A stretch of 64,000 nucleotides of DNA, from positions 2,680,287 through 2,744,286 of the forward strand of contig FN649748.1 of NCBI GenBank assembly GCA_000310025.1, read 5' to 3'. The translations under genes were made by a program, and so were the position numbers. Shown piece after piece: positions 1-64,000 of the stretch (its first letter is position 1; every line of letters starts with the position of its first letter). The notes under the pieces are model-generated. The model was not told the DNA's origin and did not search any database. It saw only the letters and a list, made by a program, of their open reading frames with translations. Origin of the DNA: Ectocarpus siliculosus (lineage: Eukaryota; Sar; Phaeophyceae; Ectocarpales; Ectocarpaceae).

Positions 1-2236
1 GAAGATAGAGTGAATCAAACCCTGCCTGGAAGGCGCTCCCCAGCTGCCCTGCCTTCCTCTAGTACGTGTTGGAGAAAGATCCCAGAGCTCGAAACCTTGT
101 TCCGGGAACCGTGAAGAAGAGGAAAGAGTGAGGTCGAGCGGGGGGCTGCGCACCGCACGCACAAAGATCAGCGAATAAGTCTTCAAGCCCCCGCAGGTGC
201 TCTTGTCTTGCAATGAGAGCACGACAGTTGACGTGTCAGCGTACCAACTGGGTTGGGTGAGCCGTGAACACGCGACCATGGGTTTTCTCTTTTCCCGTGG
301 TACCGATTTGTCGGGTAGCGAGTGAAGACGCGCCCAAGTTGTCGCGGCGCCGTCTGGGCACGCGAGATGTCGTACGCCACGAGCGTCATAGCCGAAGAAG
401 GTAAAGAAGAAGTTCGCCAACCTTTTTCGAAGTTCGGTGTAGACGTGACGGCCACGGTTTTGGATAAAAGCACCTCGTTCGCGCGGAACCCTTTTTTCTT
501 TTCGCCTTGCTCTTTCTGGCGTTGGGGCAAGACGTGGCGCGTCAACGACGCTATATGCCAATGCGAATCTAGGTTTCCGTGACGGGTGGAGCACTCATAT
601 CGGATGTGCGTTCCGGCAGGTAGAGGCACGGGTGAGATAAGGTGTGTGTGTGTGATACAACTACGACTTGCGGAGGAAAAAGCAACATCCAGCTCTTGAG
701 GTGGTGCACACAATTGGAAAGCGTGACGAATGAACCGCCTGCACATCGCGCGCGGACGGGGTTGCGCACACGAGTTTTCCATGAGCGTTTGCAACCTTGT
801 CGTGTGGTCTTGCCCCCCCCCCTCCCTTTATTTTTCTGGCTCCGGAGCGCATAGTGCCTGCTTGCCGATTGGCCTGTGTCCATATCCATCCATGGCATGT
901 TTTCCACCGTGTAACACCAAGATTTTTTTGTGGAAAATACTTTCGGAAATACTTTATCGTCACGGAAGGAAACCAACGCGTTCAAAAATATGCTGAGGCC
1001 CCGGACACGGCCGCCTGCGGCGGCCTCTTCGGAAAGCAGCATGTCGGTGACGATTGAACAGACCCCCTGTCGTAAAATGTCTTTGTGTGCCGGTGCGTTG
1101 TGTGAAAGTCGCCCTCTTTTCACCCCTTGGTTGTGGTGCATACACGAGGACCGCCTCGTAGGGACATTTGGGATTGCTGAGTAGGGCACCTCCAGTGAAT
1201 CGCGAAGGACCTTTCACGCTACCCGAATAGAAGTAGGGGCACCGTTGGATGTCCAATTGCTCAAGATTGTTGTGCACTCCGGAGTAGAGCACAACAAAGA
1301 GACCGAGGCCCACCCGAAAACGTGCGCATTGAGGTCCAAACCTTTGTTGACCAACAAGATCCAAAACAACACTGCATTACTATAATAACGGTGGCAGTTC
1401 AGGTCGCGGTCTGGACCAACCAGTGGGCGGCGGGGCCCAAATCCCAAAGTAAAAGAGGGAAAGAGTGCAATGTACATGCACCAAGGAAAGGTAAATACAG
1501 GAAGGGACGGGGCGCGACGAAGACGAGTGAAACGTGCGATGGGGCCCAAGGACTTGAATATAATAATGAACCTTGGCGTACTCATGTTTGTGTGTCGTCG
1601 TATGTGACTTGGCATCACAGAAAATGCGGACGCAAGGTTTGGCGTTGGGCCCGTCAATCGTGTAAGTGTGGCATAGGTGCACGAAAAAAGAGGAAGGATG
1701 GGCAACATCCGAAGGAGTCTATGGATCGATGTTGAGCACATCATATTTTCATGCGGCAAATGATGGTGGATAAATTAATCGTCGTGGGATAGAGCATGGA
1801 CCGGTCGACGGAGAGGAGAAGTTGTGCTGTATTCAGTGGTGGAGGCTGTGTGTATCGCGCAGTCGGTGTTGGCTGCACCCCAGGACTCGTTTTTTTTCGT
1901 GCACACCACACAATATGCTTGTGTACATGGCACCAACAGACAAGCTTCGCCTCTGGAAAACTGAGCGTTGACCTGCGGTGACACACACGTAGAAGGGCCA
2001 GAGGGAGGCTGAGTGTGTCGCGCAGTCGGTATTGTGACTGCATCCCAGACCTTGTAACCGTAGATGCAAAAATGTTAACTCAAATGAATTTATATTTTCA
2101 TGTAGACTATTCTAGCCTATCCTACATGGATGTTTTCTACTGTAAACTATAACGTCCTTCAAATTGGGGGGGATGGACACACAAGCAACTGCTGCTTGGC
2201 GTTCATTCCATGTATGCATGATGAACCCGGTGCTGC
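1..2236. other. No recognisable gene
   Basis: Open frames of 60-206 codons exist on both strands, but they overlap one another, are rich in Arg, Cys and His, and show no domain or consistent splice structure. I see only a short GT run near 640-655 and a diverged direct duplication (1844-2055). This stretch may be intergenic, intronic, or old transposon sequence. Confidence 0.5.
1844..2055. repeat. Diverged direct duplication
   Basis: About 50 bp at 1844-1891 recurs at 2004-2055. Both copies contain GCGCAGTCGGT followed by a TGCA(T/C)CCCAG block, at roughly 80% identity by eye. The spacing is about 160 bp. It could be the trace of an old tandem duplication or a decayed mobile element. No coding meaning is visible. 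Confidence 0.5.
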
Positions 2237-2240
2237 ATCA

Positions 2241-2506
2241 TGTTGTGGGATTACACGCGTAGCGATCCCTGAAGACCCTGATGAAGACTCACTTGTTTAT
2301 TAATCTCTTGGAACAGCAGTGCTTGCTGTTGCCTTGCTCTCAAAGGTAGACTGAGCACAGAGGGGGAGGACATGCTCCCTCTAAAAGGGGCCACAAAGGT
2401 CCTGTCCCCTGTTTTATCCTTCCATCGGGAGTTACATCTCCCGCACTTTCCTCTGGGAATTACTCCGCAATACCGTTGGCACTGGCTACATTCAAATCCC
2501 ATAACA
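2241..2506 (-). repeat. 3' LTR of the Gypsy element
   Basis: This 266-bp copy starts TGTTGTGGGATT and ends CCCATAACA on the plus strand. It matches 14181-14446 except for four substitutions. It sits downstream of pol in element sense. The bases next to it inside the element give a weak purine tract (AGGGTGGG in element sense) that could prime plus-strand synthesis. Confidence 0.96.
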
Positions 2507-3470
2507 CTAGCCCACCCTAGAGGTTCTCATACGCAGATACTTGAAACCTAGGAACTTGACAAATAATTGTCGAATCCCAAAAAATGAAAGGATCGAGGAT
2601 GTGGAGCTCCAAAATACCAAGAATCACCCTCCCACACCTCTCACACGATGAGTCGCAAGACCATCGTTTGAGCCAAGCAAAAAGAACGAAAGAGAAGGGA
2701 AAGACGGGGGCTAAGAAGTAAACAGGGGGACAATAGACACCTATAGAAAACGTCAACACTACAAATACCATAACAGGTCGGAACCCAAAGAAAGGAAGAA
2801 AATGCTGGAAAAGCACCGTCGGAACGGCGAAAACCAACCGTATCGACAAAACGATACAAAACACGAAGCAGTCGGTGTCGCTCAACGACTAAAAGCGACG
2901 AAAATACTCACGGCTAGCCCGTATAGGCTAACTACTCACAAAGAAAACCTAATGACGCCATAGGGCGACGTACGCAAAAAGGTAAGAAACCAATCGTTTC
3001 GACAGCGAAAACCAGGGGGCCATGACCCAACATAAGGTCCGTCGAAATCATACCGCCGCGGTGAGCCGAAAATAAAGCTCAACCACGCGAACGGCGAAAG
3101 AAGCAGAAAGGCAAAAAGGACTCGAAAGACAAGACGACGTACCAGGCGGAAACAAACCGATCGCCAGAATGACGAGAAAAAGGGGTCGAAATACCAAAAC
3201 GAGGCCTAACACTGCGCTATCCAGAGGCAACAACAGCCTACACGTACTTGCAAATGAGAGGACCGGACGAGATTAGGGGCGACCTTGAGTCCGCATCCCA
3301 TCTAGGATAGAACACACACGTCACACAGGTAGATCCCAAGACACACACGCTTGCTAATCGGTGCGTGCCGGATCATTTGGCGGCGAATGCTCCGCCTCCA
3401 CGTTTCGCGACATGTCGACATTGCGAAGAAGTCCTTTCATGAGGGCGCTACCGCTGTGAACTTGAAGGCA
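2507..3470 (-). other. 3' untranslated region of the Gypsy element
   Basis: This 960-bp stretch lies between the end of the pol frame and the 3' LTR. It is rich in short A and C runs on the plus strand. Its open frames (up to about 120 codons) give low-complexity Phe/Val/Ser-rich translations with no domain. I see no further gene here. Confidence 0.6.
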
Positions 3471-4193
3471 TCACGAACCGCAGACGGCCGATCCGAGGGT
3501 AGAGTAACGAACAACGGAGAGGGCGATCTTGACCGGTCCGGGGTCGTCGAGGAAGCGTACGATGTAGTGGTCGGCCCGTTCAGTCGGTCCAGAAATCTTG
3601 CCCAGCCACCAGAGTCCATCTTGAGCCTTGTACCAGAAGAACGCACCCACAGGTAGGGGAGTATCGGCGAAAGGACGGTCCCAGGTTGAGCGGGAGACAA
3701 AGGAGTAACCCGGAGGCAAATATCTCTCGCCCTTAGCACGTGCCAATTCGCGTGCGGCTGCGCCAATACGCATTGCACGGTATCGACGATTCGTCTGACG
3801 GTGTTGATCGGGCGTACCCGTCCAATACCGGAGAATCTGCGATCGAGAGTGCTGAAGGTCCATCTCACGCTCCCAAGAAGGGCGGAGAAGACCCTTCCAA
3901 TGTGTCTGATACAGAACTGCGATAACACCACCACGACCGCGAACAGACTGGTGACCAGTAATTTGTTCCACCTCGAGGCGTTCGACCGAAGTCGAGACGT
4001 CATTTTCCGTAACATGATACGGAGGAGATTTGGTCGTATAGTTGTTTAAAACATACTGCGTGAGACCAGTCGGCAGAAACCGTGGCAGGTCCTCAGCGTC
4101 ATGCGGATTAGCGCATGGCTTGCAGCGTGCGACCGAAACACGACGTTTCGAGTCTTTGCCCGGCAGGTCCGACGGAAGATCCAAGTATAACAA
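3471..4193 (-). pseudogene. Gypsy pol C-terminus: chromodomain-like plus Tudor/SH3-like segment
   Basis: This 240-codon frame continues pol downstream of the integrase after a 1-nt frame change near 4190. Residues about 73-124 resemble a chromodomain: a V-E-x-I-type start, an aromatic strand ending in THWKG, then SWE and a final LRYW. Chromoviruses carry a chromodomain at this place, where it guides integration to marked chromatin. Residues about 181-233 (FFWYKAQDGLWWLGKI to YIVRFLDDPGPVK) look like a Tudor or other SH3-like barrel, which would be a second chromatin reader. The first call rests on family position and pattern. The second is a pattern guess. The segment is cut off from the rest of pol in this copy. 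Confidence 0.7.
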
Positions 4194-6078
4194 CTTGGCC
4201 TACAGCCAACACTTTTAACGGACCGGTCCAAAGCAATGATAACTTTGCTTTGAGAACCTGGTCGTCGGTGCCTGATCGAACACCGGAGCGAATGGTAGAT
4301 TCGGTATTATAGATCCAAACCCAATCGCCGATGGTGTAAGTCGGAAGCTTGTGCAAAGCATCCGAGAGAGCGGAATTTCGACGCTCGATCCGAGAAATGG
4401 ATAACTTGTGCTGCTCGCGTACTAGCTCGTAAGCACGACGTTGGCGATCAGCAGCGAGGTCGCAATATTGGAGATGGTCGCGATCCAAACTTTGATGACC
4501 ACGAGCATAAGGATGCTCGATGACAGTCATCGGAAGGCGAGGCAAACGGTTGATATGCACCTCATTTGGTGCTAAACCGGTGGCCGCGCTAACAGAGTTA
4601 TTATAGGCAAACTCTACATGAGGGAGATGGACATCCCAATCATCTTGCCGTTCGTTAACGACCATGGCAAGCATTTGTGCCATAGAATGGTTAACTCGCT
4701 CGACACCACCATTTCCATTAGGATGGTACGAACTGGTGGCCGCTTTGCGAACTGCGAGACGTTTGTAAACGGCTTGTGACAGTTTCGAGCAAAATTGTGT
4801 GCCATTGTCTGATAAAAGACTCAAGGGGCAACCCCACAGAGGGATATACCGATTCACTAAAATACCTGCAGTACCTTCAGCGGTAAACGCAGCAGCCGTA
4901 ACGGCGTACATGTCAGCACGCCGACTAAACCGGTCGGTGAAGAGCAGAATGTAAGTGTTACCCCTAGGGGTAGTCGGCAGTGGGCCGAAATAATCGACAC
5001 TCACGGACACTCCAGGTCCGGACGGCAGTGGCAAGCTTAAAAGGGGCCACCGGGCCGTTTGTCGGGAAGTTTTACGAGCTTGGCACTTGAGGCAATGGCG
5101 AATCCACCATTTGGTACAGACGCTCATGCCTACCCACCAGTAGAAACGCTCTAACATAGACAGCGTACGAGCTACACCAAGATGACAAGACGCATTAGCG
5201 TGACAGATCTGCATGATCCATGGGCGCATCAACATGGGGACGTAAACTCTAATAGGTTCGTCGTTGAGGAGACGTGCCGCACGCCCGCCATGGCGCGTGG
5301 AAGTGGCAGAAGCGGTTGTGGTGGGCTTCTTAACGAGAAGCACTACGTCATCGTCGTCAACGTGCAACCGGCCTTTATGTGCCAGTTCACGGATGTCCGA
5401 AAACGAAGGTCGACGGTGTGACGGAAGGTGGTCAAGAAAACCAGGCGGTAATTCGGGAGGTTGACCTAGAAGGATGTAGCGTATGGCGGCATCGCACACG
5501 TGTTCACCGCGTTGTTCTCGCTCCCAATCAGAATGGGAAAAACGCTCAACCGATTCGCGGAAATCGAGCTCCACGCCCGAAAGCACTGGGGTATCAACAA
5601 CCGGCGGAACACGCACCGAACCAAGCAAAGGTCCAGAGGCGGGCGTCGGCGGTGTCGGGTCTGGGCGAACGGCCATCTCCGGAATTGGACTCAGTGGCGC
5701 CGAAGCGGCGGAATCCACCGGCCGGGGACCCGAAGATTGATGAACGCGAGGCGCACGAGCTACAGACTGAGGAACAGTCGGCTCGAGAAGCGAGTCCTCC
5801 GGCTGGGAAAAACCATAGTCCACAGCCGGGCGCGGAGTACCGGCGGCAGCAGCAGCTCGCCGACGGGTTCGTGTCGAAATTAGATCGGTAGGATCCAGGG
5901 CGCGCCTGGATGAAGCACCAGGGCGTGTAGCGGGCGTTTCTGTCGCATCTTGTACGGAAAAAACACCAGCAGCAGTCGAAACTGCAGAACGACCCGAGGC
6001 GACCAAGGGAGGGCGGTTGCGAGCGGTTGTAGAGCCCGAAGCACCGAAAAAGTCGGGGTTAAACCTCGAACAGACCAA
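4108..6078 (-). pseudogene. Gypsy integrase segment of pol
   Basis: The 656-codon frame starts with a Pro/Ala/Arg-rich linker (residues 1-270). The zinc-binding HHCC domain follows with His293, His299, Cys329 and Cys332. The catalytic core has Asp362 (VDYFGP), Asp424 (LSDNGTQF) and Glu460 (GGVERVN), the D,D35E triad used to join element DNA to the chromosome. The C-terminal part (WTGPLKVLAVG) is the usual SH3-like end before the chromodomain. All catalytic residues are present. The frame is shifted relative to the RT segment near 6065 and to the chromodomain segment near 4190, so this copy would not yield a full polyprotein unless those are sequence errors. Confidence 0.93.
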
Positions 6079-7352
6079 ACGCCCGAGGGAACGTCAGAAT
6101 GAGCGACCGTAGCGCGCGGTCCGTGCTCGCGAAAATCAGCAAAATCAGCTGAAGAAGGCTGTAGCCCACCCAAGACTGAACTCGGGGCGGACGGCACGAG
6201 CCCACCCAAGCCAACACCGGCTTGATGGCCAGAAGGCACAAACCCGCAAGAGCGGATAAAATAAACCGTTTCATCTTCAGCCGACGGAGTCAAACGACTG
6301 CGGCCAGAACGGTCACGCTCGGTAGCTTCTATCGGTAGTCGAGAAAGGAAGTCAGCATTGCCGTTAGACGAACCCTTGCGATATTCAAGAGTGTAGGAGT
6401 ATGCCGTCAGGAACTCCAACCAACGTTGAACGCGAGCGTTGTTTCCCCCCACCTTTGCAAGGTGTTCAAGGGACTTGTGATCCGTGAAAATCTTGAAGTG
6501 GGTGCCCCATAGGTAACCGCGAAGGCGCTTGATGCACCAAATGATACTGCCAGCTTCAAGATCCAGAGGAGTCCAATGACGCTCAGATTCCAAAGTAGCT
6601 CGGCTAACAAAAACGATAGGCCGAATAGAGCCATCAGGTTGTTCTTGTTCCAAAGTTCCACCAAACCCATCTTTACTCGCGTCACAGTAGAGGCGAAAAG
6701 GGCGCGAACCGTCGGATACAGCATCCCAATCTGGATACATCAAAACTGGAGGGTTCGCCAGTTCTTCGAGAAGTTGGCGAAAGACGGATTCCATTGAACC
6801 CGTGAACTCAAACTTCACATTCTTTTTAAGAAGAGTCGTAAGAGGGCGAATACGCTTGGCCATCTGTGGAAGAAACTTCCGGTAATAACCCAAACCACCC
6901 AGCAAAGCTCGAAGCTGCTTGGTGTCTTTGGGCATCGGCATCTTGGTGAGAGCAACAACTTTTTCACCATTGGGCCGAACTCCGTCCGGAGATATAGTGT
7001 GCCCTAGAAACTCGGCTTCCGTGGCGCCAATAGTGGCTTTCGGAGGAGTCAGTTTCAAATTGTGCTCGCGCAATCTTTCGAAAAGAGAGCGAATGGTCGC
7101 TACATGAGCGGCCGGGGTCTCATCAAAGACAATGAGGTCGTCCAGATACGACGCAACACCTCGAAGATTTTTGATGACTTCGTTGACGACCTTACAGAAC
7201 CATCCGGGAGCAGCGGCACTGCCCTGAGGCATTTTCAACCACTCAAACAGCCCAGAAGACGTAACAAACGCCGTGAGGGGGATGGTATCACGATGAACCG
7301 TGATCTGATGGAACGAAGATTTCATGTCAAAGAGAGAATAAATCTCCCCCTT
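5880..7352 (-). pseudogene. Gypsy reverse transcriptase core and RNase H
   Basis: From the Met at 7325, residues 1-100 are the RT fingers and palm, with the FEWLKMPQG motif and the catalytic YLDD at 60-63. The connection domain follows (FLGHTISPDGV, YYRKFLPQMA). RNase H spans about 210-330 with Asp215 (YCDASKDG), Glu257, Asp282 (TDHKSL) and Asp325 (NADFLSR). These enzymes copy element RNA into DNA and remove the RNA strand. The same frame continues upstream to the N-terminal RT segment, interrupted only by a TGA at 7353-7355. After RNase H the frame runs into noise because of a frameshift near 6065. Confidence 0.95.
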
Positions 7353-7802
7353 TCACAATTTGTCCAGAGTATCATCAACTCTAGCAATCGGAAGCTGACT
7401 AAGAGCACAAAGTTTATTCAGCTCACGATAGTTTACGGTGATGCGAACACCACCGGATTTCTTGGGTATAACAACCAAAGGACTCGAGTACGGTGACGTC
7501 GAGTGTTGTATAAGACCCGCAGCAAGATATTGGTCGAGAATAGCGGCCACTTGCTTCGAAACCGGAGGACTAACTCGGTACGGACGAGATGTAACGGGCT
7601 CACTGCCGGAGGGAACGGTCAACTTGGAACAATGAACAAGAACCGAAATCCGTAGGCGAACTGGAAAACACGTCGTGATATTCACATAGCACCTTACCCA
7701 ATTCGGTAATAACGTCCGGTGTCCAACCAAGACCATGTAAATTAAACGTGATTTCTCGCAAGTGACGGGGGAGCTTATCCCACACACGAGAGAAACTGGC
7801 AC
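7353..7802 (-). pseudogene. Gypsy reverse transcriptase, N-terminal part
   Basis: The recognisable portion runs from PSGSEPV to the stop. It contains the RT entry motifs SPYSSPLVVIPKKSGG and NYRELNKLC, ending in DDTLDKL just before an in-frame TGA at 7353-7355. Reading continues in the same frame with KGEIYSLFDM, so the TGA is a nonsense mutation inside RT. The first half of this frame (upstream of about 7635) is not pol. The pol reading enters through a frameshift from the preceding segment. Confidence 0.9.
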
Positions 7803-8376
7803 GTTGATCTGGTGCTAAACGCGCCAAAAGAGCCGGGGAAGGCGAAAGAGGAGTCGAATCAGAAGGATTCGAACCAGGCGCCGGATGCGGCGGTTTGGCG
7901 GTCCGTTCATGCAGATCATACACAAACGAATGAGCCGTCGGTGACGCTGTCGAACCGGAGCCATCGTAGTTAAAAACGGGGCCAGGGTCCGCATGGTCAG
8001 ATTGCGAGGTGTCCGAAACGGGAGTGGGTGAAACGGCGGTGGCCGGAAGACCAGCTCCGTCGGTATCACACGGTAACGCACCAAGAGAAACCTTGAGAAG
8101 GGGCGCTGAAGCGGTACCCAAAACATCACCCGGTTCCAAACTCGAAACTCCCGCTAATGGCACACGTTGACGGTCATGAGTAACAAAATGTTCTTCTGAA
8201 GAAAACATGGACGTTTGAGCAAACATATCTACCAGATAATTGCCCACAAGGGCAGGAGACCCATCACTGCGAACTAAATCAACTGGAACCAGTTGGTGTT
8301 CAGGCAGTAATTGAATGGGATGTCGGCCAGCATATCTAAGCTGGAAACTACCCTCACGAGCAGTGACGTCATGCAC
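7600..8376 (-). pseudogene. Gypsy pol linker between protease and reverse transcriptase
   Basis: About 258 codons. The first 60 residues (REGSFQLRYAGRHPIQL and a following LVPVDL segment) look like a folded connector. The rest is Pro/Ser/Asp-rich. Near the end, CEYHDVFSSSPTDFG matches the motif that precedes RT in Gypsy elements (the host-like '..DVFS....' segment). The frame then shifts near 7635 into the RT frame. Upstream, the reading continues from the protease segment except for the 28-bp duplication at 8399-8454. Confidence 0.85.
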
Positions 8377-8398
8377 AAAAGCTTCAGCACCACCCTGC

Positions 8399-8454
8399 TT
8401 ATGGTGGGCTAAAGTCAGTTCCCCGATTATGGTGGGCTAAAGTCAGTTCCCCCA
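8399..8454 (-). repeat. 28-bp tandem duplication breaking the Gypsy polyprotein
   Basis: A 26-bp block (starting TTATGGTGGGCTAAAGTCAG) at 8399-8424 is repeated exactly at 8427-8452, with a 28-bp period. Because 28 is not a multiple of three, the second copy puts the protease reading into a frame that stops at 8399. With a single copy, the protease frame would run directly into the segment beginning near 8376. This is replication slippage or a duplication in the assembly. Confidence 0.95.
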
Positions 8455-10672
8455 AAACGCGATCATTGGGGCGTCTTGTGGGCAAGGCACGGTAGGAACG
8501 GTCGCTAAAACGCATCCAACTATCCCTGCCGAGCAACACATCATGTTGCATAACACCGTCAGGCACAACATACGCCCAAACGGCGAGAGAAGCGGTCGGG
8601 AATTTTCGCCGAAGAAACTGCACGCTTAAATGGACCATGGTCGACGTTTGAAGGGGGGCGGACTCACCAAACCCTCCCCAACAACGAGGTTGGGTGCGTG
8701 TTTCAAACAACGACGAAGCTGCACCCGCGGCTTTCATGGACTCCCAAGTTCGAGAACTAACGAAAGTCTGGGGTGAACCGGTGTCCAGCAACGCCACGCA
8801 TCCAAATTGCGTAGAAGCCGAGCCACAATGGGTGAGGATTCGTGCAGTGAAAGAGTCATCGTCAACGGTGATTACATCGCCGACTGAACTAGGACCTTGC
8901 TCAGGAAGCAAAGGCGACTGAGGACCAGGATGGTCAGTGTCCCGAGACACAGCCCAAACGCTGTTGTCATGATCGGACGGGACACTAGTGGCGTATTGCG
9001 AAAAGGACGCAAAACGCTCCGAAGACGACGGCACAGGTGCCGTCGACAGCCGTTGATGCGTGGAAGGATTAACTTCGAACACGGTACAACGATCTGGGCC
9101 GGGCGTTTTACCCAAAGCCGCTAAGCGAGAACTACGTTCTGGCTGTGGGGTGTTTGATCGTAATAGTTGGCGAACGTTCTGTAAAGCTGCACCCAACAAA
9201 TTTAGACCACGCCAACGAGACGGACGACAAGCGTCCGGATGATCTGCACGAAGACCGATTCCCCAAATGCAGTCATAAGGACTGGCTTCTACTAAAAGTT
9301 TGTCTCCGGATCCAAGGAGGTGTAGTCTCATCTCTGAATTTTGGGAAAAATTAGCGTAAGAGCCGGTCAGCACGATATTTTCGCGCTCCTTCTCCCAGAG
9401 AGTTTGGTCGAAACCCTGGACCGCACGACCATACTTCTTGTGTAGATCGGGGTCGGAAACTCTCATGATGTTCTGTAGACATTCGCGGTCGCCAAAAAGA
9501 CGAGCTTTCTCTGCAGCAAAAAATTGCTCTGCACACACATACGAAGTACCATCAACGACAAAAGTAGATGGGGTCCATTGACAGAAGGGAGAAGGGGATT
9601 TCCAAAAAAGGACCACGTCTGAATTGGAGTACTCCTGAGTGGCATCGAACCAGCGTCTTTCGAGGACGGGCGATGACGAGAAAGAAGTACGAGCAGGATG
9701 TGTGTCAACTGCTAAACGACCTGAAGTGGGAGACGCCTGGGCAGCATTATGGTCAACATCTTCTGCAGATGGGCCGGTGCCAGGTGTACGGGCAAAGGAA
9801 TTTACGTCCATTGCTAAATTGCCTAAATCAGGGGGTGGGTCCATCGGAGAATTCGAATCCACTGCCGAATTCGCCGAGATAAACGGGGGCGCCACGCTTC
9901 GTATAGGGCTGTCCGTTTCTAGATCTTCTACCGTACCCGCATCCGATCCGGGCCAGGGGGCATATAGATCGCTTTCGCTAGGAGCGGACACCAGTGCTTT
10001 GTCTGTCAATACAACTTTGGACGGTGCAAGGTGCTCCTGGCCGGTCCTCCGTGACAAGGATCGCGAGCATACCGTATTTACGGCGGGCGTCTCTGAAGCG
10101 TCCTCTGGAGACGGTGCTGTCAACACTCTCAACGTCGATCGCGGGATGTTCCTGGTTTGCACCTCTGCACGATCTTTCTCGTTGGCAATTGGTGGGGTCT
10201 GCTTAGCCCCACCGGGCGAGAATCGTCGGTCGGAACCTGACGAAACCACTCTCGGTGCTGCGGCGGCTGGCGGACCAACGGCGGCAGCGAGCACAGACGA
10301 ATCACACGTATCAGAAGACGCATCAGAATTGACCACTTCTGACGAATCCTCCTCAATCATATAAAGCGCGTTGCTCTTGCCGGTCTTACCTGCAGACGCC
10401 GGGGGGAGCTGCCGAACTACACTCGGTGGCCCCGCGCGTCTGGTCGCTCTGTTCCCGCACCTCAAGACGGCACTCCCCTCGGGGGAGTCATTTCCCGAAA
10501 AAGTACCCATCAAAAGAGGCGAAGTAGCAGAGGTTGCAAGCGAAATGTCGGAGGGTAAAAGGGGAACGGCATCGTCTTGTGCATTCTCAACCCTCTTGTC
10601 CGAATATGGAGAAGAAACAGCGGGTGCAAGGGCACCAGCGTTTCGCAGGGCAGGAGCACCTCGCTCCACCAT
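8399..10672 (-). CDS. Gypsy polyprotein segment: linker, NADAR domain, retropepsin
   Basis: This is a 757-codon uninterrupted frame. Residues 1-350 are a Ser/Pro/Asp-rich, probably disordered linker. Residues about 353-505 are a NADAR domain (separate entry). Residues about 604-735 are a retropepsin-type aspartic protease with the active-site motif LLDTGSPQTFVSS (Asp630-Ser633) and the HDVLLGRDSW segment near 710, which matures element polyproteins. The frame is the same as that of the upstream zinc-knuckle segment, separated from it only by a TGA at 10766-10768. No ATG is required if it is made by readthrough. The true N-terminus is unknown. The reading ends early because of the tandem duplication at 8399. 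Keeping 757 codons open suggests selection on this part until recently. Confidence 0.93.
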   Translation of the reverse strand: MVERGAPALRNAGALAPAVSSPYSDKRVENAQDDAVPLLPSDISLATSATSPLLMGTFSGNDSPEGSAVLRCGNRATRRAGPPSVVRQLPPASAGKTGKSNALYMIEEDSSEVVNSDASSDTCDSSVLAAAVGPPAAAAPRVVSSGSDRRFSPGGAKQTPPIANEKDRAEVQTRNIPRSTLRVLTAPSPEDASETPAVNTVCSRSLSRRTGQEHLAPSKVVLTDKALVSAPSESDLYAPWPGSDAGTVEDLETDSPIRSVAPPFISANSAVDSNSPMDPPPDLGNLAMDVNSFARTPGTGPSAEDVDHNAAQASPTSGRLAVDTHPARTSFSSSPVLERRWFDATQEYSNSDVVLFWKSPSPFCQWTPSTFVVDGTSYVCAEQFFAAEKARLFGDRECLQNIMRVSDPDLHKKYGRAVQGFDQTLWEKERENIVLTGSYANFSQNSEMRLHLLGSGDKLLVEASPYDCIWGIGLRADHPDACRPSRWRGLNLLGAALQNVRQLLRSNTPQPERSSRLAALGKTPGPDRCTVFEVNPSTHQRLSTAPVPSSSERFASFSQYATSVPSDHDNSVWAVSRDTDHPGPQSPLLPEQGPSSVGDVITVDDDSFTARILTHCGSASTQFGCVALLDTGSPQTFVSSRTWESMKAAGAASSLFETRTQPRCWGGFGESAPLQTSTMVHLSVQFLRRKFPTASLAVWAYVVPDGVMQHDVLLGRDSWMRFSDRSYRALPTRRPNDRVLGELTLAHHNRGTDFSPP
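9158..9616 (-). other. NADAR (YbiA-like) domain inside the retrotransposon
   Basis: The domain covers residues about 353-505 of the 757-residue segment. Family signatures in order are: FW at 356-357, W366, the AEQFFAAEKA helix with Glu382-Gln383 and Lys389, GR at 415-416, W426, Arg430, QN at 444-445, the hallmark VEASPYDCIWGIGL at 461-474, and WRGLNLLGAALQNVR at 487-501. The length of about 150 residues is normal for the family. Known members include YbiA/COG3236 N-glycosidases acting on riboflavin-pathway intermediates, and NADAR antitoxins that remove ADP-ribose from guanine modified by DarT. In this element it lies between nucleocapsid and protease, so it could be packaged into the particle. 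Its activity here is inferred, not shown. Confidence 0.92.
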
Positions 10673-10765
10673 CCCTGATACACGTACATCTTGTGAAGAA
10701 CGTGCAACATGTCCCGATGGTGCCGAAGGCGGGTCGGGGGAGGTACACGAACCGCCACCGACGAG

Positions 10766-11270
10766 TCAGTTGGACCCACGAGCATTGTGGCCATTCTGAC
10801 CGCCAGATTGGAAATTTCCCGGCTGTCTAGCATTGTAGTTAGACGAAACAGAAGCGCCGGGAGGAGAGCCTGGGTGGACCGACGATTGCGGTCGGTATGT
10901 AGACAGAGCACCAGTGTGATGGGTGTTGTCTGTGGACGGCCGTCGCGAGTTATGAGCAAAATTTCCATTATTGCGACCATCATTCTGGGAGTTACCGTTG
11001 TTGCGGTAGTCGCCTGCGTGATTTCTACGCGAAGACGAAGAGTGACGCTTGTTACACCCGCCACCAGCACCTGAACCGGTGTGTGGCTTGCGACGGTAAG
11101 ACCTCATACGGCCTTGCCAACGTCGGAAAGCGTCAGAGATGTCGTTCAGCTCACCTAGTTCTGGGTTCAACAGACCGCTAGAATTTGTGAAAGGAGCTGG
11201 GCAGTGTTTCATGGAATGGTCATCACCAGAGCAGTTCAAACAACGGGTTACGGTTCTCTCGAAACGCTTG
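10766..11270 (-). pseudogene. Gypsy nucleocapsid segment with CCHC zinc knuckle
   Basis: The knuckle CX2CX4HX4C is at 11201-11242 (CLNC, then DDH, then KHC). It is preceded by a basic FERTVTR stretch and followed by a Gly/Asn/Arg/Ser-rich RNA-binding-like tail of about 130 residues. Such domains bind and package element RNA. Its frame differs from the capsid segment (shift near 11265). It ends at TGA 10766-10768, which is followed by C, a context known to allow stop-codon readthrough in other systems. Downstream the same frame opens again into the NADAR-protease segment. Confidence 0.88.
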
Positions 11271-12830
11271 CGAGCGAGCGTCCTGAGTCAAGAGAGGAGT
11301 CCACAAAAAAGGATCACCGGTGTTACGGAAAGAGGAACTGACTTGGTACACATTCGACCAATCGCCCTGTGTGGCGGGCCATGCACTATAATCACGGGAA
11401 AACGGATCATCACCGCCGCCCTGAGACTGAACTGCCAAAACAACAGGATTTTGTGCAGAACCTTGTGCCCACCGGCCCGAAGGCGCAGGTGGAGGTGCAC
11501 GGTTCTGGGAACGCCGGGGCTGCGAAGAACCAGGCGTGGAAGACAAAGAAAAATACTCTGAACCTCCTATAGCGGGGGTTTTGTTGGTGGCCAAAGGCGC
11601 GAACGCCTGCCACATTGCATCAATCGAGTCAAACGGTGTCACGGCCGTAGCCAGATCACCAGGGTACAGCATCGGAGCCAAAGACGGAAACTGTTTACTT
11701 ACAGAATTCCTGACTATCTCAAGCACCATAGACACGCTAGGAGCCAAAACACGCTCAGATCCTGTGACAGAAGAAACCAAAAGGCGGAACGCCCTAAGGT
11801 GATCCGCAAACAAGGTTCCATTCGAAACACCAAATTGCTGAAGTCGCAAAAACGACTCCTGTCGATCTCCGACATAGAATTGCTCCGACAGCAGCCGCAG
11901 AAGGAGCGTGAAGGCTTCTGGACCCGTGGCTCCTTCATCCAGCCTCCGCTTCACATGCTGAAAATAATCAGAAATGGAGAGGACAAGGTCGGATGTAGTA
12001 GGTTTGTCAGGTGAGATCGCACTCAAAATTCTCTTTTGAAGAGGGCGCTCCCAACCTCGGACAAAATCGGAGTCCATCAAACCGATGCTACGATCATCAC
12101 ACAACATCAAAATATCCGTGAGCGCAGATCGAACGGTGCGAATGAGCTGCTGATATGCATCAGCTGGCAGCAAAGACGCAGGGAAAGGCATAGCGGATAC
12201 ACGTTCAACTTTTTTGAGGTTGAGGGTGATGTACTCACGTTGGACACGAGCAACATGTGCGGCATCAACTACCGAAGCAGCAGCAGCAACCGTTGCATGG
12301 CGAGCGTGAGCAGTGGTGGAAGAAAGCGGCAGAGCACTATCATCGGTGGGCACACTCGCTATGGCAAGAGGCTCTGTTTTTACAGACGGTGGGGCAGCTT
12401 CAACAGCAACACCACTGGGTTCAGTCTTAATAGACGGCTTTGTGTCTGCAACATCAACACCACGGAAGTCTGTCAACTTGACAGACTTGTCACTACGCAA
12501 CACAGTGTTCGAAAACACAAGATGACCATCACGCAGAAGAGCGTTAAGACGATCATCAGAAGCAACATCCACGAGAGACGGTACTACTTGCCTGGAAGAC
12601 CGGCCCGAAGAAGCCTTCCGAGGAAGACTACGCTCCGAGGCGGAGTCCGAGGATGCTCCTCCTGCGGCGTCCGAAGACGGGCGAGAGGTGCGGCTCTTCT
12701 TCTTGACCACCTTCTTGTCCACGCGCTCCGAAGAGCTGGACGCCGAAGAAGACGCTGGAGCACGGCCGCGATGGGAGGGAGCAGATCCGCGGCGGCGGCT
12801 GCTATCGCTGTCGCCAGAGCTGCCGCACGG
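11223..12830 (-). pseudogene. Gypsy gag, capsid segment
   Basis: The open frame runs from about 12830 (after a TAG) to 11223. It starts with a Ser/Lys-rich basic region (DKKVVKKKSRTS), then a helical segment at 11.5-12.2 kb whose pattern (REYITLNLKKV, QKRILSAISP, HLRAFRLLVS) fits a Gypsy capsid. It is followed by a Pro/Gln/Ser-rich linker toward the zinc knuckle. Gag forms the particle. No enzymatic motif is present. The frame is shifted relative to the knuckle near 11265. The start codon is uncertain: no ATG with good context was seen, and coding-like sequence continues upstream in other frames. Confidence 0.8.
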
Positions 12831-13002
12831 CTAATCTCCTATCCTCCATGATATGACGAACAGCGAACCGTTCGAAAATAGCTGCTTCACAGCAGCATCC
12901 ATCGCATGAAAGTACAAGCATATGGGCAGGATGGGTAGTGTTAGCAAGAGCTATGACGCCCAGAATTATTGCAAGCGCTTGCTCCCAATCACTCCTGAGT
13001 GT

Positions 13003-14044
13003 TGCTACTCGTACAGTTCAAGGGCAGCAGCAGTAGCTGCACGTTCATGAGCGGAAGAAAGCATGGGAGGCGGAGAGGGCACATGGTTAGCAGAAGCTAC
13101 AGCGCGTGCATTGCGAGCCTGGTGACGATTATCACGAGCAAGCGCCTGCTCTCTGTTCTCTTAGAGGTATAACTCTGAGAAGCGGACACTCGGCGCGGCG
13201 GTCACACTACATGTAGCATCAGTATGCACCGACCGAGCGCCCGCGCTGCTTCCCCGAACAGGAATAAGCGATTGTGCTACATGGTTAATAGCAGGCGTAT
13301 CGCAACGTACACCTCGGGAGGTGTTGATGGTCCTTGGTGCGGCTGAGCGCACATCAGAACGAGCACTAACTAGAGCTGCTAGGTGCAACTGCGAGTGCGG
13401 AGGGGTGTTGTACAGCGTCAGAAAAATGACAGTCCCGTCAGCAAAAGACGGGACAAGAGACACTTCACGCGAAGCGAGTGTCGGTCCTATTGCGACTGAA
13501 CGCACATCGGAAGTTCCTAGTGCGACTGAACGCACATCGGAGGGTTGAAGAAGAGCTCCTATTGCGACTGAACGCACATCAGAGGGGTGGGTGGCTACTA
13601 TGCGGAACCAGTGGCCACCACCACATCATCACCAGACACAGCAGTCTCAAAAGGAGACGGAGATGTTCCGGTGGGGGTATGAACGGCATCAACAGCAGAA
13701 CCAATGGATACAAAGGGAGCAGCCGGTTTACGCGCACGCACACTGCTCGGGGCTATAGCCCCACGAGCACGCTCATCCTTTTGGAAAGAGCGGACACTCC
13801 TGGCCTCAGCGCGAAGCTCAGACAGACGTGCGGCCTCTTCTTGAGGATCAGCGGCGCGAGCACCCATTCCATCATGGGGTGCACACAGAGCGTGGTCGAA
13901 AAAGACAGAGGCGACTGCAGGATCAACATGTGATACAGCAGGCAGCGCCTCTGGCGAACCAGGCGGTGGGGGAGGAACCGACTGCAGAGAACTGGCAGGG
14001 CTGGCGGACTCTGAGTCCTCGCTGCCGTCCCTACGATGAGACAT
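13003..14044 (-). pseudogene. Gypsy gag leader segments, frame-broken
   Basis: Three coding-like pieces lie between the 5' LTR and the capsid segment. From ATG 14044 to 13598 there is a 147-codon frame (MSHRRDGSEDSES start) with a Pro-rich stretch and a charged helix (EEAARLSELRAEARS). At 13161-13577 there is a frame containing repeats of DVRSVAIG. At 13003-13160 there is an Ala/Arg-rich piece (EQALARDNRHQARNARAVA). A block with GCGACTGAACGCACATC recurs at about 13490, 13518 and 13565, with a weaker copy near 13340. I take these as the N-terminal part of gag, but the frames do not join. Confidence 0.5.
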
Positions 14045-14163
14045 ACCAAGAAAGGAAAGCAGGAGCAAGACCGCGCGGTAGAGATGTAGCCAGTGGAGCA
14101 AAAACGAGCTCTCACGCTAGCAACTGAGAAACCAAAGAGCCGAGGGAAGGCTAAAATCCTTTA

Positions 14164-14178
14164 CTGCAGACGACGCCA
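14164..14178 (-). promoter_or_regulatory. tRNA primer-binding site of the Gypsy element
   Basis: Two bases inside the 5' LTR, element sense reads TGGCGTCGTCTGCAG. It begins with the TGG expected opposite a tRNA 3' CCA end. I did not identify the tRNA. The position and the TGG start are what support the call. Confidence 0.7.
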
Positions 14179-14180
14179 AA

Positions 14181-14446
14181 TGTTGTGGGATTACACGCGT
14201 AGCGATCCCTGAAGACCCTGATGAAGACTCACTTGTTTATTAATCTCTTGGAACAACAGTGCTTGTTGTTGCCTTGCTGTCAAAGGTAGACTGAGCACAG
14301 AGGGGGAGGACATGCTCCCTCTAAAAGGGGTCACAAAGGTCCTGTCCCCTGTTTTATCCTTCCATCGGGAGTTACATCTCCCGCACTTTCCTCTGGGAAT
14401 TACTCCGCAATACCGTTGGCACTGGCTACATTCAAATCCCATAACA
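14181..14446 (-). repeat. 5' LTR of the Gypsy element
   Basis: This is the second 266-bp LTR copy, upstream of gag in element sense, followed on the plus strand by the ATCA target duplication. It should carry the element promoter, but I could not assign a TATA box or start site with confidence. The four differences from the other LTR are at or near 2326, 2333, 2340 and 2392 in the 3' copy's coordinates. Confidence 0.96.
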
Positions 14447-14642
14447 ATCATGACACAAGGAGACAGACTCATTCTCCTGAAAATGCACGATATCCAGAAA
14501 GATCCACTATGCGCTGCTGTACATGCGAACAAGTACTGGCTCGCCAATGCATAGAAGAAGAGTAAATGTAGTTGCAGGGCGGTGTCTGGTGTGAATAATG
14601 AGTCTTCTGAAGCTGAATGCTTCAGTATCTCCGACCTAAATT
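14447..14642. other. Spacer between the Gypsy and copia elements
   Basis: These 196 bp separate the Gypsy target duplication (ATCA, 14447-14450) from the copia target duplication (AAATT, 14638-14642). A short plus-strand frame from 14450 (MTQGDRLILLKMH) ends after about 35 codons. I cannot tell whether it is a relic of a host gene. Confidence 0.5.
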
Positions 14643-14880
14643 TGTTGAGGCAACAGCACTGTCACTGCAGTTGCTGTACAGCTATTCCTTCAGCTGTGGC
14701 TACAAAGTAGCTGGCATGTGATGCGAGGTTAGGTAGGCAAACACACAGAGTGATATTATTATCCACACAGACGCCCAAGCTGTCTTCACCTGACGGTTAC
14801 AGACTTGGCAACGCCTTCACAATACCGCATAAACCCATGCAGTAGAATAGAGTCGTTCTTGTACCGCAATTACTCCAACA
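14643..14880 (-). repeat. 3' LTR of the intact copia element
   Basis: This 238-bp copy is identical to 19873-20110 by base-by-base comparison. On the plus strand it starts TGTTGAGGCAACAGC and ends ATTACTCCAACA. On its inner side the element-sense strand reads TTGAGAGGACA, a likely polypurine primer. Related GAGAGGACA motifs recur further in at about 14940 and 14962. Confidence 0.97.
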
Positions 14881-15158
14881 TGTCCTCTCAAGAACTACGT
14901 CATTCTAGTACCTATGCATCAGATCCAATTCTCTCTCAATGTCCTCTCGAAAACAATATCCATGTCCTCTCGAAACAATGCTATCTTAAGAACTTCTGTC
15001 TCAATATCAATTGTTTTGCCTTTCTCAGCTGCGTTGCATCAGCAGCGATTTATTTTCCTTCGACACAAATCTCCCGAATTTTCTTCTAACATATACACAC
15101 ACATACACCATCCAACCCTCAAGACATAAAGTCTGATTACGAAGAAGAGGGGAGGTGA

Positions 15159-18100
15159 TCAAACTCCTAACAGCATGCCACGGGCGCGGAGAAACTCCGA
15201 CGGGTTTAGCCCTTTCGTAAAAATGTCCGCTTTCTGAAGCGACGTCGATATTTGCTTCACGTCTACGACTCCATCAGCTACCAGCGACCTTACGTGGTGA
15301 AACTTTACGTCAATGTGCTTCGTCCTTGGGGTGATACGGAAGCTACGAGTTAATTTTAGAGCTCCCGAGTTGTCCTCCCACACCACGGTTGCTTCTTCCT
15401 GAGTCTGATTTATGGTGTCCAGCAGGTGGCGGAAGTACTTGATGATGTTGCACCCCTTCGACAAAGCCACGAACTCTGCTTCAACGGAAGAGGTCGCCAC
15501 CACCGTCTGCTTGGATGATGTCCATTCCACCGGTCCACCAGCGAAGTACAACACGACTCCCGTGGTGGAGTAGCCCTTGTCTAGGTCGCCTGCAAAATCT
15601 GAGTCGACAAACGCCGTAATGACGTTTCCATCTCCGGCGTCCTCGCCGTAGCGTACACCGATTGATATCGTACCTTTCAGGTACCTGAGTACGCGTTTGA
15701 GTTTCTGCATCGCCCTCGGACCTGGTTTCGCCATACTCCGCGTCAGAACCATTACGGAGTGAGTAATGTCGGGCCTTGTGCACCTGCTGAGATATAGAAG
15801 CGAGCCTGTGGCGGAGCGGAAATATGTGGTATCCTCCGCTGACAGCACCTCGTCCTCCAAGACGGACACCGGTCCAGCCTCAGACGGAGATGTCGTCGGA
15901 CGCGCGTCGGCCATGCCGAACTTGTCCAACACTGCGTTGGTATACGCTTCCTGTTCCAAAAGAATCGTCCCTGCGGCTCTGTCTCGGTTGATTCCCATAC
16001 CGAGTAGGAATCTGGCTCCTCCCAGGTCCACCGTTTCGAAACGCTCATTCAGCTGATCGACTATGCTCAGCACTTTGTTCTCGCCCTCCCCGGTCAGCAG
16101 AATGTCATCCACATAAACGAGAAGGAGCACATCTCCGTCGTCCAGGATGTACAAGCACGGTTCAGCGGTGCTCTCAACAAATCCGATCTTCAGGAGAAAG
16201 TCGTGCAGAGTGCCCCACCAGCCTTTTGGGGAAAAACGCAACCCGTAAAGCCATGCTCTGAGCTTCCAGACTTGCCTGGCTCTCCCGCTGTCGCACGAGA
16301 ATCCTTCCGGGGGAATGACGTACACTGGTTTCGATCTCGGTTCCATCCTCGCGTGGAGGAACGCCGTCCTGATGTCGGCTTGGCGAAGAACAAGTCCATT
16401 CTTGGCTGCATGCGCAACTATCAGATGGACGGCTTGGAGAGACGCTACCGGTGCAGCATTGTCGGTTCCGGTCTCAGCTTCGTAAAATCCTTGCACTACG
16501 ATTCTCGATTTCTGTCGCACAGCGATGCCGGCCTCGTTGTACTTCCATTTGTAGATGTATTTTGACGGGATGATTTGAGCATCGCACGGGGGATCGACCC
16601 ACTCATAAACGTCGTGGTCTAGCAAGGAGCGATTCTCCTCCTCCATGCTTTTCATCCATCCAACAGCATCTGGTCCGTTGACCGCTGCGCGGTAGTTCGG
16701 TGGATCGGCGGGCATGTATCCTAGTTGGCCAGGTATCCCTTGACCAAGGTTCCCGATCTCACCTCCGATCACCAGCGCGTATTCCGTTTCGAACACCTGC
16801 TCCGTCGTAAACAGGTTCAGACGGTCCCGCGGCCTTGTCGTACGACCGCTTTTGCGCACCGCGGGTGGTTCTTCGTCCGGTCCGTCGTTCGTTTCTGCTA
16901 GTTCTGGTTCCTCGTCTTTTGTCTCGGCCCCAGTAGTGATGATGCCGGGCTGGAAAATCTGGCCTTGTTCGGGAAATGGGTCAGACCCGTGCATGGGGCG
17001 GGCGACGTCGCAGGCATCTACCTCGCGGAATGACACTTCAGCAGAGTTTGTAATTTTGAGTGGTTCCGCCGGGTCCCATAGCCGCCACGTCTTGCTGGTT
17101 GTATTGTATCCCACCATGTAATACTTCTTGGCCCTGGCAGAAAACTTATCGTTTCGCGAGCGAGCTTCTACGTGTTTAAACGCTACAGACCCCCACTCAT
17201 GCATGTGCTTCAAGCTGCCGAGTGGTTTGTCCTCCCAAACCTCAAGTGGTGCTTTGCCGTCCAGGACGTCAGTAGGTGTGCGGTTCTTGATGTAAATGGC
17301 GGCCTTCACGGCTTCCGCCCACAGTTGACGCGGTAGGTGCGGAGCTCCAAGCATGAGACTACGTGCTGCACCGATGACGGTCCCGAAACCGCGTTCGGCG
17401 ACAGCATTCCCTTGAGGGACGTACGGGGGGCTTGTCTCCACAGCGATCCCGAAGGACCGACACATTGCTAAGAACCTACCCTTGAAGTCGGCTGCGCCAT
17501 CGCAATGGATTTTCCCGATGCAGATGCCCTCGGGATCGGCGACTTCTTTAATCAGTGTTTCGAGCGCGTCAGTCACTCCATCCTTTGTCTTCAGGGGAAT
17601 GCCCCACCGCATGCGAGATTTATCGTCGGTGAACATTACGATATGCTGACATCCGCTATACGATGGCACACCATGTTTTCCCCACAGGTCGAGATGCATA
17701 AGCATCATTCGCGTCAGTGAACGGGCGCGGCCAACCGGGGGGTGACTCGCCTTCTTGCTTTTGGATACATCGCACACTTCGCAGTCACCTGGTTGAATGT
17801 TGGTGATGAACTTGATGCCGGTGCCTTCCTTATCCGAGAGCTGCTTCAGGGCGCGCGCATTGCAATGTCCCATCCTCCGGTGCCAGACACCGGCATCGGT
17901 ATCGGCACGGAAAACCAGCGGAGAACTAGGCAGGTCGAGATTCAGGTCGTCCAGGATGAGATTCACGACGTACATTCGAGGCACCTCTGCTGTTGATATG
18001 GGGAAAGACAGGTTCCGGCTTCGCAGGGCCGGAGGTGCCGAAAGTAGATCCGTCTTCACCCCCTTCTCATCCAACGCTCCGACAGAAAATATGTTTGCTC

Positions 18101-18491
18101 CAAGATCCCGCACAAGCAGAACCTCCAATTCTATCGGGACGGGTTGACCTTTGTCATTCTTGAGTTTGAACTTCAGCGTACCTTTCTTGGTGGCGCTGGA
18201 TGTGCCGCACGAACCCTTGATGCGGACGTCGCAGTCAACCAAGTCGACTACATGTTGTGAGACTGGGCTCTCGCCGCTTACCATGTGTCCCGAAGCGGCG
18301 GTGTCGATGAACACCCTCGTATGCTCGGCGGGCGCTGTCTTGTCCACTGCACGAAAAACGTTGGTGTACGCGACCAGCTCCTCATGCTGTATCGCGGCAG
18401 GCGGGTCCATTTCCTGCTCGTAGGAGGCAGCAGGCTCCTCGGTTTCCTCTGCTGTGGCACGGCGCAATCGGCACCTGCAATGGGACAGCAC
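15159..18491 (-). CDS. Copia pol polyprotein (PR, IN, RT, RNase H)
   Basis: 1110 codons without interruption. Protease: FIDTAASGHM at 61-70, the copia-type active site with Ala in place of the usual Gly. Integrase: zinc site His204, His209, Cys237, Cys240, and catalytic Asp268 (HLDLWG), Asp331 (HCDGAADFKG) and Glu366 (NAVAERGFG). The CDGAADF variant replaces the more usual SDNGGEF. RT: RIVVQGF near 663, QADIRTAFLH at 704-713 and YVDD at 793-796. RNase H: VDSDFAGD at 962-969, SSVEAEF, WEDNSGAL and TKHIDVKFHH. The frame overlaps the gag end by 110 nt and is +1 relative to gag. The Met at 18491 is arbitrary. Translation probably enters from gag. Confidence 0.96.
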   Translation of the reverse strand: MLSHCRCRLRRATAEETEEPAASYEQEMDPPAAIQHEELVAYTNVFRAVDKTAPAEHTRVFIDTAASGHMVSGESPVSQHVVDLVDCDVRIKGSCGTSSATKKGTLKFKLKNDKGQPVPIELEVLLVRDLGANIFSVGALDEKGVKTDLLSAPPALRSRNLSFPISTAEVPRMYVVNLILDDLNLDLPSSPLVFRADTDAGVWHRRMGHCNARALKQLSDKEGTGIKFITNIQPGDCEVCDVSKSKKASHPPVGRARSLTRMMLMHLDLWGKHGVPSYSGCQHIVMFTDDKSRMRWGIPLKTKDGVTDALETLIKEVADPEGICIGKIHCDGAADFKGRFLAMCRSFGIAVETSPPYVPQGNAVAERGFGTVIGAARSLMLGAPHLPRQLWAEAVKAAIYIKNRTPTDVLDGKAPLEVWEDKPLGSLKHMHEWGSVAFKHVEARSRNDKFSARAKKYYMVGYNTTSKTWRLWDPAEPLKITNSAEVSFREVDACDVARPMHGSDPFPEQGQIFQPGIITTGAETKDEEPELAETNDGPDEEPPAVRKSGRTTRPRDRLNLFTTEQVFETEYALVIGGEIGNLGQGIPGQLGYMPADPPNYRAAVNGPDAVGWMKSMEEENRSLLDHDVYEWVDPPCDAQIIPSKYIYKWKYNEAGIAVRQKSRIVVQGFYEAETGTDNAAPVASLQAVHLIVAHAAKNGLVLRQADIRTAFLHARMEPRSKPVYVIPPEGFSCDSGRARQVWKLRAWLYGLRFSPKGWWGTLHDFLLKIGFVESTAEPCLYILDDGDVLLLVYVDDILLTGEGENKVLSIVDQLNERFETVDLGGARFLLGMGINRDRAAGTILLEQEAYTNAVLDKFGMADARPTTSPSEAGPVSVLEDEVLSAEDTTYFRSATGSLLYLSRCTRPDITHSVMVLTRSMAKPGPRAMQKLKRVLRYLKGTISIGVRYGEDAGDGNVITAFVDSDFAGDLDKGYSTTGVVLYFAGGPVEWTSSKQTVVATSSVEAEFVALSKGCNIIKYFRHLLDTINQTQEEATVVWEDNSGALKLTRSFRITPRTKHIDVKFHHVRSLVADGVVDVKQISTSLQKADIFTKGLNPSEFLRARGMLLGV

Positions 18492-19815
18492 GTTCCAACA
18501 ATGGTAGCGAAGCTGTGGCAGGCGCAGCCAACACCTGCCCTACATTGACATCGGACGCCTCCTCAGGGGTCGATGCAGCAGGCGCAAACGGCACCTGCTC
18601 GGGATCGCCTATGGCGATGTCGAACGATTCCAGCGTGAGGTCGACCTCGCGCGCGTGCGTGAGCCACGCCTGTGTCGTGGCTTCCGCGATCGTGTTGACC
18701 TGCTGCTGCTGCTGCGGTTGCTGTTGTTCACGGTTCGAAAACCGCGTGGCATTGGAGGCGCGAAGCGGGCAGTTCGTCCAGGTGTGTTCCGTAGAATTGT
18801 GACAGTAACTGCATAAGCCGTCCCTGTCGTACCCGCGTCTTTGCTGTGAGTGGTTTGGCCGTCCAGAGGGCCGGTTGTCGGAAGACGCACCACCAGCTCC
18901 GTTGCCAGAAGTTGCGCCGCCATGGTTCTGGTCGTTGCTGTTGTTCCCCCTCGACGACCCGTTGTTACGGTTCGACGAGTTGTTCCAGCTGCCACGTCCG
19001 CGTCCACCGCGCTGCGCGCGTCCACGACCATGATGACCGCCGCCCTTACGGAAAGAACGCGCTCCACCGTGTGTGACGGTATTCAGCGCACGGCTGCTGC
19101 TTCCGGACGCGTTCTTCGAGGCAACTTTACCACGAATGTGCATCGCGTGGAACGAAGTGGCTCGGTCGGCGACCTCCTCGAAGGACAAGACGCTCCCAGC
19201 AGCCTGGCCGCACAGCAGCCCTGTCTTGAACTCTTTGTAGTGGTCGTCCGGCAGTGCTTTCAGGAAAGCGAACGTCTTTCGGTGGTCAGCCACCGTGTCG
19301 TTATACACGGCTAGCTCCGTGCAGATCCGGCGCATGTCTTGAATAACATTGGCCGGATCAAAGTCGTGGTCCGCAGTAACTGCCAAAGATATGAACTTCT
19401 CGTGCAGCTCCTGCGTACGGTATACCCCAGCGGCCTGGTACTTTCGTTCCAGGGCGAGGAATGCTCCACGACCGTCTCCGTTGTAGGAAGACCCGATAGG
19501 CGCGTATGCCTGCACAGTCTGTGAGGCCGCGCTCTGGTAGCCCCCGGTTTCAGATGTAGCGAGCATCAGCCGGGTAAAGATCTGTCCGTTCTTGTCCTGG
19601 TATCCTTCCAGGGCAGTTTGGTATGCCAAAGTCTGGTTTGGCGTAGCGCTTGGTCCAGGATCCGTAGGGGCTTTCTCCACTCCCAACAGAACCTTGTGCA
19701 GCTTGTCCTCCATAAATAAGGAGGTCTGCAGAGTTCGCCAGCCGACGTAGTCGCCTGGGTCACCACTGAACTTGGCGAATCCTCTTCGGATCTCGCCTGA
19801 CGAGCCGGTAGCCAT
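18382..19815 (-). CDS. Copia gag
   Basis: 477 codons from an ATG at 19815. The N-terminal 230 residues are a helical copia-type capsid: a W near 26 (DYVGWRTLQ), FTRLMLATSE near 80 and FLALERKYQ near 119. Residues 250-330 are Arg/Gly/Asn-rich with RGGRGRG, typical of RNA binding. A zinc knuckle follows with Cys335, Cys338, His344 and Cys349 (CX2CX5HX4C, one residue longer in the middle than the standard CX2CX4HX4C). The last 25 or so residues come from reading past the point where the pol frame should take over. The sister element has the knuckle and protease in one frame. Confidence 0.94.
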   Translation of the reverse strand: MATGSSGEIRRGFAKFSGDPGDYVGWRTLQTSLFMEDKLHKVLLGVEKAPTDPGPSATPNQTLAYQTALEGYQDKNGQIFTRLMLATSETGGYQSAASQTVQAYAPIGSSYNGDGRGAFLALERKYQAAGVYRTQELHEKFISLAVTADHDFDPANVIQDMRRICTELAVYNDTVADHRKTFAFLKALPDDHYKEFKTGLLCGQAAGSVLSFEEVADRATSFHAMHIRGKVASKNASGSSSRALNTVTHGGARSFRKGGGHHGRGRAQRGGRGRGSWNNSSNRNNGSSRGNNSNDQNHGGATSGNGAGGASSDNRPSGRPNHSQQRRGYDRDGLCSYCHNSTEHTWTNCPLRASNATRFSNREQQQPQQQQQVNTIAEATTQAWLTHAREVDLTLESFDIAIGDPEQVPFAPAASTPEEASDVNVGQVLAAPATASLPLLERAVPLQVPIAPCHSRGNRGACCLLRAGNGPACRDTA

Positions 19816-19851
19816 GCTTACCGACGCTTGTGACTCTGGTGTACTAGCTCG

Positions 19852-19872
19852 AGCAACTCGAGGCTCAAAACC
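19852..19872 (-). promoter_or_regulatory. Primer-binding site of the copia element
   Basis: Immediately inside the 5' LTR, element sense reads GGTTTTGAGCCTCGAG. The sister element at 23487 has GGTTATGAGCCTCG at the same place, so the site is conserved. The latter is complementary to a CTCATAAC anticodon loop of the kind found in Met tRNAs. Drosophila copia likewise primes from an internal initiator-Met tRNA fragment. The tRNA identity is inferred. Confidence 0.55.
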
Positions 19873-20110
19873 TGTTGAGGCAACAGCACTGTCACTGCAG
19901 TTGCTGTACAGCTATTCCTTCAGCTGTGGCTACAAAGTAGCTGGCATGTGATGCGAGGTTAGGTAGGCAAACACACAGAGTGATATTATTATCCACACAG
20001 ACGCCCAAGCTGTCTTCACCTGACGGTTACAGACTTGGCAACGCCTTCACAATACCGCATAAACCCATGCAGTAGAATAGAGTCGTTCTTGTACCGCAAT
20101 TACTCCAACA
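19873..20110 (-). repeat. 5' LTR of the intact copia element
   Basis: This LTR is upstream of gag in element sense and identical to the 3' copy. It is followed on the plus strand by the AAATT target duplication. The promoter should lie here, but I did not assign a TATA box. Confidence 0.97.
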
Positions 20111-20115
20111 AAATT

Positions 20116-21282
20116 CATTTTTGTCACCCTCTTATTCCGATTCCCCCACCCTTGCCCGACCGTGTCTCAAAAGCCGATCTCGACCTATGGCGCACGGCTC
20201 GCATAATCTCGAGTATTCCTCGGTAGGGCATCCCAAATCATGGACCGTCGCCAAGTTTCATCGACTTCCGCGTTCAGTAGCGTACGTCACAAGTGTGCGG
20301 CCATGTGCGACCATGCGCGCTGTTTCTCTCTCGTCTTCACTGGTTCTCCGTCTTCCTGTCCTCATCGGTCATTTTGGAAGGTTCGAATCTCATGGTTACC
20401 TTGGCGGAAATCGACCGATGTCGGCCAACGGCGCACGTTTCGCGATATCTTGAGTATGCCTCGGTAGGGCATATCGCGAGCCTTGCCCCCCCAACCCCCG
20501 TCTGCGAGCCTCAGCGGCAGACCCAACAAGTGTGCAACCTCGCTCGATGAATCTCGGAGAAACATGTCTCACTTTTTCTCTTACTGTAGAATGATTTGGC
20601 GAAGTGAATCTCACTTCTTCTCTGTATTAGACTATTGTTGTGGAAGCATTTCGGAAATAAGGAATCTCGGGTTGACGGCGCTTTCCGCCCCTCGCTCAAT
20701 GAATTTCGGAGAAGTGAATCTCACTTTTCCTAAGCAATGAATCTCACTTCTGCTACTTTCTTCTCGTCGTCAACCATCGAATCTCAAAGTCCGCTTGGCG
20801 GCAAACAACGACAAAAAATAGTTTCAGGTGGTGGCTTAGTGTTGAAAGTTGAAGTGTTGTGGGCCAAGTGAGTTTCCAACACAACATGGTGCCAATATCC
20901 ATCATACAACGAAAGCGCATACGGTGAGTCGAGGAGCAAGCAAGTTGCATGTTGCACCAGAAGAGTACGACCACGCGAGCTGTTTTAGTCCTCTTGACTG
21001 GTTCGCCTTCTATTTTCCTGTCTTGGTCGCTCTGTTCGACTTCTTGAAGAAAGTCGAGAATAAATGAAAACGCGATCGCCTCTCACAGTGAGTGCCGTAT
21101 TTACCCAAAACATAAAATAAAAATACCCGATTCCTACACTAAACGCTAGTAATGACCCTAGCATTCATCTGCTGCATAAATACTTGAGTTTTGGTCATTT
21201 TGTCGGCTTCGGTGGCGATTATTTCCTTTCGAGACCACATCTCAATATGCATATCCCAAAGCTCAATATTATGCATGGCATA
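20116..21282. other. Repeat-rich spacer without recognisable gene
   Basis: No domain-bearing frame was seen. A block GAGTAT(T/G)CCTCGGTAGGGCAT occurs at about 20211 and 20453. The near-palindromic AAGTGAATCTCACTT cluster lies at 20602-20750. Otherwise the DNA is CT-rich then AT-rich. It could be decayed transposon sequence. Confidence 0.5.
20602..20750. repeat. Cluster of the near-palindrome AAGTGAATCTCACTT
   Basis: The 15-mer (6-bp inverted arms, 3-nt centre) occurs exactly at 20602-20616 and 20712-20726, and in truncated form at 20738-20750. A looser copy (TGTCTCACTT) lies near 20566. The flanking words GAATCTCGG and GAATTTCGG also recur. The role is unknown. These may be internal repeats of a non-autonomous element. 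Confidence 0.6.
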
Positions 21283-21994
21283 TATATTCAAATCTCGATA
21301 TATATGCATTATGGGAGGGGGGAGACTCTGTGTTGACACTTGCCCCCCGTTTCTGTCTGAAAGGGCGGCATCCTCTCTCTTCAGATCTATGCTCCCGGCG
21401 TGTTATGATCTGAGGAGGGAGAGGCGCACGTTCTACTACCTCCTTAGCATTAATGTTTTTCAACACGTATATGCTGGGGGTGTGTCACGGTAGCATGAAC
21501 GGGCGTTAAATACTGAGATTCATTCCATCTGGTGATGGTTTGAGGAGGGCTAGGATATACATTCGGGTGTACCTGAATCAGTGACGGGGCCCCTCTAGGG
21601 CGCCTTCCCGCACGTGTCTAATCGATACGGCCGATTCTAACGAAGGAACTTTGACCACACAACTACGAGAGCAACTAATCTGTGAGTCAATGCCTTGGAT
21701 AGTCCCACCTTGATTAGCCCTCCTTGCTACTGTAGTCTCACCTTGATTAGTCCCCCCTTAGCAGTCATCTAGGCTAGACCCGCCTTGATTTGACCCCCCT
21801 TGCCAACCTCAAATGTTAAGATATCATGAAATAACCATGAAACGAACGAAACTAATTGGACCCTAGAGCCAGTCGCCGTTACGCTAACGCATGAGTAAAC
21901 CACCTGGGTCGATATCGTTAACACCACTGTTTCAATATTCAAATCTCGATACGCATATTGGGAGGGGGGAGACTGTGTTGACACTTGCCCCCTG
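21283..21994. repeat. Two copies of a purine-tract plus TGTTGACAC module
   Basis: A block of about 60 bp at 21283-21349 recurs at 21933-21994. It reads TTCAAATCTCGAT, then GCAT, then GGGAGGGGGGAGAC, then TGTTGACACTTGCCCC. A third partial copy (TGCATACTGGGAGGGG) is at 22010-22025, next to a copia LTR fragment. A polypurine run followed by TGTTGACAC resembles the junction of a plus-strand primer with a 3' LTR, so these may be ends of old copia elements. That reading is an inference. Confidence 0.55.
21705..21800. repeat. Degenerate short tandem repeat
   Basis: The phrase CACCTTGATTAG(T/C)CC(C/T)CCTT recurs three times (near 21709, 21737 and 21780), with spacers containing TGCTACTGTAGT or AGCAGTCATCTAGG. 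The repeat is about 30-40 bp and imperfect. No function is visible. Confidence 0.5.
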
Positions 21995-22025
21995 TCTCAA
22001 ATCTCAAAATGCATACTGGGAGGGG

Positions 22026-22645
22026 TAACAGCACGACAACGGCTGTTGTATGCTGTGACTGGCGTATGTGACGGAGGCTTGGGTAGAGAAACACAGAGTG
22101 ATTTATTATCCACACACACAGGCGCCCAAGCTGTCTTCACCTGACGGTTACAGACATGGAAACACGCCTTCACAATGCCAGGGATAAAACCCGCACAGCA
22201 AAATAGAGTCATTCATGCACAACACAAATACCCCAACATGTCCTCTCAAGAACTACGAACTACGGCATTCAAGTTCTGATACACAAGACAACTTCTCTCT
22301 CAATGTCCTCTCTCGAATCAACAATCTTCACGAGTACTTGCATACATACAACACAACATCAAATTAATTTCTAGCTGCCATTCAGTTCCTTCAAGCAGCG
22401 AATTCTTTCCCCCTACACATGTCTCCCGAGCTTCGTTTCCAACACAATTACTCTCCTAGGTGCATCATGCAGTTCTTGATGAACTTCACCGCACCCAAAC
22501 TCTTGGTAAACATGTCAGCTTTGTGCATTGCTGACTTGATCTTCTCGACCTTTACGACTCCATCCTGGATCAGCGACCTGATGTGGTGATACTTGATATC
22601 GATAGGCTTGGTCCTGGGCGTGATCTTGGAGCTAAGGGTAGTCAA
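22026..22645 (-). mobile_element. Copia 3' fragment: LTR plus RNase H end
   Basis: 22026-22238 matches the intact copia LTR with many differences, ends CCCCAACA, and is followed by the same TGTCCTCTCAAG untranslated sequence. 22448-22645 (minus) encodes the end of RNase H (KITPRTKPIDIKYHH, then KADMFTKSLGAVKF). Everything upstream of this in pol is missing. It is a truncated relative of the two larger copia copies in the window. Confidence 0.88.
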
Positions 22646-23266
22646 TCATGTTATAGACCTATAGACGGATTTCCTACGGGCTGAGGGCTCACAAGATCGC
22701 AGGAAACGCAATCCTGATGCTCTGGTGAGCCTAGAGCCCCTTTTTTGCGAATTTCTCCGCCCGTCGACCTCGCCTCGAAACGAGACTTGCACCTACCGAT
22801 AGCCCTGTGTTGCGAGGTCCCTCCCGGCGTGCCGCGCGCTCTCGGGGCGGACTGCGTGCTGCGCTAGCGAGGGCAGAAAGTCGCGTCTCCGACATCTACT
22901 ATGGATCCACCAATCACACCCCGATTTCTTGACGGTGCAGGCCACTCATACATACATTCGGCAAGCGACTGACGTGGATTGTGCGTGTGCGCTGGCTACA
23001 CACCACACACCCTGCCACACACGACAACCAAGCCACCAAGTCTCCGCATGAGACGAGACAAAGTACCCTACTGCTGTAGTGCGTCTCCCTTTTGATCCAG
23101 GCGAAAGGCGGGGGGGTTAGCGGCCAGTGTCGTGCGCAAGGCTGTCTGCAAAACTACACCCGCCCGAGCAAAAACAAAAATGAAATAAATACAAGTTTTT
23201 TGGCGGCTTACGCCGCCACGCTCAATGGAGCGAGTCCCAAGGTACACAGGGACGGTACGTGTGGGG
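22646..23266. other. No recognisable gene
   Basis: This is the sequence between two copia-derived pieces. One inverted pair (GGCTCAC near 22690 and GTGAGCC near 22725) precedes a run of six T. No coding signal is visible. The stretch is moderately GC-rich and could be host sequence or old transposon. Confidence 0.45.
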
Positions 23267-23486
23267 TGTCAGGAGTATTGTAGTGCAAGAACTGACTCTA
23301 TTCTACTGCATGGGTTTTGTGCAGTATTGTGAAGGCGTGACTTCAAGTCTGTAACCGTCAGGTGAAGGCAGGCTTGGTCGCTTTGTATGTTAATGAATCA
23401 CTCTGTGTTTATCTACCCAAACTGCGCCACTACTGCCAACTACACAGCAGCACACGGCAGCCCAGACAACTGCTGAACTGTTGTCA
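23267..23486 (+). repeat. 5' LTR of the decayed copia element
   Basis: The sequence starts TGTCAGGAGTATTG and ends CTGTTGTCA. It shares long blocks with the reverse complement of the 238-bp LTR, including GACTCTATTCTACTGCATGG and CTGTAACCGTCAGGTGAAG. The 3' third is strongly diverged. It is followed directly by GGTTATGAGCCTCG, the primer site. Confidence 0.88.
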
Positions 23487-23529
23487 GGTTATGAGCCTCG
23501 CGTTTGGTGGGTAATCACATCGAGTCATC

Positions 23530-24600
23530 ATGTCTACGTCGTCTGCAAACATCTTCAAGCAAGGATACGTCCCGTTCAACGGAAATCCTAATGAGTACCA
23601 CAGATGGTCGAGTTTGTTCCGCTCGATCATGTACGAAACCGGCCTGGGCGAGGTTATGTCTGGGACGGAGAAGGCTCCGGAAGCTCCGGCGGATGGCACG
23701 GCGGATGCTGTCGCGGCGTACGAGACCAAGAAGCGTGCTTTCAAACAAAAGAACGGTAGGCTGTTCACGCGGCTTGATTTAGCGACGTCGGAGTGCGCCG
23801 AGGGATTTCAGAGTGCTGCGTCTCTAGTCGTAGGGTCCTTCAACGCCGTTTATCCTGAGGAGTGGGGTGACGGACGTGCTGCATTTCTCGCCCTGGAAGC
23901 AAAGTACCGAAAGACTGGAGCGTTTAGGATGCAAGAGCTGCAGCAACAGCTAGGAGCCCTGTCCGTCACAGCCGCCGACAAATACGACCCCGCGCGCGCA
24001 ATCCAAGAGTTGCGCCGCATTTCCGCAGAGCTCGAAGCGCTTGGTGACAAGGTCGTGTCGACTCGCAAAACCCACACCTTCTTGAACGCGCTACCTGACC
24101 AGCAATACGGACAATTCAAAGCTGCGCTGGTGTGCGAGCAGTCGCGAGACGACAACTCCGATTTGAACTTGGATTTTGAACGTGTGGCACACCGAGCCAC
24201 TGCTTTCCACTCTCTGCAGATCAGGGGCAAGGATACTACCAATGACGACGGCTCTGGAAGCCACGGCCGTGCGCTCAACACAACCGTGCATGGAGGAGCA
24301 CGCGAGTTCCGTAAACACGGTGGACGTGGACGCAACCGCCGAGGAAATGGCGGCAGGAACGCGGACGGGAACAACAGCTCGAACGGCAACAGCAGCAGCG
24401 GTGGAACCACTCGAACGGGAACCCATCAGGAGGACGTGGCGCTAGAAGCGCCCAAGGTGCACGCGGAAAAGATCGCGGCAACCAAAACTCCGGTGGAGGT
24501 CGAGGACGGGGTCAGCAGAATGGCCAAGACCGCAAGAGACGCTGCAGGTACTGCCACAATTCGACCGAGCACCAGTGGCAAAACTGCCCTCTTCGCCTCT
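23530..24600 (+). pseudogene. Copia gag, frameshifted
   Basis: The ATG at 23530 opens a gag related to the intact element (FKQGYVPFNGNPNEYHRWSS, then FLALEAKYRKTGAFRMQEL). It is good to about 24405. There the real reading moves by one nucleotide (a 1-nt loss relative to the ancestor). The continuing frame carries a Gly/Arg/Gln-rich tail and a CX2CX5HX4C knuckle (CRYCHNSTEHQWQNC, near 24552-24596). That frame then runs straight into the downstream pol frame. Confidence 0.9.
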
Positions 24601-27600
24601 TGAATGAGGCGGAGGACGCCAAAGAACAGGCGAACGTATCGCAGGAATCCACCACCACTCAGGCATGGTTCACGCAGGTCCGGGGAGGTAGCAAGGGTCT
24701 AGAAGACTTCTCAATTATAATCGATGACTGCCCGCGGGTGCAAGAAGTGCCCGCCGCGACGCAAGCAGAGAAGCGCGTCGCTGAATACCCGCAGGTGCCA
24801 GAAGTCCCTGCTGCGGCGAAGCCCGAGGAGCGCGCTGCTGGATATACGCAGGTGCTGGAGGCGCCTGCTGCGGCGAAGCCCGAGGAGCGCGCTGCTGGAT
24901 ATACGCAGGTGCTGGAGGCGCCTGCTGCGGCGAAGCCCAAGGAGCGCGCTGCTGAAAACCCGCAGGTGCCAGAAGTCCCTGCTGCGGCGAAGCCCGAGGA
25001 GCGCGCTGCTGGATATCCGCAGGTGCTGGAGGCGCCTGCTGTGGCGCAGCCCAAGGCATGCGCTGCTGGAGATACGCAGGTGCTAGAAGCGCTTGCTGTG
25101 GCGCCGCCTGAGGAGCGCGCTGATGCTGTTGGTGACGTGCAGGCGCTGAAGACGCCTGGAGTGGCGACGGACGATGAGCCCGCTGCCATGCACGTTCAGG
25201 TGGAGGAAGCCCCTGGTGCAACGGAGACCGTTGCATTCACCAGCGTTTTTCAAGTCAAGGAACAGGTCAAGTCCCTTGAAAGTACGACAGTGTTCATAGA
25301 CACCGCGGCATCAAGCCACATGGTTTGGGCCGAATCCCCTGTCGCAACGCACGTAGGCGAGAGGCACGCCTGCAACGTTCAAGTCGAAGGGTCCTGTGGC
25401 CAGTCCAACGCAACCCAGAAAGGCAAGCTAAAATTTGGCCTACGGAACGATAAGAACGAAACAATCCCGGTGTCGCTGGAAGTTCTCCTGGTACCGGACC
25501 TAGGAGCAAACATATTTTCGGTTGGAGCTTTGGAAGAAAAGGGGGTGCTGTGTGATCTGATGTCTACCCCGCCAGCTCTTCGCGGCGGTCAGCACGCGTT
25601 TCCCATCTCGAAGGAAATACCGCGGATGTACGTGGTCAAACTGTTTCGCACCAAGGTCGACGCGCACTTGTGGCATCGGAGGATGGGCCACTGCAACCCG
25701 CGCGCTCTCCAGCTGCTGGCGGACAAGGAGCACTAGGGAGTAAAATTCAACCGAAACATCGAGTCCGGAGATTGCGAGGTATGTTCCGCCGGAAACAGCA
25801 AGAAGAGCAGCCACCCTCCGTCTGATCGTCCTCGCGCCGACGCACGGCTTGAGCTCGTGCACGTCGACACGTGGGGGCCGCATTCTGAAGAGTCATACGG
25901 TGGTAGCCGGCGCGCAGTGATGTTTACGGACGACAACTCGCGCATGAGGTGGGGGATTCCCATCAAAACGGTTGTCAAGGAGGTTGCTGACCCGCTAGGA
26001 ATTTGCCTAGATACAGTTAACTGCGATGGAGGGGCCGAATTCAAGGGAAGGTTCGACGCGTTGGCACAATCACTTGGAATCAAAATCACGACCAACGCCC
26101 CGTACGTCCCTGAGGGTAACGCCATCGCCGAGCGTGGTTTTGGCATTGTTATAGCCACGACGCGCCGCCTCCTCTTGGGTGCACCGCATCTCCCGGGCCG
26201 CCTGTGGGCTGAAGCTTTTAAGACCGCAATCTACATCCTGAACCGCACGCCCACGGAAGCATTGGACGGCAAGGCACCACTTGAGGTATGGGAAGGCAAA
26301 CCGCTCGGCAGCTTGAAGCACATGCACGGATTTGGTTCGGTCTGTTTTAAGCACGAGGAAGCGAGGTTCCGGCCCAACAAGCTTGCCGCCAGGGCCAAGA
26401 AGATGTATCTGGTTGGTTACAACTCTAAGAGCAGGTCGTACAGGCTTTGGGACCCCACAGAACCCTCGAAGATCACCAACTCCGGCGAAGTGTCCTTCCG
26501 CGAGAAAGACCCGCGCGACGTGGTTCCCCCCAAGGTAGGAGCGGACCCGCTGCCCGAGCCCGGCAGGATAATTTACCAGCCCGGCTGGGAGGAAACGAGC
26601 GACGAAGAAGAAAATCAAGAAGAACAGAAGGACGATGGCGGGATGGAACCGACGCCCCAGCAGCAGGAGCCAGGCCTTCGCCGGAGCGGCAGGAACCCCG
26701 TGCCACGAATGGTTATGGATCTGCACACGGCGGAGAAGGCGTACGAGCGGATGGAGTATTCCTTGCTTACTGGGAGTGTACTCGGAGCCACCGGGACAGG
26801 AAGCCCCGGTGAGGCGGGCTACATGCCCCCTGACCCGGCCAACTACAGCCAAGCGGTGAGTGGACCGGATGCTGACGCGTGGAAAGAAAGCATGCGTGAC
26901 GAAGGACGATCACTGGTCGAGCATGACGTGTTCGACTGGGTAGACCTGCCGGAGGGTGCTCAGGCGCTTCCGGCCAAATACCTATTCAAGGTAAAATACA
27001 ACCAAGACCGAGAACCTGTTCGTCTCAAGAGCCGCATTGTGGTTCAAGGTTTTCACCAAGCTGACACGGGCGAAGATAAGGCAGCGCCTGTGGCGTCGAT
27101 GGAAACAGTTCATCTATTTGTCGCTAACGCTGCTCAAAACGGTTTTGTTCTAAAGCAAGCCGACATCAAGACGGCGTTCCTGCATGCACGGGTCCCCAAG
27201 AATGCGAAACCGATTTTTGTAATCCCTCCGAAAGGATTCGAGTGTTCTCCGGAACAAGCACGGCAGGTGTGGCTGCTCAAGGCGTGGCTGTACGGGCTGC
27301 GTCTCTCCCCGAAAGGCTGGAACGGCACCTTCCACGAGTATCTGATGGAGATCGGATTCGTTCGGAGCCCGGCGGATCCCTGTCTATACAGCCTCAACGC
27401 GGGAGAGGTTCTCCTTCTCGTGTACGTCGGAATGGCCGACGCTCGCTCGGCGAAGACTCCGGCTGAGCCCGGACCGATCAGCATCGTGGAGGAGGCGGTT
27501 CTGTCTCCAGAGGACACCACGTATTTCCGGTCCGCCGTAGGAAGCCTCCTGTATCTCAGCCGGGGCTCGAGGCCGGACATTACTCACTCGGTGATGGTAC

Positions 27601-28187
27601 TAGCGAAGAGCATGGCGAAGGCCGGTCCCAGAGCAATGGTGAAGCTGAAGCGGGTACTCAGGTACCTAAAGGGGACGACCTCCATCGGGATCACATACCG
27701 CGAGGACGCCGACGACGGAGACAACCTAACGGCATATGTGGATTCTGACCACGCCGGTGACCTAGACAACGGGTACTCCACTACCGGTGTTGATTTGTAC
27801 TTTGCAGGTGGCCCGGTGGAATGGACGGCGAATTAGCAAACGGTGGTGGCTATATCGACGGTAGAGGCCGAGTACGTCGCACTGTCACAGGGGTGCGTCA
27901 TGGTCATCCACTTCCGGAACCTGCTAGAGTCCATGAATCAGAAGCAGGAGCAGGCAACCGTCGTTTTCGAGGATAACTCTGGTGCTGTGTCACTTAGCAG
28001 GAGCGCGAAAATCACCCCGCGCACCAAGCACATCGATGTCAAATTTCACCATGTTCGGTCTCTTGTAGAAAAGGAAGTGGTAGATGTCGAGTATATCGAA
28101 ACCAACCTGCAGAGGGCGGACATCCTCACCAAGAGTTCGGGAGCTGTGAAGTTCCTGCAGAACCGCCTTCTGTTGCTTGGAGTGTGA
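24600..28187 (+). pseudogene. Copia pol with two stops and a deleted RT active site
   Basis: One frame runs from the gag knuckle through a repeat-rich linker (24748-25180), protease (FIDTAASSHM near 25297), integrase (VHVDTWG, NCDGGAEFKG, NAIAERGFG), RT and RNase H (DSDHAGD, FEDNSGAV, TKHIDVKFHH). TAG codons interrupt it at 25734-25736 and 27834-27836. At about 27428 the RT reads LLLVYV and jumps straight to GMADARS. The intact copy has 64 residues between, including the second half of YVDD. The deletion keeps the frame but removes the catalytic aspartates, so no active RT can be made. Confidence 0.94.
24748..25180 (+). repeat. 57-bp coding minisatellite in the gag-pol linker
   Basis: Seven to eight tandem copies of a 57-bp unit encode a 19-residue repeat (QVLEAPAAAKPEERAAGYT and variants such as QVPEVPAAAKPEERAAEYP). 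Two adjacent copies are almost identical and outer copies are diverged, as expected from slippage. The unit length is a multiple of three, so the reading frame is kept. The intact sister element has only two rough copies of a similar motif. Confidence 0.92.
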
Positions 28188-28472
28188 GCATGAGTTGGAG
28201 ATTTCGGTTGGAAGAGCATTCGTATGACAAGAAGAAAACATTTCGCTGCTTGAAAACTATGGCAGTTAGTGAGTATCATTTTTGAGTTATTCAGAAAGCA
28301 CGTATTCGTAGACATTTGCTTTGGAACAGATTACTGGGAGGGCCAAGCGACAGAGGCGTCGCCCCGCGCCCTCCGATGAGGAGCAGTGCGACATGACGAT
28401 GACTGGTACAACAGACAAGAGGTCGACATACCAGGAGCCCCATAGAACGAAGAAGCGAAATTGAGGCAAGGA

Positions 28473-29335
28473 AATGGTTAGGGCGTGGAAAACTAAGGAG
28501 AAGCAGGAGGCGATGAAAGCAGTGGAAGAGGAAGCAGAGCCGGCACAACCGATGGACGTGGACGGACCGACGGAGTCGTGACAGCAGCAGCAGGTGATGG
28601 ATGTAGATGGGCGCAGGGACGTGGATGGGCGGACGGAACGGCCCCCCGTGTCGACAGCAGCGAATGCGAGTACGACCAATAAAAGGAAAGGGCGTGGAGC
28701 GAAGGATGCACGCAAAGCTCGCAAGGCCGCGGCTACTTCGACGCCCGGGGGGTGACGGCTCACGAGAAGGGAGGCAAACTATGGTATCTTCGACGAAGTA
28801 TTGTCTCGCACTTGACGCTAGTTGGGATGAAGAGAGTGCCAAATTTATGAAGGAAAGCAGGGAGAAAGCTGCCCAACAAGCGGAAGAGTTCGAGGGTACG
28901 TGTCCCCATGCGTGCAAGGAGCCGCCGGATGCAACCATATCGGCCCCCCTCATCGCCAGTCTACTAACTGACGGTTTGTGTGTCGACGGCTCGGATGGTC
29001 TCGAGATCTGGGATGGAGTGATTTTCAAGCGTTCCGCCCTTCCGAGGCCCAAGCCTTACTACAACTGGGAGTACATGTTCGATCCGCAGAGTATCGGAGC
29101 GGTTTTGGGCAAGACCACAGTTGAGATCGAGAATGAACAACACGTTGTGACATCTTTCGATCTTGACGCGTACACCCCGGAAAATAAGACCAAGATAACT
29201 CAGTGGAAGCTCCTGGAAACCCGGACCGATGGTGGTGTGACATTGGAAGCCGACCTACGGCGGTTCATTGTCCACCTGGTCACGACGCACGTGAACACGA
29301 TGGCTCATGTCGTGCCATGTGTAAATAGTACATAG
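28473..29335 (+). pseudogene. Unknown protein, broken
   Basis: An upstream frame from ATG 28473 encodes a charged helix (MVRAWKTKEKQEAMKAVEEE), a TGA at about 28578, QQQQVMDVDG and a basic tail (TNKRKGRGAKDARKARKAA). Near 28755 the reading must shift into the frame of a 184-codon stretch that starts at ATG 28781 (MVSSTKYCLALDASWDEES) and ends at 29335. The second part looks like a folded soluble domain (YNWEYMFDPQSIGAVLG), but I do not recognise the family. It lies just beyond a decayed copia copy. It may be a host gene fragment or part of an uncharacterised mobile element. Confidence 0.45.
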
Positions 29336-29898
29336 GCTACACCACATGCAGGGCAACTGTATTTATTTGGTGGAGTTGTGTAAAAGAGTCTGCTGTGTTG
29401 GGTCGGTGTGATGGGTGACAAGTCAAAGCAACAATGTGACAACGGGTATGCTATGGAACCCAACCGCGGCTCTCCAGGCAGAAAATAACCCAGAACGGAG
29501 GGGGGGGGGAGGGGGGTGTACTCATAGTCGTGCATGCCGTAGTCGTTAGACCATTGACCTCGCATCCCTGCAAAGCCGGGACGGAGCACGCCGGTTCTCA
29601 CCGGACCAGGCTCTCACATCACCAAGCGCGAAGTGCCGTGAGGTATTCGTCGAGTCGCATGAAGGGTGCGCTGCATCCTGCTAAGGATGTTCGGCATCTT
29701 GTGCTTACTTCCTTGCGTACGGATGACAGCTGCGATTGACTTCATTTATTTTGTGGTGCTTTAACTTCCAGAGACAGTTATGAGCAATGTGTAGCTGCCT
29801 CGATGATGCTTGACCATTTCTACACAACGTGGTGCGATTATCCCCTTTTGGAGTGAGGGTTCTCGACCCCGCACAACATGATCTACTCGACCACCATT

Positions 29899-30450
29899 AT
29901 GGTTACGGCAATAAAAAAAAACAGAGGCTTTCTGGGAGGTAGATGGGAACAGCCCTTACACGAGTTCGTGAAGAAGGATGGATCGCTGAGGCAGACTCTC
30001 TGGACGGTCTTGAATGTGCCCATAACCCATTAACGATTGTCCGGAAAATTGTTCAAGGGACACGTTGTGAGAGGGGGGTACTCCGAAGCACCACCGCTAT
30101 CCCGTAAACGCGGGGTCTGGATGGCAAAACTGAGGACAGTCATCGTGCAATTGACATGTGCGTATCGCCTGGGCCGCTCGGATAACCTCCTCGAGGCATT
30201 TTACCCACTGTCTCATAAGGAGTTAAAGCTTGTGGCAGATCATCACAACCACTGGAATGGTAACCTAAAATACAGCCTCGGTGATGGTCTTGATCTGCTG
30301 GCAGAAAATTTGACAAGTGCCACCGATACCGACCTCGAGGGAAAGATATCGCATGCGTTTTACTGTAAGTTCACATCAGTTGTCTGCGTCGTTGATTCCC
30401 GCGGGAACCACGACCGAACGTACATACACAAAGGAGTGACGCTCCGCTGA
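29899..30450 (+). pseudogene. Unknown protein fragment with an in-frame stop
   Basis: From ATG 29899 the frame reads KKNRGFLGGRWEQPLHEF and ends at a TAA near 30028. It reopens in the same frame to 30450 (RKRGVWMAKLRTVIVQLT, then YPLSHKELKLVADHHNHWN). The sequence looks coding on both sides of the stop. No family is recognised. It may belong with the broken frame at 28473-29335, about 560 bp upstream and on the same strand. The intervening DNA has a G-run at 29500-29520 and no frame. Confidence 0.4.
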
Positions 30451-33400
30451 TACCGTCACGTGCACAAGGTATAAACGCACACGTACGTACCTCTTTATGG
30501 CGTAGCTCACGAAGAGTTCGCAATCAAAATAAATACACACACAGAAAGACTACCCATTCGAGATATACCCACTGTCGAACGGGATGTAGTGGAGTTTTTC
30601 AGTGAGTGGAGGAAAACCGGCTGGGTACTGGACTTATACTGATGATTTATATCAGTGATGCCAGCTGGTGCCAAGTACAAAAAACATCTGTAAATTATAG
30701 GTAACTTGCATTTTACAATACATCCCCTGTAATGTAGTTCTCTACTGGGTCAACGACAAAATATCGGGGAGAATCCCTTCGTTGTGTCGTGTATTGTAAA
30801 CTGTAACCTTCACAGGGGACACGGCGCAGTGTCTATGACAGCTTGCTGGTTTGTTAGAGGTTACATAGGAATATGTACATACAAGATTTGGTCACTTTTC
30901 ATGCTTCGGTGTTTCTTTCTCTCGCGGCAGCGAGTCTTTTCTCGCGGTTCCTTCTCAGGGGCACGCAGGAGGCTCGTCGGTACATTAACGCCGTTGCCCG
31001 GAGCTCGGTAGGCCTCCGTGGCGCGTGTGGTTGACGGCCAAAGTTGCGAAAACGGGCTCAATACCCCGGGGACGCGTTCCGCGCTGACAAATCCTGGCGG
31101 ACCAATTCTAAAACTTATCAAATCCATCAAATACAACGGTTTGAAATATTTGTGTCTTGCTTCTCCACTTTCATTCGTTGATTCATTCATTCATTCGATG
31201 ATTCATGGCTGTGACTCTTCGGGTCATCGCATTGTCCAACAGCAGTACCTACGTTTACTACACACTTCGCAGCGGGCCAAGTTTAGACAAGTCTGAGAGC
31301 ATGCATCCAGCGGCAGTGCTGAACATGTCCCATTTGTGGTGCTGTTTCGGCTTCAAATTCGGTTCTCATCGTAAATCTGCCATCATCAATCAAAGACATC
31401 ATCTCATCGGACCAGTCGGACGAACAGGTTGTACACACAGGATTCGACAAAAAGGGCGGATTTTTCGCTCCACACCCCTTGGTCCCGATTGCAGCACAGT
31501 TTTGTTCCCCACCCATGTCTTCATATCGTAGCGAGAGGCTTCCGTCCCAGTACCGCAAGAGGCGGAGAGATGGCACCGGCGTACGCAAGAAAAAAACACA
31601 AGAACGATATGATTAAATTCGTTTCTCGGACCGGAGTCCATTAGAATCTGCCGCGGGTGCGCCATCTCACCGCGACCCCGTATCCAAGAATGCTTGTTTA
31701 CAATATTTCAAGGTCTCCCTTCGGAACGTGGGTGTCTACCCTCCCTCAGGTGACGCAAGACCACATGCGCATTGCCCGAAGAGGGACTGTGTGTCTTACA
31801 ACGCTTGTATTTCCGCACAAAACATCGCGCACGTTGTTGTTCTACATTGGAGCCAGCTCGAGTGGATAATATTTGGCAGCGAAGAAAGCTCAGACTTCCA
31901 TGGGTCACAGGTTATTAAAGCTGGCTATCAGAAATTTCCAAGAAGCACATCTTCACAAGAGGAGGCTCGGCAGATCGTGGCCGGGTCATCATTGGACTAC
32001 TGTTCCGTCCAAACACCATAATCCAATCAGCCGACTCCACTACTGCAGACCCTATACAGCAGTAGCAGCTTACACATATAGCCTGCACATGAGACTCTGG
32101 AAGCAGTCTTACGTATGTGGTGCTGGAAGAAAGATCAAAGAGTCCCAAACGACAAACCGGATTTTTTCTTGGTACATGTACATTTGTGCATACGAGAAAA
32201 ACGCCAGATTTTTTCAGATTTTTGCTGTGTGGCAAGGTGTTGTCTTGGTAGATGCGAAAAAAACGTATCTTTACTTCTAAAACTGCCTGTCCGGTCGTTA
32301 TTGTTTCTGGTTGTTCCTGGCTCGCACACGTCGTGGTTACAGCAACCAACAGCTTACCCCAAGCAAGTGCCAGGGTGCATAAGCAAGGCCGGAGGTGGAG
32401 ATCGGATGTGTGTATGTGAATGAATGCAAGAAGAACGTTTTGCGGTGTGGTGTCGACAAACAAACGTCGACCTATACAGTCTGAAAACCGTCGAGACATT
32501 CGGATTTTTTGTCATTTCACCAGCTACACGAGTCTGCGTGTCGGGGTGGCTTGGGCTAGGACGCTCGGACAAAATTCTGCCCGGGTTGCTGTTCTGGACA
32601 GCGTGTCCGCCGACCACACCGCGGGATAGGTGAGTGTTACCGCTTATTCTCACGGCAGTCTGTTGCTTGGGCAGGCAACTTTTCCCCGCAGGTCCTGCCC
32701 GATATAATCCGTAGTTCCCCGCTGCCGGGCAACTGGCACCAAACGACGTCAAGCGCCACGCTTTGCCGAGTGTTCAGAGCACGTGTTCAGAGTATCAGCA
32801 GTCATTGTGGCCTCTTGTGTATAATACCCGCCCGTAGGTCCGCACCTGAGTCGCGGTCGGAGTCGAAGCCGGCACGGAGTAGGAAATCTCACGGAGTGAA
32901 CGAACAGCCTAGACGAATAGATTAGTCTATTAAGCGCGCGCACGGCGGACGGGGCAAAGCGCGACAGCAGCTTGTCAGTGGCACGCTTATCGCCGTGCCT
33001 CGACAGCACGCAGTCAATATTATGCTACTGACTACTGCTGGAACGAACATAGTTTAGTCACAGGAGAGGTATTGTCACCATAAAAGTTTGTGGCAGGGAG
33101 GAGCACAGTGGGTCAGAAGCCACGGGTGAGGAAACGAGCACGTACATACAGCTGTATTTAGTGAACGCAGTCCAGTTTTTTTGAGCAAAAAAAGAACTGC
33201 AGCAAAGATTGCAGGACAGCGGCTGTCGTACATACGTACATGTAGATAACCAGCTTTACACAGGGCTTTGTACTGCTGTGGTAGCCGCTGCAGCAGAGCT
33301 CTTCTTCTTGGAGACTGTGCTTACTTTCTTTCGCTCCAAACCCTGTGGAGCTGTGATGAACATCCACCATCATGCTGCTGTTGTTTTTGAGGTGTAGTTT

Positions 33401-35663
33401 CGCCGGAGCGTACCGAGGACACAGCAGCTCAGCGAAGGGTATGCGAAAAATAACCCCCCCGCACACCCACATATATCCGTAAGAAGTGGAGAAATGGCAC
33501 CCCTCGACCGACTTTCAAAGCTCGATTTCTCCATAACCAAGTGGATGCAGAGACCAGTATGTTTATGGAAAGCCCTGGACGAGATGTTTCCAACACCACC
33601 ATTGCTGTTGATGTTGGCACAACCTTGGTTGCGGAGCAATCGAGCGTTGAAAATAGGTCTACAGCAGGGAGGTGCCATCTCTGCGCGTCTTTCGAAAAGT
33701 ACCTCCCCAAGGCCCATTGAAGAAAACCCATTTTTCTTCCCCCCTTGTCCTGTTTTTGTTGACCTGGAGACTGGAGACTGTATGTATGCCTATGCGTGCA
33801 CACGAAACCTGGTTGGCGTTTGACCTGTTTTGTGCAGATGAAGCACTGACATTTAAAAAATGCAAGTGTGCCTCGAATGCCTGTGCCAAGAACGCGTTGG
33901 CGGAGACCACAGGACAGTCAATCATGCACGTCATCCACATCACACCCTCGAATCACTTTTCAGAAACTCTCAAAGCCCGAAAAAGCATCACGCCTTCTCG
34001 CCTGTAAACCAACCCCAGTGCTCGACGGAAACCGCGGAGCATATGTAGGAGCTCACAATTTTGCTGGGTGTTCCACTCCGCCTGCCGTTGTCCTCCTCCT
34101 CCTCCTCCTCCTCCTGTTTTATACCAGGATACAGTATGGGTTTGTTTTGTACGAGATTTTATCTGGCATTTGCGGGGCAGGGGTGGTCACTTCGTACCTG
34201 CTCCCCCTAAAAATCTTCTGATAATGGGTACCTCGGCTTGCCTCGGCGTGGAGTGAACCATTTTTTCACACACCCTTGGCTCAGCGACAAACCTATGTGA
34301 ACGGTATGTATGGTATGTATCAGGTGAACACACCGTACCTGACTTAAAAAACGAATATAGCATGCGGTGTCTGTCAAACCACTGTGGATACCACCGTCTC
34401 ATTCGGTGCCGGTTTTGTTTGGAATTGTATGCATATCGTTATTACAAAACCGAGATCGCGAAGTGAAAGCGTGCGTGGACGTCCGTCGTTGCCCTGATTG
34501 CCGCGAATCTTATTCATAGGGTCGACAAGCGATCCGATGTTGACGAGTTAAGTACAATAGCGCCTTGTCTAATTATGTGGTGGTGGAAGACACGTCCCAT
34601 AACACTGCGGGAGTTACGGCTGAAGGGCAGGCTGATCCACTCCTTCTCACGCCAGACATCTGAAGCAGGCAGGCCAGGGAACTTTTCTGTGTGATATCGG
34701 ATCAGAGCTCTTTCCTACGGATAGGTGCATTTTTGGTGCCAAGTAGCACCTGCTCCTCATAGTTTGTCTGATAGAACAACAGCAGATGACTTTTCGTGTA
34801 GGCAAATAAACTCCGTCGAACGATTCCTCATTTGACATTCACAGCGTTTTCTCGGACGAGGTTGGAGAGTTAGCGACACCCCTGTGAAGATGTGGGCAAG
34901 CGTACGGCGAATGTTCGGAGCCACCATGGCTTCAGTGCTCACGGTAAGTGCAAACGGATGGCATTTACAGTGGTTCCGTTTTGAAACAATGATGCACGAG
35001 TTGTCACCGCCGTCGCTTGTGTCATGAGTGCTTGAGTGTGAGACCACGATATTTGTGTCTGTTTTTCGTTGCACTCGTAGAGTTCTCCTTATGCCTTATG
35101 ATCTCTCCTTTCTAACGTTAAATTGGGAACGCATACGACAGTCAGCTCGGTCTGGTCTACGTTTGCATACCATATGCCACAAGGGAATGACAAGCGTTGA
35201 AGGCAGGCAGGACGCACGCTGTGCTTTGCGTCGTACTTGTCATTTCGACTACTGTATATCAATGGACTCGACAATTCATTTCCTCAGGCGGGAACGGGGC
35301 TGCACATGGAAAGTGTCACGGCAGATGGAGGCGTCATTGGTGTTCGACACGGAGTGGTGGTGCAGGTGTGTATGGAACTAGACTACCCCCCACCCCTCTG
35401 CGCCTGGAACAAAGAATGTGGTCAAACGTTCCGCGTACCGCATGTCCACTGATAGATGGTGGATGTCTCTCCTCTTTCTCGCCGCCTTGCTGATTCTTGG
35501 CTACAATGATATTTTGCTTCGCTGCCTGTAGCGCACTTGCACACACGGAGTAAAAGTACTGGTTCCAGGGGGTGTTGGTCCCGCCTGTAAATCCTATTTG
35601 TGTTCCCTAGCTCATGTCATCGAACGCGCATGACTCTCGCTTTCTGCCCTGCAGATCGATGTC
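30451..35663. other. No recognisable gene
   Basis: Frames are short and overlap on both strands. I note an ATTC simple repeat near 31171-31195, a TCC run at about 34090-34113, and two exon-like pieces on the plus strand: a Met-start piece ending in a GTAAGT donor near 34945, and a piece at about 35289-35365 bounded by CAG and GTGTGT. These could be upstream exons of the glycosyltransferase-like gene further right, but I cannot prove it. Confidence 0.4.
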
Positions 35664-35699
35664 ATGGTCGGTGGTGGCGATTACACCACCACCGACCAT
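35664..35699. repeat. Perfect 14-bp inverted repeat with 8-nt loop
   Basis: ATGGTCGGTGGTGG (35664-35677) is followed by an 8-nt loop and its exact reverse complement (35686-35699). It would form a strong hairpin in DNA or RNA. It lies just beyond the stop of the long minus-strand frame at 35703, so it could act at the 3' end of a minus-strand transcript. The role is unknown. Confidence 0.9.
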
Positions 35700-35702
35700 C
35701 CT

Positions 35703-36800
35703 TCATTTTGTTCCGTTGCGTGAGCACTCATCTTCATCGATGTGCGGCAATGTGAACTGCGTTTGTGGTGTCGAGGGTCGGATCGTGAGGTTGCCCTCTT
35801 CGCATCCTTTGGGTCTTCTACCGATGAGCTCTCCAAGCCGTGCCAGCCCATTCAAGCTTCCAGACCAAACTTGCAGACCAGTTACAGAATCTGCGGAGGG
35901 AAACATCCGTCCGATCCTTGTCCTGTTGTGCAACCATCTTCTTGCAATTTGAACCGCGAAGGATTTGCGTTGCTCTGCGCCAGTCGTGTTTCCGTACCTC
36001 TGCTCCATCAGTAGTTGCTGACTCGTGAATGTTGGCGAGGCCCCCGCTACGTCGTTCACGAGGAATCTTCCCCCGAGAATATTCCCAACCATGTTCCGGA
36101 ACCACATTGCATACCGGGGTGCCAGCATCACCACCCGTCGGCCGTAATGATCACGTTGGAGGTACATACACACCCAACATTGGTCAGTAGGAGTGCTTTC
36201 CTCGCCGAGTTGTACGCTGCCTCTACTTGAACCATGACCGGAAACATCTCGTTTCACCGTGGTGAACATGTGCCTTTCGTTCGGTACCCTTGTCTTGCCT
36301 CTTGGGGTCTTGCGCGAAACGAGCAGGACAGGGGATGCCCGCACGCCATATCGCCGGACGAGGCAGATATCAGGAGGTCGACCCGGGGCTGGCCGGGCGG
36401 CGTCCTGACGCTCAGTTCCATCGAAAGGATAGGTGAGCCTTGCCGACTGAGTCTCACATTTTCTGGGAATGAATGCGTTTCTGTGTTGTTGTCGGAAATT
36501 ACCCTCCTGCAAGCTGATTGAGCGGAGGATCGATACAGCTTTTCCGCGAGTGACACTTGCTGGTGCTCTTGTTCTACTACTGTCTTGAGCGTAACTGGGG
36601 TTGGCGGAACACGGTGCTCCAGGTCGAGGCTCAGAGTTGTCTTTGTTGATCGAACCAAAGACCCTAAAAACTGTTCTATACATCGTCAAAAAGCCAAACA
36701 CCTTTTGCACGTGTGAAGATTGGGCCGGCCCTTCCCTTTCAAACAACTCTTCATGATTTGGTATTAAGGGCCAGTGCAAACGACGCTCGGAAAAATGCAA
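35703..36800 (-). CDS. Hypothetical 365-codon open frame
   Basis: This is the longest uninterrupted frame between 30 and 56 kb. It is Arg-, Ser- and Thr-rich, with no signal peptide, membrane segment or domain that I recognise. One stretch (CWVCMYLQRDHYGRRVVMLA) looks protein-like. A 365-codon frame is unlikely by chance at this base composition, but an Arg-rich composition is also typical of frames antisense to coding DNA. The plus strand here has no convincing gene either. I list it as possible coding or formerly coding sequence only. Confidence 0.25.
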   Translation of the reverse strand: MHFSERRLHWPLIPNHEELFEREGPAQSSHVQKVFGFLTMYRTVFRVFGSINKDNSEPRPGAPCSANPSYAQDSSRTRAPASVTRGKAVSILRSISLQEGNFRQQHRNAFIPRKCETQSARLTYPFDGTERQDAARPAPGRPPDICLVRRYGVRASPVLLVSRKTPRGKTRVPNERHMFTTVKRDVSGHGSSRGSVQLGEESTPTDQCWVCMYLQRDHYGRRVVMLAPRYAMWFRNMVGNILGGRFLVNDVAGASPTFTSQQLLMEQRYGNTTGAEQRKSFAVQIARRWLHNRTRIGRMFPSADSVTGLQVWSGSLNGLARLGELIGRRPKGCEEGNLTIRPSTPQTQFTLPHIDEDECSRNGTK

Positions 36801-38767
36801 ATGAAAGTCAAGGCTAATTAATCTGCGTGTGGTTGAAGACCAAAAAACCAGCTTCTCTGGGTTTCCGACACAGCTGGTGGAACGATTTGTTCAAAGTCAG
36901 GAAATCGATATCCCATGCAAGTAAAACGCGGAGCGGTATGTTTTTCCCGGCCGAAAGAGCTTTTTTATAAAATTGCGTTATTAGTTGTGGAACATTGTTT
37001 CTATGCGATCTAACTTGTGTCGCATCGTTTGTCCAGGTTGTCTTCCCCAGCTGTGTTACGTCATTGCTCGGCTTGTCGTAAAACGAGAACAATTGCTGAT
37101 TGTACGGTGGTATATTCTTCCTCAGGTCGGTCGGGGAACCATTACATGGCGATATCAACCTTGTTCTCCATGGCCTTCTGCTGCCAAGTGAAAGTGGTAA
37201 GTTGACACGCTGATTGTGACGCTTGCGGACTGTACATCCCTGATTAGATGAGCAGGTGTTAGTGTGATTCGGCCAGAAATCGCTTCAGGTGAAGGCCAAC
37301 AATCTCTCTCCGGCATGGCTATTCCCTGCCGCAAGCGTTACAAGAGAATCGAGTTGCGATGTTCGACCGAATGTTTTCTTGTTGATGCCGAAAACGAAGT
37401 ATGAAACACGGTGGGGCTTACGATGGGGTTGAACCCACTCTTCATGGTAAAGGCCTTGCTTCCTGGGTCAAATCAAGCACCGTTGCGCACGACTGTGTCA
37501 CACGGAGATCGGTTTGGTCGAGGACAGAGGGGAGATTTTGGCGCTTGTTTAAGGTCGACCATGTCTCACCTTGCCACAGGCACCGCTAAACATTGTCGAA
37601 GCACTTGTCTCTGAATGCAGTATGTATGCATCTCCTCACCAAAGATGTCTCGAGATGAACCCGCTTCCTTCAACTCTCCGCCGTGATGTCTGTGGTGCTC
37701 GTTTCCAGTTGGAGCTACCCGACATGGACTGGCGCTTGCCCACAGAAAGCGGGGAGAGGTTCAAGTCTTCCACGAACCTGTTCAGCTTCTCCCAGAGAGA
37801 TACCAATCGTGCTCCCCCGCAATACATCAACGGTTCCCTGCCGACGGGTTTCGAAGGTCTTCAGGGCCGACTTGATGTCTGTCCGCACGAGAGGCTCATC
37901 GACGGAACGCATGCGAACCATATCCGAGGTAACAAATATTTTGTTATCACCGTGCCAGGCAGGGTTTGTGAAGGACTGCTATGGAAGACAACTGTTTGTG
38001 GAATATGGATTGACCAATCCCTACATAGCATTCCCTGGTTACAGCCAATAATGGATAATTTGCCGTTCGTGTCCGCTCGGTGACGAGTCACTTGCAGAAT
38101 ATTATCAATACTACTCCACGGATTCGGGATTCCATCCAAAACGTCTTCTAGGAAGCCTAGCACCACAAACACGCAAACCGTGGTGTGTACTCATCTTCAC
38201 AGGTAGCCAATAGAACGCAGGGGGCCAGAAGTGTGTTCACATCATTGCTCCTGAGCGAGATACCACCTAGGCGAGAATGAACAACTCCATCGATATTCCA
38301 ATTCGTACTTACGCTGAGAGGATCAGTACCGTGTCCGACCAGGCGGATTGGTGTGGTTAGCCTACGTTGTTGGTAGCTGAGTTGCGGGAGATTTTGCGAA
38401 GCGAAGCACCCATGTTTGCGTGCCTACTGTGTGTGATGATGTACTACGTTTGACTACAAGCGCTGGTATTGTGCCCTGCATCACTCACCGGCGGCTAAAG
38501 TAGTTGGACGTTCGTTGAGTACAATGCACAGGGTGATTTGTGCAGAGGATTGGAACTATGCCCTCTTTTTCCGAAGCCATTTTCAATCCCTTCTAAATAG
38601 TCGTTTCGTGGCATGTGTTTGAAGGATACCTGATTTGATTCTCGGCGTACACGCCTGGAGGGGAACCTCCGAACATTGCAGAGCGTCCCCAACTTTCAGC
38701 GTCCAAGGTGTGTGTTTGTCGTCAACAAATTGTTCTTCGTGCCCGACAATGTCGTTTGGTGTTGCAG
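36801..38767. other. No recognisable gene; possible upstream exons of the next gene
   Basis: The following gene clearly needs exons upstream of 38768, ending in phase 1, and they should lie here or further left. A plus-strand stretch near 37960-38050 (FVKDCYGRQLFVEYGLTNPY) looks coding-like, but I could not connect it by splice sites to the downstream exons. Confidence 0.4.
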
Positions 38768-40641
38768 GGCTTCATCCGGACCTTCAGAAATGCATGAGAA
38801 ATGTGAAGATGAGAGGGTGCGAAGCTGCCTATCTCAAGGAATCGCTCGGTGGAGAAGATACTTGTCCAAGTCCGCAACGCCAACTCGCCGAGCACGAGGA
38901 GGAATCCGCTCAACTGGTTGCCGGGACAACCTCGCCTCTCGAAAGGCGGGGGGCGGGATCTCTAGTTGTTCACGTTCGATCCGGGGATATTTTCAAGCCG
39001 GGCACGATATATCATCAATACGGGCAGGTAAGGGGGAACTGGCAGGCAAAGGGTGCAATTGTTTATTTTCGAACCTTGCATGAGACGCACGCTCCAAGCA
39101 AGGCCGAATGGATGCCGCGAGGCACGTGTGTCTTCTTGGTAGATATCAGAACTGGCTTGGGAGCCCATCATACTCAGCCAGCGGAACCGGTATTGAGACG
39201 TTCCAAATCTCCCAACCAAGGGTCCCCGAAGCCCTGGGTAAATCTGTCTCCAGTGTCGCCCGTAATAGAAGGTTTCTGGAAGGATGGAAGTGTGTCTAGG
39301 AACACCAAGACCCCATGCCAGGTGCCCTAAGCGAACATTGTATGCCCTTTGATGGGATCTTCTTGCGTTCGGGTGCGCACGAGTATATTCTTGCAGGACA
39401 CATGAGCGTGACGCAACGAAATACAACGTATTTCACACTCTCTCTCTCAGCACCCACACTATCGGTTGAGCTTCGTAAACATCTTGCAGTCTAAAATTGT
39501 GTGGTAAATGGGGGCAGATACGCTTTCTAAACGCGTTTCGTCCCAGTACCAACACAATAGGACAGTCTGTGGTTCTGACCCTCTCTTGTTATCTCTTCGA
39601 CAACACATGACCACACCTGGATAAGGATTCTCCAACGCGGAGAGGTCTACCCACAGCTACGCTCCCAGCTGGTGGTTTCGATGAATTACACATTTTACAT
39701 GCATGGCAGCGTCATGGGCTGCACAGAAGTTCAACCCCACCGTCCCATCTCACCATGCCCTCGATTCTGGAGCAACCCCTGCGACAACAAAACCGATGAA
39801 CACAGCGTGCCCTCAACACACCGTGACCCCTCCTCCCTTGTCCCATGTTTCGGTTTCCTGCTCCCGGCGTCGTTAATCCTGTTCGTTCAACATCAAACAC
39901 CGTGTAACCGGTCCCGGTTTCATCTCATCCTCGTGAAGCCACCTTTGCTCTATTATCTTGCTGTCATCGCCAGCGAGCCGTGGAACAAAATGTCTTTTGT
40001 TACAAGCGGAGAAGATGACCTGCTCAACCCTGCGTATAGGGTAATTGAAGGGATCAACAGCCAAGGACTTCTCGGGACGAACGTGGAAATGCACAAGGTG
40101 GGTTGAGGGTATGCTGGGCGATCGCTGCGAAAGTTCGGGGTGTACATATCTCCCAAAAAATGCTGTGGTTTGGGAACACCCACACAATCTCATGTGTCCC
40201 CTGGTCGAACCACTCAAAAATAAGTATGAATGCAATAATAGACACGATTCGAGGCCACTTCATGCCACGAGCGATGATTCCCCCCCTCAAGAGAATAACG
40301 ACCGTATCTCCCGCTTGTCCAAGCCGGTCTTGTATCTCCGCGCAGATGCATAATGAAACACTACCTAACGACGTGTGTCTCTTCTTGCAACATGATTCCC
40401 GAAAAAGGATCGAGCACTCTGGGAAGATCTGCAGGCGATGCTGTGCGCGGACAGCCTAGCCCTGTCACATTCAACCTTTACAAATCTCCTGTTGGCGCAC
40501 TCGAGGGCCAAGCGATTCTTCCTGCCGTGGGGGTGTGAACCACAAGTTGGGAACACGAAGCTCAACCAGTTCGTGAATGCCACAATGATTTGTCTCCAAC
40601 GGCCTGAGGTCGAGGTGAGAATACCGCTGGCGGGTGATTAA
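38768..40641 (+). CDS. Glycosyltransferase-like protein, last three exons
   Basis: Three exons join in frame through GT-AG introns: 38768-39027 (acceptor TTGCAG, donor GTAAGG), 39939-40097 (donor GTGGGT) and 40408-40641 with TAA. They give 216 residues. Motifs are GSLVVHVRSGDIFKPG in the first, PPLLYYLAVIASEPWNKM in the second, and WEDLQAMLCADSLALSHST then RFFLP in the third. The HVRSGD...YGQPP...LLCA..L.LS.ST pattern is that of an uncharacterised family of nucleotide-sugar transferase-like proteins, distantly like fucosyltransferases with an H-x-R-x-G-D loop. Upstream exons, including any signal anchor, are not identified. The substrate is unknown. A cell-wall or glycoprotein role is a guess. 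Confidence 0.7.
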
Positions 40642-43600
40642 ATCTTGGTGGACTGTCCAAAAAGGAGGTCTCGGGGTGTTCTCGGTTCCAGCAGAAATGC
40701 CGCTTCGCTTTGCACGAGGAGGGATGTCTCGGGTAGCGTAGCATTGGCACCCACGAGGAAAAGTAAAACGGTATGCGTGTTGGAGAGCTCGTCTGCCGAC
40801 ATTCATATCTTGACAAAACCATCGGTGACCAAAGGGCAGGGCGACGACTGTCAGTGCGCACGGTTGCCAGCGCTTTCGACGTGTAAGCTCCACACAAGAG
40901 GAAAATGAGCTACTGCAAAAATTGATCGTTCCCTGCCTTTAGGGAGACACACCACACATGGTCACAGAGGTTGAAACGAAAGAAGGGCAGTGCGCAGGAT
41001 GTGGTTCATGCACGAAGCGACTCCACGGCTAGAGCATAACAGCGGCGCCCAGAAATGTCTCCACTGAGATAGACTCATGTAATTTCTTGCCGTGAGAAAA
41101 TACCCCACCAGGGATGTAACGAATGATCACTGCGCGAGCACATGTCTGCGCGCACTGACCACTCGTCGCATCCTCCGCGCACTGGTGAGTTATTCTCACG
41201 AGTCAAAAGAAACGAACGATCGTCGTGGAGATGTTTCATGGATGCCACGGTAATTGCCTGCGATTTACATTTGTCTCTTTGTATACGGGGTGTGCCCCGC
41301 TGTTGAGAAGTACCGTCTCGTACCCTTGGGGTGTCGTTATCTGACTTTGCTGCATTCTGGTGAACAATGAGCGACTTTGGGAATGTCGACCGGCCTTGGG
41401 CTTCCTCGTTGTGGGTACAACGAAAGGTCAACGCGCGAGGTTTAGAATTGGAGAAACTGTCAACAGGACTGAGAAACGCAACTACTACACGAGTTTACGT
41501 TTCCTGTTCCCTCCGTCTGGAGCTCACATGTCGCAATTGCTGGCGTTTAGTTTTGTTGAGCAAAGTTTGTTGAGGTATTGCCGATTGTATTGAAATTGTC
41601 GACTTGAAAAGCCGAAAGGCTGTTCTGTTCCTGTATTTCGGGGTATCAGACTTGGAAGACGGTGCCTTTGGGGTGGTTGTTCTCTCGGATAATTTACGTG
41701 CTTTGGGTTCTCTGTTCTGTGTCATTTCTTTCATGATCAAAGGTTGCGTAATAGGCATCCTACGTGCCGTGGTGCGGTGGTTATCACGGTCAGAAGGGAA
41801 TGAGCAAGTTCCTGCACGACGTCGTTTCCCTCCATGCGGAGCATATAGTCTACTTCGAGATCGTTGTCGACCTTCCGCACTGACGACCACCTCCCTAAAC
41901 CGACTCCTTGACGCGTTACCGTAGAGACATGCCTCTCCTCTCCTCGACATTACCCCAACGCCGCCCCATGAACATCCCTGCCTTCTCCATGGTTTTTTCC
42001 GTTGTGCCCGAGGATAGGTGTATGGGATTGAGTGGCTGACTACAAGCGAGGCATACACGGTGTATGACTCCTGGGATCCATCTTCCAACCTCCTTGAGAT
42101 GGTTGTTTCGGACTCTGTCAAAGGCATGCGAAGATGCTGTTAACCGGGGCAGGCGAATTCGCATGTTTGTGCTTGAAACATGCTGTAACATTACTGTAGG
42201 CAGAAGGCACCACGTTCTTGGGCGAGGTTGAAAACGGTCTCCCGGGGTACAAGCGGCTCGTGTGTCGTGGGTGCATGTGTACGTTCGGCCTTATATGTCG
42301 ATTCGCCAAGCCAGTAACCATCCCTTCAGGGGTCTACACGGGTATTGTACCCTTTATGGAGTACATCTAGGGTTGGGCGAAATATCCTTATTGTAGCACT
42401 AGGTTGGCCGCGCGCCCACCCCGACGGGGCGGAACGGCCATCGTGTAGAATTATTCATCAACCGGATGAACATGTAACGAGCTCGAGACGGCAGAGCAAT
42501 TTGACCATGCATTTGTTTCCGCACGCGAGGTGGGGGTACTCGGCAATTGAATACGAGAAGAAAACAGGGAAGATGGGTTTTTACAAATCGAGGGCCTGCG
42601 AAGGACGTTATGACCAAGCAGTGGCGAGCGTGGTCGCTGTTCGGAATTGGTGAGGCGAATAATATACAAACCGTTGCTTAATGGACCATTCGAACTGGCA
42701 TGGCGGTGGTATGGTATCGTGAAACGTATCTCGGAAGCACGCCGCCCCCCGAATGTGAGAACGGGAGAGTTGTTCGAACACTCCGTTGAAGCCACCCTTC
42801 ACACGGGGGGCTTACGAGTGCTACAGAGACCGGCACAGAGACAAGGGGACGAGTTGGACACATCGAAGGCTTCTAGCGGTTTGCCAGCTTGAGGAGACAA
42901 AAAATCGTCGAGTAATTTTCCCACACATTCAGTAACCGGCAGATGCAACTTTCGGCTAAGAAAATGGCATGGTACCATTTTGGGGACTTGGTATTCCCTC
43001 GGGTGAAGAAGAGGGCAGTTCGAAAGAAACACGAAAGAACTAGTATGGAACTAGATTCTTGTTCGCAAATTGACTTTATTGTGAAACGGAGACATATAAG
43101 TACATACCTGGTAGCTGATCTTCGCAATCTGTACGCACCTTGGCTGCGTCTTTGTGCCACCCTCGAGGTGTGTTGATCGGATGCGGTAGGTCAGTCGGGT
43201 TCTGGAGTTTCATTCGCTGAAGAGATTGCCAAAATGAGCTTCGTTAATCTGACCCGCGCGCTGTCGCAAGTTAGATTGACACGTGCGTATGGGTATGAGG
43301 TCAATGAGGGACACACGGTGGCCTGAGCCTGCTTTGGGGGTCCCGCGGAAAAGGAGGTAGCATTTTAGTTGGCCAGTGCCGTCGAATCTCGGACCATATC
43401 TATAGTGAAACAATTTCTTACGTTGTCAGAACTCCATCTCATACCGTAGGCCCGCTACATCATCGTATGGCCATCGTGACGCACTGTCGACGAACACGAC
43501 CAAAGGTATGTGGAACCATGAAGAGTTCGAGATGGCCCGGTGAGGTTGATGTGCACCTTGCCGAACCGTACCGCCGCGCGATGAAATACACGCCGAGGTG

Positions 43601-44529
43601 AAAGCTCCTTCCCACCCGCTTGCCTCTAGCCGGCCCGCACATGCCAGCGGAACCGCCGTCAACTAGCTCTCTACTTGTAGGCAGTTTCTCTGTAGAGCCT
43701 ATTCTTATGGCTGGTGAAAGCGAATAAGAGGTACAGTAACTCTGCACTCAAATTGTGAGTTTCCTTTAGTAGAAAGGTCCTGCATTGGGTCGTCGTATGG
43801 CGCTTGCAAAAACAACGGCGGCAAAGTAACCAACGAACAACATGAAATCAAAGGGACGACTGGAAGCAGTTAGTCCCACTTGTCATGTGGCGACAACACC
43901 ACCACCACCCACGGGTAGTAGCGACAACGATGATACTGTAGTACAACAACAAAACAAAACCAAGCAGCAGATTCATACTGTCGTGGACTAGCGAAAACCT
44001 AACAAAACGTATTTCGCATATATATCAAAACTGCGCCTAGAATCTAGGCTAAATGAATTGGCACCAGATGCTGAACCCCACTTGCTGCGCCACCACGTAG
44101 ACCTGCCAAACAGAAACCTGTCGAGAGTTAGGGCTGTAGCTTTGGCAATAGATGGCACAATCCGTAAAAAATTGCATACTATTAACTTCAAGCCGTGCCG
44201 CCAGTTGCTGGCAAACACGGCCTAGCGGTGATCGCCTAGAGTATGACAAAGAATGCACGGTACAAACCAAATCCCATAGCCTTAGCCGGCACGAACAAAC
44301 TACTGTACCCACCTTAACATTACGTGTTTATATGAACATTTAGACATTTTTCGTCGCATGGAACAGAGCAGCGAAGGCGCAGCTCGAAATGATACCTACG
44401 CGTCAACGTGTTGGCTACGACGGAGAAGCGAGTCCGAGGTGCGTGCGTGTTCTACACAAAACCAAATGCGATGGAACCGAAATAGAATCAAATCCTACAA
44501 AATTCAATAAAAAAAGAAACACAGCTTAC
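40642..44529. other. No recognisable gene
   Basis: Open frames reach 210 codons (41495-42127, minus), but the translations are Arg/Ser/Thr-rich without domains and overlap equally plausible frames on the other strand. A dispersed repeat occupies 42859-42992. I see no splice-linked exons. Confidence 0.45.
42859..42992 (+). repeat. Dispersed repeat, copy 1
   Basis: This block starts ACATCGAAGGCTTCTAG and includes AAAATGGCATGGTACCATTT, TGGGGACTTGGT. It matches 59081-59268 in the same orientation. Shared words are conserved at both ends while the middle differs in length. It is a candidate non-autonomous transposon or LTR fragment. Confidence 0.6.
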
Positions 44530-45480
44530 TCATTTCCACGCAATACGACCGATCATGCTTCTTGTCATCGAATCGTGTAGTCGTGCCTCATTTTCTACAA
44601 ACCCGCGTTCTCCAGATAGTCCACACTCGATTTGGGTCATCGCTCCGTAGACGTGACACGTGTTCTCGCAATAGCTGTCGGCGCTCAAGTGGGCGAACCC
44701 GTTGTACCGGTAGTTGTCGGCGGGGGATTCGTGGGCGCTGGTGTAGGTGAGGGTGCTAATGGCGCATGAGTGGGCGGTGACGTCGTGGAAGCGGAAGACG
44801 TTGCTGCTGTTACGGTCGAAGGCGATGCGGTCAAGGGTGTAGTGGGCGGTGCCGTCGGGGAGGCTGACGACGGCGCTGCAAGTGAGTGTTATTGAAGGCG
44901 CCGCCGTAGAAAGGGATGATGTCGGCGGTGGTGTTAGAGGGGGGGACCCGGCCACAGGGGATACGGTAGGTAACGACGTCGGGGAGGCTGAAGACGTCGG
45001 TGTTGCAGCTGCTGAACGTGCTGCACTCGAAGAGATGGTGTCGGCGCTGGTGTTAGTGGGGGGGACCCGGTCACAGGGGATGCTGTGGGGAGCGATGTCG
45101 GGGAGGCTGAAGACGTCGTCCGTGTTGTCGAGGGCCCTGCCGCTGAAGGACATGCTGTCGGCGATAGTGTTTGTGGGGCTTCTGTCAGCGCGGATGCTGA
45201 AGGTAGTGACGTGGGGGACGCTGAAGACAACGATGAAGCTGACGGCGATGCCGTTGGCGACGTTGCCGAAGCGGTACCGGTAGGCAATGCCGCCCCCGAG
45301 ACCGTAGCGTTGGTAGGAGCCATTGTTGAAGTAGAGATCGGATTAGCTATAGCCGCGTCAGGGAGAGGGCCTGCCGCCACCACAGCTGCGTCGAGTGAGA
45401 TAATGTACGGGGCCGTTTGGGTGTCAGCGCAGTTTTCGCCGTGGGGAGATGGGCAAGGTCGCCTCCCGTAACGATCACTT
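44530..45480 (-). pseudogene. Ser/Thr/Pro-rich repeat protein, frame-broken
   Basis: In one frame from about 45480 the reading is CPSPHGENCADTQTAPYIIS, then a long Ser/Thr/Pro/Ala-rich stretch with ASPTSLPSAS and ASPTSLPTASPVTGSPPLT. The next repeat copy (ASPTSLPTVSPVAGSPPLT) lies in a different frame and continues to a stop at 44530, passing through SLPDGTAHYTLDRIAFDRN. The two matching copies are 119 bp apart, not a multiple of three, which explains the frame change. The composition suggests a secreted, heavily O-glycosylated or cell-wall protein. Start, splice sites and signal peptide were not found. An assembly error in the repeat would produce the same picture. Confidence 0.5.
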
Positions 45481-45833
45481 TGCAGAATGAGCCTTCATGA
45501 TACTACCAGCAACAATCGTCGAGAGTTCGCTTAATTTGGCTGACGATATAACAACACCAAAGGAATGTAGGTTTATGGGGGAAAAACCGCGGGTATCATC
45601 TGGTTGCAGCACACACAGGCAAGCAGGCTCAGCATTCTCTGCACTATACCGTTCACCAAGCAGGTGTAAGTATTAATGAGACCTGGCACTGAGCGACAAC
45701 ACCTCTGAGGACTTGTTGAAGAAGCAATTGCGACCCATGGAGGACATGGGGGATCGCTTATCGACACTCAAGTGCTGCAGTATTTCGCGCAGAAGCCAAA
45801 GAGTTATCACGGTATATCCTGGACTGCAATGTC

Positions 45834-45880
45834 TCACCGGGGCGGCTGCCGATGATGCACGGGGCTGTGGGACTCCGTGG
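45834..45880 (-). pseudogene. Fragment of the Cys-rich exon
   Basis: About 50 bp including the 3' splice-donor end (APCIIGSRP followed by GTGAGA) is nearly identical to the end of the exon at 51586-51801. The rest of the exon is missing. The surrounding 45481-46161 shows no other gene. This is a duplicated and decayed copy, or the remains of a second gene of this family. Confidence 0.65.
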
Positions 45881-46161
45881 CTTCTGGGAAAATATGTCGT
45901 ATTATAGATTGTCGTGGGCTTCGCCAGGACTGCTTCCCCAATTACTAATACCATCGGCGATTCTGCACCCCATTCGTGGGGCCTCATGGCGATTTGGCGA
46001 CACAAAGCATTCAAACAGCAAGCCAAACTCTGCCGAACGACTGGCGAGACTTTTAGTCTAAAATGCTCACAAGAACAAAAAAATCCACAGACAGATGCAG
46101 AGATAAAAAGACAAGTAGTGAAATCGCGAAGAAGAATACGTGTAGGAATAACATTAATTGA

Positions 46162-47568
46162 CTAGTGCGTGGTCTCCTTGTTTGAACCGTTGAATTTGGC
46201 CTGCTTGGCCTCGCGCTTCTTAATAGCCTCAGGCTGGCATCCCATGAGCTTGTCCGTCTGGCCTTGCACGATGCAAGGCTCGCAAACTTTCTGCAAAACG
46301 GAGGAAAGAGGATTTGGGAAGAAAAACGGCGGGAATAAGGAGAAAAAAGGAAGACGTGAAGCGAAGAAATACTGCTGTAAGGAGGATACAAAAGGAAAAA
46401 AAGAAAAGAGCGGAATCGACGAAAAAGAAGCACCAATGAAAGTAAAGACATTGAAAGGAGAGCGCTGAAAGTAAGCACGCAACGAAGTAGGAGAAAAAGA
46501 TACAAAAAAAAATCTAACCATAAATACTCAACTACTGTCGAACGTAGAAGGAAGTTGAAAAGAAGGCTGCAGAGAATGGGAAGAAAGTGAGATGAAACTG
46601 ACCTTGTCGCTGTCGTCGGAGTCTACGGGGTTTAAGTCGAAGCGGATGCTCGCTGCGGTACCGCACTCTCCGCACTTTCCTTTTTCGCAAGTCTTGGGCT
46701 TGCAGTCTGTGTAGTTCACGTGGTTGTACAACCTCTTCTTCCCCTCCCAACGCCCCCAGAAGAGGGTGTCGGGCTCGAAGTGGACCATGCAAGATTCGCA
46801 AGTCATGACTTTGCCTTTGGGTTCTTCGCCTTTCTGAACCGTCGCTTGGACGAAGTGGAAACACGGAGCGGGACACCTACGAAACGAGTAGACGAGGACG
46901 TGAACGAAAGAACGTCAGGAACACACATACATGTGAAGAAAGGAGGAGGGCGCAGGTAAGGTCTGATCGGCCTAAAATAAGCATGAAGCCACATAGCACG
47001 ACGCAAATGTTACACAAGTTGAAGATGTGGTAAATATTGTTTCAAAAATACCATATAAGCACCAGGAAAGCACGAGCAATTGTCACGTCGTCGGACTTTA
47101 ATATGTACAAAATGAAAAAAACGTTCAAATAATCACAAACACGAAGAGGAACAACACGCCTGCAGAAGTGGACGTCACGAAAAGAGTATCATTGATAAGG
47201 ATAGGCTCAGGTAAATGGATATCTAGGAATGCAAGGGCGTAGAAGAGGACAATCATACCCGAACAGGGAGACAAGACAGGCAGGAACACTCACATCTTGG
47301 AATACTGAGAGTCGAGGAAGCAGGAGCTAGGGCCAGCGCAGAGGATGCAGGCGTCAGCAGTCCCAGAAATGTCCCACGACAAGATCTGCTCGAAGACGGT
47401 GTTGGTGACATCGGGGGCGGCGGCAGACTTTGCGGCAAGGCGCTTCTTGGAAGCAAGAAGCCTGTCCAGAGTTTGTTTCTTTTGGGCTGGTGTCTGGCTG
47501 TTGAGGCCAGCTTGGTCGGCAGCCGACAAAGTGTCATATAGTTCTTGTTGAGCAGCAGTGAGAGCCAT
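46162..47568 (-). CDS. Cys-rich CxxC protein of unknown function, three exons
   Basis: Exons 47294-47568, 46603-46876 and 46162-46290 join through GT-AG introns into 226 codons (225 residues plus TAG). The start at 47568 has a strong context (CACCATGG). Residues 1-65 form a helical, Ala/Gln/Lys-rich region (AAQQELYDTLSAADQAGL). Cysteine pairs follow: CILC, CPAPC, MTCESCMVHF, CKPKTCEKGKCGEC and KVCEPC, suggesting two or more zinc-binding sites. The middle also has WGRWEGKKRLYNHVNYTDC. The tail is basic (KKREAKQAKF). No signal peptide is visible. The gene is intact and close to a Helitron remnant on the same strand. I do not recognise the family. Confidence 0.82.
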
Positions 47569-47691
47569 GGTGGTCGAGAGGTACGGTGTAGAAGAGGTAG
47601 AGATGGGGCAGTGGGTGGAGAATGATATGTGGGGCCAGCTGATGAAAGAAAAAAAACAAATACCAAAAATGTAACCGAAAGAAATGCACGC

Positions 47692-48186
47692 TTAAGATGT
47701 GCAGGTATGCGGGCCAGAGCACGCCGGAAATGCGCCGAATCGCAGAAGACATTTCAAGACCGCATCAATGGTGAGGTGGAAAGAATCGGCGGACCCCACG
47801 GGATCATTAACGATATTCCTGATATCATTAGCGATATTCCTGATCCTATCGGCATAAGACGACAGGTCGGATTTGAGGGGACTGCACACGTCGAGGTCCA
47901 CGCCGCCGAGTTTCATGACGATAGGGGACGTCTTGTCATTAGGATTGATGGTCATCCAAGATAGAGGCTGTCCTAGCTGCATGATCATAGATATTGCCTT
48001 CATTCGCAATGATCTCTTGTTGAGAATCGTCCAAGTGGCGCAGCTGTTGACATATTCCATAGTTTGGATAAGCTTGCGGATTGCCGGACGATTAGCAAGA
48101 ACCGTCGAAGATCCAGAACCACCTTCTATTTCTGTCGCGGCGGCACGAAAATCATCAGCGGTAATGCCGGCCAACATGGACGCCAC
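47692..48186 (-). pseudogene. Helitron-like N domain fragment
   Basis: 164 codons. The family pattern is clear in LIQTMEYVNSCATWTILNKR, QPLSWMTINPNDKTSPIVMK and DPVGSADSFHLTIDAVLKC, matching the Helitron-like N domain (the region before the HUH nuclease). A 21-bp internal duplication (codons for RNIxNDI) lies at about 47803-47845. The catalytic HUH motif is not present. The frame ends at 47692 in unrelated sequence, 123 bp upstream of the start codon of the Cys-rich CxxC gene. Confidence 0.8.
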
Positions 48187-48849
48187 ACCCCGCGATACTC
48201 TGCCGTTCAGTTTCCAATAAGAATTGGAAATGGCTTCTCTTCGAAAGGTTATAGCAGCTATTTAGGCAAAAAACGAAAGTTCTGCTTCGCCGGAAACGAG
48301 AGTCAAAACGCCGCAAAAGAATGCGTGCCCACTTCGTGAACGTGAGTTTCTGAGCGCGTTTGTCTAACGGACCGCAATCAGCGTCCCCGGTTCGTTGAAA
48401 TCCTCCACCATTCTGCCAGAATGGGGGATAACAAGCAAATATTTCGTTGATTGCGGCGGCGGGCGCCCAGCTTTTGCAGCATCCGTGGCCGCGGTTCTCT
48501 CGGCTAGGCTGGCGCTTGGAGGGGTCAAAGATGCCCCCAGAGCTCTCAAGCGATCGGGACGTCCCTCTGCGGACATGTCCTCACCCGATGGAATTACTCC
48601 ATCGTTGTCAATCACCACTTCATCGTCGTTGTCGGCGGTCGTATCGTCAAATGTGACGGGCTCTTCGGCTTCGCGGGTGTCTGAAACATAAGTCGAACGG
48701 GATCTCTGTCGCGACTTGTCTGGGTCGGACGTGACAATGAAAGACCTCTTGATTGCTCGTGGGACAGATCCGTCCTCGGGAAAGCTTGCAAGATTTTCGT
48801 CGGACATGGTCGTCCGCTGAAAAGAACGCGCGTGCCTGCTAGCCGATTA
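48187..48849 (-). pseudogene. Helitron linker and start of the Helitron-like N domain
   Basis: From ATG 48807 to 48364 there is an acidic, Ser/Asp-rich linker (PVTFDDTTADNDDEVVIDND) ending in VIPHSGRMVEDFNEPG. Downstream, in another frame, TFTKWARILLRRFDSRFRRS and TFVFCLNSCYN match the conserved Helitron stretch that runs into the Rep domain. The frames do not join. Confidence 0.7.
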
Positions 48850-49597
48850 GAAGCGGCTCGTAAGGTCTCTTATTCTTTGCCGCCGTGCCCCGAAGATTTT
48901 TCTAAGCTGAGCCTCAGACGGCTTAGAGCCGACGATAGCACAAGTCATCGATCCGGCGATATCCGAGTCGCACGACGGTAGAGCAGACTGAACGCCGTAA
49001 GCGTTTTGAAAAAAAAAAGTGAAGGTACCCCTCCCTCATCATTCGTTGCGCGGAGCCGGCGATGGAGCCGACCTTTAGCTGCTCCAAGGCGAAAACCATT
49101 CCACTGGTTCTTACAGGACTGGTGGCTGCTAACTCCACCCAAGTAGAATCAGCAAGTTCCTCGGGCAAGTCTCCAACCCAGAGGCCGTTGGCCAAGGCAG
49201 CGGAAGGCATTGTTTTTTTCTTCAAATCTCGAGGACAATCTTTGCATATTCGAAGCTGGTGAGGTTCCTCGGTTTCAAACCCTTCCCTCGCCAGTACAAG
49301 CCCATCTAGACAGTTTGTACTGTCGCCGGGATAGTCGACAAATGTTGCCATAATCCCAGGATGCGAAGTGAGATTGTCACCCGCGCGGAGGATGGAAGAA
49401 TTACGCGTGTCCCTCGACAGAGAGACAGAGATGGAGACGCTTCCGCGAGGAGCTAGCGCCAACAAATATTGGTCCGCCGTGCGCTCTCGTCGCACACAAC
49501 GCCAGTGACCCACACGACCGCCACGCCCGGCGACAGCACGACGGAGCACACATTCCAAGTGGTCCGGTGACGATAGGTGACCTAATTTTCGAGACAT
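48850..49597 (-). pseudogene. Helitron DUF6570-like N-terminal domain
   Basis: The frame contains LRICKDCPRDLKKKTMPSA, then LANGLWVGDLPEELADSTWVELA, the signature of the domain that precedes the Helitron-like N domain in many Helitron proteins. Near 49010, in a run of about nine T on the element-sense strand, the reading shifts into a frame that continues with PSCDSDIAGSMTCAIVGS and IFGARRQRIRDL to a TAA at about 48850. The frameshift inside a homopolymer may be real or a sequencing error. Confidence 0.8.
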
Positions 49598-49673
49598 CGT
49601 TGTGGTGGTGTCGTGTGGTTTGGCACGAAATGAAGCCGCGTTTTTTCTGTACTACGATCAAGACAAAATATCC

Positions 49674-49790
49674 CAAAATCCTTCGTTATAATGCCATACA
49701 AAAAAATCACAACATCCCGTTATAATGCCATACGAATTTGTCACAAAATCCTTCGTTATAATGTCATACGAATTTGTCACAAACATTTTT
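49674..49790. repeat. Three-copy tandem repeat
   Basis: The unit, about 35 bp (AAATCCTTCGTTATAATG, CCATACGAATTTGTCACA), occurs three times with small differences, followed by a partial copy. It lies just upstream of the Helitron remnant and has no coding signal. Confidence 0.8.
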
Positions 49791-49982
49791 CGTGCTTTCG
49801 CGAATATAGCCCTGACAGAAGCCCCAAGTTGACAATTGGGGAATTGAGACCTTGGCTTGAGAGACAGGTTGGCAAGTGGAGTTAAGCGCGGTGGGCGTGC
49901 GCAGCACCCCAGCAGCATCACGCTAAGCCATCCACCAAAAAACACGGAACTCAGGCCAATTTCCGATCCGGCATACCGAGAA

Positions 49983-50016
49983 CATTCCAGGCATTCCAGG
50001 CATTCCAGGAACATTC
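49983..50016. repeat. Short tandem repeat ATTCCAGGC
   Basis: The 9-bp unit ATTCCAGGC is repeated three to four times (ACATTCCAGGCATTCCAGGC start), ending ACATTCCT. It is a simple microsatellite-like run. Confidence 0.85.
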
Positions 50017-50166
50017 CTACAAAACGACAGTCCCGTTATTTGAACTGCCCTATCAGTGTTCTACGTTACTCTGTCGACACACAGCAGCAACTACCACGAA
50101 CACCCTGTTGTCTCGACCAGATCAAATATATATCAGAAAAAAAAAAAAACCGACTCAGACCTCTAC

Positions 50167-50670
50167 TTCGCAGATCTCAAGCCCAGAGCACAATTACGAT
50201 GAACTTCAACACGATCTCTCGGCAGAGCCTTCGTCAGGATGTCCGCATACTGTTCTTCGCTAGAAACATGCCTGGTTCCAACACCCCTCCTATGTTAAAT
50301 TCCTAAGAAAGTGGTACCGCACGTCAATGTGCTACTGTTACACGAACTAAGTGGATTCTCAGCAAGTGCAATCGCACCCTCGTTGTCCTCTTGTACCTGA
50401 ATGTTACCAATTCTATCACTAGGCCTCAAGAACTCGAGCATTCCGTTGACAAAACAGAGCCTCTTTTACACCGTCACCCATCGCAACATACTCTGCTTCA
50501 GTTGTCGAAAGTGTGACACATTTCTGCGTCCTAGAAATCCGAGCAACAACACAGTCAGCTACAAGAACTATTTATTGCTCCCGACCGGTCTACGGTCAGT
50601 GGCCGTGCTGGCGAAGTCAGCGTCCAGGTACACCAACGTGCCTACGTCTACCATAGTATCCTGCTTGTGC
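50167..50670 (-). mobile_element. Old Ty1/copia RNase H relic
   Basis: On the minus strand, fragments of a copia RNase H from a different family from the other three copies can be read across several frame breaks. In order they are: VYLDADFASTATDRRPVG, TEAEYVAMGDGVKEALFC-like sequence, VQEDNEGAIALAENPLS, DVRYHFLRNL-like sequence, and SSEEQYADILTKALPRDRVE, HRNCALGLRSAK with a stop at about 50167. No LTR was found. It is heavily decayed. Confidence 0.75.
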
Positions 50671-51585
50671 TTCAAAGTTAGATGTGCCGTCTCCAGAAGA
50701 TAAATTCAGAACTTCCGGGCCGCCTTCCAGTGGCTTTTTTTTGGCTCATGAGAGTGCCTCGCCACCGCCCGCACAACATTTGAGATGTCGGGCCTCGTCG
50801 TTGGCGATCCACATCAGGCTCCTCACCACCTCTCGGAACGGCACATATCCTGCCCCCTCATCCTTCATCACGGGCCTGTTATCGTTAGCAGGGGAAGCAG
50901 GGATCGAGCTGGTTGTTCTGACTGATTGTCCGAGGACAATAAGGTATGCATTTGCGAGACAAGCTTGCTTGTGATCTACACGATGGTAGACGACATGCAA
51001 TGAGTGAATATGGATCATTTTCGCACCCGTATGGGCGGGGTATATTGCGTTTGGCGAGACAAGGTTACACGATGAAGGGTTTGCGGGCTACATACACGTT
51101 TCGAATGAGATGATCTGAAAGCAAGTTTCGAAGTGTAACGTGGTATGGTTCTAGACTATAGGGCAAATCCTCAACGGTAAGTTTCCACAACCTGGTAGGG
51201 GGCAGAGGGTCATATTGCCTGTTCTTCGTATGTCCCTCCACCCTACCTTCCTGTGCTTGATCCAGGCGGCACGAGTCTACTTCCCTTCTACCCTCTACCT
51301 ACAAGAGCTGGGAGGTGGAGAACAACCATGGGACCTCTGCGATCCCAGCTATTCGCGCAGAACGAGATTTGGCTGCGGTGACAGCCAGTTCCGGGTTTAA
51401 CCCCAATACAGGTCCGCACTTTCTCCTTTCACCTACAGGATCTTGCGTGCATTTGTACTCGCTGGCCTATCCTGATCATTCGTCGTGGGTTTGAGCCGGA
51501 GTATTTTCTCTCTCTTGCTTGGTTCAACCACCCAACCAACCCGAAAGAGTTTTCACTGTATCCAGGACTGACTGCATTGTCTCAC
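50671..51585. other. No recognisable gene
   Basis: Short overlapping frames only. A minus-strand frame at 50746-51018 has no domain. This DNA could be an intron of a gene that uses the exon at 51586-51801. Confidence 0.45.
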
Positions 51586-51801
51586 CGGGGCGGCTGCCGA
51601 TGATGCACGGGGCTTCGTTAGTCTCATCACAGTACTCATCGCTAGCCTTGATCCCTCCACCGCAGCAGGAATCACCACTGAGGCCATTCGCAGAGCCAGA
51701 CGTGTAGCATCCCTTCCCTCCGCATTGTCCACAGGCAAGCGGACAGCATACGACACCGTTCCCGTCGATGCCTTCCAGGCCGTTGCTGCAAGTTTCAGTT
51801 C
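51586..51801 (-). CDS. Single exon encoding a Cys-rich extracellular-type domain
   Basis: A 216-nt exon has an AG acceptor at 51802-51803 and a GTGAGA donor before 51586, symmetrical in phase 1. Its 71 complete codons contain at least 12 Cys: ETCSNGLEG, VVCCPLACGQCGGKGC, GDSCCGGGIK, YCDET and APCIIGSRP. The spacing suggests a compact disulfide-bonded module, probably secreted. The parent gene is not resolved. Flanking exons in phase 1 were not found, and the LRR exons to the right are in phase 2. A truncated duplicate is at 45834-45880. I do not know a named family with certainty. Confidence 0.72.
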
Positions 51802-54800
51802 CTGCTTGTGCATGTAGAGGATAGGGGGCCACGCACTTCAAGAGCCCGGTAATACGAAATATAGCTGTCAGGTCTATCATAAGCCTCCATGTCTGACTAC
51901 GTGGCCCGTGCCTCTTCGTGAGAGAGCCCGGTCTTGCCAAGCTTCCGTTAGTCTCGACGTAGAGGTTGGACCGTCGGAAATAAGTAGCTTGCTACGGGTG
52001 GTTCAGGCTTATACACTGCGGAGGGATGGAGATAAATAGATAGAGGGAGGAAGAGAATGGCAGAAACGACAGATAATGTTTTTTGTTACGGCGGTGATTT
52101 TCTCGAGGAGGTAGTGAACCGCCGGTAATTGTTCGTCTAGCGAAAGCGATTTTTGTTACGACAACCTAACGTGCTTCAAGCCTGCCCGTTCGTTGAAGGC
52201 ATGCGAGTTGCACATACGGCCGCATCTCACCAGGAACACGTGCACTTTTACCGAGGGATTCACGCATCAACAAGGCCGTGGTGCGTGGATAGTCGCAGTC
52301 ACATGTCAACAGACCCAACACCCTGGTGGGGGGAGTGGGAACTTCATGCTGCAAATCTTGTTCGAGAACGTGCCTAAATGCTTTTTTGTCATGAGACAGG
52401 TGGCCAACTGCACGGAAACGGCTACTCGACGTTCAACGGCGGCAACACGAACAGCTTTCTGTCTCTCGTCATTGCTTCGAGCTAGTATATGAGACATCGC
52501 ATCATGCGTCGAGGGAGTTGGCTTCTCGCTAAGACCCTCGAGGCCCGTCAAAGGACGATCGAAACCGAGATTCGCCCTTCCTTGTAAGCCAAAGAATGAA
52601 GTCGCGCGAATTAGACGGGTATCGCACCCAGAACAACGACGGCTGGGGTGATGTTGAACGCTTGCTACCTGTTCGTTCGAGTGGTGCGAGCAGAGGGCAC
52701 CCGTCAACAGAGGTAAAAACCGCCAGCAATTGCTGCAGCGTGACTTTTGCCCGTGTGCGGAATTGCAAACGGCAGACACGAGGCTCAAGAAGGTCCGTCA
52801 TGACACGACAGTGTGATAGAACCTGATGCTTACCGCACGATTCGTCCTGAGAAGCGATCGAGTCCCTCAGGATCTCTCCCGCAGGGCTGAAACCGTCAAG
52901 AGACAATGTAGGGCAAAACGCATCGGGGGTGAAGCGCTTGGTTCGTGTATCATTCGTTCAAATTCGGTTTCGGTAGCATCGGACCGCTGTCAATAAAGAG
53001 GTACTAGGATAGAGGAGATAGCGAGCTCATAGGCTCGTCGGCGGGCGGCGTTGAGCGGGAAAGTCGCGATACATTCTAACCCACGCACGCGGTACATTGC
53101 AGGATCATATCGAAATAGTACGAGGGGTTGCAAACCACCTAACCCAGATTTCAAGGGTCGAATGCCCCATAACAAAGAGAGTGCGAAAAACAGACAAACC
53201 GGCCTGCAAGGAGAGCGCCGACGAGATTGTCACAAGCACACCCGTTTCTTGGTTGGGAGCAATCGATCTGGAAATTTGGTCTAGTTGATGTGCGATGACT
53301 TGCACTTTGGCTGCACGCGCCAACTAAAACGATCATACTCCGGACGTGTCAGACGTACTAAACAATACAACGAGAGAAACAGCGGAAATCCCGCATTCAC
53401 GCCCGTGCACATCAACCTGAACAATCGAAAGCAACTGCGTGAAAGAGACGGAGACTTGCACGAGCCATGCGTTGAGTTCAGTTCGGTAATACACACGCAG
53501 GGGACAGCCGCCGAACCTTGATACCCACGGCGAGACGACCGACAAGGGGCCATCCATGCAACTAAGACCGCGTCAACAACTCGCCAAGACTGAGTTCGAC
53601 ATACCGTCGGCGAACGGAAGACGTCTACCACGTGAAACAGAAACCCAGCAGCATTGCACCAAGGACACCACGCACGAGTGATTCAAGGAGTGCCAACTAG
53701 ATCTATCCAACTAGATCTATCTGCAGAGGACGAACGATGATGTTTCCTACGTCGCAAACGATGCAAGCTGTGGCAGATGCTTATTGTAGACAATGACCGA
53801 GGTAAGGTCTACCTCGTCTTCAGGCTTCTTTTTTTATCAAACCAACATCTACCAGGCACAAGCAGCCTCCATGTCCGTGAAGTCGTCGTCGAGCTCTCTC
53901 ATACATGTACGTGCGCGCATCGAGAGCTTTCATAGCCCCCTCCCCCAAATGTTTCCCTTGTGGGTACTTCTCCTGCGATGCGGATCACTCACCTAGGCGG
54001 GACACACAGCAAATCCGGGTTCTCCGTCACATCTCTTCGTAGCAGCCAGTGCCGCGTGCAGGGCACAGGAAATTGAGAGGGGCGCGATTGAGCCGCACTT
54101 GTGAGGACAACGAATGAGCTCGACAATGACTGCAACATGTGTGTTGAATGATGAGAAACGAACTGTGCTAGACAATACCTTCGCCGACTTCACGAACAAA
54201 ATCGCCTGCGGCCAAACCTCGCCTGGGGTGATGCCGACAAGGAGGCCATACACTTGGGCCCTTTCAAACAAGCCAATTTCGAACGATCGGATGTTTGTCT
54301 GCATTGGACAGGTCATGTTCTCAGGGCAGCAACCAGTCACTATCACGCTCTCACATTTCGACGATCGAAGTCAGATCGGTAAACAAGTCGCCAGGCAGCC
54401 TTTCCAAGAGATTGTCGTTTAGGACGCTGCAGCACAGTTCACCGACAGCCGAGAAAGATGGTGATCCGGTAGGAGTTCATGCCGAGTGAGCGGGAGAATG
54501 AGGCAGCACCACACATGGTCAATCGCTCGGATATGTCATCATCTTTCCTCGCATTCTTCGTGACATTGTTGTCGCCCGCTATGTGAAGCCGCAAAATGCA
54601 TTGCGTCTGATTCCCGTACACGTAGCAAGACTAGGTTGGCGGGTAAATATCGGCGCCGGTTTCAGACAATATGGTGCGTGAGACAAGCAGGTATACGTTT
54701 GTTCTTGAATACGAAAATGGCTGCCCTCCGACTACTCCAACAAAATAACAGAAAACGTTGTTGTAGTCTATCGGAAGGGATTGTTGGCCACGCTCGAGCA

Positions 54801-55249
54801 AGCGTACGCAATCTACCCCGCTGATACACCAACACCGTGCCTGGCGAACGGACCATTTCAGTCAGCGCGTCATGGATGGAAGCATACGCGCAAAAGTTGC
54901 TCACGGCTGTGCTGAAGGAAAAACAACACAAGGCAAAACCTTGGCAGGAACAGCACAAGTGATTGATGGGTGAGCTTTTGAGCAATTCGCTACAACGAGG
55001 TGTACCACAACAGGGCCCACGGCTCTGACGGATGAATGCACCAACCACTTCGTCTCACAGATATAGTAGCTGGCCTTGATTGGAGAAGATCCCCGCCGGT
55101 AAAGTCGTAAACTTGTTGTGTCCTAAGTACCTGCATGGACAATAGCGGGTGGGGGGGTTAGTGATCGGAACAGTCGGCACCGATTTTTTGTTTTCCACTG
55201 GAGAGGGTGGAAGTCGAAAGGAGCACTCGACGCTGCAGTGCTCGCTGAT
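51802..55249. other. No confident gene
   Basis: Two overlapping frames near 54000-54420 (minus 117 codons, CCPENMTCPMQTNIRSFE; plus 102 codons) both look moderately protein-like. A minus stretch at 54440-54621 (LRLHIAGDNNVTKNARKDD) could be an exon. None can be tied to splice-linked neighbours. Otherwise nothing was seen. Confidence 0.4.
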
Positions 55250-55650
55250 TTCGGGCCCGCTACTCCCGTATATTGGTGGAATCTTCTACGGAAGTAACGG
55301 AAACTCTTGCGAGTACCGTGGATTATTCCATCACGCTCGTGGAAGTTTCCGTGGAAGCAATAGAATAATTGTTGGAAGCGCTCGTGGAAGGAGTCGAAGG
55401 TTTCATCACTGCCACGGAGCTTCCGTGGAAGAAATTCCAACGGGGTCGTTCTCTGGTGGAAGTTTTTCCACGGAAGTTCCGTGGAAGTGATGAAGTAGCT
55501 TTCATTATTTCCATCAGCTCCACCTTCCATTAGGCTACCGGTGGCAGTGCCACCACAAATCCACCCAAATCCGAGAGATTGCATGGGAGTTATTGAGGCT
55601 TACATGGAAACTTCCACCACAACATGGAAATAGTTCAGAACGCAGATGAA
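55250..55650. repeat. Degenerate GTGGAAG/CTTCCAC array
   Basis: Over about 400 bp the words CGTGGAAG, TTCCGTGGAAG and their complements CTTCCAC and TTCCATGG recur at least a dozen times in both orientations, for example near 55340, 55385, 55420, 55460, 55490, 55605 and 55622. The mixed orientation would allow foldback pairing. It may be a decayed foldback transposon. Confidence 0.6.
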
Positions 55651-55944
55651 GTCTCACGAGGCTATTCTCACTGTACGGTATTGCGGCTGAAGTCAGTCCT
55701 CAGGTATATATCTTGAATGGGTTTGTGTTAAAGATCAAACGCGATTCGAGTTTTCCCAAGATCTCACGATGATTCGGTTTGGCTGATTCTTCCATAATGG
55801 GCTTTGACATCAAGTGGTCCACTCGCGCCTTATCTCAACACTCGCTCACACCGTTAATAGGGCGCTCTCAGAAAGAACAGGACAAACGGATAAACGATGG
55901 GCATGGCCACGAGCGTCCACCGTCTTTCTGGACACGCCCACCGA

Positions 55945-55970
55945 TGGATGTCCACACAGGCGGACATCCA
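55945..55970. repeat. Perfect 9-bp inverted repeat
   Basis: TGGATGTCC and its reverse complement GGACATCCA are separated by 8 nt. A 12-bp palindrome CGTCCATGGACG follows at about 55997. Related GGACG/CGTCC words lie around it (55905-56015), so the region as a whole could fold. Confidence 0.85.
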
Positions 55971-56172
55971 TGGGCAGTCAACGACACGTACACGCGTCCA
56001 TGGACGTCCACGAACTTGCCCATTGGAACTTCTGCCGACCGACACTGATCTGCCCGTCAACACCATCGTCTATCTAGAAGCGTCGCATTATCGGGCAGAG
56101 GCCTGAACATTCGTTTTTTCCAACGGCACCGACAACGTGTGCTACACACCCGCCCCTGGATGGTATGCTCAC

Positions 56173-59100
56173 AGTTCTTGTAGCTGCCCCAGGTCGGTGA
56201 ATACACCCTCCGGCAGCGACGACAGGCCGTTGAAGGTTAAGCGCCTGCCACGACAGACAGTGGTCATGGATGGGTATTGCCCGATGACCCGTTTCGGGAG
56301 TAAATGCGTGGGCCATGTCTGCAGTGTATCCGGGGAAAAGTTGCACATGCGCGAAAATTTCGCGCTATAGAGCAACCCCGCGACAAGCAACAAATAGCTG
56401 CGGTATGCTGTCTAACCCGGGCATCTAATATCTAATTGCATTGAGACCTTGAGACAATAGAGATACATGTATGCTGCAGTAGCTTGAATTGATAAATCAA
56501 GACCAAGAAGATGCGCCTCCAAAATGCATCATACACACCACCAACGGAGTGCACCGTTACCATCACCGTCAAAGCAAGACCCGCAACTGCTTGAAGCAGG
56601 ATAAATTCGGTCGTCGCACCAGTGAACAGACGAACAGTACAGGCATACAGGTTTGAACGCAAAGAAGCTGCTTCGATTGGTACGAATAAAGGCAACACCG
56701 GAAAGAACAACTCTTCTTGCTTTCGAACGAGAACCATGACAAAAGACATTATCCAAAGACATGCCCTTTAGAAAAAATGGGTGTGAGTCTTGACTACGAC
56801 GGATTTTCGCCGCCGGCAAGTCTCTCAACCTTCAAAACACCGCGAGGGCGGGCGATGCTAAGGCTGACCGTAAATCCCAGCCAGTAGTGCCGCTGCCACA
56901 CCATCAAATTGTGGGTCTTGTGATAATGAAACAGGAATAACGGGTCTTCTTGTGATAGTGTAACATAAATAACATATTCAGCAAACAGCATTCAACCGCA
57001 AGGGTGTGACTGGGCATTTGTGGGCCGTTGGCACGACAGACAAGTGTCTCCATGTAGTTTGTATACTTACAGGAATTGAAGCTTGGACAGCCCGGAGAAG
57101 AGATTCTCGTCGACTTCCCCACACCCGTTCTTGTGGAGCCACAAAGTTTCCAGGTTTCCGTTGTCCTGGAACAGCGCGGGAGGTAGGCCGATGTCCGACT
57201 CGGTTTGGTACAGGTACCTTGGAGGGGGGGCGGAGAAAAACTGGGGGTGAGAGAGTGTGCGCATTACCACGCATGGTCGGAGACTGCTCTTCGTCACGCC
57301 CTTCTACAAGCACCTCTTCTATGCCGGGGGCGAGTGAGTCTGGGAAGACATGATAAGGTAGATGGTATTGAAATCTCCATGAGTGTCCCGTCCGCGTGAG
57401 CACTCGAGAAAACAGCACCACTCCCACGGGATAGGGATGTCCCCAGCACACAAGTACAGCAGCCGTCCCATCTTTTCGAAAGAAGCACGTCTGTACAGAC
57501 AGCCATGTCTTGACTTGTCCTCCACGCGCATGCTGTTTTCATACATTTATGTTAGGCTGCATGAATAGCTCACATATCAGCACGTGAGCTACGAACCGAC
57601 TATTGAACGTGTGTGAAGCCTACAGTGCCTGACGCTTGCAAGAGCCAACGGGTGTTTGTTTGTTTAACCTGTTTGCCCGACCCCCGCCTGCGCAATTGGT
57701 AAACCTTTTCTTCACATTCATTGCAATTTGCTTCACATTCTACAGTCAAGACTCGAACCCACACCGCTGTCTTCGGCTTTTGCCTGTAAAGTTATTGCAA
57801 TATGATATTTCCCTCCAAATACACATATCTGGGCCTCACAAGCTTTTGAGGGCACTTAAGCCATTGAACGTCCCTTCGGGAACCTCGCTGACGTCCAGCC
57901 CGCGGAGCCTCCTGCGGGGGATGCCGTGAAGACGGTCATGGTTAGGCGGCGAGCGTGTTCAGACGGGCGGTTGCTTTATTGCTGTCGGACACAACAGAGT
58001 TTGCCGACTCAGATTGCTCCACAAACGTCGACCATCGCCATTCGCGCGGTCGCGCGGATAAATGACTCAGGTTTCACGGTCAACAGAGATTTTCAACAGA
58101 CCGCCGACCCCTGGGCAAGACGGCTACAAGAAAAGGTTGAAATCACTTTGGCATTGCGGACAGAAGGAAGCTACAGTAAGTTGCGCTTTTCGTGCATACG
58201 TCAACACTATGCTTCGACACAAAACACTCACAACGTCTCCAGAGAAGAAAGGTCCGAAAAGAGCCCGTCCTCCAGAACCTTGATTGGGTTCGAACCTAAA
58301 TGAAGAAACGAAAGTTTGGTCAGGCCCGAGAATACCTCTGGATCGAGCTCCACGATGTTGTTGGTGTGAATCCACAACTCCTCCAAGTTTTGTGTGTCTC
58401 GAAAGAGCGTGGGAGGTAGAGCCAGTACAGACGGTTCGCTGAGATCCACCTGATTCTCATAAAAGTAGCTTATCGGGGGGTAAAGATGGCAGAAAGGAAA
58501 GGGGGTGAGGGGGGTAGGGTACGTGACGTTAGCCTAGGCCGCCTCGCCGCCATAGACTACACAATAGAGCCCATATTCGCACAACTCCTGTGCAATAGTA
58601 CTCCTCAGCTGGCCCCAATAGCACCAGAGGTTTGCGGCAGGCAGCACGGATGCGAGCTATGCGAGCTTTGCTGATTCCGCGCTTTCGCGGCAGGTGGCGT
58701 TACAGCAATAATAGACGTGCTGCGCTGCCTGCCGTAGACGATATCTGAACCAAGGTATTCCTTGTATCGTGCACAGAAAGCGGTGTAAGGAAGGGAAACT
58801 ATTTTTTTCTGGCAAACGAAAACAAATTCTATTCGCAATGCGAAAGGGCAGGTTTGTTTAAGGCGTAGACAAAGGCGTAGACAAAACAAACCGAGGTTTA
58901 TTGAAACAACTCGAATTGCCATACTGTTTATATTGGGGTACCCGGAACGTATTGCGTACTGCGGGGCCCCCTCGGTCGAGAGGAGGAGTCGCATGTGTTA
59001 CCACTCTGTTCAAGCCTTGTGTCCACAGAGTCTTAGCGTGCCAGAGAGAGAGTATCACAGAGACAACTAGCGAGGTGGTCACATAGAAGGCTTCTAGTGG

Positions 59101-62100
59101 TGTGCCAGCCTCTGGAGCTGACAGGAAGTGGAGTCTTTTCCCACCCACCCACCCCTTTTCTTTCGAAGGTGGGGGAAAGGAGAGGACGGATGAAGTATCC
59201 GGTAGAACTTGTTGCTGTATGTATGTGAGGCGAAGAAAATGGTAGGGTACCATTTTAGGGACTTGGTCATCTGAGACTACTGTGTGCAGTAAGATTGGTT
59301 CCCTCCACCGCAGGAGAGAGCACCCTCAGTTGCTGTTTGGAGGGAAGAGAGAGACAGTCTTTATTGGGAGAGAGGCAGAGGCACGATAGAAAGGCCGCAG
59401 AAACGTGTCTGCGGGAAACGTGCTCTCTGCCAGTTTGGTATCTCTCTCTTCCCTCGGGCGGTAGAAAATATTAATAAATGCAATTCGAAAGAAAACAATA
59501 AACGCGGAAAGTTATTAGTGAAAGACCGACCGACAGCGGCAGAGCTACGAACTGACTGACTCGCCCGTATGCAAGTCTTTATAGATGCAGAACTTCCGTT
59601 GTCCACTTTCAGGAGAATGCTAAAAGGCTCAAGACTAGTCTGGGTTGCAGTTTTCGTATTTCTCATCAGTGGAGCAATGTACCCATCTTGATTCTTATTT
59701 CCCGTCCAGACCAGTAAACATGCCACATGACCTGACAACACGCAAATGATCACATGCACGGGCAATCCTCTGTGATGCTCAAAGTGCCACAAGCTCCCCA
59801 TCTTTCCCATGCCTTTATTGACGTCGAGATAATTGGAGCCTGTACAAATGTAGCACGGCGTCCTTCTCATTCTAGGCGGAACAAGCAGTTGCCGAATTGT
59901 CCCGATCGCCGGGAGTGTGTTTTACCCCCCGGCGCCCTTGTGTCTACAGGATAATCTCTCACAGTTCACTGAGTGCGCTCAGGCCGGAGAACAGATCCTC
60001 CTCCACTTCAGCAAGGCGAAGGTCCCGCATTCTCCTAGTTTGATGGGGGACGAATGGGGTCGGGTACAGTACATTGAGGTTGGAGTATGGCGACTCCAAC
60101 CATCTAGACTGAAGCAGGTTCTTGCCTCCATCAGGGCGGATGCTAAAATTTGGGGCCTGGGTGCGTTTTGTAGGGTAGTATGTAGACTTACACATGAACG
60201 GGTAAACGGCGAGAATGGACCAGAAACCACCGTACGCCACAGAGCCCACAGCTCTGAGGAAAACAAATAAGAGCACCATGGAACGTCTCGTCATTCTTTC
60301 TGGGTCCTTTGTATGTGATGTACCAAACGTTGCCAAGCGCTACAACCTCTTCAACACGAACAGAATGTAACAGAATGTTGCGTAAGCAGTAGTCCAGGCA
60401 CGACATTTTACGGGCGACAGTGGCAAGGGACTTACAGAGTCTCCAGCGAAGACAGCCCCGAGAAAAGCCCCGCCGGTAGTTGGGTAATTGGATTGTGGTC
60501 CATGTGTCTGCGCACCAACGACAACCGCGATGAGGTTGCGGCAGAGTCAGAGATTAATGAGCAGCGCAAAGCTCAACGCAACCAGTAGGTGTTGCCGTGA
60601 AAAATCTTTGCTTGATGCTATCGACAAGGAAGCCACCTTGCCATTCTGTGATGTCGGTAGAAACAGTACCGCTACAGTTATTTAAATGTTTGCTAGGAGG
60701 GAAGCTTGACTTGGGTCAACACGCAGAGCTTCGCATTGATTCTGTTCCAGCATCGACAACTTGAAGGCGGCACATACTCAGGACCCGAGCTCCGATGCGA
60801 AGCTTGGTGCACAGCTGAAGACATCGTTGTGTGTGACGCACGATCGCAAACCCTAGAAGACGAATTCAGTAGGGGGTGCAGGCATGACATGCGAAGCGCT
60901 CCGGCAAATGTTGGAGAATGAACAGGAGTGAGTGTTGAACCTCTACCCCCCGTCCCGGCAAGCCTTACATGGTTCGTAGCAAGGACAATCCCGAGAACAG
61001 GCCCTCTGGAAGCGTTACCAAGGCGTTGTCGCGCAATGAGCTGGAAGAATGTGGACAGGCGGGCGCGAACAGGATGCGCAGAAGAAAATACATCCGGTGG
61101 CGGAGGCAGCGGCGGCTTGAATACCCGTGGTCCAGAAGGCAAACCAAGTATATGCACGGTTTGTTCCACTTGCAAAGACCGGGTTTACCACAATCTCAAC
61201 CTGCCATGCTTTCCGATTAATCAGTGGCCCTTTGTAAGCCTCGCTTCACGTGTATCGGAAGCGAAGATACAATAAACCCGGCTTCCCGACCCACTGCGTA
61301 GTGGACTGGGCACCAACCACCCTTGCAAATGAGTTCTTACTCAACACAAGAGTCACAGCCTGACAGCCCGCCAGTCGGGTTGCAGACACAACTACACACG
61401 GCTCACCCACCGCGGCGCTTCAAGCGGGGAGACTGGTCTCAATCATCCCAGTACGACTGCACGCACATATCCGCACTAAGAACTGTGTACCCGAGCTGCT
61501 CGCGAATAGCCGCGATGCAGAAACGATAGTATTGCGACCGCAACCAACTTCTGGTGTTGTCCACTCGTCGGCCCAACAAGTTTTGTTGGAGTTCTTTCAC
61601 GATTCTTGACGAAACCGCTGACTGGAGAAACCGCCGACTCGCGAAATGACGGAATATCCTCCTCGAAAGACGAACACACTATTTTACAGCTACCAGCAAG
61701 GCGAGGCAGTACCGTGGTTATGCGGCGAGCGTGATAACATAAGCAATATCTGGCGCTGGCGCTTTTGATACGTCGACTTGTGCAGGACAAGGAACATGCC
61801 TTGAAAAGACCCGTTCTCGACTCAACATTGGCACGCTACACAGCACAGATATGTCTGGCACTCACATTTTCTCCAAGGTCGCTAGATTCTCGAAGAGGCC
61901 TTCCGGCACTTCCGTCAGGTATGGGAGGTGATTAATCCGGCTTCGTGGCGAGGCAGCCAAGGGTGGGCGGCACAAAGGACAAACGAACAGCGTGTGTCGG
62001 GTGGCTCGTTGGCTTATGTGAAGGTCCACAGAATAAAATGCCGCGTACAGGTAACGCTTTGGGGGCGAAGCGCTTGCTCCTTCGAGGGATCAGCGACCAA

Positions 62101-63048
62101 TCAACAGATACGCACTCGTCTGCTTGCTTCAGTTTTCGTCAGGCGATTTGCAACGTCTACCCAGACATAGGTGCTGAGGGCCGATCTTGTTTTCGACTGA
62201 TTTCGAAAACGACCGAAAGAGTATCCCGCGATCGCCCACGAGACGCACAAGACCAGCGGCAGCTGTTCCTCACGAAAAATTCCTTGTTAGTCGCAGAGCA
62301 GCGCTTGGGACTTGTCTCCGCCAGCATATCATCAAGTCTACACCCACACGCAACTTCTCTCAAACCAAGACAAAATTCTCCACCACTCAAACTTCAGGGA
62401 AGATTAGGTGACTCGGCGGGTGCTTACAAGTCCTTTTTGTTTGGACAGCAGTCCTGATCTAGAAATGCTCTCTGCTGCTATAGCAGTTGAGGTCATCAGA
62501 GAGCAACGGCATGCGCAGTAGCAATCTCAGATCTGTTGCTGGGGCCGTGGTGTCTACGGCTGCAAAATCCGCAAATCTGGGTGAAAACCACCCATCGTTC
62601 ACTGCGGCACGAGTTCCGATCTCCTGCACCACAGCCGGTATGCAGTAGGATGTTACACCGCCAGCTTCCTTTGGACGACCCGCAGTTCGGGGGTTGGGGC
62701 ACGCGGCGTCGAAGCGACGAAATGCTGGTTTGGATCCATTGGGATATCGGGATTCTCTGAGCCAGAATGTCTTCTTCGATTTTTCCCCTTGGACATGTTC
62801 TGCATCAGATACCGCCGTTGTCAGCGGTCTCCTTATTGTAACCGCATCCAATTGAGAAAACATGCAGAAAATCTACGAGAGCTGTCGGGGGAAACCGTGT
62901 GGTCGAATACCTCCGGAAGAAGCTCGCATCCTGAAACTATGCGGTTGGGGATACGGGGACCTTCGTATTCACTCACATGTACGTGACGGCACTCAGGCCC
63001 GCAAACAAGCCCTCCGGGAAGTCGACGAAGTCGTTGTCGTCCAAGTTT
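56173..63048 (-). CDS. Leucine-rich-repeat protein, nine exons, each one or a few repeats
   Basis: Exons in transcript order: 62977-63048, 61866-61940, 60969-61040, 60436-60507, 59963-60034, 58232-58468, 57840-57911, 57071-57217 and 56173-56244. Every one has an AG acceptor, a GTGAG or GTAAG donor and intron phase 2, so they join in frame. Seven encode one 24- or 25-residue repeat, for example ALVTLPEGLFSGLSLLRTM. The exons of 237 and 147 nt hold about three and two repeats (LEELWIHTNNIVELDPEVF). The consensus LxxLPEGLFxGLxxLxxL resembles extracellular-type LRRs that form solenoid binding surfaces. First and last exons, signal peptide, kinase or GTPase are not seen. The gene probably extends past the window end. 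Single-repeat exons are known from Ectocarpus LRR families. Confidence 0.9.
59081..59268 (+). repeat. Dispersed repeat, copy 2, inside an LRR intron
   Basis: This starts ACATAGAAGGCTTCTAG and ends near GGTAGGGTACCATTTTAGGGACTTGGT, matching 42859-42992. It lies in the intron between the LRR exons at 59963-60034 and 58232-58468. Upstream, at 58860-58883, AAGGCGTAGACA is tandemly duplicated. Confidence 0.6.
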
Positions 63049-63119
63049 CTTTGATTCAGACGTCGACGAACCGGAATGAAAGGCAGAGGAGTGCGCCGAC
63101 GCGATTGGTAAAAAAAGCA

Positions 63120-64000
63120 CTGATTTTCACGGTGCGGTGCGGTGCGGTTTTTACCATATCCAAATTCGACGGTGCGGTACGGTGAGGGTTTTTTCAACTC
63201 GATATTTGACGTTGCGGTGCGGTGCGGTTCACCGTCGCACGATTTTTTTTACGGTGCGGTTTGTCACCCCGCTATAAAAACCGCGCAAACCGCGGCCTTG
63301 GCGGCGGTGCACCGTCGAAGAACACCGCAGACAATACTAGGGTTGTCTGTGACAAAATGACGGGGTCTCCACGATTATTACTTTTTCGTGGAATTCGTTA
63401 GATTTAGTCCATCGAAATGAGGCCGCCACGACAAATCCCGCGGCTTGCGGTCAGAAAACCTGAAAACCCCTGACAACAGAGAAGCTACTGATAGTTTACT
63501 TCATTTTTCCAGACACATTACTACGTTCCTGCATCACGCATCAACAGCAGCTACATTCCTCACTTGCTTCTACTACTGTTGGAATATGCCAGAAGAAAAC
63601 AACAAACAAATCTGGCAGAGCACCGACAGGCGGCTGATGCTCACCGCTGGCTACAACCAGACGGCGGTGTGTGTGTCGTGTGGGGACACGGTGTTGCGTG
63701 TGGGCTGATTTAAAAGGAAAAAAAAGGAACAACGTTCAATGTTCCTGGTGTGTGTCCGCACGACAAAACCGTGCCTTAACTGCGTTTTTTACGGCGGTTT
63801 ACTGCGGTTTTGGCTACGGGGTAGGAAAAACCGCAACGGGATAAAACCGCAACTACGGTTATTTGTGATCCCCAACGGTGCGGTTCGGTGCGGTTCTTTT
63901 CATCTCGAAATGTGACATCGCGGTGCGGTGCGGTTTTGTGCACCTCGATATTTGACGGTGCGGTGCGGTGTTATTTTGTTTCATCTCGAAATGTGACGGT
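63120..64000. repeat. Degenerate GGTGCGGT minisatellite in two blocks
   Basis: Blocks at about 63130-63300 and 63780-64000 (continuing past the window) contain repeats of roughly 45 bp built from GACGGTGCGGTGCGGTTTT followed by TC(T/A)CGATATTTGACG or similar. The segment between (63300-63780) has no gene. A short plus frame at 63445-63708 is not supported. The repeat lies upstream of the first LRR exon seen. Confidence 0.75.

Follow-up and report, generated by a model that had tools for sequence, protein, structure and literature searches.

A lineage of Gypsy retrotransposons bearing a NADAR domain, with Gypsy-12_Ec32 as an example, was described in Ectocarpus in September 2025 (Genome Biology, PMC12477816). 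The fusion of NADAR to a Gypsy element is therefore already known, and the initial annotation, which had supposed that no such LTR element was described, was wrong on this point. We infer that the element studied here, which lies in a window of 64,000 nucleotides of Ectocarpus siliculosus DNA (the whole stretch analysed), belongs to this published lineage. The published lineage has a putative C-terminal chromodomain; the window has a weak Chromo match that falls below the Pfam cut-off (Table 1). The terms 'readthrough', 'stop codon' and 'frameshift' are absent from the main text of the report, and neither selection on the NADAR nor its active site is tested in section 5; this comparison covers the main text, and we claim no priority. 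Besides the elements of that report, no further NADAR-bearing element was found among the literature matches listed. No link of DUF1768 to retrotransposition was found, and nothing listed for RNA ADP-ribosylation with retrotransposition was recognised as bearing on NADAR elements.

Several other systems resemble this one in part. Tx1 LINEs of the Pacific oyster are likewise retrotransposons with a YbiA-family NADAR, but they are non-LTR elements in which a divergent NADAR is carried by ORF1 (PMC12477816). Polyproteins of RNA viruses containing NADAR or Macro also place an ADP-ribose-processing domain in a replication polyprotein, although these viruses use an RNA-dependent RNA polymerase, unlike reverse-transcribing elements (PMC9503650). 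The betaretroviral nucleocapsid-dUTPase-protease carries a nucleic-acid housekeeping enzyme in the same slot between nucleocapsid and protease, recoded after Gag (PMC4531489). However, dUTPase is an unrelated enzyme and its expression relies on a frameshift, not on readthrough of a stop; the likeness is one of layout, not of kinship.

By its TG...CA LTRs, its target duplication and its order of protease, RT, RNase H and integrase, with the protease recognised by motif and a weak fold match, the element of the window is of Ty3/Gypsy type. It reads, on the minus strand, LTR, candidate primer site, Gag, zinc knuckle, UGA, spacer, NADAR, protease, RT/RNase H, integrase and chromodomain-like segment (Table 1). 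The clear ends and the target duplication noted in the initial annotation are confirmed, and so is the NADAR domain, for which the coordinates of that annotation (9158..9616) fit. A single stop-to-stop frame of 788 codons (8402-10765, minus strand) contains both the NADAR and the LDTGS motif of the protease, in agreement with the uninterrupted frame that had been claimed for the two. The proposed capture between nucleocapsid and protease is supported. The knuckle lies upstream in the frame of the NADAR but behind the UGA at 10766-10768, and the two do not share one open frame.

Table 1. Features of the NADAR-bearing element and its borders (positions in the window)
Feature	Position	Strand	Basis or remark
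Ty3/Gypsy-type element, whole	2241-14446	-	runs from 14446 down to 2241
3' LTR, 266 bp, TG...CA ends	2241..2506	-	repeat comparison
5' LTR	14181..14446	-	262/266 identical to 3' LTR
Target site duplication ATCA, outside 3' LTR	2237..2240	.	read directly
Target site duplication ATCA, outside 5' LTR	14447..14450	.	read directly
Candidate primer binding site TGGCGTCGTCTGCAG	14164..14178	-	position only: 2 nt inside 5' LTR
Gag open frame	11226..12830	-	by position
Nucleocapsid zinc knuckle CLNCSGDDHSMKHC (CX2CX4HX4C)	11201..11242	-	pattern; Pfam zf-CCHC_4 E=0.19
UGA then C, in frame, NC/Pol border	10766..10768	-	present in copies of all five groups
Predicted stem-loop 3' of UGA-C, candidate readthrough stimulator	10719..10764	-	folding, z -1.98
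110-codon spacer upstream of NADAR	9638..9967	-	near-neutral, omega 1.04 in window's group
NADAR domain	9158..9607	-	PF08719; residues 356-505 of 8399-10672 product
Glu382	9527..9529	-	equivalent to P. nicotianae E43, E. coli C7 E88
Lys389	9506..9508	-	equivalent to P. nicotianae K50, E. coli C7 K95
Glu462, YbiA-subfamily Glu	9287..9289	-	equivalent to P. nicotianae E125
Retropepsin-like protease (LDTGS)	8402..8902	-	motif; weak by sequence and by model
Post-protease region, shifted frame, broken in window copy	7603..8436	-	frame reading
Reverse transcriptase start, beyond further frame change	7356..7814	-	no separate Pfam match
Reverse transcriptase and RNase H	5883..7352	-	RVT_1 E=2.4e-21, RT_RNaseH E=1.4e-31
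Integrase, H2C2 zinc binding and core	4111..6093	-	Integrase_H2C2 E=6.9e-13, rve E=7.9e-08
Chromodomain-like segment, Pol C-terminus	3822..3974	-	Chromo E=0.0098, 16.2 bits vs Pfam cut-off 25.1

The Gag open frame has no match in Pfam. The Pfam match of the protease to Asp_protease_2 is weak (E=0.16, under the cut-off), and the model of NADAR plus protease, computed from 6 sequences, is of low confidence, with a mean pLDDT of 41 and values of about 47-80 in the protease part. Foldseek matched this model to FIV protease at E=0.008 and a probability of 1.00; none of the matches in this search was as strong as E=0.001. Because the window copy is broken 3' of the protease, with frame changes near 8400, 7600 and 6000, the functional conclusions below rest on the family and not on this copy.

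Three further features of the region were observed. The leader of the element contains four related 36-nt repeats that are 67-100% alike (13329-13589). The chromodomain-like segment is followed by another stretch (WYKAQDGLWWLGKI...YIVRFLDD; 3474-4199, minus strand) that looks Tudor-like by eye, and Pfam gave no match for it. A second LTR element, Copia-like judging from a long Pol frame (15159-18491, minus strand), adjoins the 5' LTR at 14638-20000. Its 133-nt repeats, at 14638 and 19868, are 98% alike, and the second of them touches the edge of the searched region.

The distribution of the domain was determined in the assembly to which the window belongs (189.5 Mb, 492 contigs). The 757-residue product gave 82 matches, with the full or near-full ones inside open frames as long as 2,580 residues, and PF08719 gave at least 150 matches above cut-off. 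We read 61 NADAR loci, namely 60 of these PF08719 matches and L008; 90 of the 150 were left unread. Loci L001-L058 are the top 8 product matches, the top 30 NADAR matches and the 20 that rank next, and do not form a random sample. In all 58 the NADAR is accompanied by a protease match on its own strand, and an RT match is present in all 20 of the loci that extend further downstream (L039-L058). Identity to the window NADAR divides the 58 into five groups, called W (the window's group, 8 loci), B (8), C (16), D (14) and E (12). NADAR is a family trait, present in all five groups studied. A one-off insertion, which the initial annotation had raised as a possibility, is rejected, the domain recurring in many other copies. 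A stand-alone host NADAR as recent donor was also considered and set aside: among the 61 loci read of at least 150, three of them chosen for a more divergent NADAR or a short frame (L059-L061), no host gene was seen. L059 and L061 carry a protease, and L060, which does not, resembles a broken relative of L059.

The domain itself can be assigned with practical certainty. The profile comparison proposed in the initial annotation gave, for the product of 8399-10672 (minus strand), a PF08719 match with E=1e-42 and 146.6 bits, far above the cut-off of 35.1 bits. Modelled alone, the NADAR adopts a predicted YbiA-like fold, and the top structural matches include YbiA itself. The domain is 31% identical to the NADAR of Phytophthora nicotianae (PDB 8bau), whose YbiA fold carries an extension (PMC11543638), and 28% identical to E. 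coli YbiA (PDB 2b3w). Both have the same fold, catalytic residues and YbiA-type glutamate as the element domain, and both occur outside retroelements. Its nearest named protein is P0002 of Ectocarpus sp. CCAP 1310/34, to which it is 86-87% identical.

The active-site glutamate (E43 in P. nicotianae) is kept in 57 of the 58 genome copies and the lysine (K50) in 56, both being present in the window. At the E125 position, Glu characterizes the YbiA subfamily and Asp or His the others (PMC11125620, PMC11543638); Glu is found in 56/58 genome copies, the remaining two showing one gap and one stop. Losses of the catalytic E43 and K50 among genome copies are confined to group W (one and two of its 8 copies, respectively). 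In public rows K50 is missing in two and E125 in one. The D86 contact is not conserved and varies between groups. Judged by its sequence, the domain is a YbiA-subfamily NADAR of intact appearance. The conservation of the three catalytic positions in 56-57 of 58 copies and in five groups makes it highly improbable that the NADAR serves as an ADP-ribose binder or as a structural spacer devoid of catalysis, and the two glutamates would hardly be needed for binding alone. Nothing speaks directly for such a role, to which the variable D86 contact and the few copies devoid of E43 or K50 could at most be related.

Codon models were used to estimate selection on the domain, as the initial annotation had suggested. 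For the NADAR, the analysis used the 52 of 58 rows that were free of stops and had 150 or more aligned residues; 46 of them were distinct, and omega was 0.130, compared to 0.152 for the protease (32 rows) and 0.073 for RT (21 rows). By group, the NADAR omega was 0.44 (W), 0.13 (B), 0.17 (C), 0.15 (D) and 0.36 (E). An omega of 1 was rejected in all five groups, with p=0.024 for W and 1e-4 to 5e-18 elsewhere; these p-values are approximate, above all that of W, kappa having been fixed at 2 in the null and fitted in the free model. The same null was rejected for the protease in all four groups run (W, with 3 rows, was left out) and for RT in one group of three, the other two, with few rows, giving p values of 0.085 and 0.17. 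Pairwise comparison of NADARs gave a median omega of 0.28 (range 0 to 1.19) for dS no higher than 0.02, of 0.21 for dS of 0.02-0.1 and of 0.106 for dS of 0.1-0.3 (11 pairs), 734 of the 1,035 pairs being without a dS value.

The 110 codons that precede the NADAR behave differently, with omega values of 1.04 (W), 1.10 (B), 2.45 (C), 1.44 (D) and 1.29 (E); the value for D differs from 1 with p=0.009 by the same approximate comparison. These values come from 49 of 58 rows, 35 of them distinct in the five groups tested, a copy set not identical to that of the NADAR test. In group C, moreover, two subgroups were pooled for the NADAR, whereas the spacer value is that of the larger subgroup alone (4 distinct rows, with 4 rows of the second subgroup left out). 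An omega of 1 or more in the spacer, next to 0.13 in the NADAR, argues against age or copying alone as the explanation of the low NADAR value. The contrast persists over greater distances: a comparison with P0003 shows 53% identity over 160 residues, without gaps, in the NADAR and 20% in the preceding stretch. We also observed that the stretch between the UGA and the NADAR (9638-10765) varies in length among the groups, from 280 to 435 residues, yet is near-neutral over its last 110 codons. Maintenance of the NADAR by selection in the family is supported by these data. That the domain is a passive passenger of an accidental capture has an almost negligible probability and is rejected by the difference in omega between NADAR and spacer, as well as being at odds with the presence of NADAR in every group of copies studied; the decay of the window copy downstream of the protease and the omega of 0.44 in its group would fit such a passenger.

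In copies from each of the five groups, a UGA with C as the next base marks the start of the frame holding the NADAR. Where the knuckle is readable in frame, which is the case for examples from W, D and E, this UGA is precisely the point at which the Gag/NC frame stops; L004 has the knuckle in another frame, and neither L002 nor L003 gave its pattern. Of the 58 loci, 31 show the motif downstream of the junction and 7 gave no such motif, while the other 20 (L039-L058) end short of the junction. Within these 31 loci, UGA-C was located by script in 29, of which 19 have it in frame with their NADAR and 10 out of frame, with a shift between. L002 has UGA-C by direct reading, and in L017 the site is hidden by a later TAA.

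The 44-46 nt after UGA-C form a predicted stem-loop in all six representatives, with modest z values of -1.26 to -3.25. In the six, the 5' arm is rich in G and pairs with a 3' arm rich in C, and a two-sided change from G-C to A-U was seen by eye in group E. When the folded stretch was lengthened from 45 to 61 nt, the two B-group copies and L004 adopted other folds. A search of Rfam with 10600-10900 gave no match. The Gag-UGA-Pol layout is that of stop-readthrough Gag-Pol in murine leukaemia virus (PMC5009743). UGA-C and the possible stem-loop are likely to be a stop-readthrough signal of these Gypsy-type elements. The NADAR would then be made within Gag-Pol and, as the Gag-UGA-Pol arrangement makes likely, travel in the particle.

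In a tree of 60 NADARs, the 24 element rows, which come from the window's genome, from Ectocarpus sp. CCAP 1310/34 and from public contigs, form one group with a support of 94/93, just short of the tool's star (89/79 with fewer rows). The named rows, a minority among the other 36, are bacterial (Planctomycetota, Nannocystis, Myxococcota), except P0021 from the alga Chrysoparadoxa; P0009 is an MMETSP transcript. P0081 and P0107, among the nearest outside rows, are labelled Myxococcota. A scan of prokaryote genomes likewise gave Myxococcota, 52-55% identical, as the best four among the matches listed. The simplest reading of the tree is a single uptake of a bacterial gene by an ancestor of the elements, before the groups split. 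A comparable view of horizontal transfer, based on blastp, is given in the Ectocarpus paper (PMC12477816). Near the bacterial genes (L067 and L068 of 80 loci; 9 ORFs scanned), only the NADAR and a DUF4340 protein were recognised. A scan of IMG/VR with the domain gave 6 pattern matches and no relative. Two unusual contexts were observed in passing: a weak alpha/beta-hydrolase-like part is joined to NADAR in P0009, and the public protein P0015 contains NADAR within 1,139 residues.

What the domain does in the element may be considered in the light of known NADAR activities. NADARs, YbiA included, remove ADP-ribose from guanosine in RNA (PMC11833690), and NADAR removal of ADP-ribose from guanosine in DNA has been reported (PMC11125620). 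We propose that the element NADAR removes ADP-ribose from guanines of the element's own RNA or cDNA inside the particle, and give this reading a probability of roughly 0.5. The initial annotation had suggested such a role, or the blunting of a host defence, and its suggestion fits the activity published for NADARs. Ribosomes would read through the conserved UGA to produce Pol including the NADAR, which would enter the particle as part of Gag-Pol and be cut free there by the protease. Lying beside the genomic RNA and single-stranded cDNA, it would remove ADP-ribose from guanines, and RT could go on reading a template that ADP-ribosyltransferases of the host or of microbes had modified.

Several observations count against this function. 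YbiA proteins failed to rescue cells from DarT1 (PMC11125620), and E. coli YbiA is less active on RNA than a DarT1-linked NADAR (PMC11833690). The DarT1-associated NADAR antitoxins of the BC4488 subfamily belong to the same superfamily and perform the reaction proposed here, but they have Asp at the E125 position, where the element NADAR has Glu; they are linked to DarT, whereas DarT has 0 matches in the window's genome. Nor was any host enzyme known to modify guanine identified in the genome. Against the reading as a whole also stand the unconserved D86 contact, the catalytic residues lost in some copies, the out-of-frame junctions in 10 of the 29 UGA-C copies, the two RT groups in which an omega of 1 is not rejected, the support for a single uptake and the modest z values and alternative folds of the stem-loop.

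Other substrates were weighed against guanine-linked ADP-ribose. The Ectocarpus paper proposes, in general terms, a processing of RNA intermediates (PMC12477816), following a hypothesis put forward for RNA viruses with NADAR in their polyproteins (PMC9503650). End repair or cap processing of the element's RNA intermediate would be a form of this activity. We consider it unlikely, given that NADARs were inactive on ADP-ribose at RNA phosphate ends (PMC11833690) and that the RNA 2'-phosphotransferase KptA has no match in the genome in an exon-by-exon search, which may miss genes. The NADAR could also act on small molecules, either destroying a soluble defence signal or toxin derived from ADP-ribose or cleaning damaged intermediates of riboflavin or NAD. 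For phage NADARs a review favours soluble ADP-ribose derivatives as targets, and it also brings up riboflavin intermediates as substrates of an N-glycosidase function (PMC9503650); the presence of YbiA among the best structural matches speaks for small molecules too. However, where eukaryotic RNA viruses are concerned, that review prefers macromolecules as the NADAR targets, and the Gag-UGA-Pol layout would yield low amounts of enzyme aimed at the particle and not at the cytosol. Small molecules are, in our view, as unlikely to be the substrates as the RNA ends.

If de-ADP-ribosylation of guanines is indeed the function, it might serve as a counter-defence, in which host ADP-ribosyltransferases would mark guanines of the element's RNA or single-stranded cDNA and the NADAR delivered by readthrough would erase these marks before or during reverse transcription. 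We advance this idea tentatively, as one that is possible but has the odds against it. The host genome gave four PARP-type exon matches and one partial Macro match (G000 contigs C12, C472, C15 and C455), which are candidate writer and eraser of ADP-ribose marks.

The physiological role of eukaryotic NADARs is described as unclear (PMC11125620). If the NADAR acts on the element's own nucleic acid, these proteins would gain a biological setting, and ADP-ribosylation of RNA or DNA would be a real pressure on eukaryotic retroelements. If the counter-defence were also true, nucleic-acid ADP-ribosylation would be an unrecognised defence against retroelements in these algae, and the long-kept NADAR would be its footprint.
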